From Metallosphaera sedula DSM 5348 (GTDB lineage: Archaea; Thermoproteota; Thermoprotei_A; Sulfolobales; Sulfolobaceae), in assembly GCF_000016605.1 (NCBI RefSeq), contig NC_009440.1, positions 558,001 to 622,000 of the forward strand: a DNA stretch of 64,000 bases. The letters run 5' to 3'. Shown here one piece after another: positions 1 to 64,000 of the stretch (position 1 is its first letter; each line of letters starts with the position of its first letter). Under the pieces are notes generated by a model that saw nothing but the letters and a program-made list of their open reading frames with translations, had not been told where the DNA came from and searched no databases. Made by a program: the position numbers and the translations under genes.

Positions 1-684
1 TGACAGGCCAAAACCGCGTTGCCTTATTACAGACAGGTCCCCCCTAGATCCGCCTCCTAGGGCTATGACTTTGTTTGGCGTGTTCCCCGAAAGGCTGACA
101 GACCTATCCATAAGAACAGGAACCTTGAACTCGTTGGATAAGGCAACTACCTCGTCCAAATCATCGTCACTACATACCTTGAGAACAACCCTAGTTTCTC
201 CGCCACTCCACTTCTCTCGAAGGACCTTAAACTCCCTCTTCCAGTCAGATGGACCCCAGCTACAACCCACGTTCACGGCAATTATGGGTCTAATCCCTAC
301 CTTAATCATGGCTCTTGCCACGCTTTCAGGATAGGGATCTGCCGTTACCGCGCTGGTAACACCAACCCTCAAAAGATGATAGGCACCTAGAATTGCGAAA
401 TGGTAAGCGTCACTTTGAGTCATAGAGGACACTATCTCATTGGCGTTCCTTTTGCCAGAGACAATTGAATACCTAAAGGGGTAAAGCGAAAGGATGGTAT
501 GAGTTGAGATAAGTCCAGGCGAGACAATTCTATCCCTTCCCCCTAAAACTAGTTCAGCATCTTCAAAGTCTTCTGGCTCTTCCTTCGTCATTGCTACCAG
601 CTTGGATCCATCTATTCCTAGGTGGACATCCCTCAACACGCCAGTCTTACCATACGCAATTCCCGCCTTAATCGAGATTTTCAA
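1..684 (-). CDS. Amidohydrolase-like protein, 3' end outside window (partial)
   Basis: An open frame of 228 codons runs off the left edge without a stop. It resembles the N-terminal part of ATZ/TRZ-type amidohydrolases: an early beta-strand region, then the hallmark V-S-P-G-L-I-S-T-H, then a helical stretch with the typical 'LLRVGVTSAVTAD' turn and 'VGIRPIIAV' strand. The expected metal-binding pair His-x-His reads His-Thr-Ile, so the second histidine is gone. Start chosen: TTG at 684, because a TATA box (TTTATAAG at 718-725, minus strand) predicts transcription starting about 10 bases before it, with a purine-rich GGAAG in between. The frame is open further upstream (GTG near 750) but that would lie above the promoter. 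Divergent from the SIS-domain gene. Function unknown; probably non-catalytic or altered chemistry (inference). Confidence 0.7.
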   Translation of the reverse strand, partial: MKISIKAGIAYGKTGVLRDVHLGIDGSKLVAMTKEEPEDFEDAELVLGGRDRIVSPGLISTHTILSLYPFRYSIVSGKRNANEIVSSMTQSDAYHFAILGAYHLLRVGVTSAVTADPYPESVARAMIKVGIRPIIAVNVGCSWGPSDWKREFKVLREKWSGGETRVVLKVCSDDDLDEVVALSNEFKVPVLMDRSVSLSGNTPNKVIALGGGSRGDLSVIRQRGFGLS

Positions 685-717
685 GACTCTTCCTTGAGTT
701 GAGTAAAGCTCGCTTGA

Positions 718-725
718 CTTATAAA
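718..725 (-). promoter_or_regulatory. TATA box of the amidohydrolase-like gene
   Basis: TTTATAAG on the minus strand, about 34 bases before the TTG at 684. It decides the start choice for that gene. Confidence 0.5.
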
Positions 726-818
726 CATAAGGAAAGAGACGAACACCAAGGAGGAGGCTAGGCACTTTCTCAGCAAGACAAAACCACTTTTAACTCAGAA
801 ACCCTATTTCAATACGCC

Positions 819-1637
819 TTGTTTATTGAGGCTCTTGAGGAGGAGGCCAAAAGGATTCGTGACGTGAGGCCAAATGTATCTATCAGCCTTGAGGACGGAG
901 TAATAACTGGAGCTGGAGATTCCTACGCCTCATGCCTAGCACTAGAAGGTGTATCCAGGGGGAGGTTCAGGTGCGTCGATCCCTATGACCTACTGGAGTG
1001 GGACCCTCCTCACATTCTTGTGATAGTGTCCGTGTCTGGCAGGCCAATCGTTTACCAATGGTTGCTGGAGAAATTTAGCGGAAGAAGCAAGATTTACGTG
1101 GTCACAGCCAACACGGAGTCGCGTATTGCCAACCAGGCCAATGAAGTGGTGGAGATACCTTACACCTCAAAGATACAGCTCCCCGGAACTCTTTCCTTTG
1201 TCTCAACCCTCAAAACCCTGTATGCCCTAGCTGGTATTGACGAAAGGGATGAAAAAGGTGCACCGCTTTCCCTAGGTCATGAACCATTCTTCGTGGGAAG
1301 GGCAGGAAATTACGGAATCGCCTACTTCGCGTCCCTGAAAATGTTTGAAATCTTCGGGGAAGTTAGTAACGCAGAGAGGTTTGAACAATTCCTTCACTCG
1401 CCTATATTCTCCACTGAGAATAGGATGGTAATACTACTCAGTTCAGGAAATGATAGGGAGAAAAGGCTCACAAGTGAAATGAAGAACGTATCCTTAACTG
1501 AGTGTACTACACTACTGTGCAACACTGAATCTGTAATCCTGTCCTTGATCCAGGAGATGAGGGTCAGGAAGTGGGACAGAATCTACTACCTCGAGAACAA
1601 AAATATCTTAAGGACCAGTTCCAACATGATATATTAG
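819..1637 (+). CDS. SIS-domain (sugar isomerase fold) protein
   Basis: 272 residues, cytosolic. Two SIS halves can be seen. In the first, the GAGDSYASC loop matches the phosphosugar-binding turn of GlmS/AgaS-type proteins and is followed by 'VIVSVSGRP', where GlmS-like enzymes usually have S-x-S-G-E-T; Arg-Pro replaces Glu-Thr. A 'S-R-I-A-N-Q-A-N' segment and 'IPYTSK' also fit. There is no glutamine amidotransferase domain, so it is not GlmS itself. The TTG start follows a TATA-like CTTTTAAC at about 787-794, giving a near-leaderless message. It heads a run with the TusA-like and membrane genes. A role in binding or isomerising a phosphosugar is family-based; the substrate cannot be read. Confidence 0.72.
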   Translation: MFIEALEEEAKRIRDVRPNVSISLEDGVITGAGDSYASCLALEGVSRGRFRCVDPYDLLEWDPPHILVIVSVSGRPIVYQWLLEKFSGRSKIYVVTANTESRIANQANEVVEIPYTSKIQLPGTLSFVSTLKTLYALAGIDERDEKGAPLSLGHEPFFVGRAGNYGIAYFASLKMFEIFGEVSNAERFEQFLHSPIFSTENRMVILLSSGNDREKRLTSEMKNVSLTECTTLLCNTESVILSLIQEMRVRKWDRIYYLENKNILRTSSNMIY

Positions 1638-1646
1638 GTGCGGAAA

Positions 1647-1889
1647 ATGACCGATGAGGTAGATCTAACAAAACAATCTGGGGGCTGTGGGGCTAACTCG
1701 CCGGCTGTCACCTTGATGAAGTTCTGGCTAGAGACTGGGGGTAATCGGGATATCAAAGTGTTTGCAACACCGGGAGTTCAGGCTGATCAGGTTGACATGT
1801 GGGCCATGGCGATGAGTGACCAAGGGGTTAAGATACTAAAGAAGGACAATGAAGACGGTAAAGTTGTTTACATAATACACTTGCCGTGA
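1647..1889 (+). CDS. TusA-like (SirA fold) small protein lacking the CPxP cysteine
   Basis: 80 residues from ATG 1647; an in-frame GTG at 1638 directly after the preceding stop is possible, but AGGTG at 1636-1640 is well placed as a ribosome site for 1647. The second half follows the TusA/SirA pattern: a beta-strand 'IKVFATPGVQ', an 'ADQVDMWAMAM' helix with the Asp and Trp typical of the family, then '...DGKVVYIIHL'. The N-terminal helix that normally starts with Cys-Pro-x-Pro reads 'GGCGANSPAVTLMKF', so a cysteine is present but three or four residues earlier and without the prolines. Sulfur-carrier function is therefore uncertain. Co-directional with the SIS gene and the membrane gene. Confidence 0.6.
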   Translation: MTDEVDLTKQSGGCGANSPAVTLMKFWLETGGNRDIKVFATPGVQADQVDMWAMAMSDQGVKILKKDNEDGKVVYIIHLP

Positions 1890-1895
1890 TGGTCA

Positions 1896-2486
1896 ATGAA
1901 TTTCCTTAAGCTTGGTGAAGTTGTAGGCATTGCCCTACTTTTCTTCTCTGCCGTGATATACATTTTAGGCGATCCACTTCTCAGACTGATCTCCTATCAG
2001 GGACCTATTCTTTCAGGCGGGTTACTTGGATGGTACGTTCTCCATAGTTCAACTCCCAACGAGAAGTATGTGGAGGACCAAGATGGGGAGAGGGTCCCTA
2101 TAACCTCTCTTCTGATTAGGGGGAGGGCTTGGCTTCTAATCTTGGTGGGCATAATGCTCATGGTACCGTGGTTTACACCTCAAATTTATTCGGTAGCTCT
2201 TCATGAGCAGATGATCTTTGTGATGTCCTTTATCTTTCAGTTTATAGGAGGATTCATAGTTGGCTACGTCCTACCTTCACTGAAATTTATGGAAAAATTC
2301 ATTCTATACTCTCTTGGATTTGGTGCTGACCTATTTTTCGTCCTCCTTCTCTACGTTTACTCGAACCTTTTTGACATATCTCAGACTGTACTTCTTAACA
2401 ACGTCTTGGTTTTGGTGTATGGCGTTAAGCTATTGGAAGGTATTATGTTTGGGGTTTATATTGTGAGGAGGATTAACGCGATCTAA
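1896..2486 (+). CDS. Polytopic membrane protein of unknown function
   Basis: 196 residues with about five or six hydrophobic segments (roughly residues 8-28, 33-48, 78-95, 107-128, 135-157 and 165-187) and a short charged loop around residues 50-72 (NEKYVEDQDGERVP). No family recognised. The ATG lies six bases after the TusA-like stop, so it is very probably co-translated with it. A membrane partner of a TusA-like protein suggests sulfur or thiol chemistry at the membrane, but that is only an inference from order. Confidence 0.6.
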   Translation: MNFLKLGEVVGIALLFFSAVIYILGDPLLRLISYQGPILSGGLLGWYVLHSSTPNEKYVEDQDGERVPITSLLIRGRAWLLILVGIMLMVPWFTPQIYSVALHEQMIFVMSFIFQFIGGFIVGYVLPSLKFMEKFILYSLGFGADLFFVLLLYVYSNLFDISQTVLLNNVLVLVYGVKLLEGIMFGVYIVRRINAI

Positions 2487-2516
2487 TTACCTATTCAACC
2501 TGGACACAACGTCACG

Positions 2517-2524
2517 TTTTATAC
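2517..2524 (+). promoter_or_regulatory. TATA box for uroporphyrinogen methyltransferase
   Basis: TTTTATAC 24-31 bases before the ATG at 2548, the usual archaeal spacing for a leaderless message. Confidence 0.45.
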
Positions 2525-2547
2525 TACTGTCAGAATACTAGTGAGAG

Positions 2548-3285
2548 ATGAAGGGAAGAGTCGCGCTAGTTGGTGCTGGACCTGGAGATCCTGGCCTCAT
2601 TACAGTCAAAGGCCTTCAACTTCTGGGATCCTGCGACGTTGTAGTATACGACAGACTGGTATCCGAGGAGCTTCTTAAGTTCGCGAGAAAGGACGCCGAG
2701 CTCATATATGCTGGGAAGAACCTAGGCGAGTCCCTTAATCAATCCCTCATTAACGAAATACTGCTTCAGAAGGCACTCGAGGGAAAATTTGTGGTTAGGC
2801 TGAAGGGCGGAGATCCCTACGTTTTCGGTCGCGGGGAGGAGGAATGTTCTTTCCTCCTAGAAAGAGGTGTAGATTGTGAGGTCGTCCCTGGAGTAACGAG
2901 CGCTGTCGCAGTCCCAGCTTACGCAGGGATCCCTGTCACATCACGGTGGTTTTCCTCTGGTTTCTGCGTGGTTACTGGATCCAAGGCTGACGGTTCAAGC
3001 ATTGACCCTGATTACATCCCCAAGAAGGGAACACTCGTTATCATGATGGGGGTATCACGGGTGGAAGACGTAAAGAGAGCCATTCTAAAGGTAAGAGATC
3101 CAGGAGAGCCTGTTGCGGTCATAGAGAGGGGAACTACTCCTTCCCAGAGGGTTGTGGAGTGTACACTAGAAAAACTAGATTTATGCGTTAGGGAGAATGG
3201 TATCTCTTCTCCAGCGATAATTGTGGTGGGTGAAGTGGTCAAGTTAAGAAATAAATTGTGGAATTACCATGATACATTGGGCTGA
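2548..3285 (+). CDS. cobA: Uroporphyrinogen-III C-methyltransferase (SUMT)
   Basis: Transfers two methyl groups from S-adenosylmethionine to uroporphyrinogen III, giving precorrin-2, the branch point to siroheme, alternative heme synthesis and cobalamin. At 245 residues it is the stand-alone length without the CysG dehydrogenase/ferrochelatase part. Visible motifs: '[12 protein letters not shown]' at residues 8-19 (SAM loop), 'VVVYDRLV', '[18 protein letters not shown]' near residues 87-104, 'VVPGVTSA' and 'GIPVTSR'. All are classical for the family. The message probably continues into the YHS gene five bases downstream. Methylmalonyl-CoA mutase elsewhere in the window needs B12, which would be one use of the product. 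Confidence 0.95.
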
Positions 3286-3290
3286 AAGAT

Positions 3291-3425
3291 TTGAAGGATC
3301 CCGTTTGTGGGGAAGAAGTTTCAACATCTACTTATACATATATGTACAAGGGTAAAACGTACTATTTCTGTAGCCCAATGTGCATGGCCGAGTTTAAAAA
3401 GAGACCAGAAAAGTACGTAAAATAG
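3291..3425 (+). CDS. YHS-domain miniprotein (44 aa)
   Basis: Short frame with a TTG start five bases after the SUMT stop. The product follows the YHS pattern almost completely: 'KDPVCGEEV' at the N terminus, then '[13 protein letters not shown]' and 'F...PEKYVK' at the end. YHS domains are small, often metal-associated modules found alone or on copper ATPases and monooxygenases; the cysteines at residues 6, 27 and 31 are the likely ligands. The domain covers the whole protein, so it is complete rather than a fragment. Position suggests co-expression with tetrapyrrole methylation. Role unknown. Confidence 0.8.
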
Positions 3426-3440
3426 GGTACATGAAAAACA

Positions 3441-3446
3441 TTTATA
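3441..3446 (+). promoter_or_regulatory. TATA box for the molybdenum-hydroxylase subunit pair
   Basis: TTTATA 22-27 bases before ATG 3468. It supports ATG 3468 as a leaderless start in preference to the in-frame TTG at 3459. Confidence 0.5.
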
Positions 3447-3467
3447 CGTTGTAGATCATTGGGTTAT

Positions 3468-4304
3468 ATGTACCCACCAAAGTTCGGTTATGTAATACCC
3501 GATTCAGTGGACGAGGCAAACGAGTTTCTAGAGAAACATGAAGATGCCAAGGCTCTTGCGGGAGGTCATAGTCTAATTCCCATGTTGAAACTAAGGATAC
3601 TTAGACCGTCATATCTCGTGGAGCTAAAGGGTTTAAATGACCTTCACTTCATCAAGAAAGAAGAGGGTAAAATAAGAATAGGTGCGCTCACCACGCATTA
3701 TGAGATTGTAAAGGCAAATTTACCCCTGTTAAGTGAGGCCGGTGCCACCGTAGCCGATCCCCAGGTCAGGAACATGGGCACAATTGGGGGAGTAATATCT
3801 CACCTAGATCCTGCAGCTGATTATCCTGCCTCCCTTATTGCAATGGACGCCGTAGTGAGAATAAAAGGTACCAGGGGAGAAAGGGAGGAACCTTTCAAGG
3901 ACTTTGCGAAGGACATGTTTTCGCCAGACCTGAATCCAGGCGAGCTCGTGAAAGAGGTCATAATACCTGGCTTCAAGGGTTATTCCTTCTCCTACAAGAA
4001 ACTGGAGAGGAGGGCCGGAGATTACGCCATTGTGGGAGTGGCTGTCCTACTGAAGAAGGAAGCTGGAGTTGTGAAGGACGTAAGGATTGGTCTCACGGCG
4101 GTGAACAACAAGGCTGTTAGGGCGTCCGAAGCGGAGAAGGTACTTCTGGATAGATCGCCAGATGAGAAGCTCATAGAGGAGGCTGCGGAGAAGGCTATGA
4201 GCTACGCTAACCCCACCTCAGATATAAGAGGAAGTGCTGAGTATAAGAAAAAGATGACAAGGGTTATGACCAAGAGAGCTTTACAGGATGCGTTGACGAG
4301 GTGA
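3468..4304 (+). CDS. Molybdenum hydroxylase FAD-binding (medium, CoxM/CutB-type) subunit
   Basis: 278 residues. It carries FAD in xanthine-dehydrogenase-family enzymes and passes electrons from the 2Fe-2S subunit to the acceptor. Seen: '[15 protein letters not shown]' near residues 32-46 (FAD pyrophosphate loop), '[24 protein letters not shown]' region around residues 100-123 with the conserved T-I-G-G, and the C-terminal CO-dehydrogenase flavoprotein domain with 'YAIVGVAV'. In Sulfolobus, CutA/B/C glyceraldehyde dehydrogenase has this type of subunit. The small subunit follows with a GTGA overlap, but no large molybdopterin subunit lies in the window. Confidence 0.93.
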
Positions 4305-4822
4305 GAGGAATGAAGGTCTACGAGAAAGATCAAAAGGTTAAAATAAACCTGAAAGTTAACGGTAAGGAAATTGAGACTGAGGTAGAACCCCGTAGACTAC
4401 TTGTTCACGTTCTTAGGGACCTAGGATTCACCGGAGTTCACATAGGTTGCGATACATCAAACTGTGGAGCATGCACAGTTCTACTCAATGGAAAGAGCGT
4501 TAAATCATGCACCCTTCTCGCAGTTGAGGCCAATAACTCGGAGATAACCACAATTGAGGGTTTAGCTAAGGATGGAAAGCTTCACCCAGTCCAAGAGGCC
4601 TTCTGGGATAAACATGCCTTACAATGTGGGTATTGCACCCCTGGTATGATAATGCAAAGCGTCTGGCTCCTCAAGGAGAATCCTAATCCCACGGAGGAGG
4701 AAATTAGGGAAGGCATCTCAGGGAACCTTTGCAGGTGTACAGGATATCAGAACATTGTTGAGGCGATTAAGACAGCCGCCGAGAAACTTCGATTAGATCA
4801 GCCTCTGTATCAACGTCAATAA
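4301..4822 (+). CDS. Molybdenum hydroxylase 2Fe-2S (small, CoxS/CutC-type) subunit
   Basis: 173 residues from GTG 4301 (ATG at 4310 also possible); the start overlaps the stop of the FAD subunit. The plant-type ferredoxin cluster is formed by '[15 protein letters not shown]' and a further Cys about 20 residues on; the all-helical second cluster by 'CGYCTPGM' and '[10 protein letters not shown]'. These eight cysteines are complete, so both clusters should form. It would relay electrons from the molybdenum site to FAD. The 3' end overlaps the convergent MocA-like gene by 56 bases, so the two transcripts are complementary there. Confidence 0.95.
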
Positions 4823-5330
4823 GCACTTCTTCCCCGCACTCTACGAAACATAGGTCAGAACTTTTTTTGAGAATGACTTTGGCCCCTACGTCTCCAGTGA
4901 GTTTTTCCACTTGATCAAACAACTTCCTCGAGAGGAGGACTGGATTGCCCCATTCCCCCTTATGAACAGGAATTACTGCGTTACATGAGGGATAAAAGGA
5001 GCTCAAGATCTTGTTCACAGTGTCCCTAGTGATGAGGGGCATATCTCCCAACGCAACAAGTACACCATCAGTGTCCTTGAAGAACCTGATTCCTAGCTTT
5101 AGGGAAGCGGAGATTCCCTCTTTCCAGTGAGGGTTGTATAGTATCACCTCTTCGGGAAAGTGGTTGATGATCTCGGGAGCATATCTTCCGGCGACTATTA
5201 CCCTCTCAGAAGGTAGCGCGTTTAACACCCAACCTAGTACAGGGGTGTCTCCTATTTTAGCCAATAGCTTATTTCCCTTGAATCTTGACCCTTCCCCTCC
5301 CGCAAGAACAAGTACACCTATCACGTTCAC
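4767..5330 (-). CDS. MocA-like molybdenum cofactor nucleotidyltransferase
   Basis: 187 residues, MobA/MocA-type nucleotidyltransferase. '[21 protein letters not shown]' begins the protein: the LAGG-x-G-S-R-F-x-G-x-K loop binds the NTP. '[11 protein letters not shown]' supplies the metal-binding Asp, and 'GEWGNPVLL' and 'GDVGAK' match the MocA substrate region. MocA makes the cytosine dinucleotide form of the cofactor used by xanthine-dehydrogenase-type enzymes, which fits the CoxM/CoxS genes converging on it; CTP rather than GTP specificity is inferred from context. Its ATG overlaps the stop of the upstream FAD/Fe-S oxidoreductase (ATGA), so the two are an operon. Confidence 0.85.
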
Positions 5331-7585
5331 ATATACGCTATGTTCTTTATTATATCTTGGATCACTGTCGGTGTTACGATCTTCTTAAGAACATCATCGA
5401 GTATGGCTGACCTAAACTCAGGCTTATTAATCAAGTTTCTAGACTCATATTCAAGTTTCCCTGAGTCAGCTACTCTCTTTATCAGCTCGTCAGCTAACAC
5501 ATCGAAGTTCATTCCATTAACTATTTCACTCCACCTACTGGACTTTTCACTCAATAAGATCTGATTGTTCACTAGTTTACTGAAATAGTTTTTCAGGTCA
5601 GTATTACGTCCAAGCCTCTGAACCAATATATTCGTGAACCTTTTCCTTATGACTGGAATAGATAGAAGAACGAAATAGGACTTACCTCCCACGCTCCACG
5701 AATTTGCCCTATCTGCTACGTCATCAGCAGACATTAGGATTGCATTCTTTAGCGCGTCTCTCAATACGTCTATAATCTCTTCCTCATTAACTTCCATGCT
5801 GGTCTCCTCCGCAGATTTCCTTGTCGAATCAGGCTTAGCGAAAGATCCATACACGGATACTGTGTTGAATTTCCAGGTCGAGAACGGGCAAATTGTGAGA
5901 ACTTTCTTGTTCTTTATTTGTACGAGCTTACCATGATATGTAGTAAAATAGGATCCGGCACACTCCTTATCTTCTCCCGAATATCCCAATTTTCGCGCCC
6001 AGCAACCCGCGTGAATAGTACCATTAACTTTATCCTTGAGTAAGTCATACGCTAGGACTCCCTGCTCGCCGCTAAGTTTATTGTAAACGTATAGGGCCTC
6101 TGGACACAGGAAATAAACTCCCCTTAGTCCCTGCTTCTCCTTTAACTCCTTGATCTTCATGACGTCCGCTTTAGCTCCCTCCACGTCGCCAGCAATCAGT
6201 TTATCAAAACCACAACAGGAACCATCCACTATCTTAACCCTAGGAGAATACGTGTTAAGTTCTTCGCCGTAATCCAGTAAGAATTGAAGAAAACCCTCAA
6301 TTCCCTGCATATCGTATTTCGCAGCGCATCCCGCAAAGAGCATAACGGGGGGCTTGTTTCTATATTTACCCTCCACTATCCTCTCCATTTCCCTTATTCT
6401 AAACGAGACTTGAGGAGTATCTATGGGAGTAACATTCTTTTTCTCCCTGAGTTTAGGTAGAACTTCGGTAACACTAGATATATTTACGCCCACTGGACAA
6501 GCTTCCTGGCACTCCATACAACCGAAACAGGCCTCAAAATTAGTCTCACCCGTGAATAATCTACTAAATTTCCCTGGAGGTGACCTTAAGTAATCCTGCG
6601 TAGTTCTATAGGCCAAACAGGAGTCTAGGCATTGGCCACAATTCACGCATTTTAGAGCTTCTAGATATTCGGCCTTTATGGGGTTTGCATGCTTGGGGAT
6701 TTTCACGTCTTTATCGAATTTATTCAGTATCACCTTTTGTATCTCTGAGTAACTCTGAAGGTTTGGGAACGGGAGAACAGTGGGATTCTTCTTTAGAAAA
6801 GAGAAGAACTCGTCCATGTCGTCCCTAGATATGGAGCCACATCTCACTACTTGCCTAAACGGCGAATTATAATTGATGATGTAACCCGGTCCCCATTCCA
6901 CTTGTGGTATTTCCACGAGCTTGTCTGACCTCACGCAAATAGGGATTTTGTTATTACCGAGTAGTTTTTCCATAGATGAAGAGATCTCTTTTACCAAACT
7001 CGATGTGTCAATCGATCCGTTCTTCTTCTCAAGGAGCCCAGAATAGATGGAAGGAACGTAGTAAACTTCCTTTCCATCCCTAAAAATCCCAGTCCACGAA
7101 AACTTTGATTCCTCTGACGTTTCCACTAGTTCTCCATAATTTACAGTTAGAAGGGAGACCGTGAATTTATCCTTGAATTCGTGAACAATTTTCTTATAAT
7201 TTACAAAACCAAATTTATAACTGCCAAACCCGGAGCCGTTGGTGGCAACGAAACCACCAACTGTTCCTGTCAAGTACATGGGAAAGAGGGCTGGATAGAG
7301 ATTATCCCTAGAAAGTCTATCGAGAAGCTCCTTGAAGGTAATACCAGATGGAACGTCTAGTTTTGAAAAGGTTCCTTTGTTCTCCACGACCCTGTAGACG
7401 CTTCCATCTTCAAACCTAGAGGGGGCAATGGTAACCTTGGGGTTTAGATATTGGAGTATGGAGCCTGACATCGAGGTTCCTCTCCCTATAATTACTTCCT
7501 TCTCTTCGGTCACCATCTGCTTCTTTATGGATTCTATACCCATAATTGCTATGGCCCTACTGAAGATGGAAGCGTCTAGTATCAT
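5327..7585 (-). CDS. FAD-linked oxidase / 4Fe-4S / CCG-domain fusion oxidoreductase (GlcD-GlcF type)
   Basis: 752 residues joining what are usually separate GlcD and GlcF subunits. N-terminal PCMH-type FAD domain (about 1-290): 'GRGTSMSG' and 'YLTGTVGGFVATNGSGFGSYKFG' loops. Then a two-cluster ferredoxin module, 'CVNCGQCLDSCLAY' and 'CFGCMECQEACPVG'. Then a cysteine-rich domain with 'FAGCAAKYD' and 'GSCCGFDKL'. A C-terminal stretch of roughly 150 residues, mostly helical, is not recognised. Such proteins oxidise 2-hydroxyacids (glycolate, D-lactate) and feed electrons to the quinone pool; the substrate cannot be read here. Shares a very short divergent promoter with pantoate kinase. Confidence 0.85.
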   Translation of the reverse strand: MILDASIFSRAIAIMGIESIKKQMVTEEKEVIIGRGTSMSGSILQYLNPKVTIAPSRFEDGSVYRVVENKGTFSKLDVPSGITFKELLDRLSRDNLYPALFPMYLTGTVGGFVATNGSGFGSYKFGFVNYKKIVHEFKDKFTVSLLTVNYGELVETSEESKFSWTGIFRDGKEVYYVPSIYSGLLEKKNGSIDTSSLVKEISSSMEKLLGNNKIPICVRSDKLVEIPQVEWGPGYIINYNSPFRQVVRCGSISRDDMDEFFSFLKKNPTVLPFPNLQSYSEIQKVILNKFDKDVKIPKHANPIKAEYLEALKCVNCGQCLDSCLAYRTTQDYLRSPPGKFSRLFTGETNFEACFGCMECQEACPVGVNISSVTEVLPKLREKKNVTPIDTPQVSFRIREMERIVEGKYRNKPPVMLFAGCAAKYDMQGIEGFLQFLLDYGEELNTYSPRVKIVDGSCCGFDKLIAGDVEGAKADVMKIKELKEKQGLRGVYFLCPEALYVYNKLSGEQGVLAYDLLKDKVNGTIHAGCWARKLGYSGEDKECAGSYFTTYHGKLVQIKNKKVLTICPFSTWKFNTVSVYGSFAKPDSTRKSAEETSMEVNEEEIIDVLRDALKNAILMSADDVADRANSWSVGGKSYFVLLSIPVIRKRFTNILVQRLGRNTDLKNYFSKLVNNQILLSEKSSRWSEIVNGMNFDVLADELIKRVADSGKLEYESRNLINKPEFRSAILDDVLKKIVTPTVIQDIIKNIAYM

Positions 7586-7608
7586 TTGATTGGATTAAGA
7601 GTAAGAAC

Positions 7609-7623
7609 ATTTAAATATATTTA
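7609..7623. promoter_or_regulatory. Shared divergent AT-rich promoter core
   Basis: ATTTAAATATATTTA sits in the 52 bases between the starts of the FAD/Fe-S oxidoreductase (7585, minus) and pantoate kinase (7638, plus). It is close to symmetric and lies about 25-30 bases from both start codons, so it can act as TATA box in both directions. Confidence 0.55.
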
Positions 7624-7637
7624 CCTTAACTTCCCTA

Positions 7638-8381
7638 ATGGTCGACGTTGTAATACCTATCAGTGTTTCCGGCATCTGGCGTCCTTTTATTTCGGACAAC
7701 CCTACGCGATCTGGCTCCATAGGGATAACGGTTATCCTGGAACCTTATTCCTTTGCTAGAGTTACAGAGGGAGAAGGTGTGTATCTCAACGGAAACCCAG
7801 TGAAAATGAAAAACCTAGAGTATCTGGAGGCTAAGATGGGGAAGGTTAGAGTAAATATGGAAAGCAAAGTTCCGTTGGGATTTGGATATGGCATGAGTGC
7901 CTCCGTGAGTCTAGCGTACGCCCTGGGTGCGTCGCAGATAAGGGGAATAGATCTGGAACAGGCAGCTTTGTTAGCCCATGAAAGTGAAGTTATCTCGGGG
8001 AACGGGCTGGGAGATGTGGTTTCCCAGTTCTTTGGCAGAAACATAGTTTACAGGGAGAGACCTGGATTTCCGCCATATGGAGTAATAAGAATCTTTGAGA
8101 TATCTTCAGATGATATATATTCTAAACCTTTGGAGGCACTTCCCACTAAGTCTATCCTTCAGCCGCTTGATGTTTCGTTTACCTTGATTAATGAGTTCTT
8201 GAGTAACCCATCCATTGACAAATTTTTTGAGGTGTCCAGGAAATTTACCGAGGCTCTGGGATTTACGAGCCCATTTCCTAACTCCTTCCGAAAGAAGGGA
8301 CTAATACTTAAATTGGGGAAACCGGAGTCGGACTCATGGATAAGACACAGGATAGCAAGTCGAGGAGCATACGTGGAATAG
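7638..8381 (+). CDS. Pantoate kinase (archaeal PoK, GHMP family)
   Basis: 247 residues. Phosphorylates pantoate to 4-phosphopantoate, the first archaeal-specific step toward CoA. GHMP features: an N-terminal 'VSGIWRPF' segment and the '[19 protein letters not shown]' glycine/serine-rich ATP loop near residues 75-93. It is shorter than homoserine or mevalonate kinases, as PoK is. Assignment rests also on the next gene, phosphopantothenate synthetase, which uses its product; the two overlap by 46 bases and are surely co-translated. Confidence 0.88.
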
Positions 8382-9136
8382 TACCTGAGAATCATCCTAG
8401 AAGAGAGTCAATACTGGTCAGAGAAAGACTCGTGGAGGCAATGGAGAGGGAAGTTGTGGTTCCCCAGGGGCTGATAGCTCAGGGTAGAGGAGAGTGCTTC
8501 GATTATCTAATAGGCGAGAAAACGAGGGATTTTGCCGAGAGAGCCTTGGAGGTAGCTGCGGTTCTCTTGATTGAAGCCAAAAACCCCGTGATTTCGGTAA
8601 ACGGTAACATGGCAGCTCTCGTGCCAAGGGAGATAGTTGAACTGGCTGACGCGATCCCAGCTAAGATTGAGGTCAACCTCTTCTATAGGGATGAGATCAG
8701 GGAGAAAGCGATCGAGAAGGTGTTGCGGGAGGCTGGAGCAAGGGAAGTACTTGGAGTTGGGGAGGACGCGTCTGAGACAATACCAGAACTCTTTAGCCAG
8801 AGAAGGAGGGTAAGCAAAAGAGGTATCCTCTCCGCAGATGTGGTTCTCCTGGGACTTGAGGACGGTGATAGGACTGAGGCGTTGGTGAAGATGGGCAAGA
8901 AGGTCATTGCCATAGACCTCAACCCGCTCTCCAGGACTTCTCTAACTGCCAGTGTGACAATAGTGGACAACGTGATCAGGGCAATACCAGCCTTGAGGGA
9001 GAAGGTCCTTAAGATGAAAAGCCTGAGCAGGGAGGAAAGGGAAAAGCTCCTGAAAGGATATAACAATAGAGACGTCCTAAGGGGTGCCATGAAGTTCATG
9101 TCCGAGAGGCTGGCTCAGCTCTCCCTAGACTTATAG
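8336..9136 (+). CDS. 4-phosphopantoate--beta-alanine ligase (archaeal phosphopantothenate synthetase)
   Basis: 266 residues. Joins 4-phosphopantoate and beta-alanine with ATP to give 4'-phosphopantothenate. Recognised from the DUF137/PPS pattern: 'REGLV..G'-like start ([24 protein letters not shown] region), '[12 protein letters not shown]', 'NPVISVNGN', 'EVNLFYR', '[19 protein letters not shown]', '[12 protein letters not shown]'. The start at 8336 lies inside pantoate kinase; ATG is followed by an unusually polar leader of about 18 residues, so a start slightly downstream is possible. The 3' end overlaps convergent panB by 22 bases. Confidence 0.93.
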
Positions 9137-9903
9137 TTCTCCCTTCCTGGAAAGGTTCCCGTTTTTACGTCGTTAATGTATCTTTTCACAGCTTCACGTA
9201 TCTCAGCCTTCAGGTCTAGATACTTCCTGGAGAAATATGGCTGTATATCTCCCATTCCTAAGAGGTCATGTATCACTAGAACCTGACCATCGCAGTGGGG
9301 ACCTGCACCTATGCAGATTGTGGGTATGGACACCTTCTCCGTTATTTTCTTGGCTATTTCGGCGTAAACGTTCTCTATTACGATGGAGAACGCCCCTGCC
9401 TCTTCCAAGGCCAATGCGTCCGAGATCAGTTTTGCCTCGTCCTTCACAGTTCTGTAACCACCTAGAGTGAGATACCTTTGTGGTGTAAGGCCTATATGCC
9501 CCATAACGGGAACCCCGAACTTAACGATGTTTGCTACCCTTTCATAAACCTCTACTCCTCCCTCGAGCTTCACGGCGTCCGCGCCCTCGCTAGCCAGAAT
9601 ACCTGCGTTCTTAACTGCAACTTCATTGGAGGGCTCGTAGCTCATGAAGGGCATATCCACGACTATTAACTGCCTCGGGGAGGCTCTCACTACGGCCCTG
9701 GTGTGATGAATCATATGGTCCATGGTAACCTGGAGAGTAGAGGGAAACCCCAACACGTTCATTCCCAATGAGTCCCCGACTAGAAACCCGTCCACTTCAG
9801 TCTCCGACAGGATCTTTGCCATGGAGTAGTCGTACACTGTCAACATGGTTATCTTTTCTTTCCCCTTCTTTTTCAGGAAATCCCGAATTGTTAACCTTTG
9901 CAT
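9115..9903 (-). CDS. panB: 3-methyl-2-oxobutanoate hydroxymethyltransferase (ketopantoate synthase)
   Basis: 262 residues, normal length. Transfers a one-carbon unit from a methylene-pterin carrier to ketoisovalerate, giving ketopantoate. '[13 protein letters not shown]', '[12 protein letters not shown]', '[11 protein letters not shown]', '[10 protein letters not shown]', 'AVKLEGG' and 'GHIGLTPQ' are signature segments; the Asp in VGDS binds Mg and the Glu in 'VIENVYAE' is the predicted catalytic base. Start at ATG 9903 keeps the conserved N-terminal 'LTIRDF', although it overlaps the upstream gene by 107 bases. Its C1 donor in this organism would be the modified pterin whose synthesis genes lie 6 kb away. 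Confidence 0.96.
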
Positions 9904-10486
9904 TGCTTATCCTTGCTATTCTAGAGGCCAGCGTTAAAATCTTCTTTATCCTTGTGGAGATATCCTTGGTTTCCTCGTACTGAACAGATCTTTTGTAGAC
10001 GTCAAGGAGGAGGGGAAGATCCTCAAAGGCTAACCTTTTGAACATAGCCCTGTCTACGTCGCTCCTGATTCCCCTCTGAAGAAGAAGCTGGAGCTTCCTC
10101 TCTATATCCTCCAAACCGAGGCTCGTTGCTTGAGTCCTTATCAGGACAATTTCCGGGTCCTCCTCCCCCTGATCTAGGGCATCTCTCACGGACTCAAGGT
10201 CAATAAACCTCCACCAATGTTGGTTGCTGGACTTGTAGGACGTCTCGATAATCCCGAAGTCCCTTTCCAGGGCCCTAAGGATCATCTTGGGCTCAAAGTC
10301 GTAGCCCAGTTCCAGCAACTTGGAGGTTAGGGTTTTGTAGTCGAAGTCCCCTACCTGACCCCTTCCTCTCTCCTCTACAATGGATAGAGCTACCCTCAGA
10401 ATTATCGAGGCCTTTTCGTACTTCAGCAGTGCCTCCGTTAGTCTATCCTTGATTCCCCCAATCAATATGCGATATCTTGAAAACAT
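9797..10486 (-). CDS. Conserved hypothetical protein, possible winged-helix N terminus
   Basis: 229 residues. Residues 20-85 alternate helices and strands ('[17 protein letters not shown]', '[13 protein letters not shown]', '[17 protein letters not shown]') in a way that looks like a winged-helix fold with a wing ending 'WWRFID'. The remainder is helical and charged. No family recognised. The last 36 codons are read from the same DNA as the beginning of panB in another frame. It lies directly upstream of panB on the same strand and could regulate CoA or branched-chain metabolism; that is inference. Confidence 0.6.
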
Positions 10487-10517
10487 TATTATTAGTTCAA
10501 TCTACTTACGATAGTGT

Positions 10518-11249
10518 ATGATCGCGGACCATTCTGCTGTGAGTGTTACAGCGCTATACAAGAGCGTAGGACGTAAGGAGATTCTCAGGGGTTTAAGCTT
10601 TGACGTGGAGGAGGGCGAAGTCTTCGGTATCATAGGACCTAACGGTGCTGGAAAGACCACCACGTTAAGGGTACTTAGCGGGATCATTATCAGTTACTCT
10701 GGAGATGTCAAGGTTTTCGGGGAGAACCCGCGATCTGCCAGGGCAAAGGGATACATATCCTATATGCCTGAAGATGCCTTTCCCTATGATAGACTCACGG
10801 GCATAGAAAACCTTCAGTTCTATGCAAGGATTTACTCCAGGGGCGACAGGAAGCTTGAGGAGAGTTACCTGGAGAGAGGGATAAAGATTGCCTCCTTGGG
10901 AGATAGAATTTATGATAGGGCCATGGAGTACAGCAGAGGAATGAAGAGACGCCTAGTGATTGCCAGGACTCTCATGGTAAATCCGAAGTTGGCAATACTT
11001 GATGAGCCCACATCTGCTCTCGACGTGGAATCCTCAGTTAGAATTAGGGACATGATCAGGTCAATGAAGGGAAACACTACCTTGATTCTATCTTCCCATA
11101 ACCTCCTAGAGGTTGAGTACATGTGCGATAGGGTCCTGATGATAAACAGTGGAAGGGGAGTCAAACTGGGTAAACCAAAGGAGATAATCGAGGAGACCGG
11201 GACTAGAAACCTTGAGGAGTCCTTCATAAAACTCGTGGGTGAAGGGTAG
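10518..11249 (+). CDS. ABC transporter ATP-binding protein
   Basis: 243 residues, one complete nucleotide-binding domain on the cytosolic face. Walker A '[10 protein letters not shown]' near residue 40, Q-loop region '[10 protein letters not shown]', signature '[14 protein letters not shown]' and Walker B '[12 protein letters not shown]', then 'SSHNLLEVE' with the switch His. The signature reads S-R-G-M instead of S-G-G-Q, as is common in ABC-2 type (drug, Na+ or polysaccharide) exporters. The stop overlaps the GTG of the permease by one base. Substrate unknown. Confidence 0.93.
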
Positions 11250-12424
11250 TGCTTTACGATCTCCTCAAAAAGGAATGGATAGATCTGAAAAGGGATAGGA
11301 AGATCCTCCTTGTCTCAATTCTCCTGCCTCTTTTCCTTCTCCCCCTCATAGGGGTAATAATCTACGCGTCGGTCGCCTCTCAACCTCCCACCGTGGGAAT
11401 AATAAATAACGATACGTCCAACACACCCTACGTGAACGAGCTTGCCAGTTACGTTAGGAGTCATGGAGGGATAGTATACATCAACAACTTCACCATAGTC
11501 CCAGACGTCGAGATAATTTTCCCCCAAGGGTTTGCTGAAAACATCTCGAACATAGACAAGGTTGCGATGGTGAGGGAGATCGTTTTGATCTCTTCCCAGA
11601 GCAATGCCCAGAACATAGTGAACAATGGTCTATATCAGATCCTCTACAACACGTCTCTGGAGAGGATCTCGTTCCTGGCCAACGAAAGCCACGTTAATGT
11701 GTCTCCATCTACCATAAGGGAGCCTCTTGTTGTGGAATTGGGCTATATAAAGCCTACCAAGCAAGTCGCATCAAGTAGCACCGACAGGCTGGGGCAACTG
11801 GCGAGGGTCATATCTCTTATCCTCTTCCCTGCAGCAACCCCTGTAATCTTTTTCCTGACGGACGGGATACTAGGGGAAAAGGAAAGGAAAACCCTCGAGT
11901 CTCTACTTGCCTCTCCCATTTCTCCATTCCAGTTTATATCAGCGAAGCTAATAATTTCCATGGCCCTTGGTGCTATTTCCTCCTTGGGTGATTTAGTGGG
12001 GTTGATAGCCTTCTCTGTATTTGCTCCCTTCATAGTAGGCGGAAACGCAGGACTTACCCTGACCTTCTCGCTCTCGGTCGTTATTGCCTATTTACTCATG
12101 GTTTTGCTCACGGCCTCTATATCCCTAGTACTGTTGATCTTAATAGGAGGCTCCCAAAGGAACATCCAGTTAATTAACCTTGTTATCACCGGCTTCGGAA
12201 TGCTGGCCTCTTTTTCCTCCCTGGTCCTTAACTTCAGCTCCCTAGGTCCCCTTTCATTCATACTCGTTATCCCTTACGTTCAGATTGTGGGAGGTCTACT
12301 TGATGGAGTGTTTGGGCTGACCACCTCAATGATCTACCTCTACCTGGGGACCCTTACTGCCTCGATCCTCCTAATCGTGATCTCGTCAAGGATACTAAAC
12401 CCAGAAAGACTGCTTCTTAAGTAG
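11249..12424 (+). CDS. ABC-2 type transporter permease
   Basis: 391 residues. One N-terminal membrane segment (about 18-40: 'KILLVSILLPLFLLPLIGVII') is followed by a long extracytoplasmic loop (about 45-180) and five more membrane segments in the C-terminal half, the layout of NatB/DrrB-type ABC-2 permeases. 'GEKERKTLESLLASPISPFQF' after the second segment is the conserved cytosolic coupling motif that contacts the ATPase. The outer loop carries several N-x-S/T sites, consistent with glycosylated Sulfolobales surface proteins. Operon with the ATPase. Confidence 0.9.
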   Translation: MLYDLLKKEWIDLKRDRKILLVSILLPLFLLPLIGVIIYASVASQPPTVGIINNDTSNTPYVNELASYVRSHGGIVYINNFTIVPDVEIIFPQGFAENISNIDKVAMVREIVLISSQSNAQNIVNNGLYQILYNTSLERISFLANESHVNVSPSTIREPLVVELGYIKPTKQVASSSTDRLGQLARVISLILFPAATPVIFFLTDGILGEKERKTLESLLASPISPFQFISAKLIISMALGAISSLGDLVGLIAFSVFAPFIVGGNAGLTLTFSLSVVIAYLLMVLLTASISLVLLILIGGSQRNIQLINLVITGFGMLASFSSLVLNFSSLGPLSFILVIPYVQIVGGLLDGVFGLTTSMIYLYLGTLTASILLIVISSRILNPERLLLK

Positions 12425-12460
12425 TGATAAGTTTTTAATTGTAAAATAGAACATTAATGT

Positions 12461-12691
12461 ATGGGTAGCCTAAAAGCATATGTGTTATTAATTACATCCA
12501 TAGGGAAAGAAACAGATGTTCTAAACGAATTGAAAAAGCTTGAGGGAGTTAAGGACGGAACTGCTGTATATGGAGAATATGACGTTGTGGTGGAGATTGA
12601 GGGAAAGGATTTGGACGACATTAACAGAACGATAAGCCAGATAAGGAGAAACCCAAATATAATTAGAACAGTAACTCTCATTTCAATGTAA
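12461..12691 (+). CDS. Stand-alone Lrp/AsnC-type ligand-binding (RAM) domain
   Basis: 76 residues, only the effector domain, no DNA-binding helix-turn-helix. The beta-alpha-beta-beta-alpha-beta pattern is clear: '[24 protein letters not shown]', '[17 protein letters not shown]', 'IRTVTLISM'. The 'G-x-Y-D-V-V-V' strand is the family hallmark. Such proteins assemble with full Lrp regulators or bind amino acids as oligomers. A TATA-like TTTTTAATTG at about 12431-12440 gives it its own promoter. Confidence 0.88.
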
Positions 12692-12739
12692 TCAGCTTTT
12701 TTATTCTCTTCATAGGTCAGAACGTCTCTGCCACATCAC
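12690..12739 (-). ncRNA. Possible C/D box sRNA (weak candidate)
   Basis: On the minus strand the order is C-like GTGATGT (12733-12739), 12 bases, D' CTGA, 3 bases, C'-like ATGAAGA, 11 bases, D CTGA. Spacing is what archaeal C/D guides show. Against it: both C boxes have one mismatch, the second guide is an A-run that is simply the complement of the upstream gene's T-rich terminator, and the nearest TATA box is too close. Low confidence. Confidence 0.2.
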
Positions 12740-12747
12740 TTATTAGT

Positions 12748-12760
12748 ACTATAAATATAA
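12748..12760 (+). promoter_or_regulatory. Promoter without an associated long gene
   Basis: ACTATAAATATAA is a strong archaeal TATA box in both orientations. On the plus strand it would start a transcript near 12780 that contains a perfect 6-bp hairpin (CCCTGG 12785-12790, CCAGGG 12794-12799) and no convincing protein. Confidence 0.35.
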
Positions 12761-12855
12761 GGGGACCCACCTATGCTCATCCTTCCCTGGAACCCAGGGT
12801 CACAATCCCATAGGCCCATTACTTTTGTCTACAGCTAACTTAAAACAGTTACTCC

Positions 12856-13149
12856 TCAAGTCTGGTCTATCTCGACCTGCTCCTCGTCTGCGCCCTCTTC
12901 TATAACCTTTAACCTCCTAACCAACTCCATGACCAATAGATCAAGCTGAGCCACCCTTGCCTCTAGGTAGGCTACTGACTCCTCAAGCTTCTCTGTATTT
13001 TCATTCCTAGAATTCTCTTGATTACCTCCCTCCATCCCGTTCTTGATATAGAACTTAACTAGATCAGTTACCTGAATTCCCATATCCTCAGCTTTCCTTT
13101 TCAGTTCCTCGTACATCCATTCGGGAAGGGAGAGGTGAATCGTTGGCAC
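12856..13149 (-). CDS. Ribbon-helix-helix protein with coiled-coil tail
   Basis: 97 residues from GTG 13149. Residues 1-40 ('TIHLSLPEWMYEELKRKAEDMGIQ') look like a ribbon-helix-helix DNA-binding fold: a short polar strand, then two helices. Residues 50-85 are a charged coiled coil with heptad leucines/valines (VAYLEARVAQLDLLV). Probably a dimeric DNA-binding regulator. It is divergent from another ribbon-helix-helix gene, with an inverted repeat between them. Target unknown. Confidence 0.75.
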   Translation of the reverse strand: MPTIHLSLPEWMYEELKRKAEDMGIQVTDLVKFYIKNGMEGGNQENSRNENTEKLEESVAYLEARVAQLDLLVMELVRRLKVIEEGADEEQVEIDQT

Positions 13150-13172
13150 TGTAGTTTCCTCTAATAAAAAGT

Positions 13173-13186
13173 ATAGGGAGTCCTAT
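13173..13186. promoter_or_regulatory. Inverted repeat, candidate operator
   Basis: ATAGG-GAGT-CCTAT, perfect 5-bp arms around a 4-base spacer, 24-37 bases before the GTG of the minus-strand ribbon-helix-helix gene and overlapping its promoter region. Position and size fit autoregulation by a ribbon-helix-helix dimer. Confidence 0.35.
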
Positions 13187-13292
13187 TATATTAATCTTGC
13201 TCATTAAGTACTCCTCTTGAAATAGGAAGATGGTACTACCGCTACAGAATATACTTAAACCTTATCGATACAAGATATGTATTAGGTCTACA

Positions 13293-13469
13293 ATGAGAGT
13301 AATTACATTCAAGGCAGAAGAAGATCTACTTGAGTTATTGGATAGATATGCAATAAGGTATGGCCTCAATAGGAGTGAGGCCATAAGGAAGGCCATAGAA
13401 AAGATGGTCAAGGATGAAATGAGTAAGGAGACAGTTCCCGTTGCGAGAGTAGAAAGAATGAAACTGTAA
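13293..13469 (+). CDS. Small CopG-type ribbon-helix-helix protein
   Basis: 58 residues from ATG 13293. The frame is open back to 13230 but the TATA-like ACTTAAAC at 13253-13260 places transcription start after that codon. The sequence is a plain CopG/RHH fold: '[20 protein letters not shown]' and '[15 protein letters not shown]', where N-R-S-E-A-I-R is the conserved start of the second helix. It binds DNA as a dimer. There is no toxin gene beside it, so a toxin-antitoxin role is not supported. Confidence 0.85.
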
Positions 13470-13472
13470 AAA

Positions 13473-14081
13473 TTAAGGTTTATACAAGTAAATTCCTTTC
13501 TTAAGATTGTTTTCATCTATCTCGTTCTCAAGATAAACCTGGAGCCCCGTGAGGTTTAGGAATTCGTCCGGCGGATCCAATGGCATAAGGTGTCCCTTAA
13601 CCCAGTAATGCATTGGGATCACAACTGATGGAGATATTTCCTTGACAAGCTGTGATGCCTCTTTCCCGTCAATGGTTATTACTCCGCCTACCGGTAAAGC
13701 CAAGATGTCTGCAGCTAGATCTTTTATCAGGCTCTCCCTCGGATACTCCCCTATATCTCCCATGTGAACAAAAGACAGATTCCCGATCTTCACAGTGTAT
13801 ATGCTGGTTTTTCCGCGGGATTTACCGCCGTTTCTGTCGTGATTAACGCGTATACCCTGTATGGAGTAACCTGAAGAGGAGAAGGTCCCAGTGAAACCCG
13901 TTCTTTTCTCCTTACTTTCTATTATTTGAAACGCGTTATGGTCGTAGTGATCATGGGTCATGAAAACATACTCTGCCCGCCTCATGACTGGCCTTGGGAG
14001 ACCTATACTTCCTCCGTCGTGCGGGTCTATGACTAAAAAGTCACCTATAGATATCATGGAATGTCCGTGAAGTCTTATCAT
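13473..14081 (-). CDS. Metallo-beta-lactamase-fold hydrolase
   Basis: 202 residues, UlaG/UPF0173-like compact form. The metal site is visible: 'MTHDHYDHNAF' (His-x-His-x-Asp-His), a later 'HMGDIGEY' with the bridging Asp, and 'VIPMHYW' supplying the final His. The short start 'RLHGHSMISIGDFLVIDPHDGG' is typical of this subgroup. Substrate unknown; relatives act on lactone or phosphodiester bonds. It ends 14 bases upstream of the isopropylmalate-synthase-family gene's 3' end on the same strand, so it is the downstream member of that run. Confidence 0.88.
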   Translation of the reverse strand: MIRLHGHSMISIGDFLVIDPHDGGSIGLPRPVMRRAEYVFMTHDHYDHNAFQIIESKEKRTGFTGTFSSSGYSIQGIRVNHDRNGGKSRGKTSIYTVKIGNLSFVHMGDIGEYPRESLIKDLAADILALPVGGVITIDGKEASQLVKEISPSVVIPMHYWVKGHLMPLDPPDEFLNLTGLQVYLENEIDENNLKKGIYLYKP

Positions 14082-14095
14082 GGAGCTAAAGAGGC

Positions 14096-15229
14096 TCAGG
14101 AGCTCAAAAATCTAGATGCTATCCTCTTCGCGTCCTCTGCACTTACCCTATGACCAGTATCTGCCATCTTCTTAACTTCGCTCAACACTACCTTTAACTT
14201 CTCGTCATCCAGGTATATACCCTGGTCCTCAAGGATCTTTCTAAGCCCATGTATTCCGCTATGTTTACCCAAGGCAAGTCTCCTGAAGTTGCCGACTTCC
14301 TCAGGTGACATGGGCTCGTAGGTGAGCGGATTTTCTATAACACCATGAACGTGGATCCCGGCCTCATGTCCAAAAGCATTGTCCCCTACTACCGCCTTGA
14401 AGAACGGGACTGGAACACCCGTAAGCTCTGATACAAGCTTACTGGTGTCATAAAGTAACCAGGGCTTGACTCCAACCTCGTAATCTAGGAGCTTCTTCAG
14501 GGCCATCACCACTTCCTCAAGGGATGCGTTCCCGGCCCTCTCCCCTATACCATTAACTGTAACATGTACCTGTCTAGCTCCGCCCACAACACCGGCTATG
14601 GAGTTCGCTGTAGCCAATCCAAAGTCATTGTGGCAATGAACACTTATGATCCTCCCCGAAGCTACAGAAACTACTTTCCTAATTACTTCCTGGAACTTGA
14701 AGGGATGCATTACCCCAACGGTATCTGGTATATTTATCCTATCAGCGCCAGCCTCAACTGCGGTTTTAACAGCCTGCAATAGGAACTCTTCCTCCGTTCG
14801 CGTAGCGTCCTCAGGGCTGTACTCCACTATCAGGCCGTGAGATTTTGCGTACCTCACGGATTCATAGATCCTGTCTATTACCTGTTCTCTCGTCATTTTC
14901 AACTTATACTTAAGATGCACGTCCGAGGTGGCAATGAACACATGGATGCTTGAAAGACCTGCCTCTATACCCTTGTCAATATCGTTCTTATTTGCCCTAG
15001 CAAGACCTGTGACCTCAACGGAGTCTCCCACTTCCTCTATGATCTTCTTGGTTGCGATGAACTCGCCCTCTGAAGATGCTGGAAACCCTGCCTCTATCGT
15101 GTCTACTCCTAGCCTTTGCAACTGCCTTGCTATCCTCACTTTCTGATCTATGGTAAGATCTATCCCAGGAGCTTGCTCTCCGTCACGCAAAGTTGTATCA
15201 AATATTCTAACTCTTCTAGTGGAGAACAC
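14096..15229 (-). CDS. Isopropylmalate/citramalate/homocitrate synthase family enzyme
   Basis: 377 residues. Condenses acetyl-CoA with a 2-oxoacid. DRE-TIM barrel motifs: '[12 protein letters not shown]' near residue 10 (metal, catalytic Arg-Asp), '[14 protein letters not shown]' near 200 (His-x-His metal ligands) and '[18 protein letters not shown]' near 235. The C-terminal part after 'HEAGIHVHG' is short, about 95 residues, so the LeuA allosteric dimer domain is absent and feedback inhibition by leucine of the classical kind is unlikely. Isopropylmalate, citramalate or homocitrate synthase cannot be separated from sequence inspection; leuA-like is my first choice. Confidence 0.88.
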
Positions 15230-15267
15230 TCATCCCTCTACCCACATTAATAAACAACTCCATATTT

Positions 15268-15756
15268 TTATAAATCTTTCCTAGTTAGGGTATGAATAAT
15301 TTCTTTTGCTATGTGGAGTTTTCTTCTCTTCATGTAAGTCATGGGTACGTTCTCCCTTAGAAAGGGTTTAGAGTACATGCCTATGAAATCTGAGTCCAGA
15401 TCCATGGCGTAGAGCCTAATTGATCTTGCATTGAAGGTTTTCGCCAAAACGAAGGCCCTATCCCCATCTGTGAAACCACCATATAACTTCAGTCTTCCAA
15501 AGGGGTAAACCTGAGTTGTGCCTATCACACTCCTCATCATCCCTAATTTCCAGTGCAGAGGCATGTTATCCCCATGGGCATGAACCACGTACATTGAGTC
15601 TGGAAAGGTCATCAACCCATCTAGATCCGTGACAACCACATCCGGGATTATCCCCCTCTTCACAAGATAATTAGTTGCACCATCAGCTGAGACTATGACA
15701 TCGCCCCTAATCTCGTTAACACGTTCCAGGGATGGACCAGCTCCCACTAGGGCCAC
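15268..15756 (-). CDS. MptE-like 6-hydroxymethyl-7,8-dihydropterin pyrophosphokinase
   Basis: 162 residues from GTG 15756. Archaeal enzyme that pyrophosphorylates 6-hydroxymethyl-dihydropterin before its coupling to an arylamine. '[11 protein letters not shown]', 'VIVSADGATNYLV', 'PDVVVTDLDG', 'VHAHGDN' and 'GFTDGDRAFVLA' are the DUF115/MptE core. The family has a further N-terminal helical region of about 60 residues. That region is present in frame upstream, up to 15921 ('WLRFYDRIRSEFGFSLRDD...'), but contains no ATG, GTG or TTG. The true start may be non-canonical; see findings. It is last in a run with the 72-residue, HEPN and MNT-like genes. Confidence 0.85.
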   Translation of the reverse strand: MALVGAGPSLERVNEIRGDVIVSADGATNYLVKRGIIPDVVVTDLDGLMTFPDSMYVVHAHGDNMPLHWKLGMMRSVIGTTQVYPFGRLKLYGGFTDGDRAFVLAKTFNARSIRLYAMDLDSDFIGMYSKPFLRENVPMTYMKRRKLHIAKEIIHTLTRKDL

Positions 15757-15869
15757 ATCCTTTCCGTCTATGATTTTAGCCAGTCTGTACTCTAGATCCT
15801 CTGTAATTCTTAGGTTAAGTAAGACAGATGAAATATAATCGTCTCTGAGGGAGAAGCCGAACTCGCTTC

Positions 15870-16088
15870 TTATCCTGTCATAGAACCTGAGCCATCTGAA
15901 CTGATCATGAAATATATGATGTCACCCTCCCTAGATATTTCCTTGATCTTATACTTGCTCCTGATTATGGGTAAAAAGGGACTATCCCTAGATATGGAGA
16001 ACACTACTTCCCTTCCCAGGAGGTACTCAAGTGCCTCCAGGGGGTTACCGGAACACGTGAAATCGTCTAGATCAATTGTGAAATCCAT
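15870..16088 (-). CDS. Small protein of unknown function in the pterin operon
   Basis: 72 residues, no recognised family. N-terminal 'MDFTIDLDDF' is acidic, and the C terminus is Gly/Ser-rich (DGSGSMTG). Its start overlaps the HEPN gene by 17 bases and its end overlaps the extended MptE frame by about 50 bases, so it is embedded in a tight translationally coupled run. It may be an assembly partner of its neighbours; no direct evidence. Confidence 0.55.
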   Translation of the reverse strand: MDFTIDLDDFTCSGNPLEALEYLLGREVVFSISRDSPFLPIIRSKYKIKEISREGDIIYFMISSDGSGSMTG

Positions 16089-16488
16089 CGAATATCTCCC
16101 TCGTTTTATCGAAAAGTGATGTGACCTTCTCTAGAAGGGGCTTTACCTCAGCTTGTCTTGCCGTGACGGAGGGAGCCTTAGTTGGAGACTCATTCATAAA
16201 GGTCACGGGGATAATCTCCCTCCAGGTTTCCTGGATCTCTGATATGACTGCCTTAATCGTCTGATCGATTTCCCTTGTCTCGATTAGATAGCCTAAAACG
16301 TCCACGGGAGATCCGCTTGCGGTGAGGATTCCATAGAGGGAAAGCAGGGTCGAGGCAAGGTTCTCAAGGGTCTCCTTGCACCTCACCACAGTGTAGTATA
16401 GGTCCCCGTCATTGAACGCGTCAGTGCTCTCCTTCAAGGTTCTCGTAGCCCGAAGTAGATATTCTGAAGCAAGGGCACTGTTATTCAA
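16072..16488 (-). CDS. HEPN-domain protein
   Basis: 138 residues, all helical. The first half, 'ASEYLLRATRTLKESTDAFNDGDLYYTVVRCKETLENLASTLLSLYG' (split here into its helices), has the tandem-helix layout with a Y-x-x-V-x-x-x-K-E-x-x-E centre of HEPN domains. The R-x4-6-H ribonuclease motif of toxic HEPN proteins is not seen, so it is probably not an RNase. It starts 4 bases inside the end of the MNT-like gene, the standard MNT-HEPN order. Confidence 0.7.
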   Translation of the reverse strand: MNNSALASEYLLRATRTLKESTDAFNDGDLYYTVVRCKETLENLASTLLSLYGILTASGSPVDVLGYLIETREIDQTIKAVISEIQETWREIIPVTFMNESPTKAPSVTARQAEVKPLLEKVTSLFDKTREIFDGFHN

Positions 16489-16913
16489 ATTTCAACCACC
16501 TCGCCTTTCTTGATGTTTTTGATATCAATTAGCTTTTTCCCAAGATAGTTAACCACTCGCCACTTCTCCTTGAAAATGTTACCTGGATCGTAAAGGATAT
16601 ACCCTGCAGAAAGAATGCTTAGAACCACAGGGTAATGATGCTCTAGTTCCTTGGGGCTTATCACTATACCCGTGACTGAAGGATCAGATCCTGTTTCAAT
16701 TACGATTTTCCTTGCTTTATCTTCCCTTCTTTGTTTCTTATAAAAATAGTGAAATATTTGTCCCCTTGCGAGGAATGAGATTTGATCTACGCCATCTAGG
16801 ACTACCAGCATTAATACGGGATCTGAAGGAAGGAAAGCGAGACCTCTCAGTTTGTCCCCGTAGTGCTCCAGGATTGATTCAGATAGATCTGATACAAATT
16901 CCCAAACGGTCAT
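16485..16913 (-). CDS. Degenerate MNT-type nucleotidyltransferase-like protein
   Basis: 142 residues. Overall order fits minimal nucleotidyltransferases that accompany HEPN genes: an N-terminal helix ending 'DKLRGLAFL', a strand 'LMLVVLDG', a basic helix, and near the end 'ISPKELEHHYPVVLSILSAGYILYDP', the typical C-terminal block. The catalytic Gly-Ser and the Asp-x-Asp pair are missing (LPSDPVL replaces the G-S-R-A-R-G loop). It is likely inactive as a transferase and structural or regulatory. Divergent from the 161-residue gene with only 32 bases between starts. Confidence 0.5.
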   Translation of the reverse strand: MTVWEFVSDLSESILEHYGDKLRGLAFLPSDPVLMLVVLDGVDQISFLARGQIFHYFYKKQRREDKARKIVIETGSDPSVTGIVISPKELEHHYPVVLSILSAGYILYDPGNIFKEKWRVVNYLGKKLIDIKNIKKGEVVEI

Positions 16914-16945
16914 GTTTAAAGTCTTAAAGAAACTGAAATAAAGTT

Positions 16946-17431
16946 ATGGATTACTGGATCCAGCGTTACCAGTCAGCTAGGCCAGCTATGAAGATCGAGA
17001 TCATAGATATGGACGTTCCGTGCGATTCCAAGTGCCTAGAGAATACAGAGTTTCGATCCCTGATGGAGAATGACACATTTAGGTCAAGGCTGGAGGTTGT
17101 GGATAGCCTCGTTGAGCTTGTGAGGGAACAGGTTAGGACTCTCAGGAGAGAGGTTCAGGGCAGAGTGGGCGACTTCAAGGGAGATCTAGATTCCTTGACT
17201 TACACGGTTTACAGATTGGTGGAATACGGGGGGAATACCTCCCTGGGCGAGAAGCTAACCTTTGAGGGAAGGATAATTGCCTCAGGGAATTTTCAGGAGC
17301 TCGTTGATGTAAACAAGTCCATTGAAAGAATTAGGATGGACCCAGATATCAAGTCCATCTGTGACGAGATTAGATATTTAATCGAGGCACTGTGGGAACA
17401 CTTTGAGAAGAATATGGTGAAAATTCAATGA
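16946..17431 (+). CDS. Hypothetical helical protein upstream of the PTPS-like enzyme
   Basis: 161 residues, no recognised family. An early '[10 protein letters not shown]' segment has two cysteines five residues apart; the rest is amphipathic helix. It ends in a GTGA-like overlap of 4 bases with the PTPS-like gene (ATGA), so they are co-translated. Divergent to the MNT-like gene. A role in pterin synthesis is inferred from position only. Confidence 0.6.
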
Positions 17432-17844
17432 AAGTGAGGGTTGGAATAGAGGGTTTTTCCATAGACTCGGCCCATTACACGCTTTCCTCTCCCAAGGATA
17501 ATCAGCTACACGGGCATACCTATAGGGTTACGGTGGAAGTAGAGGGAGAAGTTCACGAGGAGAATGGTTTTGTTGTGGATTTCAACAAGTTGAGGGAGCT
17601 GATTAAGGAGGCCATCTCGTCCTGGGATCACAAGTTCATTGTTCCTAGAAGAGATATGGACAAGATTAGTATAACTTCACCGTTCAAGTTAGAAGTGAAA
17701 ATAATTGAAGCTCCCTATCCCACTGTGGAGTACATAGGCATGGAGATTGCTAAATACGTCTTCACAAGATTAGGGAGCAATTTCAAGGTATTCGTCAAAA
17801 TATATGAGGGATCCGATTCCTATGCCTTGATAGAATACCCTTGA
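17428..17844 (+). CDS. 6-pyruvoyl-tetrahydropterin synthase family enzyme (PTPS/QueD fold)
   Basis: 138 residues. Zn-binding histidines are in 'DSAHYTL' near residue 16 and 'LHGHTYRV' near residue 30. '[11 protein letters not shown]' and 'SWDHKFIV' are the conserved central motifs, and '[12 protein letters not shown]' carries the C-terminal Glu. The Cys four residues before HGH used by QueD/PTPS-II is replaced by Asp (DNQLHGH). PTPS-III-type enzymes, which use an acidic residue there and make 6-hydroxymethyl-dihydropterin from dihydroneopterin triphosphate, are therefore the better comparison. That would feed the MptE-like enzyme next door. Confidence 0.85.
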
Positions 17845-17845
17845 A

Positions 17846-18241
17846 TCAGTCAACAATCATCCTCAGGCCTATTGGATCTACCCTCGTACACGACTGGCAC
17901 TTCCTGAGAAGCTTGAGCGTTCCCTCCGAGACCTTCAGGCAGGTATCCTCTCCCCTATCAACCTTAGTTAGAAACTGTTCAAGACTGTCATTACATGTCT
18001 CCTCCGTCAAGGTAAAGTAGCCGTTAAATTCGCCTCTCCACACAGGCTTTTCCCCCTCAAATAGAATGACTCCACCATAGATCAGGGAGTAACAAGGAAT
18101 AGGACTACTACATGATGAAATCCTCATGGTACTACGGATCCTCTCAACCCACTCACCTGAATCCTGAAGGGGATAATGGGCTATACAAACCCTGTAACCC
18201 TCGGCATTTAACACTGTTACCTTAGGCACCACTATCCTCAA
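17846..18241 (-). CDS. Cysteine-rich hypothetical protein
   Basis: 131 residues with eight cysteines, including 'SSCSSPIPC' and a C-terminal 'CQSC'. A metal site is possible. No recognised family, no membrane segment. The ATG overlaps the end of the dihydropteroate-synthase-like gene by 20 bases, so the two form an operon, and it converges on the PTPS-like gene with one base between stops. Confidence 0.55.
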   Translation of the reverse strand: MRIVVPKVTVLNAEGYRVCIAHYPLQDSGEWVERIRSTMRISSCSSPIPCYSLIYGGVILFEGEKPVWRGEFNGYFTLTEETCNDSLEQFLTKVDRGEDTCLKVSEGTLKLLRKCQSCTRVDPIGLRMIVD

Positions 18242-19718
18242 GGCCTATCCTCCTTACAAGGGGTTTATCTTGAATGTAGTTCTTGTCCAGATAGCTAGCA
18301 ATTTCGGCTTTAGCTAGCTCATACCCTATATACAGGGCATGTTCTGGCGAGATATCCCCTACTTCCCTTAGGAGCGTTCTTCCCACTAGAAGCCCATCTT
18401 GCCCTTCAACAGACACCTCTTTCTTTCCCCTAAACGAAGCTACTATTTTTCGATCCTCAAGGACAATGTGAACGAAGCCAGCCCTGTCCATTTCTGGTTC
18501 AATTTCCCGTGCAGGTATCCTTTTTGTTTGAGGGGAGAAGGCTTTCAATCTCTTTTTATCCTTAAGGAGGAGAAGATCTATTCCCACATCCTTGGGTACC
18601 TTTCCCTGAGAGTGAGCAATGGAAACCATCTTAGTGGCCTCTCTCAATTCCCATACACTCCATCTGGTCTTTCCCTTCTCCATGGTCAAGAAGACTGAAA
18701 TACCTAGCTCCATTCCCATAACTGAAAGAAGTGCGTTTACCCCATGGCTGTCAGCATCAATCAACTCCGTAACATTCAACGTACCCATCATTAGTGGTGT
18801 ATCTGGTAAAGTTGCCCTTAGCCTAGCATAATCCAAGATACTCTCCGTGAAGCCCATGAGAGGGGGTGAGAGAACTGGGTCAGCAATGAGCCTATCGAAA
18901 CCCATGTGCTTGGCCTTTCTCACAAGGTTCACAGTTGTCTCAGCCCTATTCTCTGTCGAGAAGGGGGCCACAACGAACGCAGACTCCTTCTTGAGCTCCT
19001 CAAGTTTCTCCATGTTGTCCTCATTGAGATTGAGGACTAGAGACGCACCTTCCCTTACTCCCTCCTTTAGTATCTGAGGGGAGTCGCTGTCTATCCCCAC
19101 AACCGAAATCACGTCCCTAACAGACTTAACCCTTCTCCTTACCTCATCTAGATCCGAGAAACCTACCGGAAACCCCACCACCACACCATCCACGTATGGT
19201 TTTACTCTCCCTATCTCGTGAAGCCATTTGTCTAGAGGCTGTGATGGGTCGAGTTCGAGGAGAAGCCTAAAGGGTGGAGGGCGAAGCGGAATCCTAAACC
19301 CTATATCGAACGCATACTGAGCGTTAGCCTCAACCTCATCCAGAATTTTCATGGCATCCTCCATCAACGAGGTATTTAGAATGACGTCAGCAGGGTATAT
19401 GGTAGATAGCTCTACACCATTCCTCAGAGCATCTATCACCCTCACCACGTCCCAGGCATTTTCAGTTCCCTTGTAGGTCTTAATTCCGAGTTCCTTCTCG
19501 ATTATCTTTGCGTCACCATAAACTAGCCCTGGCAAAACAAGATAGTCGTATTGAGATAGGAGCTCCTTTCTCTCCTTTAACTTCTCTAGAATGTACCTTA
19601 TGCTCATTAGGGAGGCAACAGGGTAATCTAGGGCCAAAATGGAGACGCCTTCCAAGTTTTTGACAGCCTCCTCCAAGATCGGCCTAGCCAATTTACCTGT
19701 AATTAGCAGTACTCTCAT
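18222..19718 (-). CDS. Dihydropteroate-synthase-like protein
   Basis: 498 residues from ATG 19718; the frame is open to 19778, but the TATA-like TTTATTTTAAC at about 19749-19759 supports the later start. It has an N-terminal domain of about 140 residues ('MRVLLITGKLARPILEEAV...', DUF6513-like), then a TIM-barrel related to dihydropteroate synthase ('VISVVGIDSDSP', 'LIADPVLSPPLMGF', 'PLMMGTLNVTELIDADSHGVNALL'). Related archaeal proteins are annotated DHPS-like without demonstrated activity. In this context it could couple the pterin pyrophosphate to the arylamine side arm. Much longer than bacterial FolP (about 280). Confidence 0.8.
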   Translation of the reverse strand: MRVLLITGKLARPILEEAVKNLEGVSILALDYPVASLMSIRYILEKLKERKELLSQYDYLVLPGLVYGDAKIIEKELGIKTYKGTENAWDVVRVIDALRNGVELSTIYPADVILNTSLMEDAMKILDEVEANAQYAFDIGFRIPLRPPPFRLLLELDPSQPLDKWLHEIGRVKPYVDGVVVGFPVGFSDLDEVRRRVKSVRDVISVVGIDSDSPQILKEGVREGASLVLNLNEDNMEKLEELKKESAFVVAPFSTENRAETTVNLVRKAKHMGFDRLIADPVLSPPLMGFTESILDYARLRATLPDTPLMMGTLNVTELIDADSHGVNALLSVMGMELGISVFLTMEKGKTRWSVWELREATKMVSIAHSQGKVPKDVGIDLLLLKDKKRLKAFSPQTKRIPAREIEPEMDRAGFVHIVLEDRKIVASFRGKKEVSVEGQDGLLVGRTLLREVGDISPEHALYIGYELAKAEIASYLDKNYIQDKPLVRRIGLEDSGA

Positions 19719-19890
19719 GATCCAGGAGATCTTAGAATCGTAAGTTAAAATAAATGACATTAAGTTGGGCTGTATCAACCTAGTATGTTCACAATGATAA
19801 TTTGATATTCTTGTTTACATCTTTTTTATAAGAAAAAGTTTAAACTAGAATGAAGGCAACATTTAATATTTTGGGGGATAGTGAGGATTT

Positions 19891-20862
19891 ATGAGTCTCA
19901 TTCCACGCTCAACGAATATTAACCCAAACGAGAAATTTGATACCATCATTATTGGTCTTGGTCCAGCAGCCTACAGTGCTGCACTATACGCAGCTAGGTA
20001 CATGCTAAAGACGCTTGTAATAGGGGAGACGCCAGGAGGTCAGCTAACTGAGGCAGGAGAAGTGGATGACTACCTGGGCCTCATTGGCGTTCAAGCGTCG
20101 GAAATGATAAAGTTATTCAACGCTCATGTAGAGAAATACAAGGTACCTGTTCTCATGGACAGGGTAGAGTCCTTTAAAAGAGAGGGCGAGGAATATGTGG
20201 TCAAGACCAAGAGAAAGGGAGAGTTTAGGGCTTCTACACTAATAGTAGCAGTGGGAACCAAGAGGAGGAAACTTAATGTTCCAGGTGAGAACGAGTTTAT
20301 AGGTAGGGGTGTCTCCTACTGCTCCGTGTGTGACGCCCCACTCTTCAAGAATAGGCCAGTAGTTGTAGTGGGGGGAGGAAACTCGGCGTTGGACGGGGCC
20401 GAGCTACTTAGCAGGTACGCGACCAAGGTTTACCTTGTGCATAGAAGGGAAGAGTTTAGGGCTCAACCAATAATAGTGAAACTGGTTAAGGAGAAACCAA
20501 ATGTGGAGTTGATCCTGAACTCCGTGGTCAAGGAAATTAAGGGAGATAAGCTTGTCAGGAAAGTTGTGGTACAGAATATGAAAACCGGCGAGGTAAGGGA
20601 GATAGATGCCAATGGAATATTCGTGGAAATAGGATTTGAACCCCCCACTGAGTTCGCTAAGATTAACGGACTAGAGGTGGACGAACAGGGTTACATAAAG
20701 GTAGACGACTGGACAAGGACTAACCTACCAGGGGTTTTCGCTGCAGGGGACTGCACCAACAAGTGGATTGGATTCAGACAGGTTGCAACGTCAACAGCAA
20801 TGGGCGCGGTTGCGGCACACTCAGCTTATAACTATTTGAACGAGAGAAAAGGTAAAACATGA
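19891..20862 (+). CDS. trxB: Thioredoxin reductase
   Basis: 323 residues, normal size. FAD loop '[19 protein letters not shown]', redox-active 'YCSVCDAP' (Cys-Ser-Val-Cys) and second nucleotide loop '[20 protein letters not shown]', then '[10 protein letters not shown]' closing the FAD domain. Reduces thioredoxin or protein disulfide oxidoreductase with NAD(P)H; the residues 'HRREEF' after the second loop are the usual NADPH-binding pattern. TTTAATA at about 19864 gives a leaderless start at ATG 19891. Its stop overlaps the next start (ATGA). Confidence 0.96.
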
Positions 20863-21650
20863 TGAGAACTATCCTGGAAAGGATCTCCGCGGAGGCAACG
20901 AAGTACCTACGAGAGATGAGCGGAAGGGAGGGGATAGACAGGGTACTGGGTACACACGAAGATGACACCACGAAGGTAATAGATAAACTTGCAGAGGATT
21001 TTATACTGGAGAAGCTCAACGAAACTGGTCTCCCAATAACATACGTTACTGAGGAAACTGGAACCATAAGAAAGGAAGGGTCGGAATACGTCGCCGTGAT
21101 CGATCCACTCGATGGTAGCACGAACTTTCTTAACGGTATAACCTGGGCTGCAGTCTCGATCTCTGTCTACTCCTCAAAGGGAGCTCCGGTTGCAGGAATA
21201 GTGGGAGAAATATTCTCTGGGAAGACCTATTCATACGACGAGAGGGGGGCGTACATTAACGGGGAGAGAGTTGAGAGGGTGTCCTCTCCCAAGCAGAGGA
21301 TAGTTCTTCCCTACTTTGATAGGAGCAGACTGAGGGAGATCACCCAGGTACTTTCAGCAATAGAGGGGAACTATAAAACCAGAAATCTAGGTGCAGCTTC
21401 GCTGGACATGTTGCTTGTCTGCACGGGAAGGGCTTACCTCTTCGTTGATGTCAGAAACAAGCTCAGAAACGTGGATATAGCCTCATCACTAAATTTCTGC
21501 GAGAAGGTGAACATATCCCCCTTCAGTCTTGAAGGGGAAAGAATAAGGATAGACCTGGAAAAGGTCTCGGTCGTGAAGAACGTACTGGTTACTCCTGACT
21601 CTTCGCTTTCTCAACGGATTTTATCAGCGTGGAAGGCCTTACCTTCTTGA
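20859..21650 (+). CDS. Inositol monophosphatase family phosphatase
   Basis: 263 residues. Mg-dependent sugar phosphatase; archaeal members often act on both inositol-1-phosphate and fructose-1,6-bisphosphate. 'YVTEETG' (Glu ligand), '[15 protein letters not shown]' (D-P-x-D-G-S/T) and 'RNVDIAS' (last metal Asp, where bacterial IMPase has W-D-x-A-A-G) are present. Co-translated with trxB by a 4-base overlap. The 3' end overlaps the convergent AAA+ gene by 62 bases. Confidence 0.92.
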
Positions 21651-23388
21651 GTGACTCCATCATATCCTCCTTGGTTAACTTCCTGTCAGTTTGTCCCCTT
21701 ATAATGTCCTTGAGCACCCTTATCTTCGCCTCCCTAGCAACCGCTGCCAGATCGGCCCCTGTGTAATTCTCGGTGAGCTCTGCAATCTTCCTGCAGTCCA
21801 CCTCCTGACAATTCTCCACCCCAAGGTACTTTTGCAGAATGTCCAGCCTTTCCTCGAGGTTGGGAAGACCCATCTTTATCACTATGTCAAATCTTCCGGG
21901 CCTGAGTAGCGCGGGGTCTATAACCTTGATCCTGTTTGTGGTACCAATAACCACTACCTCCTTTAGGTTTCTTATTCCGTCCATCTCTGTCAAAAGCTGG
22001 TTCACAATTTTTGAGGATTCGCCGTTACCCCTCTGGGTTCTCTTGGATGCAATAGCATCTAGCTCGTCCAAGAGAATTATTGCGGGCCTGTTCTCCCTCG
22101 CTCTGTTAAACACTTCCTTTATTGTGGCAACTGCTCCCTCATATCCCTTGTACATTATCTCCGCCACGCTCACTGAAATCAACTTGACATCGAGAGTCTT
22201 AGCGAGAGCCTTAGCCATCATGGTCTTACCAACTCCTGGAGGGCCATAAAGTAGGAGCCCCCTAATTGGTGGAACCTTCATCTGCTCCATGAGTCTAGCG
22301 TATTTTAGCTGAAGCTCTAGGAGCTCCTTTAGTTCCTGCTTAACCTTCGTGTAGCCACCTATGTCATCCAGAGTTATCTTGTCCTCTCCCTCCTTAGCAT
22401 CCTCAGATTTCCTAGATCTTCTCTCGTAATCTAGCCTGAACTTTTCGAACTCCTCAAGCATCTGTAAAGTGATACTTGGTTTGTATCTCTGAATGATCTC
22501 CATAAAGTCTTGCATAGTTATCTTCCTCTCGGTCTTGCTCTCCAACGCCTCCACAGCCACCTTCCTCGCCGCTTCCTGGCATATGTTTGCCAGATCCGCT
22601 CCACTGTACCTCTCCGTCATCTCTGCTATCTTGGATAGATCCACGTCTGGGGCCAAGGGCTTGCCTGCACAGTGAACCTTCAGTATCTCCAGCCTGGCCT
22701 GCTTATTCGGAGGACCTATGAAGATCAACTTATCGAATCTCCCTGCCCTAAGTAATGCCTTATCCAACGTCTGGGGCACGTTAGTGGAACCAACTATTAT
22801 TACTCCATCATCGCTGTGCAGGCCATCAATCTCCGACAACATGAGGGAAAGTAACCTGGGAGTAACTGAATCACCACTGTGGGTTTCCCTCCTTACACCA
22901 ATTGTATCTATCTCATCGAAGAACAGGATACATGGGGCATTCTTCCTGGCGTTAGCGAACAACTCCTTGAGCCTGGCCTCGCTTTCCCCGTACCATTTGC
23001 TCATGATATCGCTGACATTCACGTAAATGAAGTTCAGTTTAGCCTCGCCAGCCAAAGCCCTCATCATTAGAGTCTTTCCACAACCGGGGGGACCGAAAAG
23101 TAATACTCCCTTTGGAGGCCTTAACCCATAGGTCTTGGCTATCTCCTTGTTCTTCAGGGGAAACTCTATGTACTCCCTGATCTCCTTCTTTACATCCTCG
23201 TAACCTCCAATGTCGTCCCAGGAAGCCTTTCTCTCCTCCTCCTCTTTCTTCTTAGACTTCACCTGAACCTGGGAAGCCCTGTCGCTGGTGGTGAAATTGG
23301 TAGTAAATCTTTTAAATAGACCCATAAGTATGTAGACTATAATACCAAGTGCTATAAAAAGAATTAGCATTGTCTCGATGTAGCTCAT
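21589..23388 (-). CDS. Membrane-anchored double AAA+ ATPase (Cdc48/VCP-like)
   Basis: 599 residues. A hydrophobic N-terminal segment (about residues 5-25) anchors it to the membrane, followed by a basic/charged linker. Two AAA domains: first with 'GPPGCGKT' and 'ILFFDEID' , second with 'GPPGVGKT' and 'IILLDELD'. Both have the 'LLRAGRFD' / 'LLRPGRFD' sensor and arginine-finger region, so both look active. It lacks the Cdc48 N-domain, so substrate recognition differs from soluble VCP. Own promoter likely between it and the downstream flavoprotein gene. Possible role in membrane protein quality control (inference). Confidence 0.93.
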
Positions 23389-23436
23389 TCTAAGTTATTT
23401 TTGACTTGGTCATATATAAGCAGGAGTAAAATAGAT

Positions 23437-24987
23437 TTAGTGATTACTCCTGAGGTCGGACAATATCCTTTGAGCGGCGTTAAAACCTGGAGCCCCAGTT
23501 ACCCCTCCACCAGGATGTGTTCCCGAGCCACATAGATATAGCCCCTGTACCGGTGTGGTGTAATCGTGGTACCCAGGCAGAGGTCTGAAAACGTATAACT
23601 GATCGGGCGTCATGTCCAGGTGAAAGATGTTGCCCTCAGTTATTCCAAACCTTCTCTCTATATCCAGTGGGGTTAAGACTTCGTACTTAACTGGCTTGAA
23701 ATTGGGAGCGTACTCCCTTATTTTCTCCAGGGTTATCTGATATACCAGTTCCCTCATATCGTCCAAGTTCTTGGAGTAGGGAAGATACTGACCGAAGATT
23801 GAGAAGGAGAACTTACCCGGAGGGGCAACCGTGGGATCCACTGAGGACTGTATGTTTATGGAAAGCCAAGGTTCCTTGGAGTAACCAAGGGATTTGGCGT
23901 CAATGAAGGCCCTCTCAACGTAGTCGACGGAGGGCAGAATAAGCTCAGACGCCACGTGCTCTGGGCCTAGAGTAGTCCCGTTCCCGAAATTGGGCAGTTC
24001 CTCGGTGTAACCCACGATCTTGAATGAGACTCCCCTGCTCTTCAGCGACCTGACCCTCCTGAGGAAGTCCTCGTCCAGTTCAGCGTCCCTAAGGAGCTTC
24101 AGGAAGGTGGTTTTAGGGTCTGCGTTGGACACAACTATCCTAGAGTGAACGATTTTCCCGTTGGCTAGTTTAATGCCTTCCACTTTCCCTCCCTTCGCTA
24201 AAATGCTGTCAACCTCGGCCCCAGTGAATATTTCCACCCCAAGGTGCTCAGCCGACCTCCTGAGAGCTTGGGTGACACCGCCCATCCCACCCTTGACGTA
24301 GCCCCACGCACCCTTAACACCGTTAACTTCCCCGAGGACGTGATGAGCCAGAACGTACGCGGTACCAGGGGTGGAGGGAGAGGCCATTGTCCCCACTACT
24401 GCGTCCTCAACTAGGGCTGCCTTGACCTCCTCGGATTCAAAGAACTCGTTCAGAAGGGAGGACGCATCCTGAACCACTGACCTCAAGGGAAGGGCCAGTT
24501 CCGAGAGATCTAGACCCTGAACCTTGACTAGGGAGAGGAGACTATCCAAATCATCCCAGGAGGGTGGAGGGGACAACATCAGGAGATCCGCCAATTCATA
24601 GAAGGGATCCCAGAACTTGAGCCACTTCTCGTACGCCAAGGCGTCCCTTTTGGAAAATTTCTCTATTTCCCTCTGAGTCTTCTTGAGATCGCTCCAGATG
24701 TAAAGTGACCTCCCGTTACCGAAGGGGACGAAGAGCCCGGGATCCTTGGTTATTACCTCGAGTCCAAATTGCTCCAGTCTCAGATCCCTTATGATCCTGG
24801 GTCTCAGAAGGCTGAGAACGTAGGCGCCTGTGGAAACCTTTACCCCTGGCCACAACTCCTCCGTGACGGAGGCGCCTCCCACTATGTTCCTCCTTTCAAA
24901 GACGGCGACCTTAAGTCCATTCATAGCTAGATAAGACGCCGTAACAAGACCGTTGTGACCACCACCCACAATGGCCACGTCGTACAT
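23437..24987 (-). CDS. Phytoene-desaturase-like FAD oxidoreductase (PYROXD2 type)
   Basis: 516 residues. N-terminal dinucleotide loop 'VAIVGGGHNGLVTASYLAMNG' then 'VFERRNIVGGASVTEE'; the C-terminal FAD closing motif 'GLYLCGSGTHPGGGVTGAPGFNAA' is strong. The family includes carotenoid desaturases and the uncharacterised PYROXD2 group, which this one resembles more (long central domain, 'SPSTPGTAYVLAHH'). The substrate is not readable. The ATG is four bases after the stop of a 34-residue membrane peptide, so the pair is an operon. Confidence 0.88.
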   Translation of the reverse strand: MYDVAIVGGGHNGLVTASYLAMNGLKVAVFERRNIVGGASVTEELWPGVKVSTGAYVLSLLRPRIIRDLRLEQFGLEVITKDPGLFVPFGNGRSLYIWSDLKKTQREIEKFSKRDALAYEKWLKFWDPFYELADLLMLSPPPSWDDLDSLLSLVKVQGLDLSELALPLRSVVQDASSLLNEFFESEEVKAALVEDAVVGTMASPSTPGTAYVLAHHVLGEVNGVKGAWGYVKGGMGGVTQALRRSAEHLGVEIFTGAEVDSILAKGGKVEGIKLANGKIVHSRIVVSNADPKTTFLKLLRDAELDEDFLRRVRSLKSRGVSFKIVGYTEELPNFGNGTTLGPEHVASELILPSVDYVERAFIDAKSLGYSKEPWLSINIQSSVDPTVAPPGKFSFSIFGQYLPYSKNLDDMRELVYQITLEKIREYAPNFKPVKYEVLTPLDIERRFGITEGNIFHLDMTPDQLYVFRPLPGYHDYTTPVQGLYLCGSGTHPGGGVTGAPGFNAAQRILSDLRSNH

Positions 24988-24991
24988 GGTG

Positions 24992-25096
24992 TCACTTCCT
25001 CTGTCCCAGCCAGACTATAACGGATAGAGCTACCCCAACGGCTATGAAGGCAATGGCCACGTAGGACATGGTCACTAAAATTTCTGATATTGGCAT
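24992..25096 (-). CDS. Single-pass membrane miniprotein (34 aa)
   Basis: Frame of 35 codons on the minus strand beginning at ATG 25096 and ending four bases before the flavoprotein start. The product is one hydrophobic helix (about residues 5-29: ILVTMSYVAIAFIAVG and on to VIVWLG) ending in GQRK, i.e. with a positive cytosolic tail. GTTAAAAC on the minus strand at 25119-25125 is a suitable TATA box. It may anchor or regulate the FAD enzyme at the membrane. No known family, but the position and composition make chance unlikely. Confidence 0.6.
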   Translation of the reverse strand: MPISEILVTMSYVAIAFIAVGVALSVIVWLGQRK

Positions 25097-25102
25097 GTAG
25101 CT

Positions 25103-25125
25103 ATTTTAATAAAATGGGGTTTTAA
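25103..25125. promoter_or_regulatory. Interleaved divergent promoters
   Basis: Within 39 bases between two starts: ATTTTAATAAAA (25103-25114) about 28 bases before the plus-strand ATG 25136, and GTTAAAAC (25119-25125, minus) about 26 bases before the minus-strand ATG 25096. The two TATA boxes lie nearly back to back, so occupancy of one may exclude the other. Confidence 0.45.
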
Positions 25126-25135
25126 CACTAATCGT

Positions 25136-26227
25136 ATGTCATTGATATACCCCGACTATAGCAAGAACCTATATTCCCTCGGATGCGGTATCGCCAAGTG
25201 GTTAGGTGTTGAGTTACAATGTAATACCAGCTACTCCCTGACCGGGAAAAAGCTGGTCCTCCTCATACTAGACGGTTTTGGATGGAACATCATGGAAAGC
25301 TCGCTGGGCGAAGTGAAGGAGGCTACCAAGATACATGGGGTTTTCCCCTCGACCACCTCAGCCACTCTAGCTTCAATATTCACAGGTAAGACCCCGGCTG
25401 AACACGGAATCCTTGGTTATAATACCTACGTGAAGAGACTGGGGGGAATAGTAAACGTCTTGAGGTACACCCACCCAACCCTAAATGAGAGGGACAGCCT
25501 CTCCGATGGGCTTCCCTTTGAGAAAGCTTTCCCAGAGGCAAAGGGTTACCTCTCGCAAGTAAAGGAAGGGACAGCCTCTGTTCTACCACAGGGAATTGAA
25601 AATACCCAGTTCACCACCACGGTGCAGGGAACCACGCAAGAGACCAAGACCTACCTGAACGTATGGGATGCCTACGAGTCGCTTAAACAACTCATGGATA
25701 AGGGGGCAAGGTTCATTTATGCCTATATCCCTGACATAGATTCCCTTGCCCACAAGTATGGTCCCTATGCAGACCCAGTTAAGCTCGCCACCAGAGAAAT
25801 CTTCATGAGATTTTACTCCCTCCTTAAGGAAAGGACCGACTACACTTCCATCATAACTGCGGATCATGGACTTGTGGATACGACGGAGAGAATTGAGATC
25901 GATAAGGACCAAGAACTCATGAACATGCTGGAGATACCTCCCTACGGGGACTCCAGGGCCCTCTTTCTGAGGTCTAGGTACGACCTCAAGGTCTTCCTAG
26001 AGAGTAGATATAACCTCAAGGTGTTTGACAGGGATGAGACCCTTAAGCTCCTGGGAGGGGTAGACAAGGTCCCAGAGAGTATGCCAGACTTCGTGGGCGT
26101 TCCCCTAGACTACTCGTCTTATTTCTTTAACTTCAGGGAGAAATCAAACTACACAAGACTTAAAGGCCATCACGGTGGCCTCCTAAGAGAAGAGTTGGAA
26201 GTTCCATTGGTGATGATCAATGGTTGA
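25136..26227 (+). CDS. Alkaline-phosphatase-superfamily phosphodiesterase/nucleotide pyrophosphatase
   Basis: 363 residues. Two-metal site residues can be followed: 'LILDGFGWN' (Asp), 'FPSTTSATLAS' (nucleophile Thr), 'YIPDIDSLAHKYGP' (Asp and His), 'ITADHGLVD' (Asp-His), 'KGHHGGL' (His). This is the type I phosphodiesterase/nucleotide pyrophosphatase arrangement. No signal peptide, so it is cytosolic. Its stop lies inside the start of the phosphoribosyltransferase gene (8-base overlap), suggesting a nucleotide salvage link. Confidence 0.9.
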   Translation: MSLIYPDYSKNLYSLGCGIAKWLGVELQCNTSYSLTGKKLVLLILDGFGWNIMESSLGEVKEATKIHGVFPSTTSATLASIFTGKTPAEHGILGYNTYVKRLGGIVNVLRYTHPTLNERDSLSDGLPFEKAFPEAKGYLSQVKEGTASVLPQGIENTQFTTTVQGTTQETKTYLNVWDAYESLKQLMDKGARFIYAYIPDIDSLAHKYGPYADPVKLATREIFMRFYSLLKERTDYTSIITADHGLVDTTERIEIDKDQELMNMLEIPPYGDSRALFLRSRYDLKVFLESRYNLKVFDRDETLKLLGGVDKVPESMPDFVGVPLDYSSYFFNFREKSNYTRLKGHHGGLLREELEVPLVMING

Positions 26228-26759
26228 GTTCTTCAGTCCTACCTGGGACGACATAGAGGAACAGATATTTCGGATTGCGAGGAAAATGGCAACGGAGTCC
26301 TTTTACCCCGACGTCATAGTGGCAATACTGACGGGAGGAGTTATTCCCGCAAAGTTGTTTGCGGACATACTTAACATGAAAAATATAAAGTATATTGATA
26401 TTAAATTCTATAGGGATGTGAATCAGACAGACAGCAAACCAGTAATAAGGGCAGTTTACGTGAACGACCTTGAGAACAAGAAGGTACTGGTAGTTGATGA
26501 CGTCTCGGACACTGGCGAAACACTCGAGGCAGTTACCAACGTGATTTCCATGTTCTCTCCTAGGCTCATAAGGACGGCAACCCTCTACGTAAAGCCGTGG
26601 TCCAGAAAGATACCTGACTATTTTGGGGAACAGGTCGGGAAGTGGATAATCTTTCCATGGGATAAGTGGGACGTGGTGAGATCTAACCCTGAGGCACCAG
26701 TCGCCAAGAAGGAAAAATACTTCGAATTACACGAAATCTTCTCCAAGATGAAGGGCTAG
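26220..26759 (+). CDS. Phosphoribosyltransferase (purine type)
   Basis: 179 residues. The PRPP-binding motif 'KVLVVDDVSDTGETL' is complete near residues 83-97, and an N-terminal 'VIVAILTGGVIPAKLFADIL' gives the pyrophosphate loop. 'IDIKFYRD' forms the flexible loop. Xanthine/hypoxanthine/guanine specificity is plausible from the 'PWDKWDV' hood-like end, but cannot be fixed. Overlaps the preceding phosphodiesterase gene and converges on methylmalonyl-CoA mutase with a 4-base overlap of stops. Confidence 0.9.
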   Translation: MVEFFSPTWDDIEEQIFRIARKMATESFYPDVIVAILTGGVIPAKLFADILNMKNIKYIDIKFYRDVNQTDSKPVIRAVYVNDLENKKVLVVDDVSDTGETLEAVTNVISMFSPRLIRTATLYVKPWSRKIPDYFGEQVGKWIIFPWDKWDVVRSNPEAPVAKKEKYFELHEIFSKMKG

Positions 26760-28417
26760 AAGATGATGGGCTCCTTGTACTCTCCCCATATCTCCCTGAG
26801 AGTGGAACTTATCTCTCCCACGGTGCAACCCTTCTTGATCGCGTCGAGGACGTATGGGAATAGGTTGACAGACGGATTCTCAGCGGCCTTTCTAAGGGCA
26901 TTGAGGGAGTCCCTCACCTTCATTTGATCCCTCTCAGACCTGTACTTCTTCAACCTCGTGAGAACCCTTTCCCTGATCTCGGGGTTTACCCTGAAAACCT
27001 CGGTTGTTCCGATCCAATCAGGCTCGTAGGACATGTTAACTCCAACCCTGATCATCTCTCCTTCCTCTATCTTCTTCTGAAGCCTATAGGCACTCTCCGC
27101 AATCTCAGCCTGCGGGAATCCCCTCTCAACCGCCTTCATCATCCCACCCATACCCTCAACCCTCTCGATTATCTTCCAGGCTCTCTCCTCGATTTCGTCG
27201 GTTAACCATTCCACGTAATATGATCCTGCCAGTGGATCCACTGTCTCGGTAGATCCGCTCTCATAGGCCACAATTTGCTGTACCCTTATGGCGATCTTGG
27301 CAGCCTTCTCGCTGGGAAGGGCCACCGCCTCGTCATATGAGTTTACGTGTAGGCTCTGCGTCCCTCCCAGAGCCGCGGCTAAGGCCTGAATTGTGGTCCT
27401 AATGATGTTTATCTCCGGTTGTTGTGCAGTCAGCTCTGCTCCACCCGTCTGAGTGTGAAACTTCAGGGTCATGGAGTCCGCCTTCTTCGCATTAAACATG
27501 TCCCTCATTATCTTGGCCCACATCCTCCTGGCAGCCCTAAACTTTGCCACTTCCTCGAAGAGATTTGTATAACCCGCAAAGAAGAAGGAGAGGGTGGGGG
27601 CGAAGTCGTCAACAGGTATCCCTCTTTCCGCGGTTCTTCTCACGTACTCTATCCCGTCAGCCAGCGTGAAGGCCACTTCCAGGACCGCATCAGCCCCCGC
27701 TTCCCTTATGTGATAACCGCTTATGCTGATGGGGTGCCACTTGGGTATGTTCTTGTAGGAGTACTCAATGATGTCTATTGCGTACCTCATGGAGGGCTCA
27801 GGGGGATAAATGTAGTTCTTCCTTGCAATGTACTCCTTGAGTATATCGTTCTGAACGGTTCCGTCAATCTCCGTGGGGCTAACACCTCTGCTCTCTGCAG
27901 TTGCAACATACATGGAAAGAAGCTCCATTGCAGTTGCGTTTATTGTCATTGACGTCGAGACCTTGTTCAGAGGTATCTGATTGGTAACGATGTCCATCTC
28001 TTTCCAGTGGAACATGGACACCCCAACAACTCCAACCTCAGTGTAAGCCAACTCGTTATCTGGGTCCAATCCCAGCTGTGTTGGGAGATCAAAGGCAGTG
28101 CTCAACCCGGTCTGACCTGCCTCCAATAGTTTCCTGAACCTAGCGTTGGTATCCTCGGCTGACCCAAATCCAGCATACTGCCTAATAGTCCATATCCTTC
28201 CCCTATACATGTTGGGGTAGATTCCCCTGGTGTAGGGGTACTCTCCAGGGAAGCCTATCTTCTCCTCATAATCTCCCTTAAGGTCCAGGGGAGTGTAGAG
28301 TGTTTTTATTTCGATTCCAGAGGGAGTAGTGAACTTGTTTTTCCTCTCCTTTCTTTTAGATATCCAAGGCTGTAAATATTTACTTTCCCATTCCTTAACC
28401 CTCTCAGGAGTAACCAT
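26756..28417 (-). CDS. Methylmalonyl-CoA mutase, catalytic (large) subunit
   Basis: 553 residues. B12-dependent interconversion of methylmalonyl-CoA and succinyl-CoA, a core step of the 3-hydroxypropionate/4-hydroxybutyrate cycle. 'TIRQYAGFGSAEDTNARF', 'GQTGLSTAFDLPTQLGLD', 'TMTINATAMELLSMYVA' and 'FHTQTGGAELTAQQPE' are signature stretches; the long helix-rich C terminus completes the TIM barrel. The B12-binding domain is not fused: it must come from a separate small subunit, which is not in this window. Divergent from the epimerase gene, 89 bases between starts. Confidence 0.97.
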   Translation of the reverse strand: MVTPERVKEWESKYLQPWISKRKERKNKFTTPSGIEIKTLYTPLDLKGDYEEKIGFPGEYPYTRGIYPNMYRGRIWTIRQYAGFGSAEDTNARFRKLLEAGQTGLSTAFDLPTQLGLDPDNELAYTEVGVVGVSMFHWKEMDIVTNQIPLNKVSTSMTINATAMELLSMYVATAESRGVSPTEIDGTVQNDILKEYIARKNYIYPPEPSMRYAIDIIEYSYKNIPKWHPISISGYHIREAGADAVLEVAFTLADGIEYVRRTAERGIPVDDFAPTLSFFFAGYTNLFEEVAKFRAARRMWAKIMRDMFNAKKADSMTLKFHTQTGGAELTAQQPEINIIRTTIQALAAALGGTQSLHVNSYDEAVALPSEKAAKIAIRVQQIVAYESGSTETVDPLAGSYYVEWLTDEIEERAWKIIERVEGMGGMMKAVERGFPQAEIAESAYRLQKKIEEGEMIRVGVNMSYEPDWIGTTEVFRVNPEIRERVLTRLKKYRSERDQMKVRDSLNALRKAAENPSVNLFPYVLDAIKKGCTVGEISSTLREIWGEYKEPIIF

Positions 28418-28506
28418 CAGGAAATACCCAGTTACAGTTTGCTTATACAGTATATAACCTTTGCTTTTTACTTAAACTTATATAGGAAAAATCATCACAG
28501 ATTCCC

Positions 28507-28929
28507 ATGGAAACCTTAGATATAGATCACGTGGGAGTTGCAGTTGAAAATCTAGAGGAAGCCATAAAGTTATACACAGAGAAGATGGGAATGAAACTGG
28601 TGCATCGGGAGGATTTACCGGACAGGGGAATAAAGGTGGCCTTCCTCACGGGAAATGAAGGAACCACTGCGGTAGAACTCATGGAGCCCATGAATCATGA
28701 GGATCCAAATAACACTGTGGCGAAGTTTCTAAAAACAAGGGGACAGGGGATGCATCACCTGGCAGTTAAGGTAAAGGATATCAATTCCTCCCTGAGAGAC
28801 CTAGAGGGGAAGGGATTAACCTTGATTGACAAGAACGGTAGAAAGGGGGCCAGGGGTCACCTGGTGGCCTTCGTTCATCCAAAGAGCGTTATGGGTCTCC
28901 TCCTGGAACTCGTTCAAGAAACCCATTAA
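28507..28929 (+). CDS. mce: Methylmalonyl-CoA epimerase
   Basis: 140 residues, VOC fold. Converts S- to R-methylmalonyl-CoA for the mutase. Two beta-alpha-beta-beta-beta units with metal ligands visible: His in 'IDHVGVAVENLEEA', Glu in 'TAVELMEP', His in 'GMHHLAVKV', Glu in 'GLLLELVQ'. Starts at ATG 28507; TATA-like TTATATAGG at about 28478 fits a leaderless message. Adjacent divergent mutase gene makes the assignment secure. Confidence 0.96.
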   Translation: METLDIDHVGVAVENLEEAIKLYTEKMGMKLVHREDLPDRGIKVAFLTGNEGTTAVELMEPMNHEDPNNTVAKFLKTRGQGMHHLAVKVKDINSSLRDLEGKGLTLIDKNGRKGARGHLVAFVHPKSVMGLLLELVQETH

Positions 28930-28993
28930 AACAGTTTAAACTTTAAGCGTAAATTTTATATTTTCTCAATCAAAGATTTAAATGTGATCAACC

Positions 28994-29506
28994 ATGCCCA
29001 CCAAGAGATCAAAGGATATATTTAGTTACTTTGATGATCTCGTAAGGCAAATTGAGGAAGAGTTTGAGGCCATGGAGAGGGAGTTCTTTAGGGCCGCTGA
29101 GAAGGGAGAAGTCAAGACCTATGGACCTTACGTCTATGGATTCAAGGTAACTGTGGGACCTGACGGTAAACCCGTAGTGGAGGAGTTCGGCAACGTTAAA
29201 AGACTAGGTAACAGGCCACTTCTCAGCGAGGAAAGGGAGCCCCTAGTTGATGTAATCGAGAAGAACGACGAGATCAGGGTAGTTGCTGAGGTTCCGGGTG
29301 TCGACAAGAATGACATAAAGGTTAAGGTCAATGGAGATCTACTGGTGATATCAGCAAACTCTCAAGACAAGAAGTACTACAAGGAAGTGGAGCTACCAGC
29401 TCCCGTTGACGAAAACACGGCCAAGGCTAACTACAAGAATGGCGTCTTAGAAGTGGTAATGAAGAAGAAGGCAGTAGCTACTGGGAAGGATATAAAGGTC
29501 GAGTAA
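28994..29506 (+). CDS. Small heat shock protein Hsp20 family
   Basis: 170 residues. N-terminal helical arm (about 1-75) rich in Glu/Phe, then an alpha-crystallin domain: 'PLVDVIEKNDEIRVVAEVPGVDKNDIKVKV' region with the 'VPGV' turn, and 'YKNGVLEVVMKKK' (the A-x-x-x-N-G-V-L consensus). The C-terminal I-x-I tail appears as 'DIKVE', so tail docking may differ. ATP-independent holdase in the cytosol. The 3' end overlaps convergent ZPR1-like gene by 29 bases. Confidence 0.93.
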   Translation: MPTKRSKDIFSYFDDLVRQIEEEFEAMEREFFRAAEKGEVKTYGPYVYGFKVTVGPDGKPVVEEFGNVKRLGNRPLLSEEREPLVDVIEKNDEIRVVAEVPGVDKNDIKVKVNGDLLVISANSQDKKYYKEVELPAPVDENTAKANYKNGVLEVVMKKKAVATGKDIKVE

Positions 29507-29984
29507 CCTTAGCCTTGTCATTTTTTATGAAACTCGTTCCAGAGGAATCCTTGATAATTACTGTAAACTGTATTTTTCCATCCATTGCCTGCCTGATCTT
29601 GTCACATTTCTTGTTCTTGCAAAGAGACCCCATGTTATCCATTATTATTTCCAGAAGACCTCTGATCGTGGATACAGCCCCCTGATAGGACGAGCCAGGA
29701 ATAACCTCAACTCCCAGCTCTGGAATATAGAGTTCGGCAAAGGCTGACCTATACACTAGGGATGAGAGGTCGTCCTCCGAGGTCACAAGGAGCGTGATTT
29801 CCACGGGGACTCCAGTCTCGTAGGGCTTAACGTCCCTGTATAGGTAATGACAATCTGTGCATTCCCAGTACGAGAGAAGTAACTTACCTGTTGGCGTGTC
29901 ATACACGTAATCCTTAGCTTGAAAGGTATCCTTCTTACAAACAGGACACTTGAACACCTGGTCCATGACTAGCTCGGGCTCCAT
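29478..29984 (-). CDS. ZPR1-type zinc-finger protein
   Basis: 168 residues from ATG 29984 (an in-frame TTG at 29993 is less likely: TTATAAT at about 30011-30017 predicts transcription start near 29988). Contains 'FKCPVCKKDTF' and 'WECTDCHYLYRD', the C-x2-C...C-x2-C zinc ribbon of ZPR1, followed by the ZPR1 beta-domain with 'LYIPELGVEVIPGS' and 'TIRGLLEII'. One module instead of the two in eukaryotic ZPR1. The eukaryotic protein binds eEF1A as a folding factor; an archaeal equivalent is plausible but untested here. Confidence 0.88.
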   Translation of the reverse strand: MEPELVMDQVFKCPVCKKDTFQAKDYVYDTPTGKLLLSYWECTDCHYLYRDVKPYETGVPVEITLLVTSEDDLSSLVYRSAFAELYIPELGVEVIPGSSYQGAVSTIRGLLEIIMDNMGSLCKNKKCDKIRQAMDGKIQFTVIIKDSSGTSFIKNDKAKVTRPLYPSQ

Positions 29985-30045
29985 GGCGATCAACCAAAAT
30001 TTAATTTGGTATTATAACAGATAATATGCTCAGAGTAACTAAGGT

Positions 30046-31608
30046 ATGAGGTTTCCACGAGAGAACGATATCGGAAAGATAGAATATAAACTTATTCTAT
30101 CGAATCTCAACGAACAGAGGCTCCAAGAACTAGCCACACAAATGAAGTACAGACTTGAGGAGGGAGGAGGCGAGGCCCTATACGTGGTTGGGGTTAGTGA
30201 CGAGGGAGAAGCAATAGGCCTTTCCATGGAGGAACTGGAAGCTACCATAAACACTGTGGAAAGGGTAGCTTCCATGATAAGCGCTAAAATCTCTCACAAG
30301 AGGATAGTGAAAGTAAAGGATGACCTCTACGTTGGAGAGCTTCTTGTGAGGATACATAAGGACAAAATTCCTATTCAGATCAACGTCGCTGTGATGGGAC
30401 ACGTTAATGCTGGGAAGAGTACGCTAACTGGAACATTAATCCTGGGGAAACTTGATGACGGCAATGGATCTCTCAGGAGTGCCGTTGCGAGGTACTTGCA
30501 CGAGGTGATCAGCGGTAGAACGTCGTCCATAACCATGAGGCTTCTAGGCTTTGACAGTGCAGGTAACCCTGTGAACCCGCAATGCAGAGATCCTACAGAT
30601 GAGGCAGAAATAACCCTAAAGAGCGCGAAGACGATTAGACTGATTGACCTTGGGGGCCACGAGAGATATCTTAGGACCACGCTAAAGGGTCTCCTGGGAT
30701 ATGAGGTTGACTACGTGATGCTTGTGGTGGGTGCAGACGATGGATTAAGTATCATGGGAAGAGAACATCTAGCTGTTTCCACGGTGCTCAAGTTCCCAAT
30801 CTTCGTGGTCATCACCAAGGTGGATAAGTTCCCGGAGTCGAGAACGGCTGAGATAGTGAACCAAGTGAAGGAAGTCCTCAAGATACCGGGAATAAACAGG
30901 CTGGCCATGGAAGTTGAAGACGAGGGAGATGTCCTAAACGGTATCATAGGCATAAGATCAAAAAGGGTCGTTCCAATCTTTAAGGTCTCAAATGTGACAG
31001 GGCAAGGACTAAATCTCCTGATCAAATTCCTCAATCTACTTCCACCAAGAAGGTCAACGCCATCCTCAGATCCCCTGGTATATATTGATGAGACCTATAA
31101 CGTGCCAGGAGTCGGACCTGTGGTACTGGGCTCAGTTATCCGGGGAAAGGTCTCAACCAACGATAGCCTACTCATTGGTCCCAGTAAGTATAACGAGTTC
31201 AAGGAGGTTAGAATAAAAAGCATTCAGTTGAACAGGGTTTTCGTAGACTCGGTGAATCAAGGATCCATAGCAACCTTTGCACTTCAGGGGATAGAAAGGG
31301 ATAACCTAAGGAAGGGGATGGTGCTAGTAAAGGCCAAACCTAGGGCGGTTAGAAGTTTCTGGGCCAGAGTTATACTTCTTCATCACCCAACAACCATAAA
31401 GGAGGGTTACGTGGCCACGCTTCACCTTCATACGATCAGGCAGGCTGTAAGGTTCGTGAAGATAGAGAAGGGGATTCTAAGGACGGGGGACAGCTCTGAT
31501 GTACAGCTAGCTTTCATGTTCAGGTCAGAGTACGTGGAGCCGGGACAGATATTCGTATTTAGGGAGGGTAGAACTAGGGGTTTGGGTATTATAACTAAGA
31601 TTGATTAA
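30046..31608 (+). CDS. GTPBP1-like translational GTPase
   Basis: 520 residues, EF-Tu-related. An N-terminal domain of about 110 residues precedes the G domain: G1 'GHVNAGKSTLTG', G3 'DLGGHERYL' (D-L-G-G-H in place of D-x-P-G-H), G4 'VITKVDK' (T-K-x-D). Two beta-barrel domains follow ('YNVPGVGPVVLGSVIRG', '...GLGIITKID'). This matches archaeal/eukaryotic GTPBP1, linked to mRNA surveillance and tRNA delivery in eukaryotes. Stands next to the ZPR1-like gene, divergent. The end overlaps the SRPBCC gene by 14 bases. Confidence 0.9.
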   Translation: MRFPRENDIGKIEYKLILSNLNEQRLQELATQMKYRLEEGGGEALYVVGVSDEGEAIGLSMEELEATINTVERVASMISAKISHKRIVKVKDDLYVGELLVRIHKDKIPIQINVAVMGHVNAGKSTLTGTLILGKLDDGNGSLRSAVARYLHEVISGRTSSITMRLLGFDSAGNPVNPQCRDPTDEAEITLKSAKTIRLIDLGGHERYLRTTLKGLLGYEVDYVMLVVGADDGLSIMGREHLAVSTVLKFPIFVVITKVDKFPESRTAEIVNQVKEVLKIPGINRLAMEVEDEGDVLNGIIGIRSKRVVPIFKVSNVTGQGLNLLIKFLNLLPPRRSTPSSDPLVYIDETYNVPGVGPVVLGSVIRGKVSTNDSLLIGPSKYNEFKEVRIKSIQLNRVFVDSVNQGSIATFALQGIERDNLRKGMVLVKAKPRAVRSFWARVILLHHPTTIKEGYVATLHLHTIRQAVRFVKIEKGILRTGDSSDVQLAFMFRSEYVEPGQIFVFREGRTRGLGIITKID

Positions 31609-32005
31609 TTTTTGATAAAGTACAGGATATTATCTGCCTTGATACATCCTCTGCCTGTTTACTGACTGTGTTCATTAGGGCCTTGGCCAGTGAACCCTCC
31701 ATCGAGTACTCTGCCTCCCAATGAAGATCGCTTCCTTGAATGTTCAGCCTAGTCCTGATCAAGACAACTAAACCCGGCCCATCAACCTGAAGGAGATTGC
31801 TCACCTCGTGTTCCCTGACTTCATACTCCTTCACCTCACCGGACAACTCTGCCCTCAATGGGCCAAGCTTTGCCTCTATCACAAACTTCTTACCGTTAAT
31901 GCTCTTGACTCCTGGTATGCACTGAAGGAGGTTACCCTCATCTGAGAAGAAGGAGAGGGCCCTATCCTCGCTCTTGATCTTCTCCAGACCTGTTAACTTA
32001 TTCAT
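31595..32005 (-). CDS. CoxG-like SRPBCC protein, second copy
   Basis: 136 residues. Like the preceding gene it has the CoxG start ('LLQCIPGVKSINGKKFVIEAKLG'), where C-x-P-G-[VI]-K-S matches, then alternating strands and a long final helix. The match to the rest of the family is weaker and the N terminus is shortened, so it is a divergent paralogue, possibly a heterodimer partner. Co-translated with the CoxG gene (4-base ATGA overlap). Confidence 0.7.
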   Translation of the reverse strand: MNKLTGLEKIKSEDRALSFFSDEGNLLQCIPGVKSINGKKFVIEAKLGPLRAELSGEVKEYEVREHEVSNLLQVDGPGLVVLIRTRLNIQGSDLHWEAEYSMEGSLAKALMNTVSKQAEDVSRQIISCTLSKINQS

Positions 32006-32427
32006 TTCTTCTCTACCTTGTTCTTTATACAGTCAAAGAGATCAGAAATAAGCTTGTTCACCGCAGGATCCATAAGCCTTGCCCCCACAGAGGCAAGTAC
32101 TCCAGCAACTTTAACCTCGGCGTCATAGGTAAGTTTCCCATCGTCCACCTTAACCTGAGCCACTATATCCACGTTACTGTTCAATCCTGTTCCCTTGGCA
32201 CTTATCGTCATACTGTCCATGGGCTTTACGTTGGTAAAGGTCACGGTTGCCTTGTATTCTCCCTTAATGAAACCAATTCCAGCAGATCCAACTACCTTGT
32301 ATGCGTCGCCTTCCTTAGTAATACTCTTTATTCCAGGAAAACATGACGAGACGGACTCAGGATTGCTCAGGATTCCCCAAATAGTTGACTTGTCTACGTT
32401 AAGTTTTACCTCACCTTGATACTTCAT
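32002..32427 (-). CDS. CoxG-type SRPBCC protein
   Basis: 141 residues from ATG 32427; the frame is open to 32487, but the conserved start 'KYQGEVKLNVDKSTIWGILSNPE' and the position of an AT-rich promoter favour the later ATG. SRPBCC fold: 'SCFPGIKSI', 'YKATVTFTNVKP', a final amphipathic helix. In bacteria CoxG helps recruit CO dehydrogenase to the membrane. Here it lies beside molybdopterin-synthase genes and could serve the CoxM/CoxS-type hydroxylase 28 kb away (inference). Confidence 0.85.
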   Translation of the reverse strand: MKYQGEVKLNVDKSTIWGILSNPESVSSCFPGIKSITKEGDAYKVVGSAGIGFIKGEYKATVTFTNVKPMDSMTISAKGTGLNSNVDIVAQVKVDDGKLTYDAEVKVAGVLASVGARLMDPAVNKLISDLFDCIKNKVEKK

Positions 32428-32520
32428 GAGATACCTAAAACCTTCATAAGAAAAAAGTTTTACATCAAACAAGTTGATTTTCATCAACTACTTAAAAATG
32501 CGTGTGAGTAGTTAAGGAAA

Positions 32521-33210
32521 ATGAGGGTTAAGGTTAGGTACTTCGCGCTGGTTAAGGATATTACGGGGAAGGACTCCGAAGAGATTGATACTCGCTGCAG
32601 TAAATTGAATTGCCTTTTGGACGAATTGGTCGAAAAGTACGGCCCTAGGTTTAAGGCCCTGTTGCAGGGACAAGTATCAGGCGTAAAGGTGTTCTTTCTC
32701 GTAAACGGGAAAATGAACGTCGAGGAAATTAGGGAAGGAGATGAAGTAGCAATTCTTCCCCCTCCGGCTGGCGGAGATCTGAGGAGAGGAAAACTGGACA
32801 TCCTTGAGGAGATAAGGAGATTCAGGGCGACAGCGCCACCTGAGGCCGGCTCCATGGTTATCTACGTGGGATTTGTGAAGGGGATCGTTGAGGGTCATAA
32901 GGTCAAGAATCTAGTTTATGAGGCCTATGAAAGCTACACGCAGGCCAGGTTAAGTGAGATAGAGAACGAGATTAAGAGTAGGTACAAGGACGTCCTAGAC
33001 ATAAGGATCATTCACGCCATAGATAACATGAAGCCCGGGGACGACGTTATCCTGATAATGACCCTGGGGAGGGGAAGGAAGGACTCCATAGATGCCATCA
33101 GGGAGGCAATAGAGCTGGTTAAGCACACCACGGGGATATGGAAACTTGAGGTCAGGGATGACGGGGAGTTTTGGGTTGTGGCCGGTAACACAAGGGTGAA
33201 GAGGGAGTGA
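32521..33210 (+). CDS. MoaD-MoaE fusion: molybdopterin synthase
   Basis: 229 residues with both subunits of molybdopterin synthase in one chain. MoaD ubiquitin-like part (1-85) ends 'AILPPPAGG', i.e. the Gly-Gly normally at the free C terminus carrying the thiocarboxylate. MoaE follows directly: '[17 protein letters not shown]', '[17 protein letters not shown]', '[19 protein letters not shown]', '[11 protein letters not shown]'. Converts cyclic pyranopterin monophosphate to molybdopterin. The internal Gly-Gly means either cleavage after it or a different sulfur chemistry. The GTG/ATG-type 4-base overlap couples it to ThiD-ThiN. Confidence 0.95.
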
Positions 33211-34544
33211 AAAAGCCCGTAGTTATGGCCATTGGCGGATTTGACAGTGGAGGAGGGGCGGGGGTAGAGAGCGACATTAAGGTTTTGGAGTCAATAGGTG
33301 TTCATGGGGTTGGTGCAATAACCGCAGTCACAGCTCAGAACACCTTAGGGATTAAGCACGTCACTGTTGTAGACCACAACTCTCTCAGGAAACAGATTGA
33401 GACCCTTCTGGAGGACTTCAAGGTGAGCTCAGGTAAGACTGGAATGATTGTTAACGGTGAGCAAATGAAAGTCGTATTTGAGGCGGTGAATTTCCCACTG
33501 GTGGTGGATCCGGTAATCTATGCTAAGGATGGGACAAAGCTCATAGAGGATCTAGAAGCCTTCAAAAAGTTTCTTCTCCCTCGGGCCACGGTGATAACTC
33601 CCAACGCCGTAGAGGCGGGTATACTCCTCGGGATGAAGGTAGAAACTCTGCAGGATCAGATAACTGCATCAAAGCTCATTCACGAGAGGTTCTCAGTGCC
33701 CTACGTGGTGGTGAAAGGGGGACACGTGAAGTCCTCAGAGAGCGTTGATGTGCTGTACGATGGCAAAGAGGTGATCCAGTTGAGTTCCCCAAGATTGCCC
33801 GGAAGGAATACCCACGGAACCGGGAGCATTTTCGCATCGAGCATTGCCGGAATGCTAGCCAAGGGGTTTCCTATGAAGGAGGCGGTAAGACGGGCCAAGA
33901 GTATCACGGAGGAAAGTATTCGATATGGTCTTGAAATAGGCAGGGGAATAGGGCCAGCGGATCCCATGGTCCCGCTGGAGAAGATAGCCATGAAGGCAGG
34001 GGTTATGAAGGATATGGAGATTTTTGCCGAGTTCGTTGAGAGAGAAAAAAACTTCTATCTCCTAGTGCCAGAGGTTCAGTCAAATCTTGCCCATTCCATT
34101 GACCCGAAATACGTTACCGGAATTGAGGACATAGCCACGTTCAGGGGAAGGATCATCAGGGAGTGGGGTGGAAGGGTGAGGGTAGGGTTCCCAGTGGCCT
34201 TCGGCTATCCCACACACACTGCAAGATTACTATTGTCAATAATAAATAAACAGGGAGTTGGGGATACGCTCATTAACATTAGATACGATCCCAAGATTGT
34301 GGAATTATTGAAGAGAATCGGATACGAGGTTGTGGAGGTCCATAGGGAGCTAGAGCCCCAAGGTCAAGAGGGGAAAACCATGAGTTGGATAGTGGATCAC
34401 GTTTACGAGAGCTTGGGCAAAATTCCTAACGTGATTTTCGATAGGGGGATGATAGGCAAAGAGGCTATGATAAGGCTCTGGACTTCATCAATAGAGGAAA
34501 TGATGGAATCCCTGACCAGTCTTTTGAGGGAGATAGGGAAATGA
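33207..34544 (+). CDS. thiDN: Bifunctional HMP(-P) kinase / thiamine-phosphate synthase (ThiD-ThiN)
   Basis: 445 residues. ThiD (about 1-265) phosphorylates hydroxymethylpyrimidine: '[18 protein letters not shown]', 'ITAVTAQNT', '[10 protein letters not shown]', 'VVKGGH', '[13 protein letters not shown]'. ThiN (about 275-445) joins it with thiazole phosphate to thiamine phosphate: '[15 protein letters not shown]', '[21 protein letters not shown]', 'SWIVDHVYE', '[12 protein letters not shown]'. Standard archaeal replacement for ThiE. Usual S-x-x-x-G-G-x-G is D-S-G-G-G-A-G-V here. Overlaps the HD gene start by four bases. Confidence 0.96.
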
Positions 34545-35077
34545 AACTTGAGAGACTAATAGTGGGATGCAAGAACCTCGTGAGAACTGGGTGGATGCAG
34601 AGGGGAGTGCCACCAAGTGTGGGAGAAACCGTAGCTGGGCACAGCTTTGAGGCAGGAGTCATTGCCTACGTGGTTGCCTCAAAACTAAGGGAGAAGGGTC
34701 ATAACGTGAACCCAGACCGGGCAGCCGTAATAGCCCTGTTTCACGATGTTGGCGAAAGTCTAATTGGCGATCTGCCCAAGTGGTTTACGGATAGGGCGAG
34801 CAAGGAGAGAATAGAGCTCTCTGCGATAGAGGAACTAGGTGTCGGAAAGGAACTCTTCCTGGAGTACGAGAGAAGGGATACACTGGAGGGAGCGGTAGCG
34901 AAGTTCTCAGAGATGATGGCTACTTACAAGCAGGCGCTGAGATACAGGAGGCAAGGTTACTCCGTAGATGAGATCATTGAAACCTACAATAAAAAATTAG
35001 AGGAGATGTGGAGATTGGAGCCCTTCTCGTCGTGTAGAAAGGAGATAGAGGAGATTCTCTTTAACGAAGACAAATGA
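34541..35077 (+). CDS. HD-domain hydrolase (5'-nucleotidase YfbR/HDDC2-like)
   Basis: 178 residues. Metal site: 'GHSFEAGVIAYVVASKL' (first His) and 'ALFHDVGESLIGDLP' (His-Asp), then a later Asp/Glu region; this is the YfbR/HDDC2 order 'VAEHS...HD.xE...GDi..'. Those enzymes dephosphorylate deoxynucleoside monophosphates. At the end of the MoaDE-ThiDN run with 4-base overlaps, so it is co-transcribed with cofactor genes; a phosphate ester in thiamine or nucleotide turnover is possible. Confidence 0.88.
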   Translation: MKLERLIVGCKNLVRTGWMQRGVPPSVGETVAGHSFEAGVIAYVVASKLREKGHNVNPDRAAVIALFHDVGESLIGDLPKWFTDRASKERIELSAIEELGVGKELFLEYERRDTLEGAVAKFSEMMATYKQALRYRRQGYSVDEIIETYNKKLEEMWRLEPFSSCRKEIEEILFNEDK

Positions 35078-35114
35078 TATTTAAGGACTTGTCCACTGTA
35101 GATATGTGATTACC

Positions 35115-35630
35115 ATGAATCTAGGTCCAGGGAAGAAAGCTCCTGAAATAGTAAATGTTCTTGTGGAGATTCCAAGTGGTTCCAACATAAAGTACGAGTA
35201 TGATGAAGAAGAGGGAGTAATCAAGGTGGACAGGGTTCTCTACACCTCCATGGTTTATCCCTTCAACTACGGTTTCGTGCCGGGCACTCTAGAAGAGGAC
35301 GGTGACCCCATAGACGTGCTAGTTCTAACCAATTATCCACTGTTTCCTGGCACAGTCATCGAGGTTAGGCCAGTGGGAGTAGTTCATATGAAAGACGAAG
35401 AAGGGGTGGACGAAAAGATAATAGCGGTCCCCAAGGAGAAAACAGATCCCACCTTTGCCAGAATTAAAGACATTACAGATATAGACGACGCTACCAAGAA
35501 CAAGATAGTTCACTTCTTTGAACATTACAAGGAGTTGGAGCCCGGTAAGTGGGTAAAAATCTCTGGCTGGGGATCGGCTTCCGAGGCTAAGGAGAAAATA
35601 GCCAAGGCGATAGAGAGGAAGAACAAGTAA
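35115..35630 (+). CDS. ppa: Inorganic pyrophosphatase
   Basis: 171 residues from ATG 35115 (in-frame GTG at 35106 also fits the promoter: GATATTTAAG at 35076-35085). The homologous start in archaeal family I enzymes is M-x-L-x-P-G-K-x-A-P, as here. Active-site stretch: '[16 protein letters not shown]', '[24 protein letters not shown]' region with the D-x-D-P-x-D Mg site, '[11 protein letters not shown]', '[11 protein letters not shown]'. Soluble hexameric enzyme that pulls biosynthesis forward by hydrolysing PPi. Confidence 0.96.
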
Positions 35631-36895
35631 TGCTTTTTATTGATATTATCATCGTTTTATCTGCAATACTTTCATCCTTGTGGATACTTCTGGAGTCGTT
35701 CTACTATACCCGGGACAAACCTCCTGTCCCTAGGACAGACGGTCCCAGGTACAAGGCGTCCATAGTGGTGGCCATAAAAAATGAAGATCCTGAAGTAGTG
35801 AAGGGGTTAGTTGAGAACCTTTCAAGGCTAGACTACCCTGATTACGAGGTAATACTGGTTTCAGATGATTCAGAGCAGGACTTTGAGCGATTAAGGCAAA
35901 TAGAGCTACCGGAAAAATTCAAACTGGTTAGGAGGGATGTCCCCCAAGGTAGGAAGGCTGGTGCCCTCAATTACGGCGTTTCCCTTTCAACGGGGGAAAT
36001 CCTTGTTTTTTTAGATGCCGAGGCCAGAGTGGATCCTACTATCTTAACTAGGATATCTGCCCACTTGAGCCAGGCCGAGGCGATGGCCCTTAGACTAAGG
36101 GTCAGAGATCCGAAGAACAAGCTTCAGGTACTCTATTCCGAGATAACTGAGTTTTCCATGGACTCGCTATTTAGGGGAAGATACCTCAAGGGTCTTCCAG
36201 TATTTCCCAACGGATCAGCCTTTGCCATTAGATCCTCTACCCTGAAGAGGATAGGAGGGTGGAGAGAGGGAATGGTCGCTGAGGACTTGGAAATAGGGAT
36301 GAGGCTATTCCTGAATGGAGTGAAAGTTGGTTACGCCGACGACGTTGTTGTGGAGACGTTAGCTCCCTATACCTGGAAGGATCTTTTCCAACAGATGAAA
36401 CGATGGGCCTACGGATCTGGACAACTTTTCCCCTACAGTCTTTCACTGTTGAGAAGAGGTATGAGCGGTATAGAAGGTGCAATATATGCGAATCAGTGGG
36501 GAATTTATCCTGCATACTTTGTTATGTTACTGATTGCAGGTATTGTCTCTCCAGTCTTCTCCTCCTCGCTTCTTTCCTGGGTCTTGTCCTTGACACTGTT
36601 TCTAATCTCGTCCCTGGTCTTCTCATGGAGATCAAGAACTAGGGAGTATGACCTAAGGATTCCAGCTCTCATGATCTCAGCCTTCCTAACTGGTTATCTC
36701 CTAGGACTTCTTAACGCAAAATTTAGCTGGAAGGTCACACCCAAGGTAGAAAGAGAACAGGGATTATGGATACCGCTCGAGTCCAATATTATCTCCTATC
36801 TTTTTCTCTTGAGCGGAATATTAGCCCTAAAAAGCTATTTAGTTCAGGGAACGATTCTCCTGGCGATTTCCCTTATCTTACTAATCATACCGTGA
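35630..36895 (+). CDS. Membrane-bound family 2 glycosyltransferase
   Basis: 421 residues. One N-terminal membrane segment, a GT-A domain, and about five C-terminal membrane segments. GT2 features: 'VVAIKNEDPEVVKGLVENL', 'VILVSDDSEQ', 'GALNYGVSLSTGEILVFLDAEARVD' region (acidic D-A-E-A in place of D-x-D), 'GMVAEDLEIGMRL' (E-D) and 'QMKRWAYGSGQ' (Q/R-x-x-R-W type). A processive synthase-like architecture; it may make a surface or exopolysaccharide. Start overlaps the pyrophosphatase stop (TAATG). Converges on the secretion ATPase gene with 11 bases shared. Confidence 0.9.
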   Translation: MLFIDIIIVLSAILSSLWILLESFYYTRDKPPVPRTDGPRYKASIVVAIKNEDPEVVKGLVENLSRLDYPDYEVILVSDDSEQDFERLRQIELPEKFKLVRRDVPQGRKAGALNYGVSLSTGEILVFLDAEARVDPTILTRISAHLSQAEAMALRLRVRDPKNKLQVLYSEITEFSMDSLFRGRYLKGLPVFPNGSAFAIRSSTLKRIGGWREGMVAEDLEIGMRLFLNGVKVGYADDVVVETLAPYTWKDLFQQMKRWAYGSGQLFPYSLSLLRRGMSGIEGAIYANQWGIYPAYFVMLLIAGIVSPVFSSSLLSWVLSLTLFLISSLVFSWRSRTREYDLRIPALMISAFLTGYLLGLLNAKFSWKVTPKVEREQGLWIPLESNIISYLFLLSGILALKSYLVQGTILLAISLILLIIP

Positions 36896-38603
36896 CCTTT
36901 ATTGAGGACATCCTGGCCACTTCTTTCATGGCCTCATCAGGTCTCAGGCTATACTTTATAATGTACTTCTTGACCATCTTATAACTCTCTGGGCTCTGAA
37001 CGATGTCCTTGGAGGTAGCCATTAGCCTCAGGTAAAGTGCCCTTCTCTGTATCTCTTCTTTCACCTCCTCAAGTGATCTTCCAGACTCCTCCAGTCTGTT
37101 TCTCAGAACCTTAGCGTTATCCAGGTCTACCACGTGGTTATCAACTTTCGGATCCCAATTAACTACCCTCCTGAAATCTGAGGCAGTCACCAGTTCGTCT
37201 ATGGCTACGACCCTTCTCTTTAACTGTATCTTATCTCCTATGAGTACAGGCAATCTTCTCACGCTAATGATAATGTTGTTCATGGGTATCCACTCTGCAG
37301 GTATATTGAGTGGAGGGTTCATTAACCTCTTGACCGCGCTTTCTGAGTCGTGGGCGTGGAAAGTCGTGGCACCACCGTGACCCGTGGAGAGGGCCTGGAA
37401 CAGGATATAGGACTCTGCACCCCTTATCTCACCGACCACTATTATGTCAGGCCTGTACCTCAGGGACAGCTTCAGCAGGTCCATGAGGGTTATTTCCTTG
37501 CTAGACTCGCCGTACGCCTGCCTGGCGTAAAGCTGAACCCAGTTCTCCTGTGCCAGCTTTATCTCCGGGATATCCTCAATGGACACTATCTTCAGGGATT
37601 CCTTTGCCAGGTTAAGGATGGACCCCAACACCGTGGTCTTTCCAGCACCTGTGACTCCTATAACCATGAACGACATTCTGAGATCGATGGAATACCACAG
37701 GTAGGCTGCAGTCTCAGGACTCATGACGCCACTATTTATCAGGTCTAGAATAGTTATCGGCCTTTCGCTGAATCTCCTTATAACGAAGCTGGATCCTCTA
37801 GCACTAACTTCATATCTAAAGGTCGCTGCAATTCTGTCTCCCTTCGGCAATATACCGTCAGCTATGGGAGTAGCTATAGACACGGTTTTACCTGATAGGG
37901 AGATCAGCCTCAACACTATTTGATCCAATAACTCTGATCCGCTAATCTCCTTGTCCAATACCTTCATCGACTCAGTTATGGTAAGATTTGTGGGAACGTA
38001 ATCATACTCCCTGTGATAAACGTATACAGGTAAACCAATTCCGCTACATGAGATGTCCTCTACCTTGTTATCAGCTAAGAGGGGAGTAAGAACGTTATAA
38101 CCAAACATGTTTCTTAAGAGGTAATAAAGGGCCACTTTTCCCTTAGTACTAAGCTTGGTTATTCCACCAACCTGACCTTGGACAAGGCCCATGCTGGGCA
38201 TTTTGGCATTGGCCTGAAGCAGGATTTTAGCTATATCCACTGTGTCTTCCTTGCTTAATAGTGACCTTTCTATCTCTTTGATCAGATAAATGTAAGCACT
38301 GAAAATGTTTTGATCTATTGGTGGCTCTACCAAGACATACCTGAATATCCCCTTGTCCTGGTCGAAGACAATGAATGTGTGAGGATTAGCTATTGACAAC
38401 TCGACGTTGTTAGACTCAAAGGATGATTTAACTGATCGGGGCATTAAGCTAATCATGTCAACTTCATACTCAGACATAATCTCAGGTAATTCCTCGTAGG
38501 GCAATGTTATGGGATAGAGGCTTATAGGTAGATCCCCAAAGGTTAACTGCTCGGTCTTAGGAGAAGGCTTGCTACGGAATGGCAACGGTAGACTTAAATT
38601 CAT
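36885..38603 (-). CDS. Type II/IV secretion and type IV filament ATPase (GspE/FlaI-like)
   Basis: 572 residues. An N-terminal domain of about 200 residues, then the motor: 'GVTGAGKTTVLGS' Walker A, Asp box, 'IIVVGEIRGAESYILFQALS' Walker B, 'TGHGGATTFHAHDSESAVKRL' His box. Hexameric cytosolic motor that drives extension of archaeal type IV pili or related filaments. It is longer than typical archaellum FlaI. A TATA box of its own lies at 38628-38640. Which filament it serves cannot be read: no pilin is adjacent. Confidence 0.93.
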   Translation of the reverse strand: MNLSLPLPFRSKPSPKTEQLTFGDLPISLYPITLPYEELPEIMSEYEVDMISLMPRSVKSSFESNNVELSIANPHTFIVFDQDKGIFRYVLVEPPIDQNIFSAYIYLIKEIERSLLSKEDTVDIAKILLQANAKMPSMGLVQGQVGGITKLSTKGKVALYYLLRNMFGYNVLTPLLADNKVEDISCSGIGLPVYVYHREYDYVPTNLTITESMKVLDKEISGSELLDQIVLRLISLSGKTVSIATPIADGILPKGDRIAATFRYEVSARGSSFVIRRFSERPITILDLINSGVMSPETAAYLWYSIDLRMSFMVIGVTGAGKTTVLGSILNLAKESLKIVSIEDIPEIKLAQENWVQLYARQAYGESSKEITLMDLLKLSLRYRPDIIVVGEIRGAESYILFQALSTGHGGATTFHAHDSESAVKRLMNPPLNIPAEWIPMNNIIISVRRLPVLIGDKIQLKRRVVAIDELVTASDFRRVVNWDPKVDNHVVDLDNAKVLRNRLEESGRSLEEVKEEIQRRALYLRLMATSKDIVQSPESYKMVKKYIIKYSLRPDEAMKEVARMSSIKVTV

Positions 38604-38627
38604 ACTAGATAATATGGTGTAAATCTT

Positions 38628-38640
38628 CTTTATAAATATT
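38628..38640 (-). promoter_or_regulatory. TATA box of the filament ATPase gene
   Basis: AATATTTATAAAG on the minus strand in the 66-base gap, about 31 bases before ATG 38603. It lets the ATPase be made independently of the platform gene upstream. Confidence 0.45.
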
Positions 38641-38669
38641 CTTATCTGTTAGCTACAGGTAATAAAAAA

Positions 38670-40517
38670 TTATCCTGAAGGAGGTACAGTTGGTCCGAAA
38701 GTAAAGTGAACATGAACTATTATAATCATTAATATTGCAGTTATTGCTACCATAATTGCTGCGTGAATGAAACCTGTTGCTACTTTACCCTTTCCCAACT
38801 TTCCTACCAGTAGTCCTGCAAAGAACGCGTTTATCATTGAGGCTATTGCAGTAATGTAAACAGCCTGTGGTAGGAGGACTCTAGCCTCTCCAAGTGCACC
38901 CGAGGAGAAAGCATATGCGTTGCCCGTTATAAGGCCTAGTATTGCCGCCGAAAGCAGGTTTACCGCTATTATGGAGATAATTACACCAATGTAGGGAGTA
39001 TAGAGAAGTATCTTGACCTTACTTTCATATTCTCTCTTTATCTTTATCTGCGTCTCTACCTGTTCAGCTAGACTTTCTATGCTTTCTGGGGTGAGGCTAC
39101 CTATATCAATCATATCTGCCATAGAAACTAGAGAAATCCTTGACGTAAAATCGACTATTTCCTCGGCTCCCTTTAGGAATGCATCTCTAAGCGGGTAACC
39201 TAGCGAGATATATGCGTAAATCCTTTTCAATATATACGATAATTTCCCCATCTCCTGGCTCTCTTTTATGTTCTTAATTATCGTCTCTGGTGACAATCCT
39301 GCCCTTATGCCTTCAGAAATTGCTCGAAGCAAGTTAACCACGTAAGGGTCATAGCCTGTTCCCTTTTTCAACTCTCTAGACGTGACAATTGCAGGCGGAA
39401 TAGCCGCTATCAGGAAACCAATTAGTATGATGATAGTTACTGGCGTGACATTGCTAATATTCCCTGTAAGTGTAACAAAGGGAATAAGTTGCTTAGTTAC
39501 GCCTAGAAGAACAAACATTACAACAAGACCCACACCTAGTGAGATATAGAACGTCTTGTACGATGAGATCTTTCTCTCTGGAAACCTAAGTTGTGACTGT
39601 TCTGCCATTAAAATGAAAACCCCATCTACTAGGGGCAATATCAGAATCAGGATAGCTCCGAAGGCGTTAAGGGGGATAGAACTTCCCACTATGCTGGGGA
39701 AGAGAGCCTGCAACAATAATATCAGAAAGAACGTGATGTAACCCGAGGCTAGCCAGATTACGTAAGTTTCGCCAACTCCTGAAAGCCTATCCGCAGCCAA
39801 GGCAGCGCCCAGCTCGAGTTGTTTAAGGATATCCTTAGCCTTAGCAGATACTGCATCTAAGACAGGCGCACCGCTTCTCACTGCTGCAACATAGCTAACA
39901 AAGAAATCATTCAGAATCTTAGAGGGAGAGATTCTTATTGCGTGAAGCAAGGCGTCCTCCACGTTTTCTCCAAGAAAGTTTATCCTCTTAGAGACGTAAA
40001 GAAGGACCTGATTTATGTAATTGAACGCTATGGTTCTGGAGATTCTATCGAAAAGTATCCTAGGACTCAAGCCTGATCTGAGGAAAATTGTAAAAACTGC
40101 TGAGAAGGCGGCAGTTTCGGCATCTATACCTATTCTCCTGTTTTCTATGTTCTGAGATATATTCACATTCAACAGAAGATACGTAACTGGAGGTATTATG
40201 GCTGCGAAAATGATAAACATTAGACCTGCGACTGCAAACTTAGCTACCCTGAATACTAGATAGAGCTTAACGAGGACGTAAACTCCTAGAAAGGCAAGAA
40301 TTGCCGAAAAGACTGATGATACCATCAGATAGAAGAACATTTGAGCGGCAAAGAGCTGAGGATCGGTACTGAGACCTGCTAAAAGTAATTTTTTCTCTAT
40401 ACTTCTAGCAATAGACTTAACTATTCCTAATTCGTAAAAGTTTCCCATTATCCCGATTGATGGCTTCGCTTCTTTCTTATTACCCGCATTCCTTCTGAGT
40501 CCCTTTAATGCCATCAT
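38670..40517 (-). CDS. Type IV filament platform membrane protein (GspF/TadC-like)
   Basis: 615 residues. About ten membrane segments grouped in pairs around two cytosolic helical T2SSF/TadC domains (about 130-260: 'TAAFSAVFTIFLRSGLSPRILFD'-type helix bundle, and about 385-500: 'YVVNLLRAISEGIRAGLSPETI'). Two such domains are the archaeal FlaJ/AapF/UpsF arrangement, here in a rather long form. It anchors the filament and couples to the ATPase. It sits upstream of the ATPase, the reverse of the usual E-then-F order. Confidence 0.92.
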   Translation of the reverse strand: MMALKGLRRNAGNKKEAKPSIGIMGNFYELGIVKSIARSIEKKLLLAGLSTDPQLFAAQMFFYLMVSSVFSAILAFLGVYVLVKLYLVFRVAKFAVAGLMFIIFAAIIPPVTYLLLNVNISQNIENRRIGIDAETAAFSAVFTIFLRSGLSPRILFDRISRTIAFNYINQVLLYVSKRINFLGENVEDALLHAIRISPSKILNDFFVSYVAAVRSGAPVLDAVSAKAKDILKQLELGAALAADRLSGVGETYVIWLASGYITFFLILLLQALFPSIVGSSIPLNAFGAILILILPLVDGVFILMAEQSQLRFPERKISSYKTFYISLGVGLVVMFVLLGVTKQLIPFVTLTGNISNVTPVTIIILIGFLIAAIPPAIVTSRELKKGTGYDPYVVNLLRAISEGIRAGLSPETIIKNIKESQEMGKLSYILKRIYAYISLGYPLRDAFLKGAEEIVDFTSRISLVSMADMIDIGSLTPESIESLAEQVETQIKIKREYESKVKILLYTPYIGVIISIIAVNLLSAAILGLITGNAYAFSSGALGEARVLLPQAVYITAIASMINAFFAGLLVGKLGKGKVATGFIHAAIMVAITAILMIIIVHVHFTFGPTVPPSG

Positions 40518-40654
40518 CTAATTATTGCTATCTAGGTTAAAAAATGTTTATAGAATAACATCTGAACAAGGGCCGGGTGTAATTCAATCCTTCTCATGTT
40601 AAGATTGGACCAAACTTAGGAAATATTTTTATTCAATTATGTATAAAGGGTGTT

Positions 40655-41176
40655 GTGGATGCCCTTCAACTCCTAAAGGATGAATACGGTTTTACAGATG
40701 ACGAGTTACAGTATGCAGTAAATAGGGCTAAGGGGATAATAATGGGATTTGCCATGGAGTATAGGGCTAGAATCGTCCTGGAGTCGATGAATTTCGTGAA
40801 TATACGCTCCGTTGATCTTCCGACTCACGATATAGAGGCGGAGAGGGATGGTAATAAATACTTTGTAGAAGTGAAAGCAAGTAAAAGGTCACCTACAAAG
40901 GAGTATAGCGCCTACAAGTTAGCCATGATAGCGAGATTGGCTGGAACGCACCTCACCCTTCTGATGATGCCCAGACCTAGCCTCGTGGTTACAGAGGATA
41001 TACTAAGTGAACCCAAGAAGATTCTTTTGAATTTCTTTAGACTAGCTCTCAACAAGAGAACAGATGAATTAAGAAAATTCTTAGAAGATGAGAGAAATAG
41101 AAAGATAATACAGTCGTATGATAGGGTTATATTATCCACGCTACATGAAAATATTGAGAATCTGTCTGTACAGTAA
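40655..41176 (+). CDS. PD-(D/E)xK nuclease-fold protein
   Basis: 173 residues from GTG 40655. 'HDIEAERDGNKYFVEVKASKR' contains the Asp ... Glu-x-Lys catalytic triad of restriction-endonuclease-like folds, preceded by a helix with 'EYRARIVLESMNF' where the conserved Glu sits. C-terminal third is a charged helical tail. Archaeal Mrr/RecB-like nucleases look like this. It stands alone between divergent/convergent operons, so no restriction-modification partner is visible; it could be a repair nuclease. Confidence 0.7.
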   Translation: MDALQLLKDEYGFTDDELQYAVNRAKGIIMGFAMEYRARIVLESMNFVNIRSVDLPTHDIEAERDGNKYFVEVKASKRSPTKEYSAYKLAMIARLAGTHLTLLMMPRPSLVVTEDILSEPKKILLNFFRLALNKRTDELRKFLEDERNRKIIQSYDRVILSTLHENIENLSVQ

Positions 41177-41186
41177 TACATAAATT

Positions 41187-41723
41187 TTACAGGATGGGTT
41201 TACCCTTATAGGATGATCTATATCTGATCAACTGTTGTTCTGCTCTGTCAAGATATCTGTATACTGTTGAATGCTCCCTTCCCTTCACCAGCAACTCTAA
41301 CGCCTTCTTGGCTATGGGTATTTGCTCGTAATTACCCAGTAAAGTAATATAATGCCCTGAGATTACCACACTTACTCCTGTATACTCCTGGATTATTTTC
41401 TTGGTTTTTCCACCTTCGCCTATAATTCTGCCCTTCACTCTAGTCATGTTATCTCTGCTGTTGGAGATCTCCTTTAGGTCTATAACATCCATCATAACCT
41501 CCTCTCCCATTAACTTCAGAGCGTCTGATACAGAAACGCCAAGACCTATGGCCCTTATAACGGATACTACCTTGAGAGCCTGATACGGGTTCTGGTTCTT
41601 CGGATCTACTATGAAATTTTTCACCTTTTCATCATATATTATTTCTACCCCTCCCATTCTCGACAGATCGTCAAGGAGGGACTTCACGAGATCAAGTTTC
41701 TCGTCTGGCACACTCACAAACAT
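41187..41723 (-). CDS. KH-domain ribosome assembly protein (Dim2/Pno1-like)
   Basis: 178 residues, two KH-type units. The second shows 'RVKGRIIGEGGKTKKIIQEYTGVSVVI', where G-E-G-G-K is the RNA-binding G-x-x-G loop; the first unit lacks that loop and is the degenerate KH seen in Pno1. 'AKKALELLVKGREHSTVYRYL' is the conserved C terminus. Binds near the 3' end of 16S rRNA during small-subunit maturation. Last in the aIF1A-Rio1-Dim2 run, with 8 bases between genes. Confidence 0.95.
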   Translation of the reverse strand: MFVSVPDEKLDLVKSLLDDLSRMGGVEIIYDEKVKNFIVDPKNQNPYQALKVVSVIRAIGLGVSVSDALKLMGEEVMMDVIDLKEISNSRDNMTRVKGRIIGEGGKTKKIIQEYTGVSVVISGHYITLLGNYEQIPIAKKALELLVKGREHSTVYRYLDRAEQQLIRYRSSYKGKPIL

Positions 41724-41731
41724 TACTGCTC

Positions 41732-42478
41732 CTAACTAGATAACTGTAGCCTGTTTAATAATTCTTTCACAGGTACTACGTCAATCCCCCTTTCTTCAAA
41801 AAATCTATTAATATTATTTATATCTCTCTCCAACAGAGACAATGAGTTTTCTGCCCATACCGGAATGGCTTGACCTACATCTATTATGTAGGGTAATTCG
41901 TCCTTCACCATCACATTGAATTCACTAAGGTCACCATGGATCAGCTGAGCCTTGGTCACCATGACCTCTATCTGCCTTATAATTTCGTCATAGAGCTCCT
42001 GTGTGACTTCTTCCAAATCGACCAGGAGGGGCGCCTTACTTATACCATCTCCCACAAATTCCATGGCTAGTACGTTCTTGATGAGGAGGAAAGGTTTAGG
42101 TACCCTTACCCCAGCCTCAAACATTTTCTGAAGATTACCAAATTCTTTCCTTGCCCATGCATATATCATTTCCTTTGTGCTGGAGAATCTGACTTCTACC
42201 CTTCTATCTAGGGATACGTACCTCCTTATGGCACGCTTATGGGAAGCAGTAGAGGTATAGTAGATCTTTAGGGCAATGTATTTACCGTCTCTCGTCTTCG
42301 CGGGATAAACCTTTGCCTCCTTTCCTGAGGCGATAGCACCTAGAATAGATTCTATGTTCAGTTTCCTCATTACCTGGATTACCGCTAGGGAAGTGGAGGA
42401 ATCTAAGGTAGAGTCAATTGTCTTAAATAGGTCCTCGTCTCTTTCCCTTTTTTCTTCCCTTCTACCTATTCTATTCAA
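41732..42478 (-). CDS. rio1: Rio1 serine kinase/ATPase
   Basis: 248 residues. RIO-type kinase with short activation region: '[14 protein letters not shown]' (glycine-loop equivalent), '[10 protein letters not shown]' (catalytic Lys), '[13 protein letters not shown]' (catalytic Asp and Asn) and 'IIDVGQAI' (metal Asp). Those residues are all in place. It acts on pre-40S/30S particles in late ribosome maturation. TTG start overlapping the aIF1A stop; eukaryal-type order aIF1A-Rio1-Dim2 supports a shared ribosome-assembly programme. Confidence 0.96.
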
Positions 42479-42801
42479 CCTCTAAGTTGATCAATTACGT
42501 CCCTACTAATTACTTTTTCCTCTATTAATTTCCTTATCTCGTCGTTCATATACCTATACACAATATCTGCCTTGGTGGGCTGAAAGTCCCACGGGGCAGC
42601 TAAGACTACGTCACCCTCCTTTATCCAGGTTTTCTTCCTCATCCTGCCAGGTATCCTGGCAGTCCTTTCCTTGCCGTCCAAACAGGCTATAATTATATGT
42701 TCGGCTCCCAGCATCTTCTTGACTACACAAATGACCTCTCCTTCTTCGGGTTTAGGAACATCCTTTGAGGGTGCTTGATCTGTTCTATCTTTCTTGGGCA
42801 A
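42475..42801 (-). CDS. eif1a: Translation initiation factor aIF1A
   Basis: 108 residues, OB fold. '[39 protein letters not shown]' region is classical eIF1A (shown in parts: [22 protein letters not shown]). '[12 protein letters not shown]' follows. Helps place initiator tRNA and scan for the start codon on the small subunit. TTG start at 42801; AT-rich TATA-like TTTTTAATATTC about 30 bases upstream. First gene of the ribosome-assembly operon. Confidence 0.96.
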
Positions 42802-42913
42802 CTACTGAAACACCATTGCCTTAACAACATGATTGAATATTAAAAACTTAGCTTATTTCTCGTCCTTAGAGGTATCACGAGTTAAAAATCAATTACCTTC
42901 AGAGTGGATTAGC

Positions 42914-44101
42914 TTAAAGGGGTCTAAGTAGCTCAAGGGCTATTGCTGTAGACCCACCTACACCGTGACAGATACTCGCAATTCCCCTAGTAGCGTTCAT
43001 CTTGCTGAGCACATTGAGAAGAGTGACCATAATTCTTGCTCCACTAGCTCCTATTGGGTGACCTAAGGCTATTGCTCCACCGAACACGTTCAATTGATCG
43101 TATGGCACCCCCAAATATCTGTGAAAGAGAACATTGTTTACCGCAAAGGCCTCGTTATTTTCAAAATAATCAAATTGAGTAATGTTCATGTTCAGCCTTG
43201 TCAGCAACTTCCTCACCGAGTAAAGTGGAGCCTCGGTGAAGCGCCAACTTTCTATACCAACCCATGAGTAACCCAATATTTTCGCCACTGGATCCACTCC
43301 AAATTCCTTCACTGCCTTCTCGCTCATGAGGACCATGGCCACTGCACCATCTGAAATTTGAGACGAGTTACCTGCGGTGTGATACCCGTTTTCTGTAAAC
43401 GCAGGCTTAAGGGAGCTAAGTTTCTCCATGGTGGTGTCTGGCCTGATACCCTCATCTCTCTCTAATTTACCCTCATCGAGATTAACTGGAATAACTTCCG
43501 ACTTGAACAGACCCTTCTCCCACGCCTGGTGGGCTCTTCTGTGACTCTCAAACGCCACCTCGTCCAATTCCCTTCTTGAAATGTCCCTCTCCCTTGCTAC
43601 CATATCAGCCTCTTGCCCCATTAGCTTAAGGTTGAAGGGGTCTGTAAGCCCGTCAACCAGCATTGTATCAATGAAATTCAAACTCTTTCCAGATAGAAAC
43701 TTAACACCCCATCTAACTTCTGAGTTGACCGCAAGCATGGATTGACTCATGGATTCCATCCCACCGGCGACTACAACGTCAGCGTCACCGCTCTTGATCA
43801 TTTGTGCCGCGTTAGTAACCCCCATCATCCCGGAGGAACAGACCATGTCCACACAATATCCATCCACTTCCCATGGTATACCAGCCAAGAGGGCAGCCTG
43901 CCTAGCTAGATCCTGACCATGACCCGACCTCAACACATTGCCCATTATCGTAAGTTCCACGCGAGAGGGATCGGTGTTAGCCCTCCTCAGCGCTTCCTTT
44001 ATGGCGATTGCCCCTAGCATCTGTGGCTTCACTGATTTCAGTGATCCTCCAAAGCGACCTATTGGAGTTCTCACCGCTGAAACTATGTAAACGTCTGGCA
44101 T
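42914..44101 (-). CDS. Acetyl-CoA acetyltransferase / beta-ketothiolase
   Basis: 395 residues. 'VDMVCSSGMMGVTNAAQMI' carries the nucleophilic Cys near residue 88; 'NNEAFAVNNVLFHRYLG' and 'GGAIALGHPIGASGARI' give the His, and 'GIASICHGVGGSTAIALE' the second Cys with G-G-x-x. Full-length, active-looking thiolase. In the 3HP/4HB cycle a ketothiolase cleaves acetoacetyl-CoA to two acetyl-CoA; M. sedula's proposed enzyme is recalled to be the gene at this position. Fatty-acid or amino-acid degradation is the alternative. Confidence 0.95.
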   Translation of the reverse strand: MPDVYIVSAVRTPIGRFGGSLKSVKPQMLGAIAIKEALRRANTDPSRVELTIMGNVLRSGHGQDLARQAALLAGIPWEVDGYCVDMVCSSGMMGVTNAAQMIKSGDADVVVAGGMESMSQSMLAVNSEVRWGVKFLSGKSLNFIDTMLVDGLTDPFNLKLMGQEADMVARERDISRRELDEVAFESHRRAHQAWEKGLFKSEVIPVNLDEGKLERDEGIRPDTTMEKLSSLKPAFTENGYHTAGNSSQISDGAVAMVLMSEKAVKEFGVDPVAKILGYSWVGIESWRFTEAPLYSVRKLLTRLNMNITQFDYFENNEAFAVNNVLFHRYLGVPYDQLNVFGGAIALGHPIGASGARIMVTLLNVLSKMNATRGIASICHGVGGSTAIALELLRPL

Positions 44102-44134
44102 AGTATCACGTTGGTATAGAAGAATTTAAACTTT

Positions 44135-45391
44135 TTAAACAATTGATCCTCTCAAGTCAAAGAATGATGAATCCGTAATCTCCGCCTCATACCACTTCCC
44201 AAGGTCTGCGTCCTTAACTATAACTGGGATGTAGTTTAGCGTTCTGCCTATCTTTGTGTTGTCCTTTCCGTTCTCCAGAACTAGGACCTTCATTTTCCTT
44301 CCCACGTACTCCCTGTGAATCTCCCTTGAGAGCTCCTCATAAAGAGTTACAGCCCTCTTAAGTCTCTCCTTCTTAATTGGGCCTGGAACCTGGGTCATCA
44401 TGGCACTTCTCGTATTAGGCCTTAGCGAGTACATAGCTATATGTATCCTCTCAAACCTTAATTCCTTCATGAGGTTTAAGGTGTCCTCAAAGGCATTTTC
44501 ATCCTCTCCGGGATGACCCACTATAATGTCAGTGGTTATGTTTACCAAGGGAAACCTCTTCCTTATTTCCCTAACAATTTCCCTGAACTCATCCAGTGTA
44601 TACTTCCTGTTCATCGCCCTTAACACCTGGTCATTACCGCTCTGCACAGGCAGATGGAAGAACTTGTACACCTTAGGATTGTCCCAAGCATCCAACAGAT
44701 CGTCTAACTGTCTCATGGCAAGTTCTGGGGTCATCATTCCTACCCTCACCATAAAGTCCCCTTCTAGGGAAGAGACCTCCCCAACAAGATCTGCGAGTCT
44801 TATATCTCTTCCTAGGTCCAAACCGTAGGCAGCCGTATCCTGTCCCGTTAGCTCTATTTCCTTAGCACCTTTCTCGATAGCCTTTCTCGCCGTTTCCACG
44901 ATCATCCTGGGAGGATAACTTCTAAGCTCCTTCCTAGCTAATTTCGTGATACAGAAATTGCAACTACCTGCACATCCATCTGCGATGGGGATAACTGAGA
45001 TCAGCCCCTCAAAGACACTAGGTAAGACGGAGGGAAGTTCCCCATGAAGGCTCACGATCCTCTCCCGAGATTCCACTGCCTTAACTACATCCCCTATGGA
45101 TTGGGGGCCTATTAGCGAAGATTGGGGGGCCAATGACATGACTAGACCTGGCTCCGCCCCGGCCAAACAGCCTGCAACTACCAGTTTCTTCCCAGTCTTT
45201 GAGAGTTCTAAGATTCTCTTCTTCATCTTCTCCTCTGTTTCCATCCTCACGGCACACGTGTTTATGACGAGAACGTCAGCCTGCTCTTCACTATTCACTA
45301 TCTCGTGGTTTCTGCCCTTGAGTAATGTCATCATTGAGTAAGTATCACCCTTATTTAGGGCACATCCGTACGTCTCAAAGTAAATTCTCAT
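44135..45391 (-). CDS. tRNA-t6A37 methylthiotransferase (radical SAM, MtaB/CDKAL1 type)
   Basis: 418 residues. Adds a methylthio group to t6A at position 37 of ANN-decoding tRNAs. N-terminal UPF0004 part supplies three cluster cysteines ('FETYGCALNKGD', 'VINTCAVR', 'VVAGCLAG'), the central radical-SAM part 'DGCAGSCNFCITKLAR' the Cys-x3-Cys-x2-Cys cluster, and the end is a TRAM RNA-binding domain of about 60 residues. Complete. Near the aIF2-beta operon, divergent, in keeping with translation. Confidence 0.95.
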   Translation of the reverse strand: MRIYFETYGCALNKGDTYSMMTLLKGRNHEIVNSEEQADVLVINTCAVRMETEEKMKKRILELSKTGKKLVVAGCLAGAEPGLVMSLAPQSSLIGPQSIGDVVKAVESRERIVSLHGELPSVLPSVFEGLISVIPIADGCAGSCNFCITKLARKELRSYPPRMIVETARKAIEKGAKEIELTGQDTAAYGLDLGRDIRLADLVGEVSSLEGDFMVRVGMMTPELAMRQLDDLLDAWDNPKVYKFFHLPVQSGNDQVLRAMNRKYTLDEFREIVREIRKRFPLVNITTDIIVGHPGEDENAFEDTLNLMKELRFERIHIAMYSLRPNTRSAMMTQVPGPIKKERLKRAVTLYEELSREIHREYVGRKMKVLVLENGKDNTKIGRTLNYIPVIVKDADLGKWYEAEITDSSFFDLRGSIV

Positions 45392-45446
45392 TGCTGTTAC
45401 TAGTCACAAATTTAACCGCGTGATTATATAGAGTTAATCGAGTTTC

Positions 45447-45869
45447 ATGTCAGAGAGAGATAAACTCTATCACGTGCTACTGGACAGGCTTTATGCGAAG
45501 TTGCCCAAAAAGGACCTAGCGTCAGAGACCCAAACTCTTCCCACACTTTCCATCATCAACGTTGGAAACACTACTATCATAAGGAACTTCAGTGAGTACT
45601 GCGATAGAATTAGAAGAGAAGACAAGATCTGCATGAGATACCTGCTGAAGGAACTAGCTGCTGCGGGATCCATTTCTGAAAACGGACAGTTGATGATTCA
45701 AGGTAAGTTCTCAAATGCCATAGTTAATACCTTCATGGACAGGTTCCTAAAGACCTACGTTCAATGTTCCACGTGCAAGAGCCTAGACACCGTCCTTGTC
45801 AAAGACAAGAAAATATGGTATATTCAATGCCTAGCCTGCGGTGCCAAAAACCCCGTAAAGCCACTGTGA
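45447..45869 (+). CDS. Translation initiation factor aIF2 subunit beta
   Basis: 140 residues. An N-terminal helical part (1-30), a core alpha/beta domain with 'GNTTIIRNFSEYCDRI' and 'GSISENGQLMIQGKFS', and a C-terminal zinc ribbon 'YVQCSTCKSLDTVL' plus 'IQCLACGAKNPV'. Subunit of the heterotrimer that brings initiator Met-tRNA. First gene of a translation operon (DUF424, NMD3, RNase HII, DRG-like); gap to DUF424 is four bases. TATA-like GATTATATAG at 45420-45430. Confidence 0.96.
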   Translation: MSERDKLYHVLLDRLYAKLPKKDLASETQTLPTLSIINVGNTTIIRNFSEYCDRIRREDKICMRYLLKELAAAGSISENGQLMIQGKFSNAIVNTFMDRFLKTYVQCSTCKSLDTVLVKDKKIWYIQCLACGAKNPVKPL

Positions 45870-45873
45870 GATA

Positions 45874-46170
45874 ATGAGAGTAATTCTAAAGATCATAAGA
45901 GGAGAAGGTCACGTCTTCGTAAACATTTGCGAGAAGGAGTACCTTGGAAGGGAGTTCAGGGAGAGCAAGGCGGTCCTTAACGTGAACAACGAGTTCTATG
46001 GAGGAGAGGAAGTGGACATCAACTACGCCCTAGATCTAGTGGATGAAGCTACCGTGGTGAGTATAGTTGGGGAGAGGGCAATCGGAGAGGCCATAAAGAG
46101 GGGCCTTGTCCACAAGGATGCCGTGTTGACCGTTTCAGGGGTGAAGTTTGCACAGATCTATAATCTGTGA
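45874..46170 (+). CDS. DUF424 family protein
   Basis: 98 residues. The family is short, archaeal and typically sits between aIF2-beta and NMD3, as here. Recognised from the 'VFVNICEKEYLGREFRE' N-terminal part, 'FYGGEEVDINYALDLVDEATVVSIVGERAIGEAIKRGL' in pieces (FYGGEEV, ALDLVDEA, SIVGERAI). No motif with known catalytic meaning. A role in translation initiation or ribosome assembly is inferred from the conserved location. Confidence 0.88.
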   Translation: MRVILKIIRGEGHVFVNICEKEYLGREFRESKAVLNVNNEFYGGEEVDINYALDLVDEATVVSIVGERAIGEAIKRGLVHKDAVLTVSGVKFAQIYNL

Positions 46171-46871
46171 TGGAAATGGGAGGAAAGTTCTGCGTAATGT
46201 GTGGAAAGGAGGACGTAAAACTCATAGGTAGACTATGTCCCTCGTGTTACGTGAAATCGAGGGAGATGGTGAGGGTACCCAGGAGCATGTCTATCACGGT
46301 TTGCAGAATTTGTGGTTCCAGGAAGCTTAAGGGAAAGTGGGTAGCTCCCAGGGGGGATATCTCCTCATCACTAGAGGAGGAGATAATCTCGGCGCTAGAA
46401 CTGGACGAACACGTGCAGGAGTACCATGTGGACGTAGGGCAGATGTGGTCAGACACTCACGGTAATAATCACTTTCCATTAAGGATTTCAGGTTCAGTTG
46501 AAGGAGAGAGGTTTGACGAAACCAAGGACGTTATGGTCAAGGTTGAAAGCACGTTATGCGATTCCTGCGTCAAGAGGAGGGGGAAATACTACGAGGCGAT
46601 AATCCAGCTGAGATCTAGGGAGGGCAACCTGGGACTTGACGAGAAGAGGTTTTTCGAGTCCTTCTTTTCCAGGGAGGACGCGGAGAACCTCTCGGACGTG
46701 GTGGAACTTAGGGAGGGAGTTGATTACTACTTCATTAACAGAACTGTGGCCAAGAGACTTGTGGCCAAGTTCGCCAGCGAAGTAAAAGTAGAGATGAAGG
46801 AAAGTTACCAAAGGGAGAGGATAAAAAGAGGTAAAAGGGACGCGAAACTAGTTATCTCCCTGAGGCTATGA
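46167..46871 (+). CDS. NMD3-family 50S/60S export or maturation factor
   Basis: 234 residues, shorter than eukaryal NMD3 (about 500) because the export C terminus is absent. Four zinc pairs appear: 'KFCVMCGKE', 'RLCPSCYV', 'TVCRICGSRK' and 'TLCDSCVKRR', the classic archaeal NMD3 N-terminal zinc pattern, followed by an OB/ribbon domain. It would bind the large ribosomal subunit in assembly. Starts GTGATG at 46167, overlapping DUF424 by 4 bases, and its stop overlaps the RNase HII start. Confidence 0.93.
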   Translation: MMEMGGKFCVMCGKEDVKLIGRLCPSCYVKSREMVRVPRSMSITVCRICGSRKLKGKWVAPRGDISSSLEEEIISALELDEHVQEYHVDVGQMWSDTHGNNHFPLRISGSVEGERFDETKDVMVKVESTLCDSCVKRRGKYYEAIIQLRSREGNLGLDEKRFFESFFSREDAENLSDVVELREGVDYYFINRTVAKRLVAKFASEVKVEMKESYQRERIKRGKRDAKLVISLRL

Positions 46872-47494
46872 GGATAGGGATAGATGAAGCAGGGAGAGGA
46901 TGCCTAATTGGACCTATGGTAGTTGTAGGGGTTGCCTTGAACGAGAGGTCTATTGTAGCTCTGAAGCAGAGTGGAGTTAAGGATAGTAAGAAACTTACTC
47001 GTAAGAAAAGGGAGGAACTATTTGACCTGATACTCTCTGAAAGCGAGGGAGTAGCTGTAGCCAAGGCTCTTCCCGAGGAGATCGACAACAACAACCTGAA
47101 TTCGTTGACCTACACGAAAGTGATAGAGATTATTGATGCGCTATCTTGGCTCAACCCTGAAGTTGTAACAGTGGACAAGGTGGGGAAAGAAATCGAGGTG
47201 ATAAGAGCGATAGAGGATCTAGGGTTCAAACCTAACGTTGTACACAAGGCTGATGAGCTATTTGTTGAGGCTAGCTCTGCCAGCATTGTTGCTAAGGTAA
47301 TAAGGGATAGGTTAATAGAGTCATTAAAGAAGGAATTCGGGGACTTTGGGAGTGGGTACCCATCTGACAGGAAAACCGTTCAATGGGTACTAGACTTAGT
47401 ATCCAGGGGAGAGGAACCACCAAATATTATAAGGAGATCGTGGAAATTATTACTAAAATACGCACCTGGATTTTACGTGAATAAGGTGAGCTGA
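46868..47494 (+). CDS. rnhB: Ribonuclease HII
   Basis: 208 residues. 'IGIDEAGRGCLIGPMVV' gives the first Asp-Glu pair of the active site; 'VTVDKVGKEIEV' and 'ADELFVEASSASIVAKVIRD' supply the third and fourth acidic residues with the conserved A-S-I-x-A-K. 'FGSGYPSDRKTVQWV' is the C-terminal family motif. Removes ribonucleotides and RNA primers from DNA. Typical archaeal size. Partner of NMD3 in the operon by a 4-base overlap. Confidence 0.96.
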   Translation: MRIGIDEAGRGCLIGPMVVVGVALNERSIVALKQSGVKDSKKLTRKKREELFDLILSESEGVAVAKALPEEIDNNNLNSLTYTKVIEIIDALSWLNPEVVTVDKVGKEIEVIRAIEDLGFKPNVVHKADELFVEASSASIVAKVIRDRLIESLKKEFGDFGSGYPSDRKTVQWVLDLVSRGEEPPNIIRRSWKLLLKYAPGFYVNKVS

Positions 47495-47496
47495 AA

Positions 47497-48570
47497 GTGG
47501 TCACTAACCTTCCTGCCGAGGCTAAGACCAAATGGCTAAGAGTGATGGACGCTAAGACACCTGAAGAGAAGATTAAGGCTATACAGGATTTCCTGAGTAG
47601 CGTACCTAAACATAAGGGAACCGAGAACCTGGTCTACTGGGCCAAGAGAAGACTATCTGAACTCAGGGAGGAAAGCGAGAAACAGAGGAGAAAGTCTAAG
47701 GGGGGAGGTCTGTCCTTTTTCGTGGAAAAGGAAGGGGCAGGTCAGGTCCTCGTGCTGGGGAGGGAGGAACTTAAGAATCCCCTGGTGCGCAGGCTCACCA
47801 ACGTAAAACAGGATCCTAAAGATTACCCCGTGCCCGCCATGACTTTCTTTGAGGACGCACCAATTCAGCTGGTCAATCCTCCTCAGATTATCCTGGATTC
47901 TAGGCTCATAGTAAGTAAGCTCCTTGGGTTAGCCAGGAATGCAGACTCTATCCTTTTCGTCGTAGAAGACCAGGAGGAATTCACTAGGATGAGGGAGTTT
48001 CTAGAGAATAACAATATCCTTCTGGGGAAACCAAAGGGAAAGGTCATAATAGAGAGATTCAGGAGCTCCAAGGAGGGACTCAGGATAGTTATGATGGGAA
48101 AATTGATTGGAACAACCGAGGACCAGGTCAAGGATTACCTTCGAGAGTTCGGTATTAAGTCTGCTGTGGTCAAGATAGTGGGAGAGGTTACCCTGGATGA
48201 CGTAGAGAAATCTCTCTTTGAAGCAATTACCTTTAAGCCTGCGGTAGTGGCCTCTGTTAGACCGTTCCAAGTTCCGGGAATACCAGTTGTTAACGTGGCC
48301 GACTTAGACGCCCTGAGAAGGGAACTATATCTCAGCCTTGATGTGATAAGGATTTACACCAAGGAGCCCATGGAGGAACCTACGAAGGATCCAATGTTCA
48401 TGAAGAGAGGGTCAACTGTCATGGACGTTGCCCAGAAGCTCCACAGCCAACTTTCCGAGAACTTCAAATATGCTAGGGTATGGGGGAAGTCAGCAAGGTT
48501 CCCTGGGCAGAGAGTAGGAGAGGACCACGTATTAGAGGACAAGGATATTGTGGAAATACATGTTAGGTAA
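47497..48570 (+). CDS. DRG-family protein with degenerate GTPase domain and TGS domain
   Basis: 357 residues. N-terminal helical region ('LPAEAKTKWLRVMDAKTPEEKI', 'SSVPKHKGTENLVYWAKRRL') is DRG-like, then 'GGGLSFFVEKEGAGQVLVLG', which in active relatives is followed by G-x-x-N-A-G-K-S. Here it reads 'GREELKNPLVRRLTNVK', so the P-loop lysine and serine are absent; D-T-P of the G3 box is N-P-P ('IQLVNPPQII'), and no N-K-x-D is seen. C terminus is a TGS domain (about 285-357, 'VIRIYTKEP', 'HVLEDKDIVEIHV'). Likely a pseudo-GTPase that still binds ribosomes. Last gene in the translation operon. Confidence 0.88.
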   Translation: MVTNLPAEAKTKWLRVMDAKTPEEKIKAIQDFLSSVPKHKGTENLVYWAKRRLSELREESEKQRRKSKGGGLSFFVEKEGAGQVLVLGREELKNPLVRRLTNVKQDPKDYPVPAMTFFEDAPIQLVNPPQIILDSRLIVSKLLGLARNADSILFVVEDQEEFTRMREFLENNNILLGKPKGKVIIERFRSSKEGLRIVMMGKLIGTTEDQVKDYLREFGIKSAVVKIVGEVTLDDVEKSLFEAITFKPAVVASVRPFQVPGIPVVNVADLDALRRELYLSLDVIRIYTKEPMEEPTKDPMFMKRGSTVMDVAQKLHSQLSENFKYARVWGKSARFPGQRVGEDHVLEDKDIVEIHVR

Positions 48571-48814
48571 TATAGTTCTCATGGTGTCATGTTATCGCTG
48601 CTTCCCGTGAAGGACGGACATTTGATCATAATAATGAAAATAATGCTATTATAACGACACTACTAATCTCTCGTGTCTCACGACCTAGTTACTTTTAGCT
48701 TGATTATTACCCCCATAAGATGGGATGGGCAGAAAGGTAGCTAGATAATAAGCTTATCTTAAACATGGTTTTACAAACTTTTAAAAACGTATTTTCAATT
48801 TACCTTTGATAAGC
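48571..48814. other. Intergenic region, about 240 bases
   Basis: AT-rich gap between the translation operon and the next gene. Apart from a TATA-like 'ACTTTTAAAAACG' at about 48778-48790 that can serve the following gene, I see no RNA gene, repeat or further frame with coding character. Confidence 0.4.
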
Positions 48815-49645
48815 ATGCTAGAGACCTACGAAATTGAGTTAAAAACGTCAAAGTCTGTGATCAGGACAGCTCTAATGGATCCATTCCTGTTCTCGGGAGT
48901 AATGGGACACGTCAACATTCTTCAAATATTAGACAAGAGATCGGCTGAATATGTGGCACCAGGTAAACTATCTGAACCAGGAGTAGATTATAGGGTTCTT
49001 TATGTCTTCGGGACGCCGGACACCAAGTTACACACCGTACTTGGATACATGAAAGGGCCTGAGCTAGAGGGTGGGTCGGTTCTCTACTCTGGTAAGTCAG
49101 ACGATCATAAGTTCGAGTGGAAGGCCCACTTTTACGTGGACGATGCACCAGCTGGTTCCAAGATAAGGATTGGCCTTGAAGTCAACTATAAGACCTCAAC
49201 CCTTGACCGACTTATAGGGAAAAGTCCCTTTGAGCTGGCTCAGCATTTCATTCAGGACCACATTATCCCTTACCTAAAACTCTATCTAAGCAAGGAATGG
49301 CAGATGTCTCAGGACCAGGGGATATTCGCGAATGAGGTCATGCGAATAGAGGGCGATATTGCAGAGCTTACCACAAAGGTCAGGCAATTAATTGAGAGTA
49401 TTAACTCTGGATTTATAGTTATTAAGGGCAAAAACATCCGAGCCAGCATTCAGGTTCTAAACAAACGTCCTGGTTTAATGAAAATGATCAAGGGAAACCA
49501 GATTATCACAGGAAACGACGTTCTAGCCAACCTCATACTGGAGTCTGGCGAAGCAGTTGCGATTGCGTATGACATTGATATGCAGAGAATTTTAGATATG
49601 ACAAGTGAGCAAATCTCTAGGACAATCGAGATAACTGGAAAGTAG
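48815..49645 (+). CDS. Hypothetical protein, weakly SRPBCC-like N terminus
   Basis: 276 residues from ATG 48815 (an in-frame TTG at 48806 is possible). The first 160 residues suggest a START/SRPBCC-type sheet: 'IRTALMDPFLFSGVMGHVNIL' like the start of such folds, then alternating strands 'KFEWKAHFYVDDAP', 'KIRIGLEVNYK'. The second half has a long helix (about 180-200) and a 'FIVIKGKNIRAS' segment. No family named; probably Sulfolobales-specific. Own promoter, monocistronic. Confidence 0.6.
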   Translation: MLETYEIELKTSKSVIRTALMDPFLFSGVMGHVNILQILDKRSAEYVAPGKLSEPGVDYRVLYVFGTPDTKLHTVLGYMKGPELEGGSVLYSGKSDDHKFEWKAHFYVDDAPAGSKIRIGLEVNYKTSTLDRLIGKSPFELAQHFIQDHIIPYLKLYLSKEWQMSQDQGIFANEVMRIEGDIAELTTKVRQLIESINSGFIVIKGKNIRASIQVLNKRPGLMKMIKGNQIITGNDVLANLILESGEAVAIAYDIDMQRILDMTSEQISRTIEITGK

Positions 49646-49827
49646 TAAAATAAAAAGAGGGTACAAATTATAGAAATTTTCGTGGAAGAGGTTATTCAAC
49701 ATCGTCTTCCTCACCAAATTACTTGAAATAACCTAGTTTCGTTGGCAGGTTCATGCATGGAGATCCGATTTGATGTGTGAGTTATTGCGAAGATAACCCT
49801 TTAGATTTGAACTATATTTGATCGGAA
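49646..49827. other. Intergenic region, about 180 bases
   Basis: No coding frame, tRNA or repeat recognised. A TATA-like TTTAGATTT at about 49801-49809 could serve the next gene; CTATATTTG nearer the ATG is too close. Confidence 0.35.
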
Positions 49828-50739
49828 ATGAATTCACTAGTTCTGGGAGCAGGCGGAGGTGGAGATGTAGTATCTGCACTTCTCCCTTACGAGAGGATCA
49901 GAAGAAGAGGTGAGAGAGTAACTCTGGGAGCTGTGCTATGGGAGAGAAGAGTGGAGGATCCAGTTCCGGGCCCCATCTGCACTAACGATCTCAGAGAAGC
50001 ACAGGTAATAAACGAGAGAGTGGCGATCCTTGGGCCAAACTCCTTCGCTGTAAGGGGAGGAAGGAAAGTGAAACCGCAGGCTGCAAGAGTAGCGCAAGTA
50101 TTGGGGATTAATGTTGTTTCATTCTGTATATCTGGAGGTGTTAGTGGTCTATACAGGGATATCATGGAGATAGCCAATATGCTAGGGATCGATCAGGTCA
50201 TAGGGGTGGACGCTGGAGGTGATATTCTTGCGGAGGGAACAGAAAATAATCTCCTAAGTCCTCTTGCAGATTCCATTACCCTTGCCTTGCTATCCAAGTT
50301 AGAGGAAAGTTCCATGAACGTACAACTATCGGTAATCGGTTTAGGTGCTGATGGGGAATTGAAGCCGGATTACCTTTTACAGAGGATAAGCAAAATAGCA
50401 TCACTGAACGGATTAATAGAAATCCTTGGATTTGATGAAAGTTCTGCCTCTGTAATAGAGAGGGTACTAGAAGTTACCGTTACAGAGGCCTCGGCCCTGC
50501 CCTTGAAGGCCTTCAGAGGGCTTTATGGTGAGGTTCCGATCAGAAACGGTAAGCGTAGGGTATTCGTAAGCCCGCTCACATCGGTCATGTTCAGCTTCAA
50601 GCCCATAGTTGTAGCATCAATCTCTAAACTGTATGAGGCTGTGAGAGATTCCTCTTCCCTTGAGGAAGCCAACGAGGCACTTCACAGGTTAGGTTTAATC
50701 ACAGAGCTAGATAGAGAAAGAGGCCTCAAGGACGAATAA
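49828..50739 (+). CDS. DUF1152 family protein
   Basis: 303 residues. Glycine-rich start 'SLVLGAGGGGDVVSALLPY' and the later 'VIGVDAGGDILAEG' and 'LSVIGLGADGEL' are the hallmarks of DUF1152, widespread in archaea and a few bacteria. The fold is Rossmann-like with a possible nucleotide site. Activity is unknown. 'GPNSFAVRGGRKVKPQAARVAQVLG' is a conserved basic stretch. Not obviously in an operon; the next gene begins 172 bases later. Confidence 0.85.
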   Translation: MNSLVLGAGGGGDVVSALLPYERIRRRGERVTLGAVLWERRVEDPVPGPICTNDLREAQVINERVAILGPNSFAVRGGRKVKPQAARVAQVLGINVVSFCISGGVSGLYRDIMEIANMLGIDQVIGVDAGGDILAEGTENNLLSPLADSITLALLSKLEESSMNVQLSVIGLGADGELKPDYLLQRISKIASLNGLIEILGFDESSASVIERVLEVTVTEASALPLKAFRGLYGEVPIRNGKRRVFVSPLTSVMFSFKPIVVASISKLYEAVRDSSSLEEANEALHRLGLITELDRERGLKDE

Positions 50740-50911
50740 TATGATGTATCTTAACGTGAAAGTCTTATAATCTATTAGCCCATTAGCGTGCCTCTCTATC
50801 GTCTGTGGATTACCGAGATTTTTGTGGAATTAATACCTTTGACTTTCGTGTATTATTGGGTAGGGGGAGTTTAAACTAGGATTTCCTGAATTGGTTAAAC
50901 AGTGAACAGGA

Positions 50912-51436
50912 GTGAGCATAGATGTTGATAGTGGTCCATTCCTCTCCCTCAACTCGGTGGAAGGCGCGGGAGAGGCGGCAGCGCACGTGATTGCAGCAGC
51001 TTCCGTACTCAAGAACTTGAACGAGTTAACCGAGGAAAGTCTAGAAGTTGTGAGAAAATATGTTGACAATTGGATATTGAGCGTTATTCCTTTGGATTAT
51101 ATTCCTGGCATGGCAGAATATTTAGGTGGAAAGCTAACCAAGTCCATTCTGGACGTATTTGAGGATGTGTCGGAGGAGGAATTGGGAGAGACCTTAGAGA
51201 TGATAACTTTAGCCAAGAAATCTCTCGACTCGGGCGACGTTCCATTCAATTTCGCAGAGGTTGAGGTAAGAATTGAAAGGGTCTTTAGGGCTCTGGGGCT
51301 AGAAATGAATGACTTTGGAAGATTTTTGGAGAACTCGAACATTGTGGAAAAAATGAAGAGAACCGTAACCTTGTTTACCTTGGCCATAGGAATATCTTCA
51401 GTGCGTGATAGAATATGGATAGTGGAATCTCAATAA
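50912..51436 (+). CDS. Hypothetical helical protein
   Basis: 174 residues from GTG 50912, no family recognised. Almost all helical, acidic (about 'VSEEELGETLEMITLAKKS'). TTTAAAC at about 50869-50875 is a suitable TATA box about 40 bases upstream. Its stop overlaps the C2H2 gene start by 22 bases, so the two are co-translated. A DNA-replication or RNA role is possible only from the partner's zinc finger. Confidence 0.55.
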   Translation: MSIDVDSGPFLSLNSVEGAGEAAAHVIAAASVLKNLNELTEESLEVVRKYVDNWILSVIPLDYIPGMAEYLGGKLTKSILDVFEDVSEEELGETLEMITLAKKSLDSGDVPFNFAEVEVRIERVFRALGLEMNDFGRFLENSNIVEKMKRTVTLFTLAIGISSVRDRIWIVESQ

Positions 51437-51729
51437 CTGCCGAAAAACTTGTGGAGGTTACTGCTAAGTACGCTTCACAGATCTCGGTCAAGGAGGACGA
51501 ATACATAAGAGCAGTTGGGTTTTCCTCAAAGGATATGGGAAAAAGAGTAGTTGCAAGGGTAAGTTTTTGGCTTGTTAACCAGGAGTCCACTTTATTGTAT
51601 TGCAGGTTGTGCAACAAGGGTCCATTTACCAAGAGGGGTATGTTTCTTCATCTGACGAGAATGCATCACTCAGAAATAAAATTACTTCTAGAGGAAGAAA
51701 TAAAAAGAGAAATAAAGGCTATACTCTAG
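51415..51729 (+). CDS. Small C2H2 zinc-finger protein
   Basis: 104 residues. The C-terminal part has 'YCRLCNKGPFTKRGMFLHLTR' followed by M-H-H, i.e. Cys-x2-Cys-x12-His-x4-His, a full classical C2H2 finger with the hydrophobic Phe and Leu in place. N-terminal 45 residues are alpha/beta without a known fold. It is likely a nucleic-acid-binding or protein-binding module. Overlaps the preceding gene by 22 bases and ends one base from the stop of the VWA gene, which is convergent. Confidence 0.8.
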   Translation: MDSGISITAEKLVEVTAKYASQISVKEDEYIRAVGFSSKDMGKRVVARVSFWLVNQESTLLYCRLCNKGPFTKRGMFLHLTRMHHSEIKLLLEEEIKREIKAIL

Positions 51730-53085
51730 TTAGGATTCAACTACCCTAAGTAGGTCTCCCTGATCTAGACGGTAAACCACTAGGTAGTTATCTGAAACTC
51801 TCTTTAGATCCGCGTTATCTCCTCTTATCATCACGCTAATGAGCGTAGCATTTGCCTCTTTAAGGGATCTCCTAACAGTGGTTTCAGCGATCTTATCCTC
51901 TCCATCCGTCAAAATTATGACCTCGCTTACACCCCTAACATGACCGTCCTTTATATCGTCGCAGGCAGACATTACAGATCTAGATATATCTGTTCCGCCT
52001 CCACCTCTTATCTTCCCAATATACTCTACCATCTTGATCACGTCCTTGCTCTTGGCATTCTTTATGACCTTGATCAGAGGATATGGAATGTTATCGAAGA
52101 ACCTTAGATAGAAGTCCCTGTTCTCCCTTCTAGCCCTACTGTAGAGGGCCAGTGCTACAGCCTTAGCCCACAGGATCTTTTCTCCATCCATGCTGCCTGA
52201 CTTGTCCAATAGTAGATATATGGGTCCTAGGGTTTCCTTAATCTGTTTCTGATATAGTAATAGCTGGCTCTCTGCAAGCTTCACATCAAAGAGTTCCTCG
52301 GGTAAGGCCAGTTCTGAGGGAACCAGTCTCTCTAGGTCTGAACCTTCCTCATATCCATAAAGCTCTCCCCTAGCATATCTTGTGGTCCTCTTCTTGGTGA
52401 AGCTACCCAGCTTCGGGATACCGCTCAGAAACTCCAGGATCTTCTTGATCTCCGTGTTCCTAGCTAGTCTTAGCACGTCGTGTATATCTCCCTCAAAGTT
52501 CATCATCGATCCTGTACCGGCCCCATTACCTCCAACTATCCTCTGCATACTCCTGACGGAATTAGCATCCTCAGACGCCTTTGCCATAGCCTTTTCATGA
52601 ACCTGCTTCATTAGCTTTCCAGTGGTCTGGTTTTCCTGTTGCTGGTTCTGATTCTGCTTTCCCTCCTTACCCTGACTTCCCTTCATTATTCCGTTAAGGA
52701 TCTGCTCTGCGGCCTCTCTCTCCTCCTGCGACTGTGAAGTCCTCCTAATTCTCTCCAATTCCTCTATCAAGTTTTGCACATAACTCACGGAAAGGGCCAT
52801 ACTCACTGCTGAGTTTGCAATTGAGTAGTTTCTGTTCCTGTTTACAATCTCTGACGAAATGGTAAGATCAATCAATGAGTACTTAATGGAGTCGCTTTGA
52901 TCTATTTCCCCCTTTGTTTTTAGTATAGGTAGGGGGAGATAGTGCACGTAATAGGTATCAATGAGGAATAGGGGATCTACGTTGCTTTCCTTCCCAGAGA
53001 CCCTCCTTAGGGTGTTGAGTATCCTCTCGCCCCTGTACTTTACAACGGGGCTTTCGTAATCTACACCTCTAAGGAGACCTGTCAT
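51730..53085 (-). CDS. VWA-domain protein partner of MoxR
   Basis: 451 residues. The C-terminal VWA domain starts near residue 285: '[15 protein letters not shown]' gives the D-x-S-x-S metal (MIDAS) site, later '[10 protein letters not shown]' gives Thr and 'ILTDGEDKI' the Asp. The central part (about 120-180) is low-complexity, rich in Gln, Glu and Lys. N-terminal helical domain unrecognised. In archaea such VWA proteins are operonic with MoxR ATPases, here by a 4-base overlap. Confidence 0.9.
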
Positions 53086-54254
53086 GTGTAAATCCCCAGC
53101 TTCCTCCCCACTTTTTCTACTAATCTATCTATTTCCGCTCCAACTTCCCGCGAGAACTCTTCAACCTTCTCGTCACCGCTCTCCTTCCCTAACGATATTA
53201 CCCTGTCCTTTGTCGCCCTCAAGCTCCTGATCAAATCGATCAATCTAGGATCAGATTCGTTAGCAGCATCAACGTATTTCCCTGCCTCCTTAATGTTATT
53301 AAATATCTCGTTAAGCTCCCTCATGTACTTGATGGGCGTCTTTAACTCCTCAGAGAGGAGTGCTGAGACCTTTTCGAAATCGTCAATTTCCCTTGGGGCT
53401 ATGTACTTAAGAACTACTAGGTCCTCCTCTGTAGCCTTTGTTCTAGAGTTCAGAAGTGCGTGAGCCGACACTATTTTCAGAACCTTGCCCTTTCTCCTGT
53501 CAGTTAAGTGTACTCCCTTCTCCTCCAACATTACGTAGAGCTTCAGGAGTTTCGACTTGATCTGGCTCAGGTCCACTTCTGAGAGCATACTGTAAAGCCT
53601 GTCAAGATCTTGAACTGTCATAACTGGTTCCTTGACTTTCCACTTGTCTGTGAACTCGAGTTCCCAGGACGAATCTATTAAGTCCTTCCACATATCCTCC
53701 CCCACGGGCTTAGCGTAATGCCTTAGAAGAAGCCTATCATAAAGGGCCTCAAGTTCTGGCTCGTCCGGTACCCTATTACTTGCGCTGATTAGCGTCCTTA
53801 GTGGTACCTTGATAACGTTGTAGCCATCATAAATTACCCTCTCGTTCAACAGTGAAAGAAGGGCATTCAGAATGGCGGAATTGGCATTAAATATCTCATC
53901 TAGGAAGGCTAACTCGCTTTCAGGAAGTCTCTCCTTTGTTATCCTCTTGTATACTCCCTGTTTCAGTGCGTTGACGTCCAGTGCTCCAAAAAGCTCAGCG
54001 GGTTCTGTATATTTCGTAAGTAAATACATGAAGAACCTGGCATTAAGGAGATCAGCAGCCCTTCTAGCCAATGCTGACTTAGCGGTTCCAGGCTCTCCTA
54101 TTAGCACTACGTGCTCCTTTGTAAGGAGAGCTAGCGTTAGGACCTTAGCCTCCTCTTCCCTTCCCACGAACGGGGAATAGAGGGACTCTAAAAACTTTTT
54201 GGGAAGTTCAAGGAGTGATGAACTCACTATTATTCTCCCTATTATGTTTACCAT
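53082..54254 (-). CDS. MoxR-family AAA+ ATPase
   Basis: 390 residues. '[20 protein letters not shown]' is the MoxR-type Walker A (G-x-P-G-x-A-K-S), '[26 protein letters not shown]' the Walker B with the conserved F-x-A-N-S, and '[19 protein letters not shown]' the sensor/Arg-finger. C-terminal part is a helical MoxR lid and a charged coiled coil. It probably works as a chaperone with the VWA protein. TATA box CTTTATAAGC at 54261-54270 lies only 10 bases before ATG 54254, so GTG 54227 (381 residues) is a possible true start. Confidence 0.92.
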
Positions 54255-54516
54255 CTTGTAGCTTATAAAGAGAGGTTAAGAAACATGAAAGAATAAAATT
54301 CTTTTTTATGTAAGAATATTTTCGAGAAAATTTCAATAATAGTCTAAAGGCCTTAGGAGTTTAAATTCTGTATGCAGGAAATTTTTTAAGTATTGCTAGT
54401 TTTAGACGGAGAATCGAGCTTAACACGAGAAATGTAGAAGGATATGGAACTAACCAACTAATTTATATAGGCGAATTTCAAAGATTGAAATAACAAATTC
54501 GTGTGAGTCGAGATAT
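54255..54516. other. Divergent intergenic region, 262 bases
   Basis: Contains promoters for both the MoxR gene (minus) and the ssb gene (plus). It is AT-rich with imperfect inverted repeats (for example GAATATTTTCGAGAAAATTTC around 54314-54334) but no long hairpin. No RNA gene is recognised. Confidence 0.4.
54462..54469 (+). promoter_or_regulatory. TATA box and ribosome site of ssb
   Basis: TTTATATA at 54462-54469; transcription should start near 54490, giving a leader of about 27 bases with GTGAG at 54503-54507, 9 bases before ATG 54517. The longer leader distinguishes it from most genes here. Confidence 0.5.
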
Positions 54517-54993
54517 ATGGATGAAAAGATAGGAAATCTAAAAGGCGGGATGGAAAACATAAGTGTTACCGCCCGCGTTTTGGAAGTAGGTGAACAGAAG
54601 GTCGTTCAAACAAAGAACGGCCCTAGAACCATTCGTGAAGTAATGGTTGGAGACGACACAGGGAGAGTTAAACTCACCCTGTGGGGGAACCAAGGAGACG
54701 AAGTCAAGGAAGGCCAAATTATCAAAGTGGAGAACGCTTGGACCACAGTTTTTAAGGGTCAAGTTCAGCTTAACGCAGGTAGTAGGTCCAAGATAAGCGA
54801 GTCTGCCGAAGAGTCTATCCCAGAAGCCGATCAGGTTCCTGAAACCACTCCTACCGATGATTCACCTCCAAGGAGAGGTGGATTCAGAGGTAGAGGCGGA
54901 GGAAGAAGAAATTACGGCGGCGGTTTCGGAGGAAACTACGGCGGTGGAGGATACAGGAGAAGGCCTAGAGAGGGCGGAGAGGAAGAAGAGTGA
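54517..54993 (+). CDS. ssb: Single-stranded DNA-binding protein (Sulfolobus type)
   Basis: 158 residues. One OB fold (about 1-115): '[37 protein letters not shown]' in pieces ([31 protein letters not shown]), '[21 protein letters not shown]', the classic Sulfolobus SSB order. The C-terminal tail is Gly/Arg/Tyr-rich (repeated R-G and G-G-Y units) and ends in acidic residues, the bacterial-like protein interaction tail. Coats single-stranded DNA in replication and repair. Overlaps the PqqD-like gene by 4 bases. Confidence 0.93.
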
Positions 54994-55328
54994 ACTTCGA
55001 AGAAGATAGGCAACCAGAAGAGGAACACGATCATTTTCACCCATCACTGGATTATGACGAGATAAAGGATAGGAAGCCCAGGAGAGAAGGCGAATACGTG
55101 GACAAGAGTGAGGACGGTGAGAAGTTTATAATTAAGCTAGCTGAGGACAGGGTTTACGAGGTAGCTGCAGTAGCCTATTATATCTGGGCCATGTGCGATG
55201 GAGAGAGGACAGTGGGCGATATAGTTCAGGAGATTAGCAAGGAAGCGCAGATCGAAGAGGAACAGATAAGAGCGCCTATTGTCGCGGTACTTGAACAGTT
55301 ACAGGAGGCCGCCCTAATAACCATTTAA
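54990..55328 (+). CDS. PqqD-like protein
   Basis: 112 residues from GTG 54990. Residues 40-112 follow the PqqD pattern: '[33 protein letters not shown]' in pieces, with a Y-x-I-W-x-x-C-D-G-x-x-T-V-x-x-I core. PqqD proteins bind a peptide substrate for radical SAM enzymes. No radical SAM partner or peptide gene is adjacent, so a repurposed role is likely. N terminus is highly acidic and His-rich ([11 protein letters not shown]). Coupled to ssb. Confidence 0.8.
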
Positions 55329-55352
55329 AAGTTTGTTTTGTGTATTTTTCTC

Positions 55353-57002
55353 ATGAGAAATTTCGTTCCCGAGGAGAACTTACCCACTCCTCTAGAGGCC
55401 ATTGAAAAATTTCTTAGAACTCTTCCTCCCAAGAGGAGAACAATCTCTCTTGGAATATTGGATTCCGTGGGCAAGATAACTTCTTCATCAGTACGTGCTA
55501 AAACCGATTATCCACCCTTCTCTAGATCAACTGTAGATGGGTTCGCTGTTAAATCATCTTCTACCCCAGGTAGGTTTAGGATAGTTGGAAAGATATCCAT
55601 TGGGGAATGGAAGGATATAACTATTGGGCCAGGGGAGGCGGTAGAGGTGGATACTGGATCCCCACTACCTTGGGGAGCTGATGCCGTGGTTAAGATAGAG
55701 GATACACATGTGGAACTTCCCTTTGTCGAGATAAATTCTAGGTTGAGATTTGGTGCAAACGTAGCATGGGCTGGTAGCGATATATCCAAGGGCTCAGAAA
55801 TTATAGGAGAGTTCCAGGAAATTACGCCAGAAGATGTGGGAGCATTTGCGTCTGTGGGAATAGAGACAGTTGAGGTGTATGATCTCCCAAAGGTTTACGT
55901 TATCGCAACCGGTGATGAATTAGTTCAACCTGGAAGAGATCTAACGCCAGGGAAGATATATGAAAGCAACGTTCACTTCCTGGTATCAAGGCTAAAGCAA
56001 CTTGGATGCGAAATAGTTGGAGCCGAAGTTCTACCTGACGACAAGGAAAAGATAAGGAATTCCTTAAGGACGGCCGTAGACAAGGCCGACCTTATAATAA
56101 CCACAGGAGGAACGAGTGCAGGTGAAAAGGATTACGTACATCAGCTGGTAAGGGAGATGGGAAATATCGTGATTCAGGGTTTAAATACGAAACCTGGAAA
56201 GCCAACGATATTAGGGGAGATACAAGGGAAGCCGGTCTTCGGACTTTCTGGAAACATTGTGGCTACCATAATGACCTTTAATCAGTTAGTGGAGAGATAC
56301 ATCGCCGAATTCTCAGGGAGATCACTGGCTACCAGAACAGCTTACCACGACAAGGTCTCGGCCATCTCCATTTTACCAATTAAGGCTGATAGGTACAGGG
56401 TCACTAACATCCCCGTTTACATAGTTAAAGGGAGAGGGGGTCACTATGCTATCCCGGTCCCATTCGACAGTTACATGGTTGGGACTTTTGCTAGCTCTGA
56501 TGGTTATGTGACCTTACCTCCTGGTACGCAAGTCAAGGAGGGAGAGAGGATAGAGGTAACCCTGAAAAGCCTTGATAATAGGCCTGTCATTATAGGGGAA
56601 GAGGACGTGAGAATAAGGGAAGTTAAGGCTAGGAAAATACTCTTGGGAACAGTGCCCGCTTGCGCTGCACTCAAGTACGATGTGGGGGATGCGCTGATAC
56701 TGAGTGACTTCCTTTGCGAAGATAAGGTGCCTGAGGCGGTGGAGGTAAAGCGTTGGATCCTATCCCATGGAAGCGGAGATCCCATAGGCTATCATGATTG
56801 GATAGGAATGAGCAGGTTGGTGAAGGATCCTGCAGTTAAATTGAAATCACCCTCTACAGCACCCCTGTTCTTGGGCAAGGGAAAGGTGATCGCACCCCAT
56901 GGATACATAGAAGGAGAGAAAGTAACACAAGAGAAATTAAAAGTAGTAGTGAGAAACAGGGATCTACAATTCTTAGAGGGAATATTTTCTGAAGATACCT
57001 AG
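55353..57002 (+). CDS. moeA: MoeA-type molybdopterin molybdenumtransferase with extra C-terminal domain
   Basis: 549 residues from ATG 55353 (TTG 55338 is in frame but less likely). MoeA core (1 to about 407): 'PPFSRSTVDGFAV', 'VDTGSPLPWGADAVVKIED', 'VAWAGSDISKG', 'VIATGDELVQPG', 'IYESN', 'TTGGTSAGEKDYV', 'GLSGNIVATIM'. It inserts molybdate into molybdopterin. The C-terminal region of about 140 residues after 'GERIEVTLKS' ('LLGTVPACAALKY', 'WILSHGSGDPIGYHDW', 'KGKVIAPHGYIEGE') is unrecognised and is not the usual periplasmic-binding-type extension. May bind substrate or a partner. Confidence 0.92.
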   Translation: MRNFVPEENLPTPLEAIEKFLRTLPPKRRTISLGILDSVGKITSSSVRAKTDYPPFSRSTVDGFAVKSSSTPGRFRIVGKISIGEWKDITIGPGEAVEVDTGSPLPWGADAVVKIEDTHVELPFVEINSRLRFGANVAWAGSDISKGSEIIGEFQEITPEDVGAFASVGIETVEVYDLPKVYVIATGDELVQPGRDLTPGKIYESNVHFLVSRLKQLGCEIVGAEVLPDDKEKIRNSLRTAVDKADLIITTGGTSAGEKDYVHQLVREMGNIVIQGLNTKPGKPTILGEIQGKPVFGLSGNIVATIMTFNQLVERYIAEFSGRSLATRTAYHDKVSAISILPIKADRYRVTNIPVYIVKGRGGHYAIPVPFDSYMVGTFASSDGYVTLPPGTQVKEGERIEVTLKSLDNRPVIIGEEDVRIREVKARKILLGTVPACAALKYDVGDALILSDFLCEDKVPEAVEVKRWILSHGSGDPIGYHDWIGMSRLVKDPAVKLKSPSTAPLFLGKGKVIAPHGYIEGEKVTQEKLKVVVRNRDLQFLEGIFSEDT

Positions 57003-57040
57003 TTGGAAAAGCCTTTTACTTCATCTCCTTATTCTCGGAT

Positions 57041-57976
57041 ATGCGTTCAGTGAAAGCCACAGCATTCTCATCTTCTGCTAACCTTGGTGCCGGTTACGAC
57101 GTGCTTTCCATGAGCCATTTGGCCTTCAGCGACACTGTTTACGCGGAGCTTATCAACGAAAAGGAACGCAGGGTCATGATGGAGTCCAACTCGAATGTCC
57201 CTTTAGATCCAGCTAGAAACTCAGCAGGCGCACCAGTTGAGGCATTGCTCAAGGAATTTCAATTAAATTACACGATAAAACTGAATGTGATAAAGGGAGT
57301 GCCCCACGGATTAGGCCTAGGAAGTAGCGGAGCATCTGCAGTGGCTGCAGTGGCTGCGGTTAACGAGCTGCTTAACCTCCACCTGACGCTCGAGGACATC
57401 GTGAAGTTTGCTGTGATTGGGGAACAAGCCGTTAGTGGATCCCCTCACCCAGATAACGTGGCAGCTAGTGCCTTTGGTGGAATAGTGGCAGTGACGTCGC
57501 ACGATCCCATTAGGGTAGTGAGGATACCAATTAACCTGAACTTCAGGTTAATGTTGGTCATACCGAGGGTTAATACGGGTGAAGGGAAGACCAAGAAGGC
57601 AAGGGAGCTAGTTCCCAAGCAGATAGAGGTTTCAAAGATGGTCGAAAACACAAGGTTCCTATCCTCATTCATTCTAGGATTAGTTAAGGGAGATAGGGCA
57701 CTGGTTAGGGAGGGGCTTAACGACGCCGTTGTGGAAAGGTCCAGGGAACCAATGTATCCACACTACCCCAAGTTGAAGGAAATAGCACTGAGGTACGATG
57801 CTATTGGAGCTTGCGTAAGTGGAGCCGGACCTACGGTGTTAATCCTTTACGATGATTCGACCAAACTGGGAGAGATCAAACAGGAGGGTGGGAAAGTATG
57901 TGCCCAGCACGGTTTTCAATGCGATTTCATTACCACGGAAATAGGGGAGGGAGTCAGGGTTGAGGGACTCAACTAA
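57041..57976 (+). CDS. thrB: Homoserine kinase
   Basis: 311 residues, GHMP family. 'SSSANLGAGYDVLS' at the N terminus, the ATP loop 'VPHGLGLGSSGASAVAAVAAVNEL' and 'GSPHPDNVAASAFGG', then 'ACVSGAGPTVLIL' at the C-terminal end. All fit ThrB. Makes O-phosphohomoserine, the substrate for threonine synthase and, in organisms with this pathway, for cystathionine gamma-synthase. Its stop overlaps the start of the next gene by 17 bases. Confidence 0.95.
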   Translation: MRSVKATAFSSSANLGAGYDVLSMSHLAFSDTVYAELINEKERRVMMESNSNVPLDPARNSAGAPVEALLKEFQLNYTIKLNVIKGVPHGLGLGSSGASAVAAVAAVNELLNLHLTLEDIVKFAVIGEQAVSGSPHPDNVAASAFGGIVAVTSHDPIRVVRIPINLNFRLMLVIPRVNTGEGKTKKARELVPKQIEVSKMVENTRFLSSFILGLVKGDRALVREGLNDAVVERSREPMYPHYPKLKEIALRYDAIGACVSGAGPTVLILYDDSTKLGEIKQEGGKVCAQHGFQCDFITTEIGEGVRVEGLN

Positions 57977-59084
57977 ATCAGTAAGGGAATCAATAGATCC
58001 CATCACAGGGGCTATAACAACGCCCATCTATCAGACGTCAGCTTTCCTTTATCCTGAGGGTGAGAAATACAGGTATTCCAGAGAGGTCAATCCGACGGTC
58101 CTAGAACTGGGTAAGAAAATAGCGGAGCTTGAGGGTGCAGAGGCTGGGCTCGCGTTTTCCTCCGGGATGGGAGCCATCTCCACCACCCTCTTAACTCTGC
58201 TCCACCCCGGGATGAGACTCCTGGTTCACGTGGATATGTTCGGAAGGAGCCTGAGGTTTGCCAAGGATTACCTCTCGTCGTGGGGTGTGAAGGTCGATGT
58301 GGCCCCAGCCAACGATCAAGGCATGCTCGAAATGATAACCAAGGGGTATGACGTGGTTATGATTGAGAGTATTACGAATCCCCTACTCAGGGTGATAGAC
58401 CTGGAAAAGGTGGGAAAGGCGTGCTCGGAAGTGGGGGCTAACTTACTTGTGGATTCAACTTTTGCAACTCCGATTAATCAGAAACCCCTAGAGTTTGGGG
58501 CCTCGCTAGTCATACACAGTGCATCGAAGTTCATTGCGGGGCATAACGATGTCATTACAGGGTTGATAGCGGGAAAGGGAGAACTGGTGAAGGCAATAGA
58601 CCAAATGAGGAGAACACTTGGAACCTCCCTTGATCCTCATCCAGCGTATCTTACCATCAGGGGGATGAAGACCCTTAAGATCAGAATGGATGTAATCAAT
58701 AGGAACGCACAACAGATCGCAGAGTTCCTTGAGGCACATCCTAAGGTTGCAAAGGTTTACTACCCTGGTCTTAAGAGCCATGAAAGCCATAGTGTTGCTA
58801 AGAGAGTCCTTAAGGGATTCGGTGGCGTGGTCAGTTTTGAGGTGAGGGGCGGAGCGCAGGAGGCACTGAGGGTCATGAAATCTACTTCAGTCATAATCCC
58901 AGCCCAAAGCCTTGGAGGCGTGAATTCCTTGATATCCCATCCAGCAACAATGAGCCATAGGACACTATCTCCTGAGGAGAGAAAGGCCTCAGGGATAGGA
59001 GATTCGCTTCTTAGGCTTTCCGTGGGTATAGAAGACGTGGAGGATTTAATAGAAGACTTGGATAAGGCACTTAGCAAGATCTAG
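57960..59084 (+). CDS. Cystathionine gamma-synthase/lyase family PLP enzyme
   Basis: 374 residues from TTG 57960. 'AITTPIYQTSAFLYP' and 'YRYSREVNPTVLELGKKIAELEGAEAGLAFSSGMGAI' give the N-terminal PLP region, 'VDSTFATPINQKPLEFGASLVIHSASKFIAGHNDVITG' (in pieces) the Schiff-base lysine in 'SASKFIAGH', and 'LRLSVGIEDVEDLIEDL' the end. Synthase versus lyase cannot be separated by inspection. Co-translated with homoserine kinase, which favours use of phosphohomoserine in methionine/cysteine synthesis. Confidence 0.93.
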   Translation: MRDSTKSVRESIDPITGAITTPIYQTSAFLYPEGEKYRYSREVNPTVLELGKKIAELEGAEAGLAFSSGMGAISTTLLTLLHPGMRLLVHVDMFGRSLRFAKDYLSSWGVKVDVAPANDQGMLEMITKGYDVVMIESITNPLLRVIDLEKVGKACSEVGANLLVDSTFATPINQKPLEFGASLVIHSASKFIAGHNDVITGLIAGKGELVKAIDQMRRTLGTSLDPHPAYLTIRGMKTLKIRMDVINRNAQQIAEFLEAHPKVAKVYYPGLKSHESHSVAKRVLKGFGGVVSFEVRGGAQEALRVMKSTSVIIPAQSLGGVNSLISHPATMSHRTLSPEERKASGIGDSLLRLSVGIEDVEDLIEDLDKALSKI

Positions 59085-59124
59085 AAAGATTTATTTTCTC
59101 TCTAAAAAAGAAAGAATTGCCATA

Positions 59125-59165
59125 CCTAGCCTACAGCCATGTAACCATGGCAGAGTGAAGCTAGG
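59125..59165. terminator. Structured hairpin between convergent genes
   Basis: Two nested perfect 6-bp stems: CCTAGC (59125-59130)/GCTAGG (59160-59165) and GCCATG (59136-59141)/CATGGC (59146-59151) with a TAAC loop. It lies in the 89-base gap between the stop of the cystathionine enzyme and the stop of sdhD. Terminators in these organisms are usually T-runs, so a role as RNA end-structure or small RNA is possible. Confidence 0.4.
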
Positions 59166-59173
59166 GCCTCCTC

Positions 59174-59515
59174 TCATTTCTTAGAGGAGTCCTTTATTTT
59201 CACAAGATACTCCTTGATTGTTCTTAGGTCAGATTCCACATGCTTTTCGTCTGTCGCAATCCACATTATACCGCCCGCTGCATCAACAACCTCTCCGTTC
59301 AAGTGTAACTCCTTCACCCTCTCTTTCCAGTTAAATGGGATCTTGGAAATCACAAGAACGTAGAGCTCACCAGTGTTACGGAGATGGAATTTACCCCAGA
59401 ATAAATCGTTCACCTTGTATTCCGCTTCCTTGGCAAAGGGTTCCTTTCCTGGCCTTTCCGACACTTCTCTCCAGGGACCTAACTCTCCGCCTATACTGCT
59501 GAGATCTTGGATCAT
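59174..59515 (-). CDS. sdhD: Succinate dehydrogenase subunit D (SdhD/SdhF type)
   Basis: 113 residues, no membrane segment. Last gene of the sdh run. Not a conventional heme-b anchor; this matches the small, poorly conserved fourth subunit of Sulfolobus SQR. A hydrophobic patch '[11 protein letters not shown]' and '[14 protein letters not shown]' stand out. It starts four bases into the end of sdhC. Identity rests mainly on position. Confidence 0.8.
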
Positions 59516-60384
59516 GTTATTCCCCTCTCCTCCAGCGCCTTCATCGCTATCTTACTAAGCCCCAGCTCCTTTGGACTTATTCCAAAGGATATTGCCAGGA
59601 GTTGAGTAACGTACATAGTGGGCATGGTCCATCCAGTCTTAAACTCGTCCATTACCTTGAACTGGGTAACATCAAGTTGTAAATGACAGAGACTACATGG
59701 ATGTACCATTATATCCGCTCCAGCGCCCTTAGCAGAAGAGAGAACATTATAGGCTAACTTCAATCCTCCCTTGGGATTGCTTCCCATTAAGGGGAAACCA
59801 CAACAAGCTGTCGCCATGGGGAACCTCACTGGAGTTGCTCCAGTGGCTGATACTAGATCCTCTAGGCTGTGGGGCTTATATGCGGACTCAAATCCCATGA
59901 TCTGCTCAGGCCTTAGCATTTGACATCCGTAATATGTTCCGACCTTCAACTGGGTCAGGGGCCTTGTAACGTGGGACTTTATCCTCTCAATTCCAACGTC
60001 CCTCACCAAAACCCACACAATATGCTCAGCATCCACGGTTCCCTTGTACTCTATGGAGGCGGATTTGAGCCTGGAATCGACGTCTTTCCTAAGCTCCTTG
60101 TCTTCCTTGTAGTTGTTTACTGCAAGTCTATGACTTTGCAAGCAAACACTACAGGGAGTTGCCATTTTGTTGAGTCCCATCTTCTCTACCTGGGACAAGT
60201 TTCTCAGGTTCAAGGCAGCATGGGCCTTTTGATCATATTCGTCCAGGAATCCTCCTCCGCAACAGTTCCAGTCCTCTACTTCCACTAGTTCCAATCCTAG
60301 AACCTCGGCCACCTTCTTTGTGGCCACATCAACGTCCTTAGATAGGCCGTGGGTTGCACATCCCGGATAATATGCTACTTTCAT
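59512..60384 (-). CDS. sdhC: Succinate dehydrogenase subunit C with CCG domains (SdhC/SdhE type)
   Basis: 290 residues. Two cysteine-rich CCG modules: '[13 protein letters not shown]' with '[13 protein letters not shown]', and '[13 protein letters not shown]' with '[12 protein letters not shown]'; relatives are HdrB and GlpC. In the Sulfolobus enzyme this protein replaces the membrane anchor and binds a cluster, attaching to the membrane by amphipathic helices. Coupled to SdhB (4-base overlap) and to SdhD. Confidence 0.94.
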
Positions 60385-61340
60385 TCCTTCTCACCCATTA
60401 ACTTCTGAATTTGATCTATCTGACTTACCTTCTTTTCCCTAATTAATGCAAGGTTAACCTTCCCGTTCCTCATGGTGTAAAGCATGTCAGTGATTGCCGC
60501 GGCTAGGCCGTAGGTCGTGATGTATACCTTGGCCTCCTCAAGTTTACCCGTTTCCCTTATACTATCAAATATGGCCTTAACGTGCTTCTCGCCGGTCTTT
60601 GCTACCTCTGACTTGTCCTTGAGGAAACGTGTGTGAGCCCTAGTTTTCTTAATTGTGGTAACAGGTTCCACATCCCTTGGACATACGTTGAAGCACTGAT
60701 AACAATACGTGCACCTCCACGCGCTATCGGCTAAGATCTTCAACCTTTCATCGTAGATGGTATCCCTTGGGTCCGCCAGGAATCTATACCCCTTGGCGTG
60801 TGCTGCTGGTCCTAGGAACTCCTCGTCTATCCTCACAGCTGGGCAAGCTGAGACACAAAGCCCACACCAGATACATTGGGCGAACTTCCAGAGTTCCCTT
60901 TGATCCTCTGGCCTTAACCTGTGCTCTCCACGCCCCTCCACCACTTCCTTGCTTGGGTAAAGCCTAGGTTTAACCTTAAACATCCTGGCGTAGAATTCAT
61001 CCATATCTACGATGAGGTCCTTCTGAACCTTGAAGTAATCCATAGGTTCGACGGTTATTTGGTTGCTGTCATACTTCTTCACAATGTCCAGGGCAAGGGT
61101 CTTACAGGCTAGCCTGGGTTCCCCGTTAATCCTCATGGCACAACTTCCGCAGACCGCCATGTGACAGGAAGCCCTATAGGCCAGGGTTGGGTCCTGTTCT
61201 GACTTTATTCTCCTAAGGACCTCAGTCATCTGGGTGAATCTATCAACAACTAGTTTGTACTCCTGCCAGTACTCGCCTTTCTCCTGGTTATATCTTTTTA
61301 CTTTGACCACAATCTCCCGTTGCTCCAGTTGGCTCTCCAT
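60381..61340 (-). CDS. sdhB: Succinate dehydrogenase iron-sulfur subunit
   Basis: 319 residues, longer than bacterial SdhB (about 240). [2Fe-2S] ligands in '[14 protein letters not shown]' and a later 'RLACKTL'; second cluster '[14 protein letters not shown]'; third '[14 protein letters not shown]'. The third site has Cys-x2-Cys-x2-Cys-x3-Cys-Pro, i.e. suitable for 4Fe-4S rather than the usual 3Fe-4S of bacterial SQR. The extra C-terminal part ('[12 protein letters not shown]') is basic. It starts just after SdhA ends and is co-transcribed. Confidence 0.95.
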
Positions 61341-61341
61341 C

Positions 61342-63042
61342 TTAGTACACCCTTGCCTCTGGTTGCCACCTAGTCATGGTCACGGGCTTAAACCCTATCT
61401 CTACCTGATTACCCTTGAGGTAAGCCAACGTATGTTTGAGCCAGTTCCTATCATCTCTCTCTGGATAGTCCGTCCTGTAATGAGCTCCTCTTGATTCGGT
61501 TCTAGTTAACGCTGACTTGGCTATTACCACCGCGAGGTCCATCATGTTTCTCAGCTCCAATGCGTTAAAGAACTCGGTATTGTAGGTCTTGCTCTTGTCA
61601 GTCACATACATGCTCTTGACCTGTGCCCTAAGTTTCTCGACCTCTGAGAGGGCAGTCTTTAATAGGTCCTCGTTCCTGAAAATCCCCACATCATCCCACA
61701 TTACCTGCCTAAGTTTGTTGAGTATTTCGCCGAAGTGGACTCCGGTCTCGCTCTTCACAAAGGTGTAGGCCTCGCTTAGAAGTTTCTCTGCTTCCTTCTC
61801 CAGGGTGGTTGAGGATGACTCCTCGTGCTTCTTGAGGTACTCCACTACAGTTCTTCCAGTTTCCCTACCAAAAACGAGGGTTTCTAGCAAGGAGTTGGAG
61901 CCCAGCCTGTTGGCACCGTGGACAGATACGCAAGCTACCTCGCCTGCCGCAAATAGTCCTTGCAAATCACTATTGGTTCCAGTAATGTCCACGTCCACTC
62001 CACCCATATAGTAGTGCTGTGCAGGTCTAACAGGGATGGGCTCCTTAGTAGCATCAACCCCCGCAAAACTCATGGCAGCCTCGTAAGCCAACGCAAGTCT
62101 CTCCTTTATGTAGCTCTCTCCCAGATGGGTAAGGTCCAATCCAACATACCCGCCAGGGAAACCTCTTCCCTCCCTTATCTCTATTGTGATGGACCTAGAG
62201 ACAATATCCCTGGGGGCAAGGTCCAACTTCTTGGGAGCATATCTGGTCATGAATCTCTCCCCCTTATTGTTCTTGAGGATACCTCCTTCTCCCCTTGCCG
62301 CCTCACTTATCAGAATGTCTGAGGGATAGAGCGCAGTTGGGTGGAACTGAACAAATTCGGGATCCTTCAGGGCCGCTCCAGCCCTCAGAGCCATAGAGTA
62401 ACCGTCACCCGTGTTTATGTAGGCGTTGGTCGTGTGCGCGTATAGCATCCCCATACCACCGGTGGCTAGCACAACAGCCTTTGCCTTGAACAGGGCCGGT
62501 TCCATGGACTTCATTTCCATGGCCAGAACTCCAGCTACCCTCTTCTCGTCCAGCACCAGGTCCACCGCAAACCACTCGCTATAGAAATCCACTGAGAGAC
62601 CTGAGACCCTTTCGAACAGGGTGTGCAAAAGGGCCATGCCAGTCTTATCCCCAACGAATCTGGTCCTGGGATAGGTCTGTCCACCGAAATAACGCAGAGC
62701 TACCCTCCCGTCTGGTTGCCTATTGAATAGCGTACCCCACCTCTCCATTATCTCCACTATTTCTCCAGATTTTTCAGATAGAAGTTCCGCAGCGTCCTGA
62801 TCGACTAGGTAATCTCCTCCCTTGACCGTGTCATAGGTCATGTAGTCTGGATTGTCGTTGGGATCGGAGTTACCCCGGACATATGCAGCTATTCCACCTT
62901 CCGCGGAGGAGGAGTGAGACCTTGTGGGAAAAACCTTAGAAATGATCGCTACCCTATAGCCTGCTGAGGCGATTTCATGGGCCGACATTAACCCCGCTAA
63001 TCCTCCTCCAAGAACTACTGCGTCATAAAGAAGTTTGTCCAT
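61342..63042 (-). CDS. sdhA: Succinate dehydrogenase flavoprotein subunit
   Basis: 566 residues. '[19 protein letters not shown]' binds ADP of FAD; '[19 protein letters not shown]' holds the His for covalent FAD (His near residue 43); '[25 protein letters not shown]' and '[18 protein letters not shown]' give the active-site Arg/His residues. Oxidises succinate to fumarate; in autotrophic growth it draws carbon out of the 4-hydroxybutyrate cycle. First gene of the operon, with CTTAATAACG (63061-63071, minus) as a fitting TATA box. Confidence 0.96.
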
Positions 63043-63078
63043 ACAAAAATCGCAATAGATACGTTATTAAGAATTACT

Positions 63079-63870
63079 TTAAGAGAGTAGTTCAGATAGG
63101 TTCTTAATTACAAATGTAGGGCGTATCCCCGTCCTTTCCACGTCTGCCCTCTGAGAAATGCCCGTAAGAACTAGAGCAGTGTCTGCTCCTAGTTCGTTCC
63201 CCATCTTTATGTCGGTCTCCAGTTGGTCACCAATAACGAGAACCTTCTTCAAGTCGCTTATCCCCGTGAGCTCCATTGCTACCTCAACTATCCACTTGTT
63301 GGGCTTCCCTGCCACGAAATCCGGTTCCCTCTTTAAGGCATATATCAAGGCACTCGCCAAGGCGCCAGCTCCTAGTCTCAAACCATCCTTGGCGGGCCAC
63401 AACCTATCCATGTTAGTCACGACAAACTTGCTACCCTTCCATATACATCTCATCCCTATGGATAGCTTATCATAGGTAACTAGCCTATCCAGTCCAAGCA
63501 CAACCACATCTGGGATCTCTTTCTCAGCGTTAGCTGTCATCAATACCTCGTATCCTGCATTTCTAATCTCCTCCACAAGACCTTCCTCGCCAATAACGAA
63601 AACCTTCTTCACGTCCCAACTCTTTTTCATGTAAAGTACTGCAGCTAATCCGCTGGTAATTATATCCTTAGGCTCTATTGGTAACCCTAGGTAGTTGAGT
63701 TGCCTTGAGAGAAGAACTCTGCTGAACCCAGAGTTGTTGGTCACTAGGATAACTTTCTTTCCATGTTCAATCATTTGCCTGAGCGAATTTATGTTGTCCC
63801 AGATGGGATCACCTTCCATGAGGATAACGCCATCAACGTCGCTTATTATTAGATCATAATCTAGTACCAT
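63079..63870 (-). CDS. HAD-superfamily phosphatase, NagD-like
   Basis: 263 residues. Class IIA HAD: '[16 protein letters not shown]' (nucleophile Asp, D-V-D-G), '[18 protein letters not shown]' (T-N-N), a C2 cap of about 100 residues, '[17 protein letters not shown]' (Lys) and '[29 protein letters not shown]' in parts ([13 protein letters not shown]). It may be phosphoglycolate or a general phosphate-ester phosphatase. Its start overlaps the end of the upstream partial gene by 10 bases. Confidence 0.93.
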
Positions 63871-64000
63871 TTTGCAATCATCTCCATCTTGTTCCTTATT
63901 GCATCAGAGGTTATACCCTGACCGAGATCAAAGAGGAAGAGTCCTTGAGGGTTGTAAAGGGCGGATTCACATGACCATTTCCCGGGAAAGGGCCTCATGA
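63861..64000 (-). CDS. C-terminal end of a gene cut by the right edge
   Basis: On the minus strand an open frame enters from the edge and ends at TAG 63861-63863, overlapping the HAD start by 10 bases. The last 46 residues include '[20 protein letters not shown]' and '[18 protein letters not shown]'. The ATG near 63998 is probably internal. No family recognised from so short a piece. The overlap marks it as the upstream member of the HAD operon. Confidence 0.45.

Follow-up and report, generated by a model that had tools for sequence, protein, structure and literature searches.

A DRG ortholog without a recognisable GTP-binding site in Metallosphaera sedula: a probable nucleotide-independent ribosome factor of the Sulfolobaceae

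Introduction

The DRG family of GTPases, including its archaeal members, is already known (PMC8629797, PMC3510508). In the stalled yeast ribosome described in PMC8040806, Rbg2 sits in the factor-binding region: its TGS domain lies on h5/h15 of the 40S subunit, its S5D2L domain on the A-site tRNA, and its G and helix-turn-helix domains on the stalk base, the sarcin-ricin loop and H89 of the 60S subunit. The same source suggested that Rbg2 steadies the A-site tRNA and aids peptide bond formation. The function of Rbg1 was reported to need the helix-turn-helix domain, the TGS domain and the GTPase, and a GTPase-inactive Rbg1 mutant neither rescued growth nor bound ribosomes as strongly (PMC3510508, PMC8629797). 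In addition, the apex of the DRG helix-turn-helix domain has been described as carrying a conserved hydroxylated lysine (PMC8629797).

Here we describe a DRG ortholog from Metallosphaera sedula DSM 5348 that appears, to judge from its alignment, to be without the GTP-binding site; it is hereafter called pseudo-DRG. In the literature searched, most subscription journals lying outside it, no report of a motif-less archaeal or family-wide DRG was found, and nothing on the point came from the main text of a paper on the essential genes of S. islandicus (PMC6249222). An earlier classification paper could have noted such a protein.

Results

Genomic context

The DNA analysed (the window, 64,000 nucleotides) is part of a genome that forms a single contig of 2,191,517 bases, in which it covers positions 558001-622000. 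The open reading frame on which a sequence-only reading had commented was borne out, running from GTG at 47497 to the stop at 48570 (Table 1). The closest named relative is Metallosphaera javensis AS-7 (96% identity). The gene had been said to close a translation operon, and it is indeed the last of an operon-like run in the order aIF2beta, DUF424, NMD3, RNase HII and pseudo-DRG, in which neighbouring genes overlap or are separated by a few bases: RNase HII and pseudo-DRG are 2 nt apart, and 235 nt separate pseudo-DRG from the next open reading frame.

Table 1. Features of the operon and of the pseudo-DRG gene, in window positions
Feature	Position	Strand	Basis or remark
aIF2beta (eIF2beta/eIF5-type domain), upstream operon gene	45447..45869	+	Pfam PF01873 (eIF-5_eIF-2B), E 5.2e-33
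DUF424, upstream operon gene	45874..46170	+	Pfam PF04242, E 1.3e-26
NMD3, upstream operon gene	46167..46871	+	Pfam PF04981, E 2.5e-48
RNase HII, upstream operon gene	46868..47494	+	Pfam PF01351, E 4.4e-45; adjacency to DRG conserved
Pseudo-DRG (DRG ortholog without GTP-binding site)	47497..48570	+	GTG start, 357 aa, no internal stop
N-terminal helix-turn-helix region, aa 1-67	47497..47697	+	Rbg2 alignment; model helices 7-18, 22-35, 43-67
G1/P-loop remnant GREELKN, aa 88-94	47758..47778	+	One residue short, GK[S/T] lost, basic residue at the Walker lysine column
Six-residue switch I deletion site, between D109 and Y110	47821..47826	+	Alignment
G3 remnant N-P-P, aa 127-129	47875..47883	+	D-x-P in sister families
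S5D2L-like insertion, aa 161-229, bounds approximate	47977..48183	+	MMR_HSR1_Xtn match; strand/helix order in model
Place of G4 (NKxD), motif gone	48253..48267	+	~26 residues missing from the next stretch, compared with sister families
C-terminal TGS domain, aa 285-357	48349..48567	+	Pfam TGS; 15/15 order-conserved columns kept
Open reading frame after the operon, 279 aa	48806..49645	+	No Pfam match

The order DUF424-NMD3-RNase HII-DRG was conserved in 31 of 31 Sulfolobaceae genomes, and the aIF2beta gene was present in each of five longer Sulfolobaceae loci (L033-L035, L039 and L201, of which L039 and L201 come from one genome). RNase HII also adjoins DRG in the sister families f2, f4, f9 and f10, which keep the GTP motifs, and in two of three f11 loci; the pair is therefore older than the motif loss. 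No such pair was detected in the loci compared from f3, f5, f6, f7 and f8. The shared RNase HII-DRG pair supports the orthology of pseudo-DRG.

Relatives of the open reading frame after the operon were confined, among the loci compared, to the same genus (L003, L004, L033, +; L005, L072, -; L004 and L033 are one genome, and L072 duplicates L005). A search for repeats around the operon showed nothing, and no relative of pseudo-DRG was found on viral contigs.

Identity as a DRG protein

In a phmmer search against solved structures, pseudo-DRG matched yeast Rbg2 (7nrc; E 1.3e-26, query residues 24-354) and Rbg1 (4a9a; E 7.9e-24, query residues 21-354). The 'GGGLSFFVEKEGAGQV' lead-in and the TGS domain, which had been attributed to DRG proteins from the letters, were both present, the latter with a Pfam match at E 1.1e-17. 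Pfam MMR_HSR1_Xtn matched residues 193-251 at E 1.8e-5, under its curated cut-off, and the Pfam GTPase domain MMR_HSR1 was absent among the four families that matched at E values up to 1. The domain order is helix-turn-helix, S5D2L-interrupted G domain and TGS, and the S5D2L insertion aligns with that of the outgroup, between the places of G3 and G4. Rbg1/DRG1 and Rbg2/DRG2 (PDB 4a9a, 7rr5, 7nrc) share this order with pseudo-DRG, are homologous to it in sequence and give its best fold match, but they have the GTP motifs, whereas pseudo-DRG is without G1, switch I, G3 and G4. These data identify pseudo-DRG as the Sulfolobaceae ortholog of the DRG/Rbg ribosome-interacting GTPases, although it would not itself be a DRG GTPase.

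The helix-turn-helix region contains P37-K38-H39-K40-G41-T42, of which P37, H39, K40 and G41 are kept at 90% or more in motif-losing and motif-keeping DRG sequences alike. K40 lines up with the second lysine of the yeast K-x-K, and we infer that it may be the counterpart of the conserved hydroxylated lysine.

An AlphaFold2 model of pseudo-DRG, built from an alignment of 21 sequences, had a mean pLDDT of 84.4 and a pTM of 0.65. Foldseek ranked Rbg1 and Rbg2 at the top; second-tier structural matches included YchF and HflX on the 50S subunit and Nog1 on pre-60S particles. VIA-align against 4a9a (Rbg1) gave Z 19.5 with 280 aligned residues and an rmsd of 7.3; the scored row covers residues 73-357, the helix-turn-helix fold match being outside it. 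Because the overall rmsd is high, the domain arrangement of the model is not settled. The G fold alone matched FeoB, Era and Ras-type domains at Z ~13 and an rmsd of 2.3-3; for small GTPases the rmsd was 2.5-3 over ~130 residues. The G-domain fold is thus predicted to persist, as the sequence-only reading had proposed for the rest of the fold.

Eukaryotic DRG proteins have DFRP partners (Tma46/Gir2). The DFRP domain PF16543 was found in none of 59 genomes of the order, but control genomes were equally silent, so that this result is no evidence of absence.

The other TGS protein of the genome (L002, 400 aa) is a YchF/OLA1-type OBG GTPase, which resembles pseudo-DRG in combining an OBG-type G domain with TGS. 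Unlike pseudo-DRG, it has intact GKTNVGKS, LVDVAG and NKAD motifs; it starts at the P-loop strand, without the DRG helix-turn-helix, and belongs to a paralogous family and not to DRG.

Loss of the GTP-site motifs

The P-loop of sister families, for example GLPNSGKS, is aligned with GREELKN in pseudo-DRG, so that the column GxxxxGK[S/T] is reduced to a glycine, one missing residue and xxLKN. Six residues are deleted from the switch I of sister families (DYPYTT), and a deletion of ~26 residues takes the stretch with NKxD (G4) and SA (G5). Across 30 aligned Sulfolobaceae sequences, the first P-loop glycine column is invariant, one P-loop position is deleted in 29, and in all 30 the second glycine is replaced (by L, M, S or I) and a basic residue (K or R) stands at the Walker lysine column. 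At G3 the family reads N-P-P, N-T-P or similar. The P-loop of one Sulfolobaceae MAG (L034), GEDNSLKN, is of full length with L at the second glycine, and is perhaps an intermediate of the loss.

We scanned the DRG proteins of 31 Sulfolobaceae genomes (L003-L018, L056-L069 and L201) for motif strings. Neither Walker A nor hhDxxG was found anywhere in any of the 31 sequences, and none had an NKxD in register at G4; the YchF-like GTPase encoded by the M. sedula genome showed all three motifs under the same scan. The string [NT]Kx[DE] occurred by chance in six of the 31 (L008, L061, L062, L064, L066 and L067), and only one of these, TKFD at position 254 of L008, is close to where G4 would be. It is offset from the G4 register by one residue, and the sister sequence L009 has TRFN there. 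An alignment in which the motifs are shifted was looked for and was not obtained, and the proposed loss of P-loop, G3 and G4 held throughout the family. By alignment and scan, the GTP-site motifs of pseudo-DRG are lost and not displaced.

Fixation in the family and point of loss

The motif-less form of the DRG gene was found in 31 of 31 Sulfolobaceae genomes, representing 11 genera. A second, intact DRG, which the sequence-only reading had proposed to look for, was detected in none of these genomes with a profile of intact relatives; the next-best matches reached E 1.6e-15 or weaker and covered only parts of the G domain or TGS. Pseudo-DRG is the single, vertically inherited DRG of the Sulfolobaceae.

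In the order Sulfolobales, 115 of 117 genomes had a DRG match at E 0.001 or better, including G007 (2.3e-4) and G098 (5.8e-4), whose matches are too weak to count as DRG. G007, a genome of f8 that is 99% complete in 2 contigs, had no DRG match below E 1e-20, and the same-genus genomes G028 and G039 have one. Among 299 genomes of the phylum, 14 gave no DRG match, some of the 14 being fragmented.

DRGs from the other ten families in Sulfolobales (f2-f11) are orthologous to pseudo-DRG and mostly 42-55% identical to it. GxxxxGK[S/T] is kept in all 63 sequences read from these families, as is a G4-like N/T/S/GKx[DE], but most are without the G3 glycine; pseudo-DRG has none of the three. In a 55-row tree, from which, as from a 133-row tree, the G-motif columns were left out, the pseudo-DRG lineage branches within archaeal DRGs, and the six rows from Sulfolobaceae, among them the deep HS-7 lineage, group as a single clade (100/99) in which every member is motif-less. 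Since ten other families keep G1 and G4 and the Sulfolobaceae are one motif-less clade, the loss can be placed on the Sulfolobaceae stem, which gives the point of loss for which a comparison within Sulfolobales had been suggested.

Motif loss elsewhere in Thermoproteota

A set of 197 unique DRG proteins was classified after two rows had been dropped, a contig-edge fragment (L083) and a protein with a mis-set start whose motifs are also lost (L006); the sample is uneven and low-scoring families were picked on purpose, so the following class counts are not frequencies. GK[S/T] and a G4-like motif are both kept in 122 of 195. Nineteen keep the P-loop and not G4. The P-loop lysine is replaced by arginine, with G4 kept, in 14 (GxxxxGRS; L124, L126, L138, L140, L146, L147, L153-L156, L158, L161, L162 and L169), which are spread over many families of the phylum. 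Both motifs are gone in 40: 30 from Sulfolobaceae, three from f43 (L093-L095), four from f16 (L096-L098 and L102), two from f24 (L099-L100) and one from f31 (L076). In a further protein (L101; genome G183, f30), the P-loop GVTLSGKS is kept and most or all of S5D2L is gone, for a total of ~340 aa.

The motif-less DRGs of f43, of f16 and f24, and of L076 resemble pseudo-DRG in having kept the helix-turn-helix and TGS domains without the GTP motifs; they differ from it in their remnants and deletions, and their origins are independent of that in Sulfolobaceae. An f16 model (pLDDT 87.4) was also best matched by Rbg1 (Z 18.2, 276 aligned residues, rmsd 5.2). The 55-row tree requires four changes between the kept and lost states, a number that stayed at four across the 5-95% bootstrap range and in a quick 133-row tree, with long branches in the f43/f16/f24/f30 group. 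A single origin, with the 13 motif-less rows of the 55-row tree held together, was rejected (p-AU 3.4e-69). Complete motif loss has thus occurred independently at least four times in Thermoproteota.

The canonical G3 glycine is present in nine of nine DRGs of f13, f47 and f57, labelled Nitrososphaeria-like for their resemblance to eukaryotic DRG. Among the other Thermoproteota DRGs that are not in the lost class, the DxxG glycine is found in only 4 of 146 and is missing in 142. Such proteins, which have mostly kept the P-loop, may be unusual GTPases. Most outgroup DRGs are already without the G3 glycine, so the GTP site was lost in steps.

Selection and conservation by domain

Pseudo-DRG is under purifying selection. 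Of 12 pairs compared, five had usable dS, and their whole-gene dN/dS was 0.020, 0.023, 0.033, 0.048 and 0.088; dS was saturated in the other seven, which gave no whole-gene ratio, and had already reached ~1 in the pair L003-L004. The second G half was the weakest part, with a domain dN/dS of up to 0.30 in one pair.

We then took the columns with a conservation of 95% or more across the order's ten remaining families, and counted those kept at 90% or more in Sulfolobaceae. The helix-turn-helix (19/21) and TGS (15/15) are the best kept of all domains, followed by S5D2L (7/9), the first G half (12/18) and the second G half (1/5). Identity to the order in the two G halves was 34% and 17% for Sulfolobaceae versus 48% and 32% for family f10; in the helix-turn-helix it was 65% versus 68%. 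The comparison with f10 shows that the G halves of Sulfolobaceae diverged from the order more than usual and that the helix-turn-helix did not. The dN/dS values and the columns kept in Sulfolobaceae form the pattern of a protein freed from nucleotide binding yet still needed. Of the columns conserved at 90% or more across motif-losing and motif-keeping DRGs alike, 11 lie in the helix-turn-helix and 11 in TGS, two and one lie in the G halves, and S5D2L has none.

Discussion

Homology, alignment, motif scan, fold model, synteny and tree agree with the earlier designation of this gene as a DRG-like pseudo-GTPase. To this the present analysis adds that the loss is family-wide, that it recurred independently in the phylum and that it was preceded by a partial erosion of G3. 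We consider it probable that pseudo-DRG, a DRG whose GTP site was dismantled on the Sulfolobaceae stem and whose fold and ribosome-facing domains were kept, is a nucleotide-independent A-site ribosome factor. By analogy with yeast Rbg1 and Rbg2 and their domain contacts on the ribosome (PMC8040806, PMC8629797), it would still dock beside the A site, in the factor-binding region, with the helix-turn-helix and G fold toward the stalk base and sarcin-ricin loop, S5D2L toward the A-site tRNA and TGS on the small subunit. It would act by binding alone, steadying the A-site tRNA or the stalled ribosome, would bind no nucleotide, and its on/off cycle would be set by its affinity or by other, competing factors and not by GTP hydrolysis. 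The conserved helix-turn-helix and TGS domains are in line with such a factor, which is our leading hypothesis. The main argument against it is that yeast cannot do without the GTPase, so that the role may have changed, for instance to 50S maturation or storage. Two observations also speak against this reading: the G domain touches the 60S subunit in the yeast structures, yet it changed most in Sulfolobaceae, and S5D2L, which faces the A-site tRNA in yeast, has no column at 90% across motif-losing and motif-keeping DRGs.

An alternative is that pseudo-DRG has left elongation for subunit maturation or ribosome storage, acting with NMD3 as a static plug of the factor site or a placeholder on the 50S subunit. 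NMD3 and aIF2beta are its operon partners, the second-tier structural matches include YchF and HflX (50S) and Nog1 (pre-60S), and a protein with no GTP switch would suit a static job; the RNase HII-DRG pair, however, also occurs in families that keep the motifs and predates the loss, and operon company in archaea is weak evidence for a shared step, so we regard this role as unlikely. It is more doubtful still that nucleotide or another phosphate ligand is bound non-canonically through a remodelled pocket. The basic residue at the Walker lysine column and the invariant first glycine would be in keeping with such a pocket, but the G1 loop is one residue short in nearly all sequences and without its second glycine in all, switch I and G4 are deleted, G3 has become N-P-P, N-T-P or similar, and a yeast G1 mutant altered at the corresponding residues (GFPSVGKS to GFPSVAMN) was reported in PMC3510508 to lose nucleotide-induced stabilisation.

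That the gene is a decaying relic without function seems very improbable, although conservation is lowest in the second G half, whose ratio is raised in one pair: the reading frame and its operon are conserved in all 31 genomes, and whole-gene dN/dS is 0.02-0.09 in the five measurable pairs. Pseudogene decay was ruled out by these ratios together with the universality of the gene in Sulfolobaceae. We give hardly any credence to an alignment artefact or a sequencing error that shifted or frameshifted the motifs. The TKFD of L008, in one of 31 sequences, is the one point in its favour, against which stand the absence of Walker A and hhDxxG strings from all 31, the absence of stops and frameshifts, the same motif-less state in 11 genera and the TRFN of L009.

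The leading hypothesis of a nucleotide-independent ribosome factor can tentatively be extended, in a form that we regard as possible though doubtful: most Thermoproteota DRG proteins would be passive clamps of the A site or of tRNA without a GTP switch, the ancient core function being nucleotide-independent and the GTPase a dispensable timer. On this view the hydrolytic site would have been eroding since before the order Sulfolobales (with the G3 glycine gone, the P-loop lysine turned to arginine in several families and G4 lost in others), and it disappeared wholly at least four times.

DRG GTPases are found in archaea and across eukaryotes, and whole archaeal lineages have, on several occasions, kept the protein, its ribosome-facing domains and its place in the operon while deleting the GTP site. 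Because yeast requires the DRG GTPase, the loss of GTP binding could equally mean the loss of the ancestral function, and for the same reason the Sulfolobaceae protein is a natural test of a DRG without GTP. It can be regarded, together with the other motif-less DRGs, as a natural separation-of-function version of the family. S. acidocaldarius and S. islandicus, model hosts with genetics, are taken by us to belong to the Sulfolobaceae, and the question is therefore directly testable. If the Sulfolobus protein still binds ribosomes and relieves stalls, DRG would be structural in its core activity; if it does something else, the GTP switch would define DRG function.
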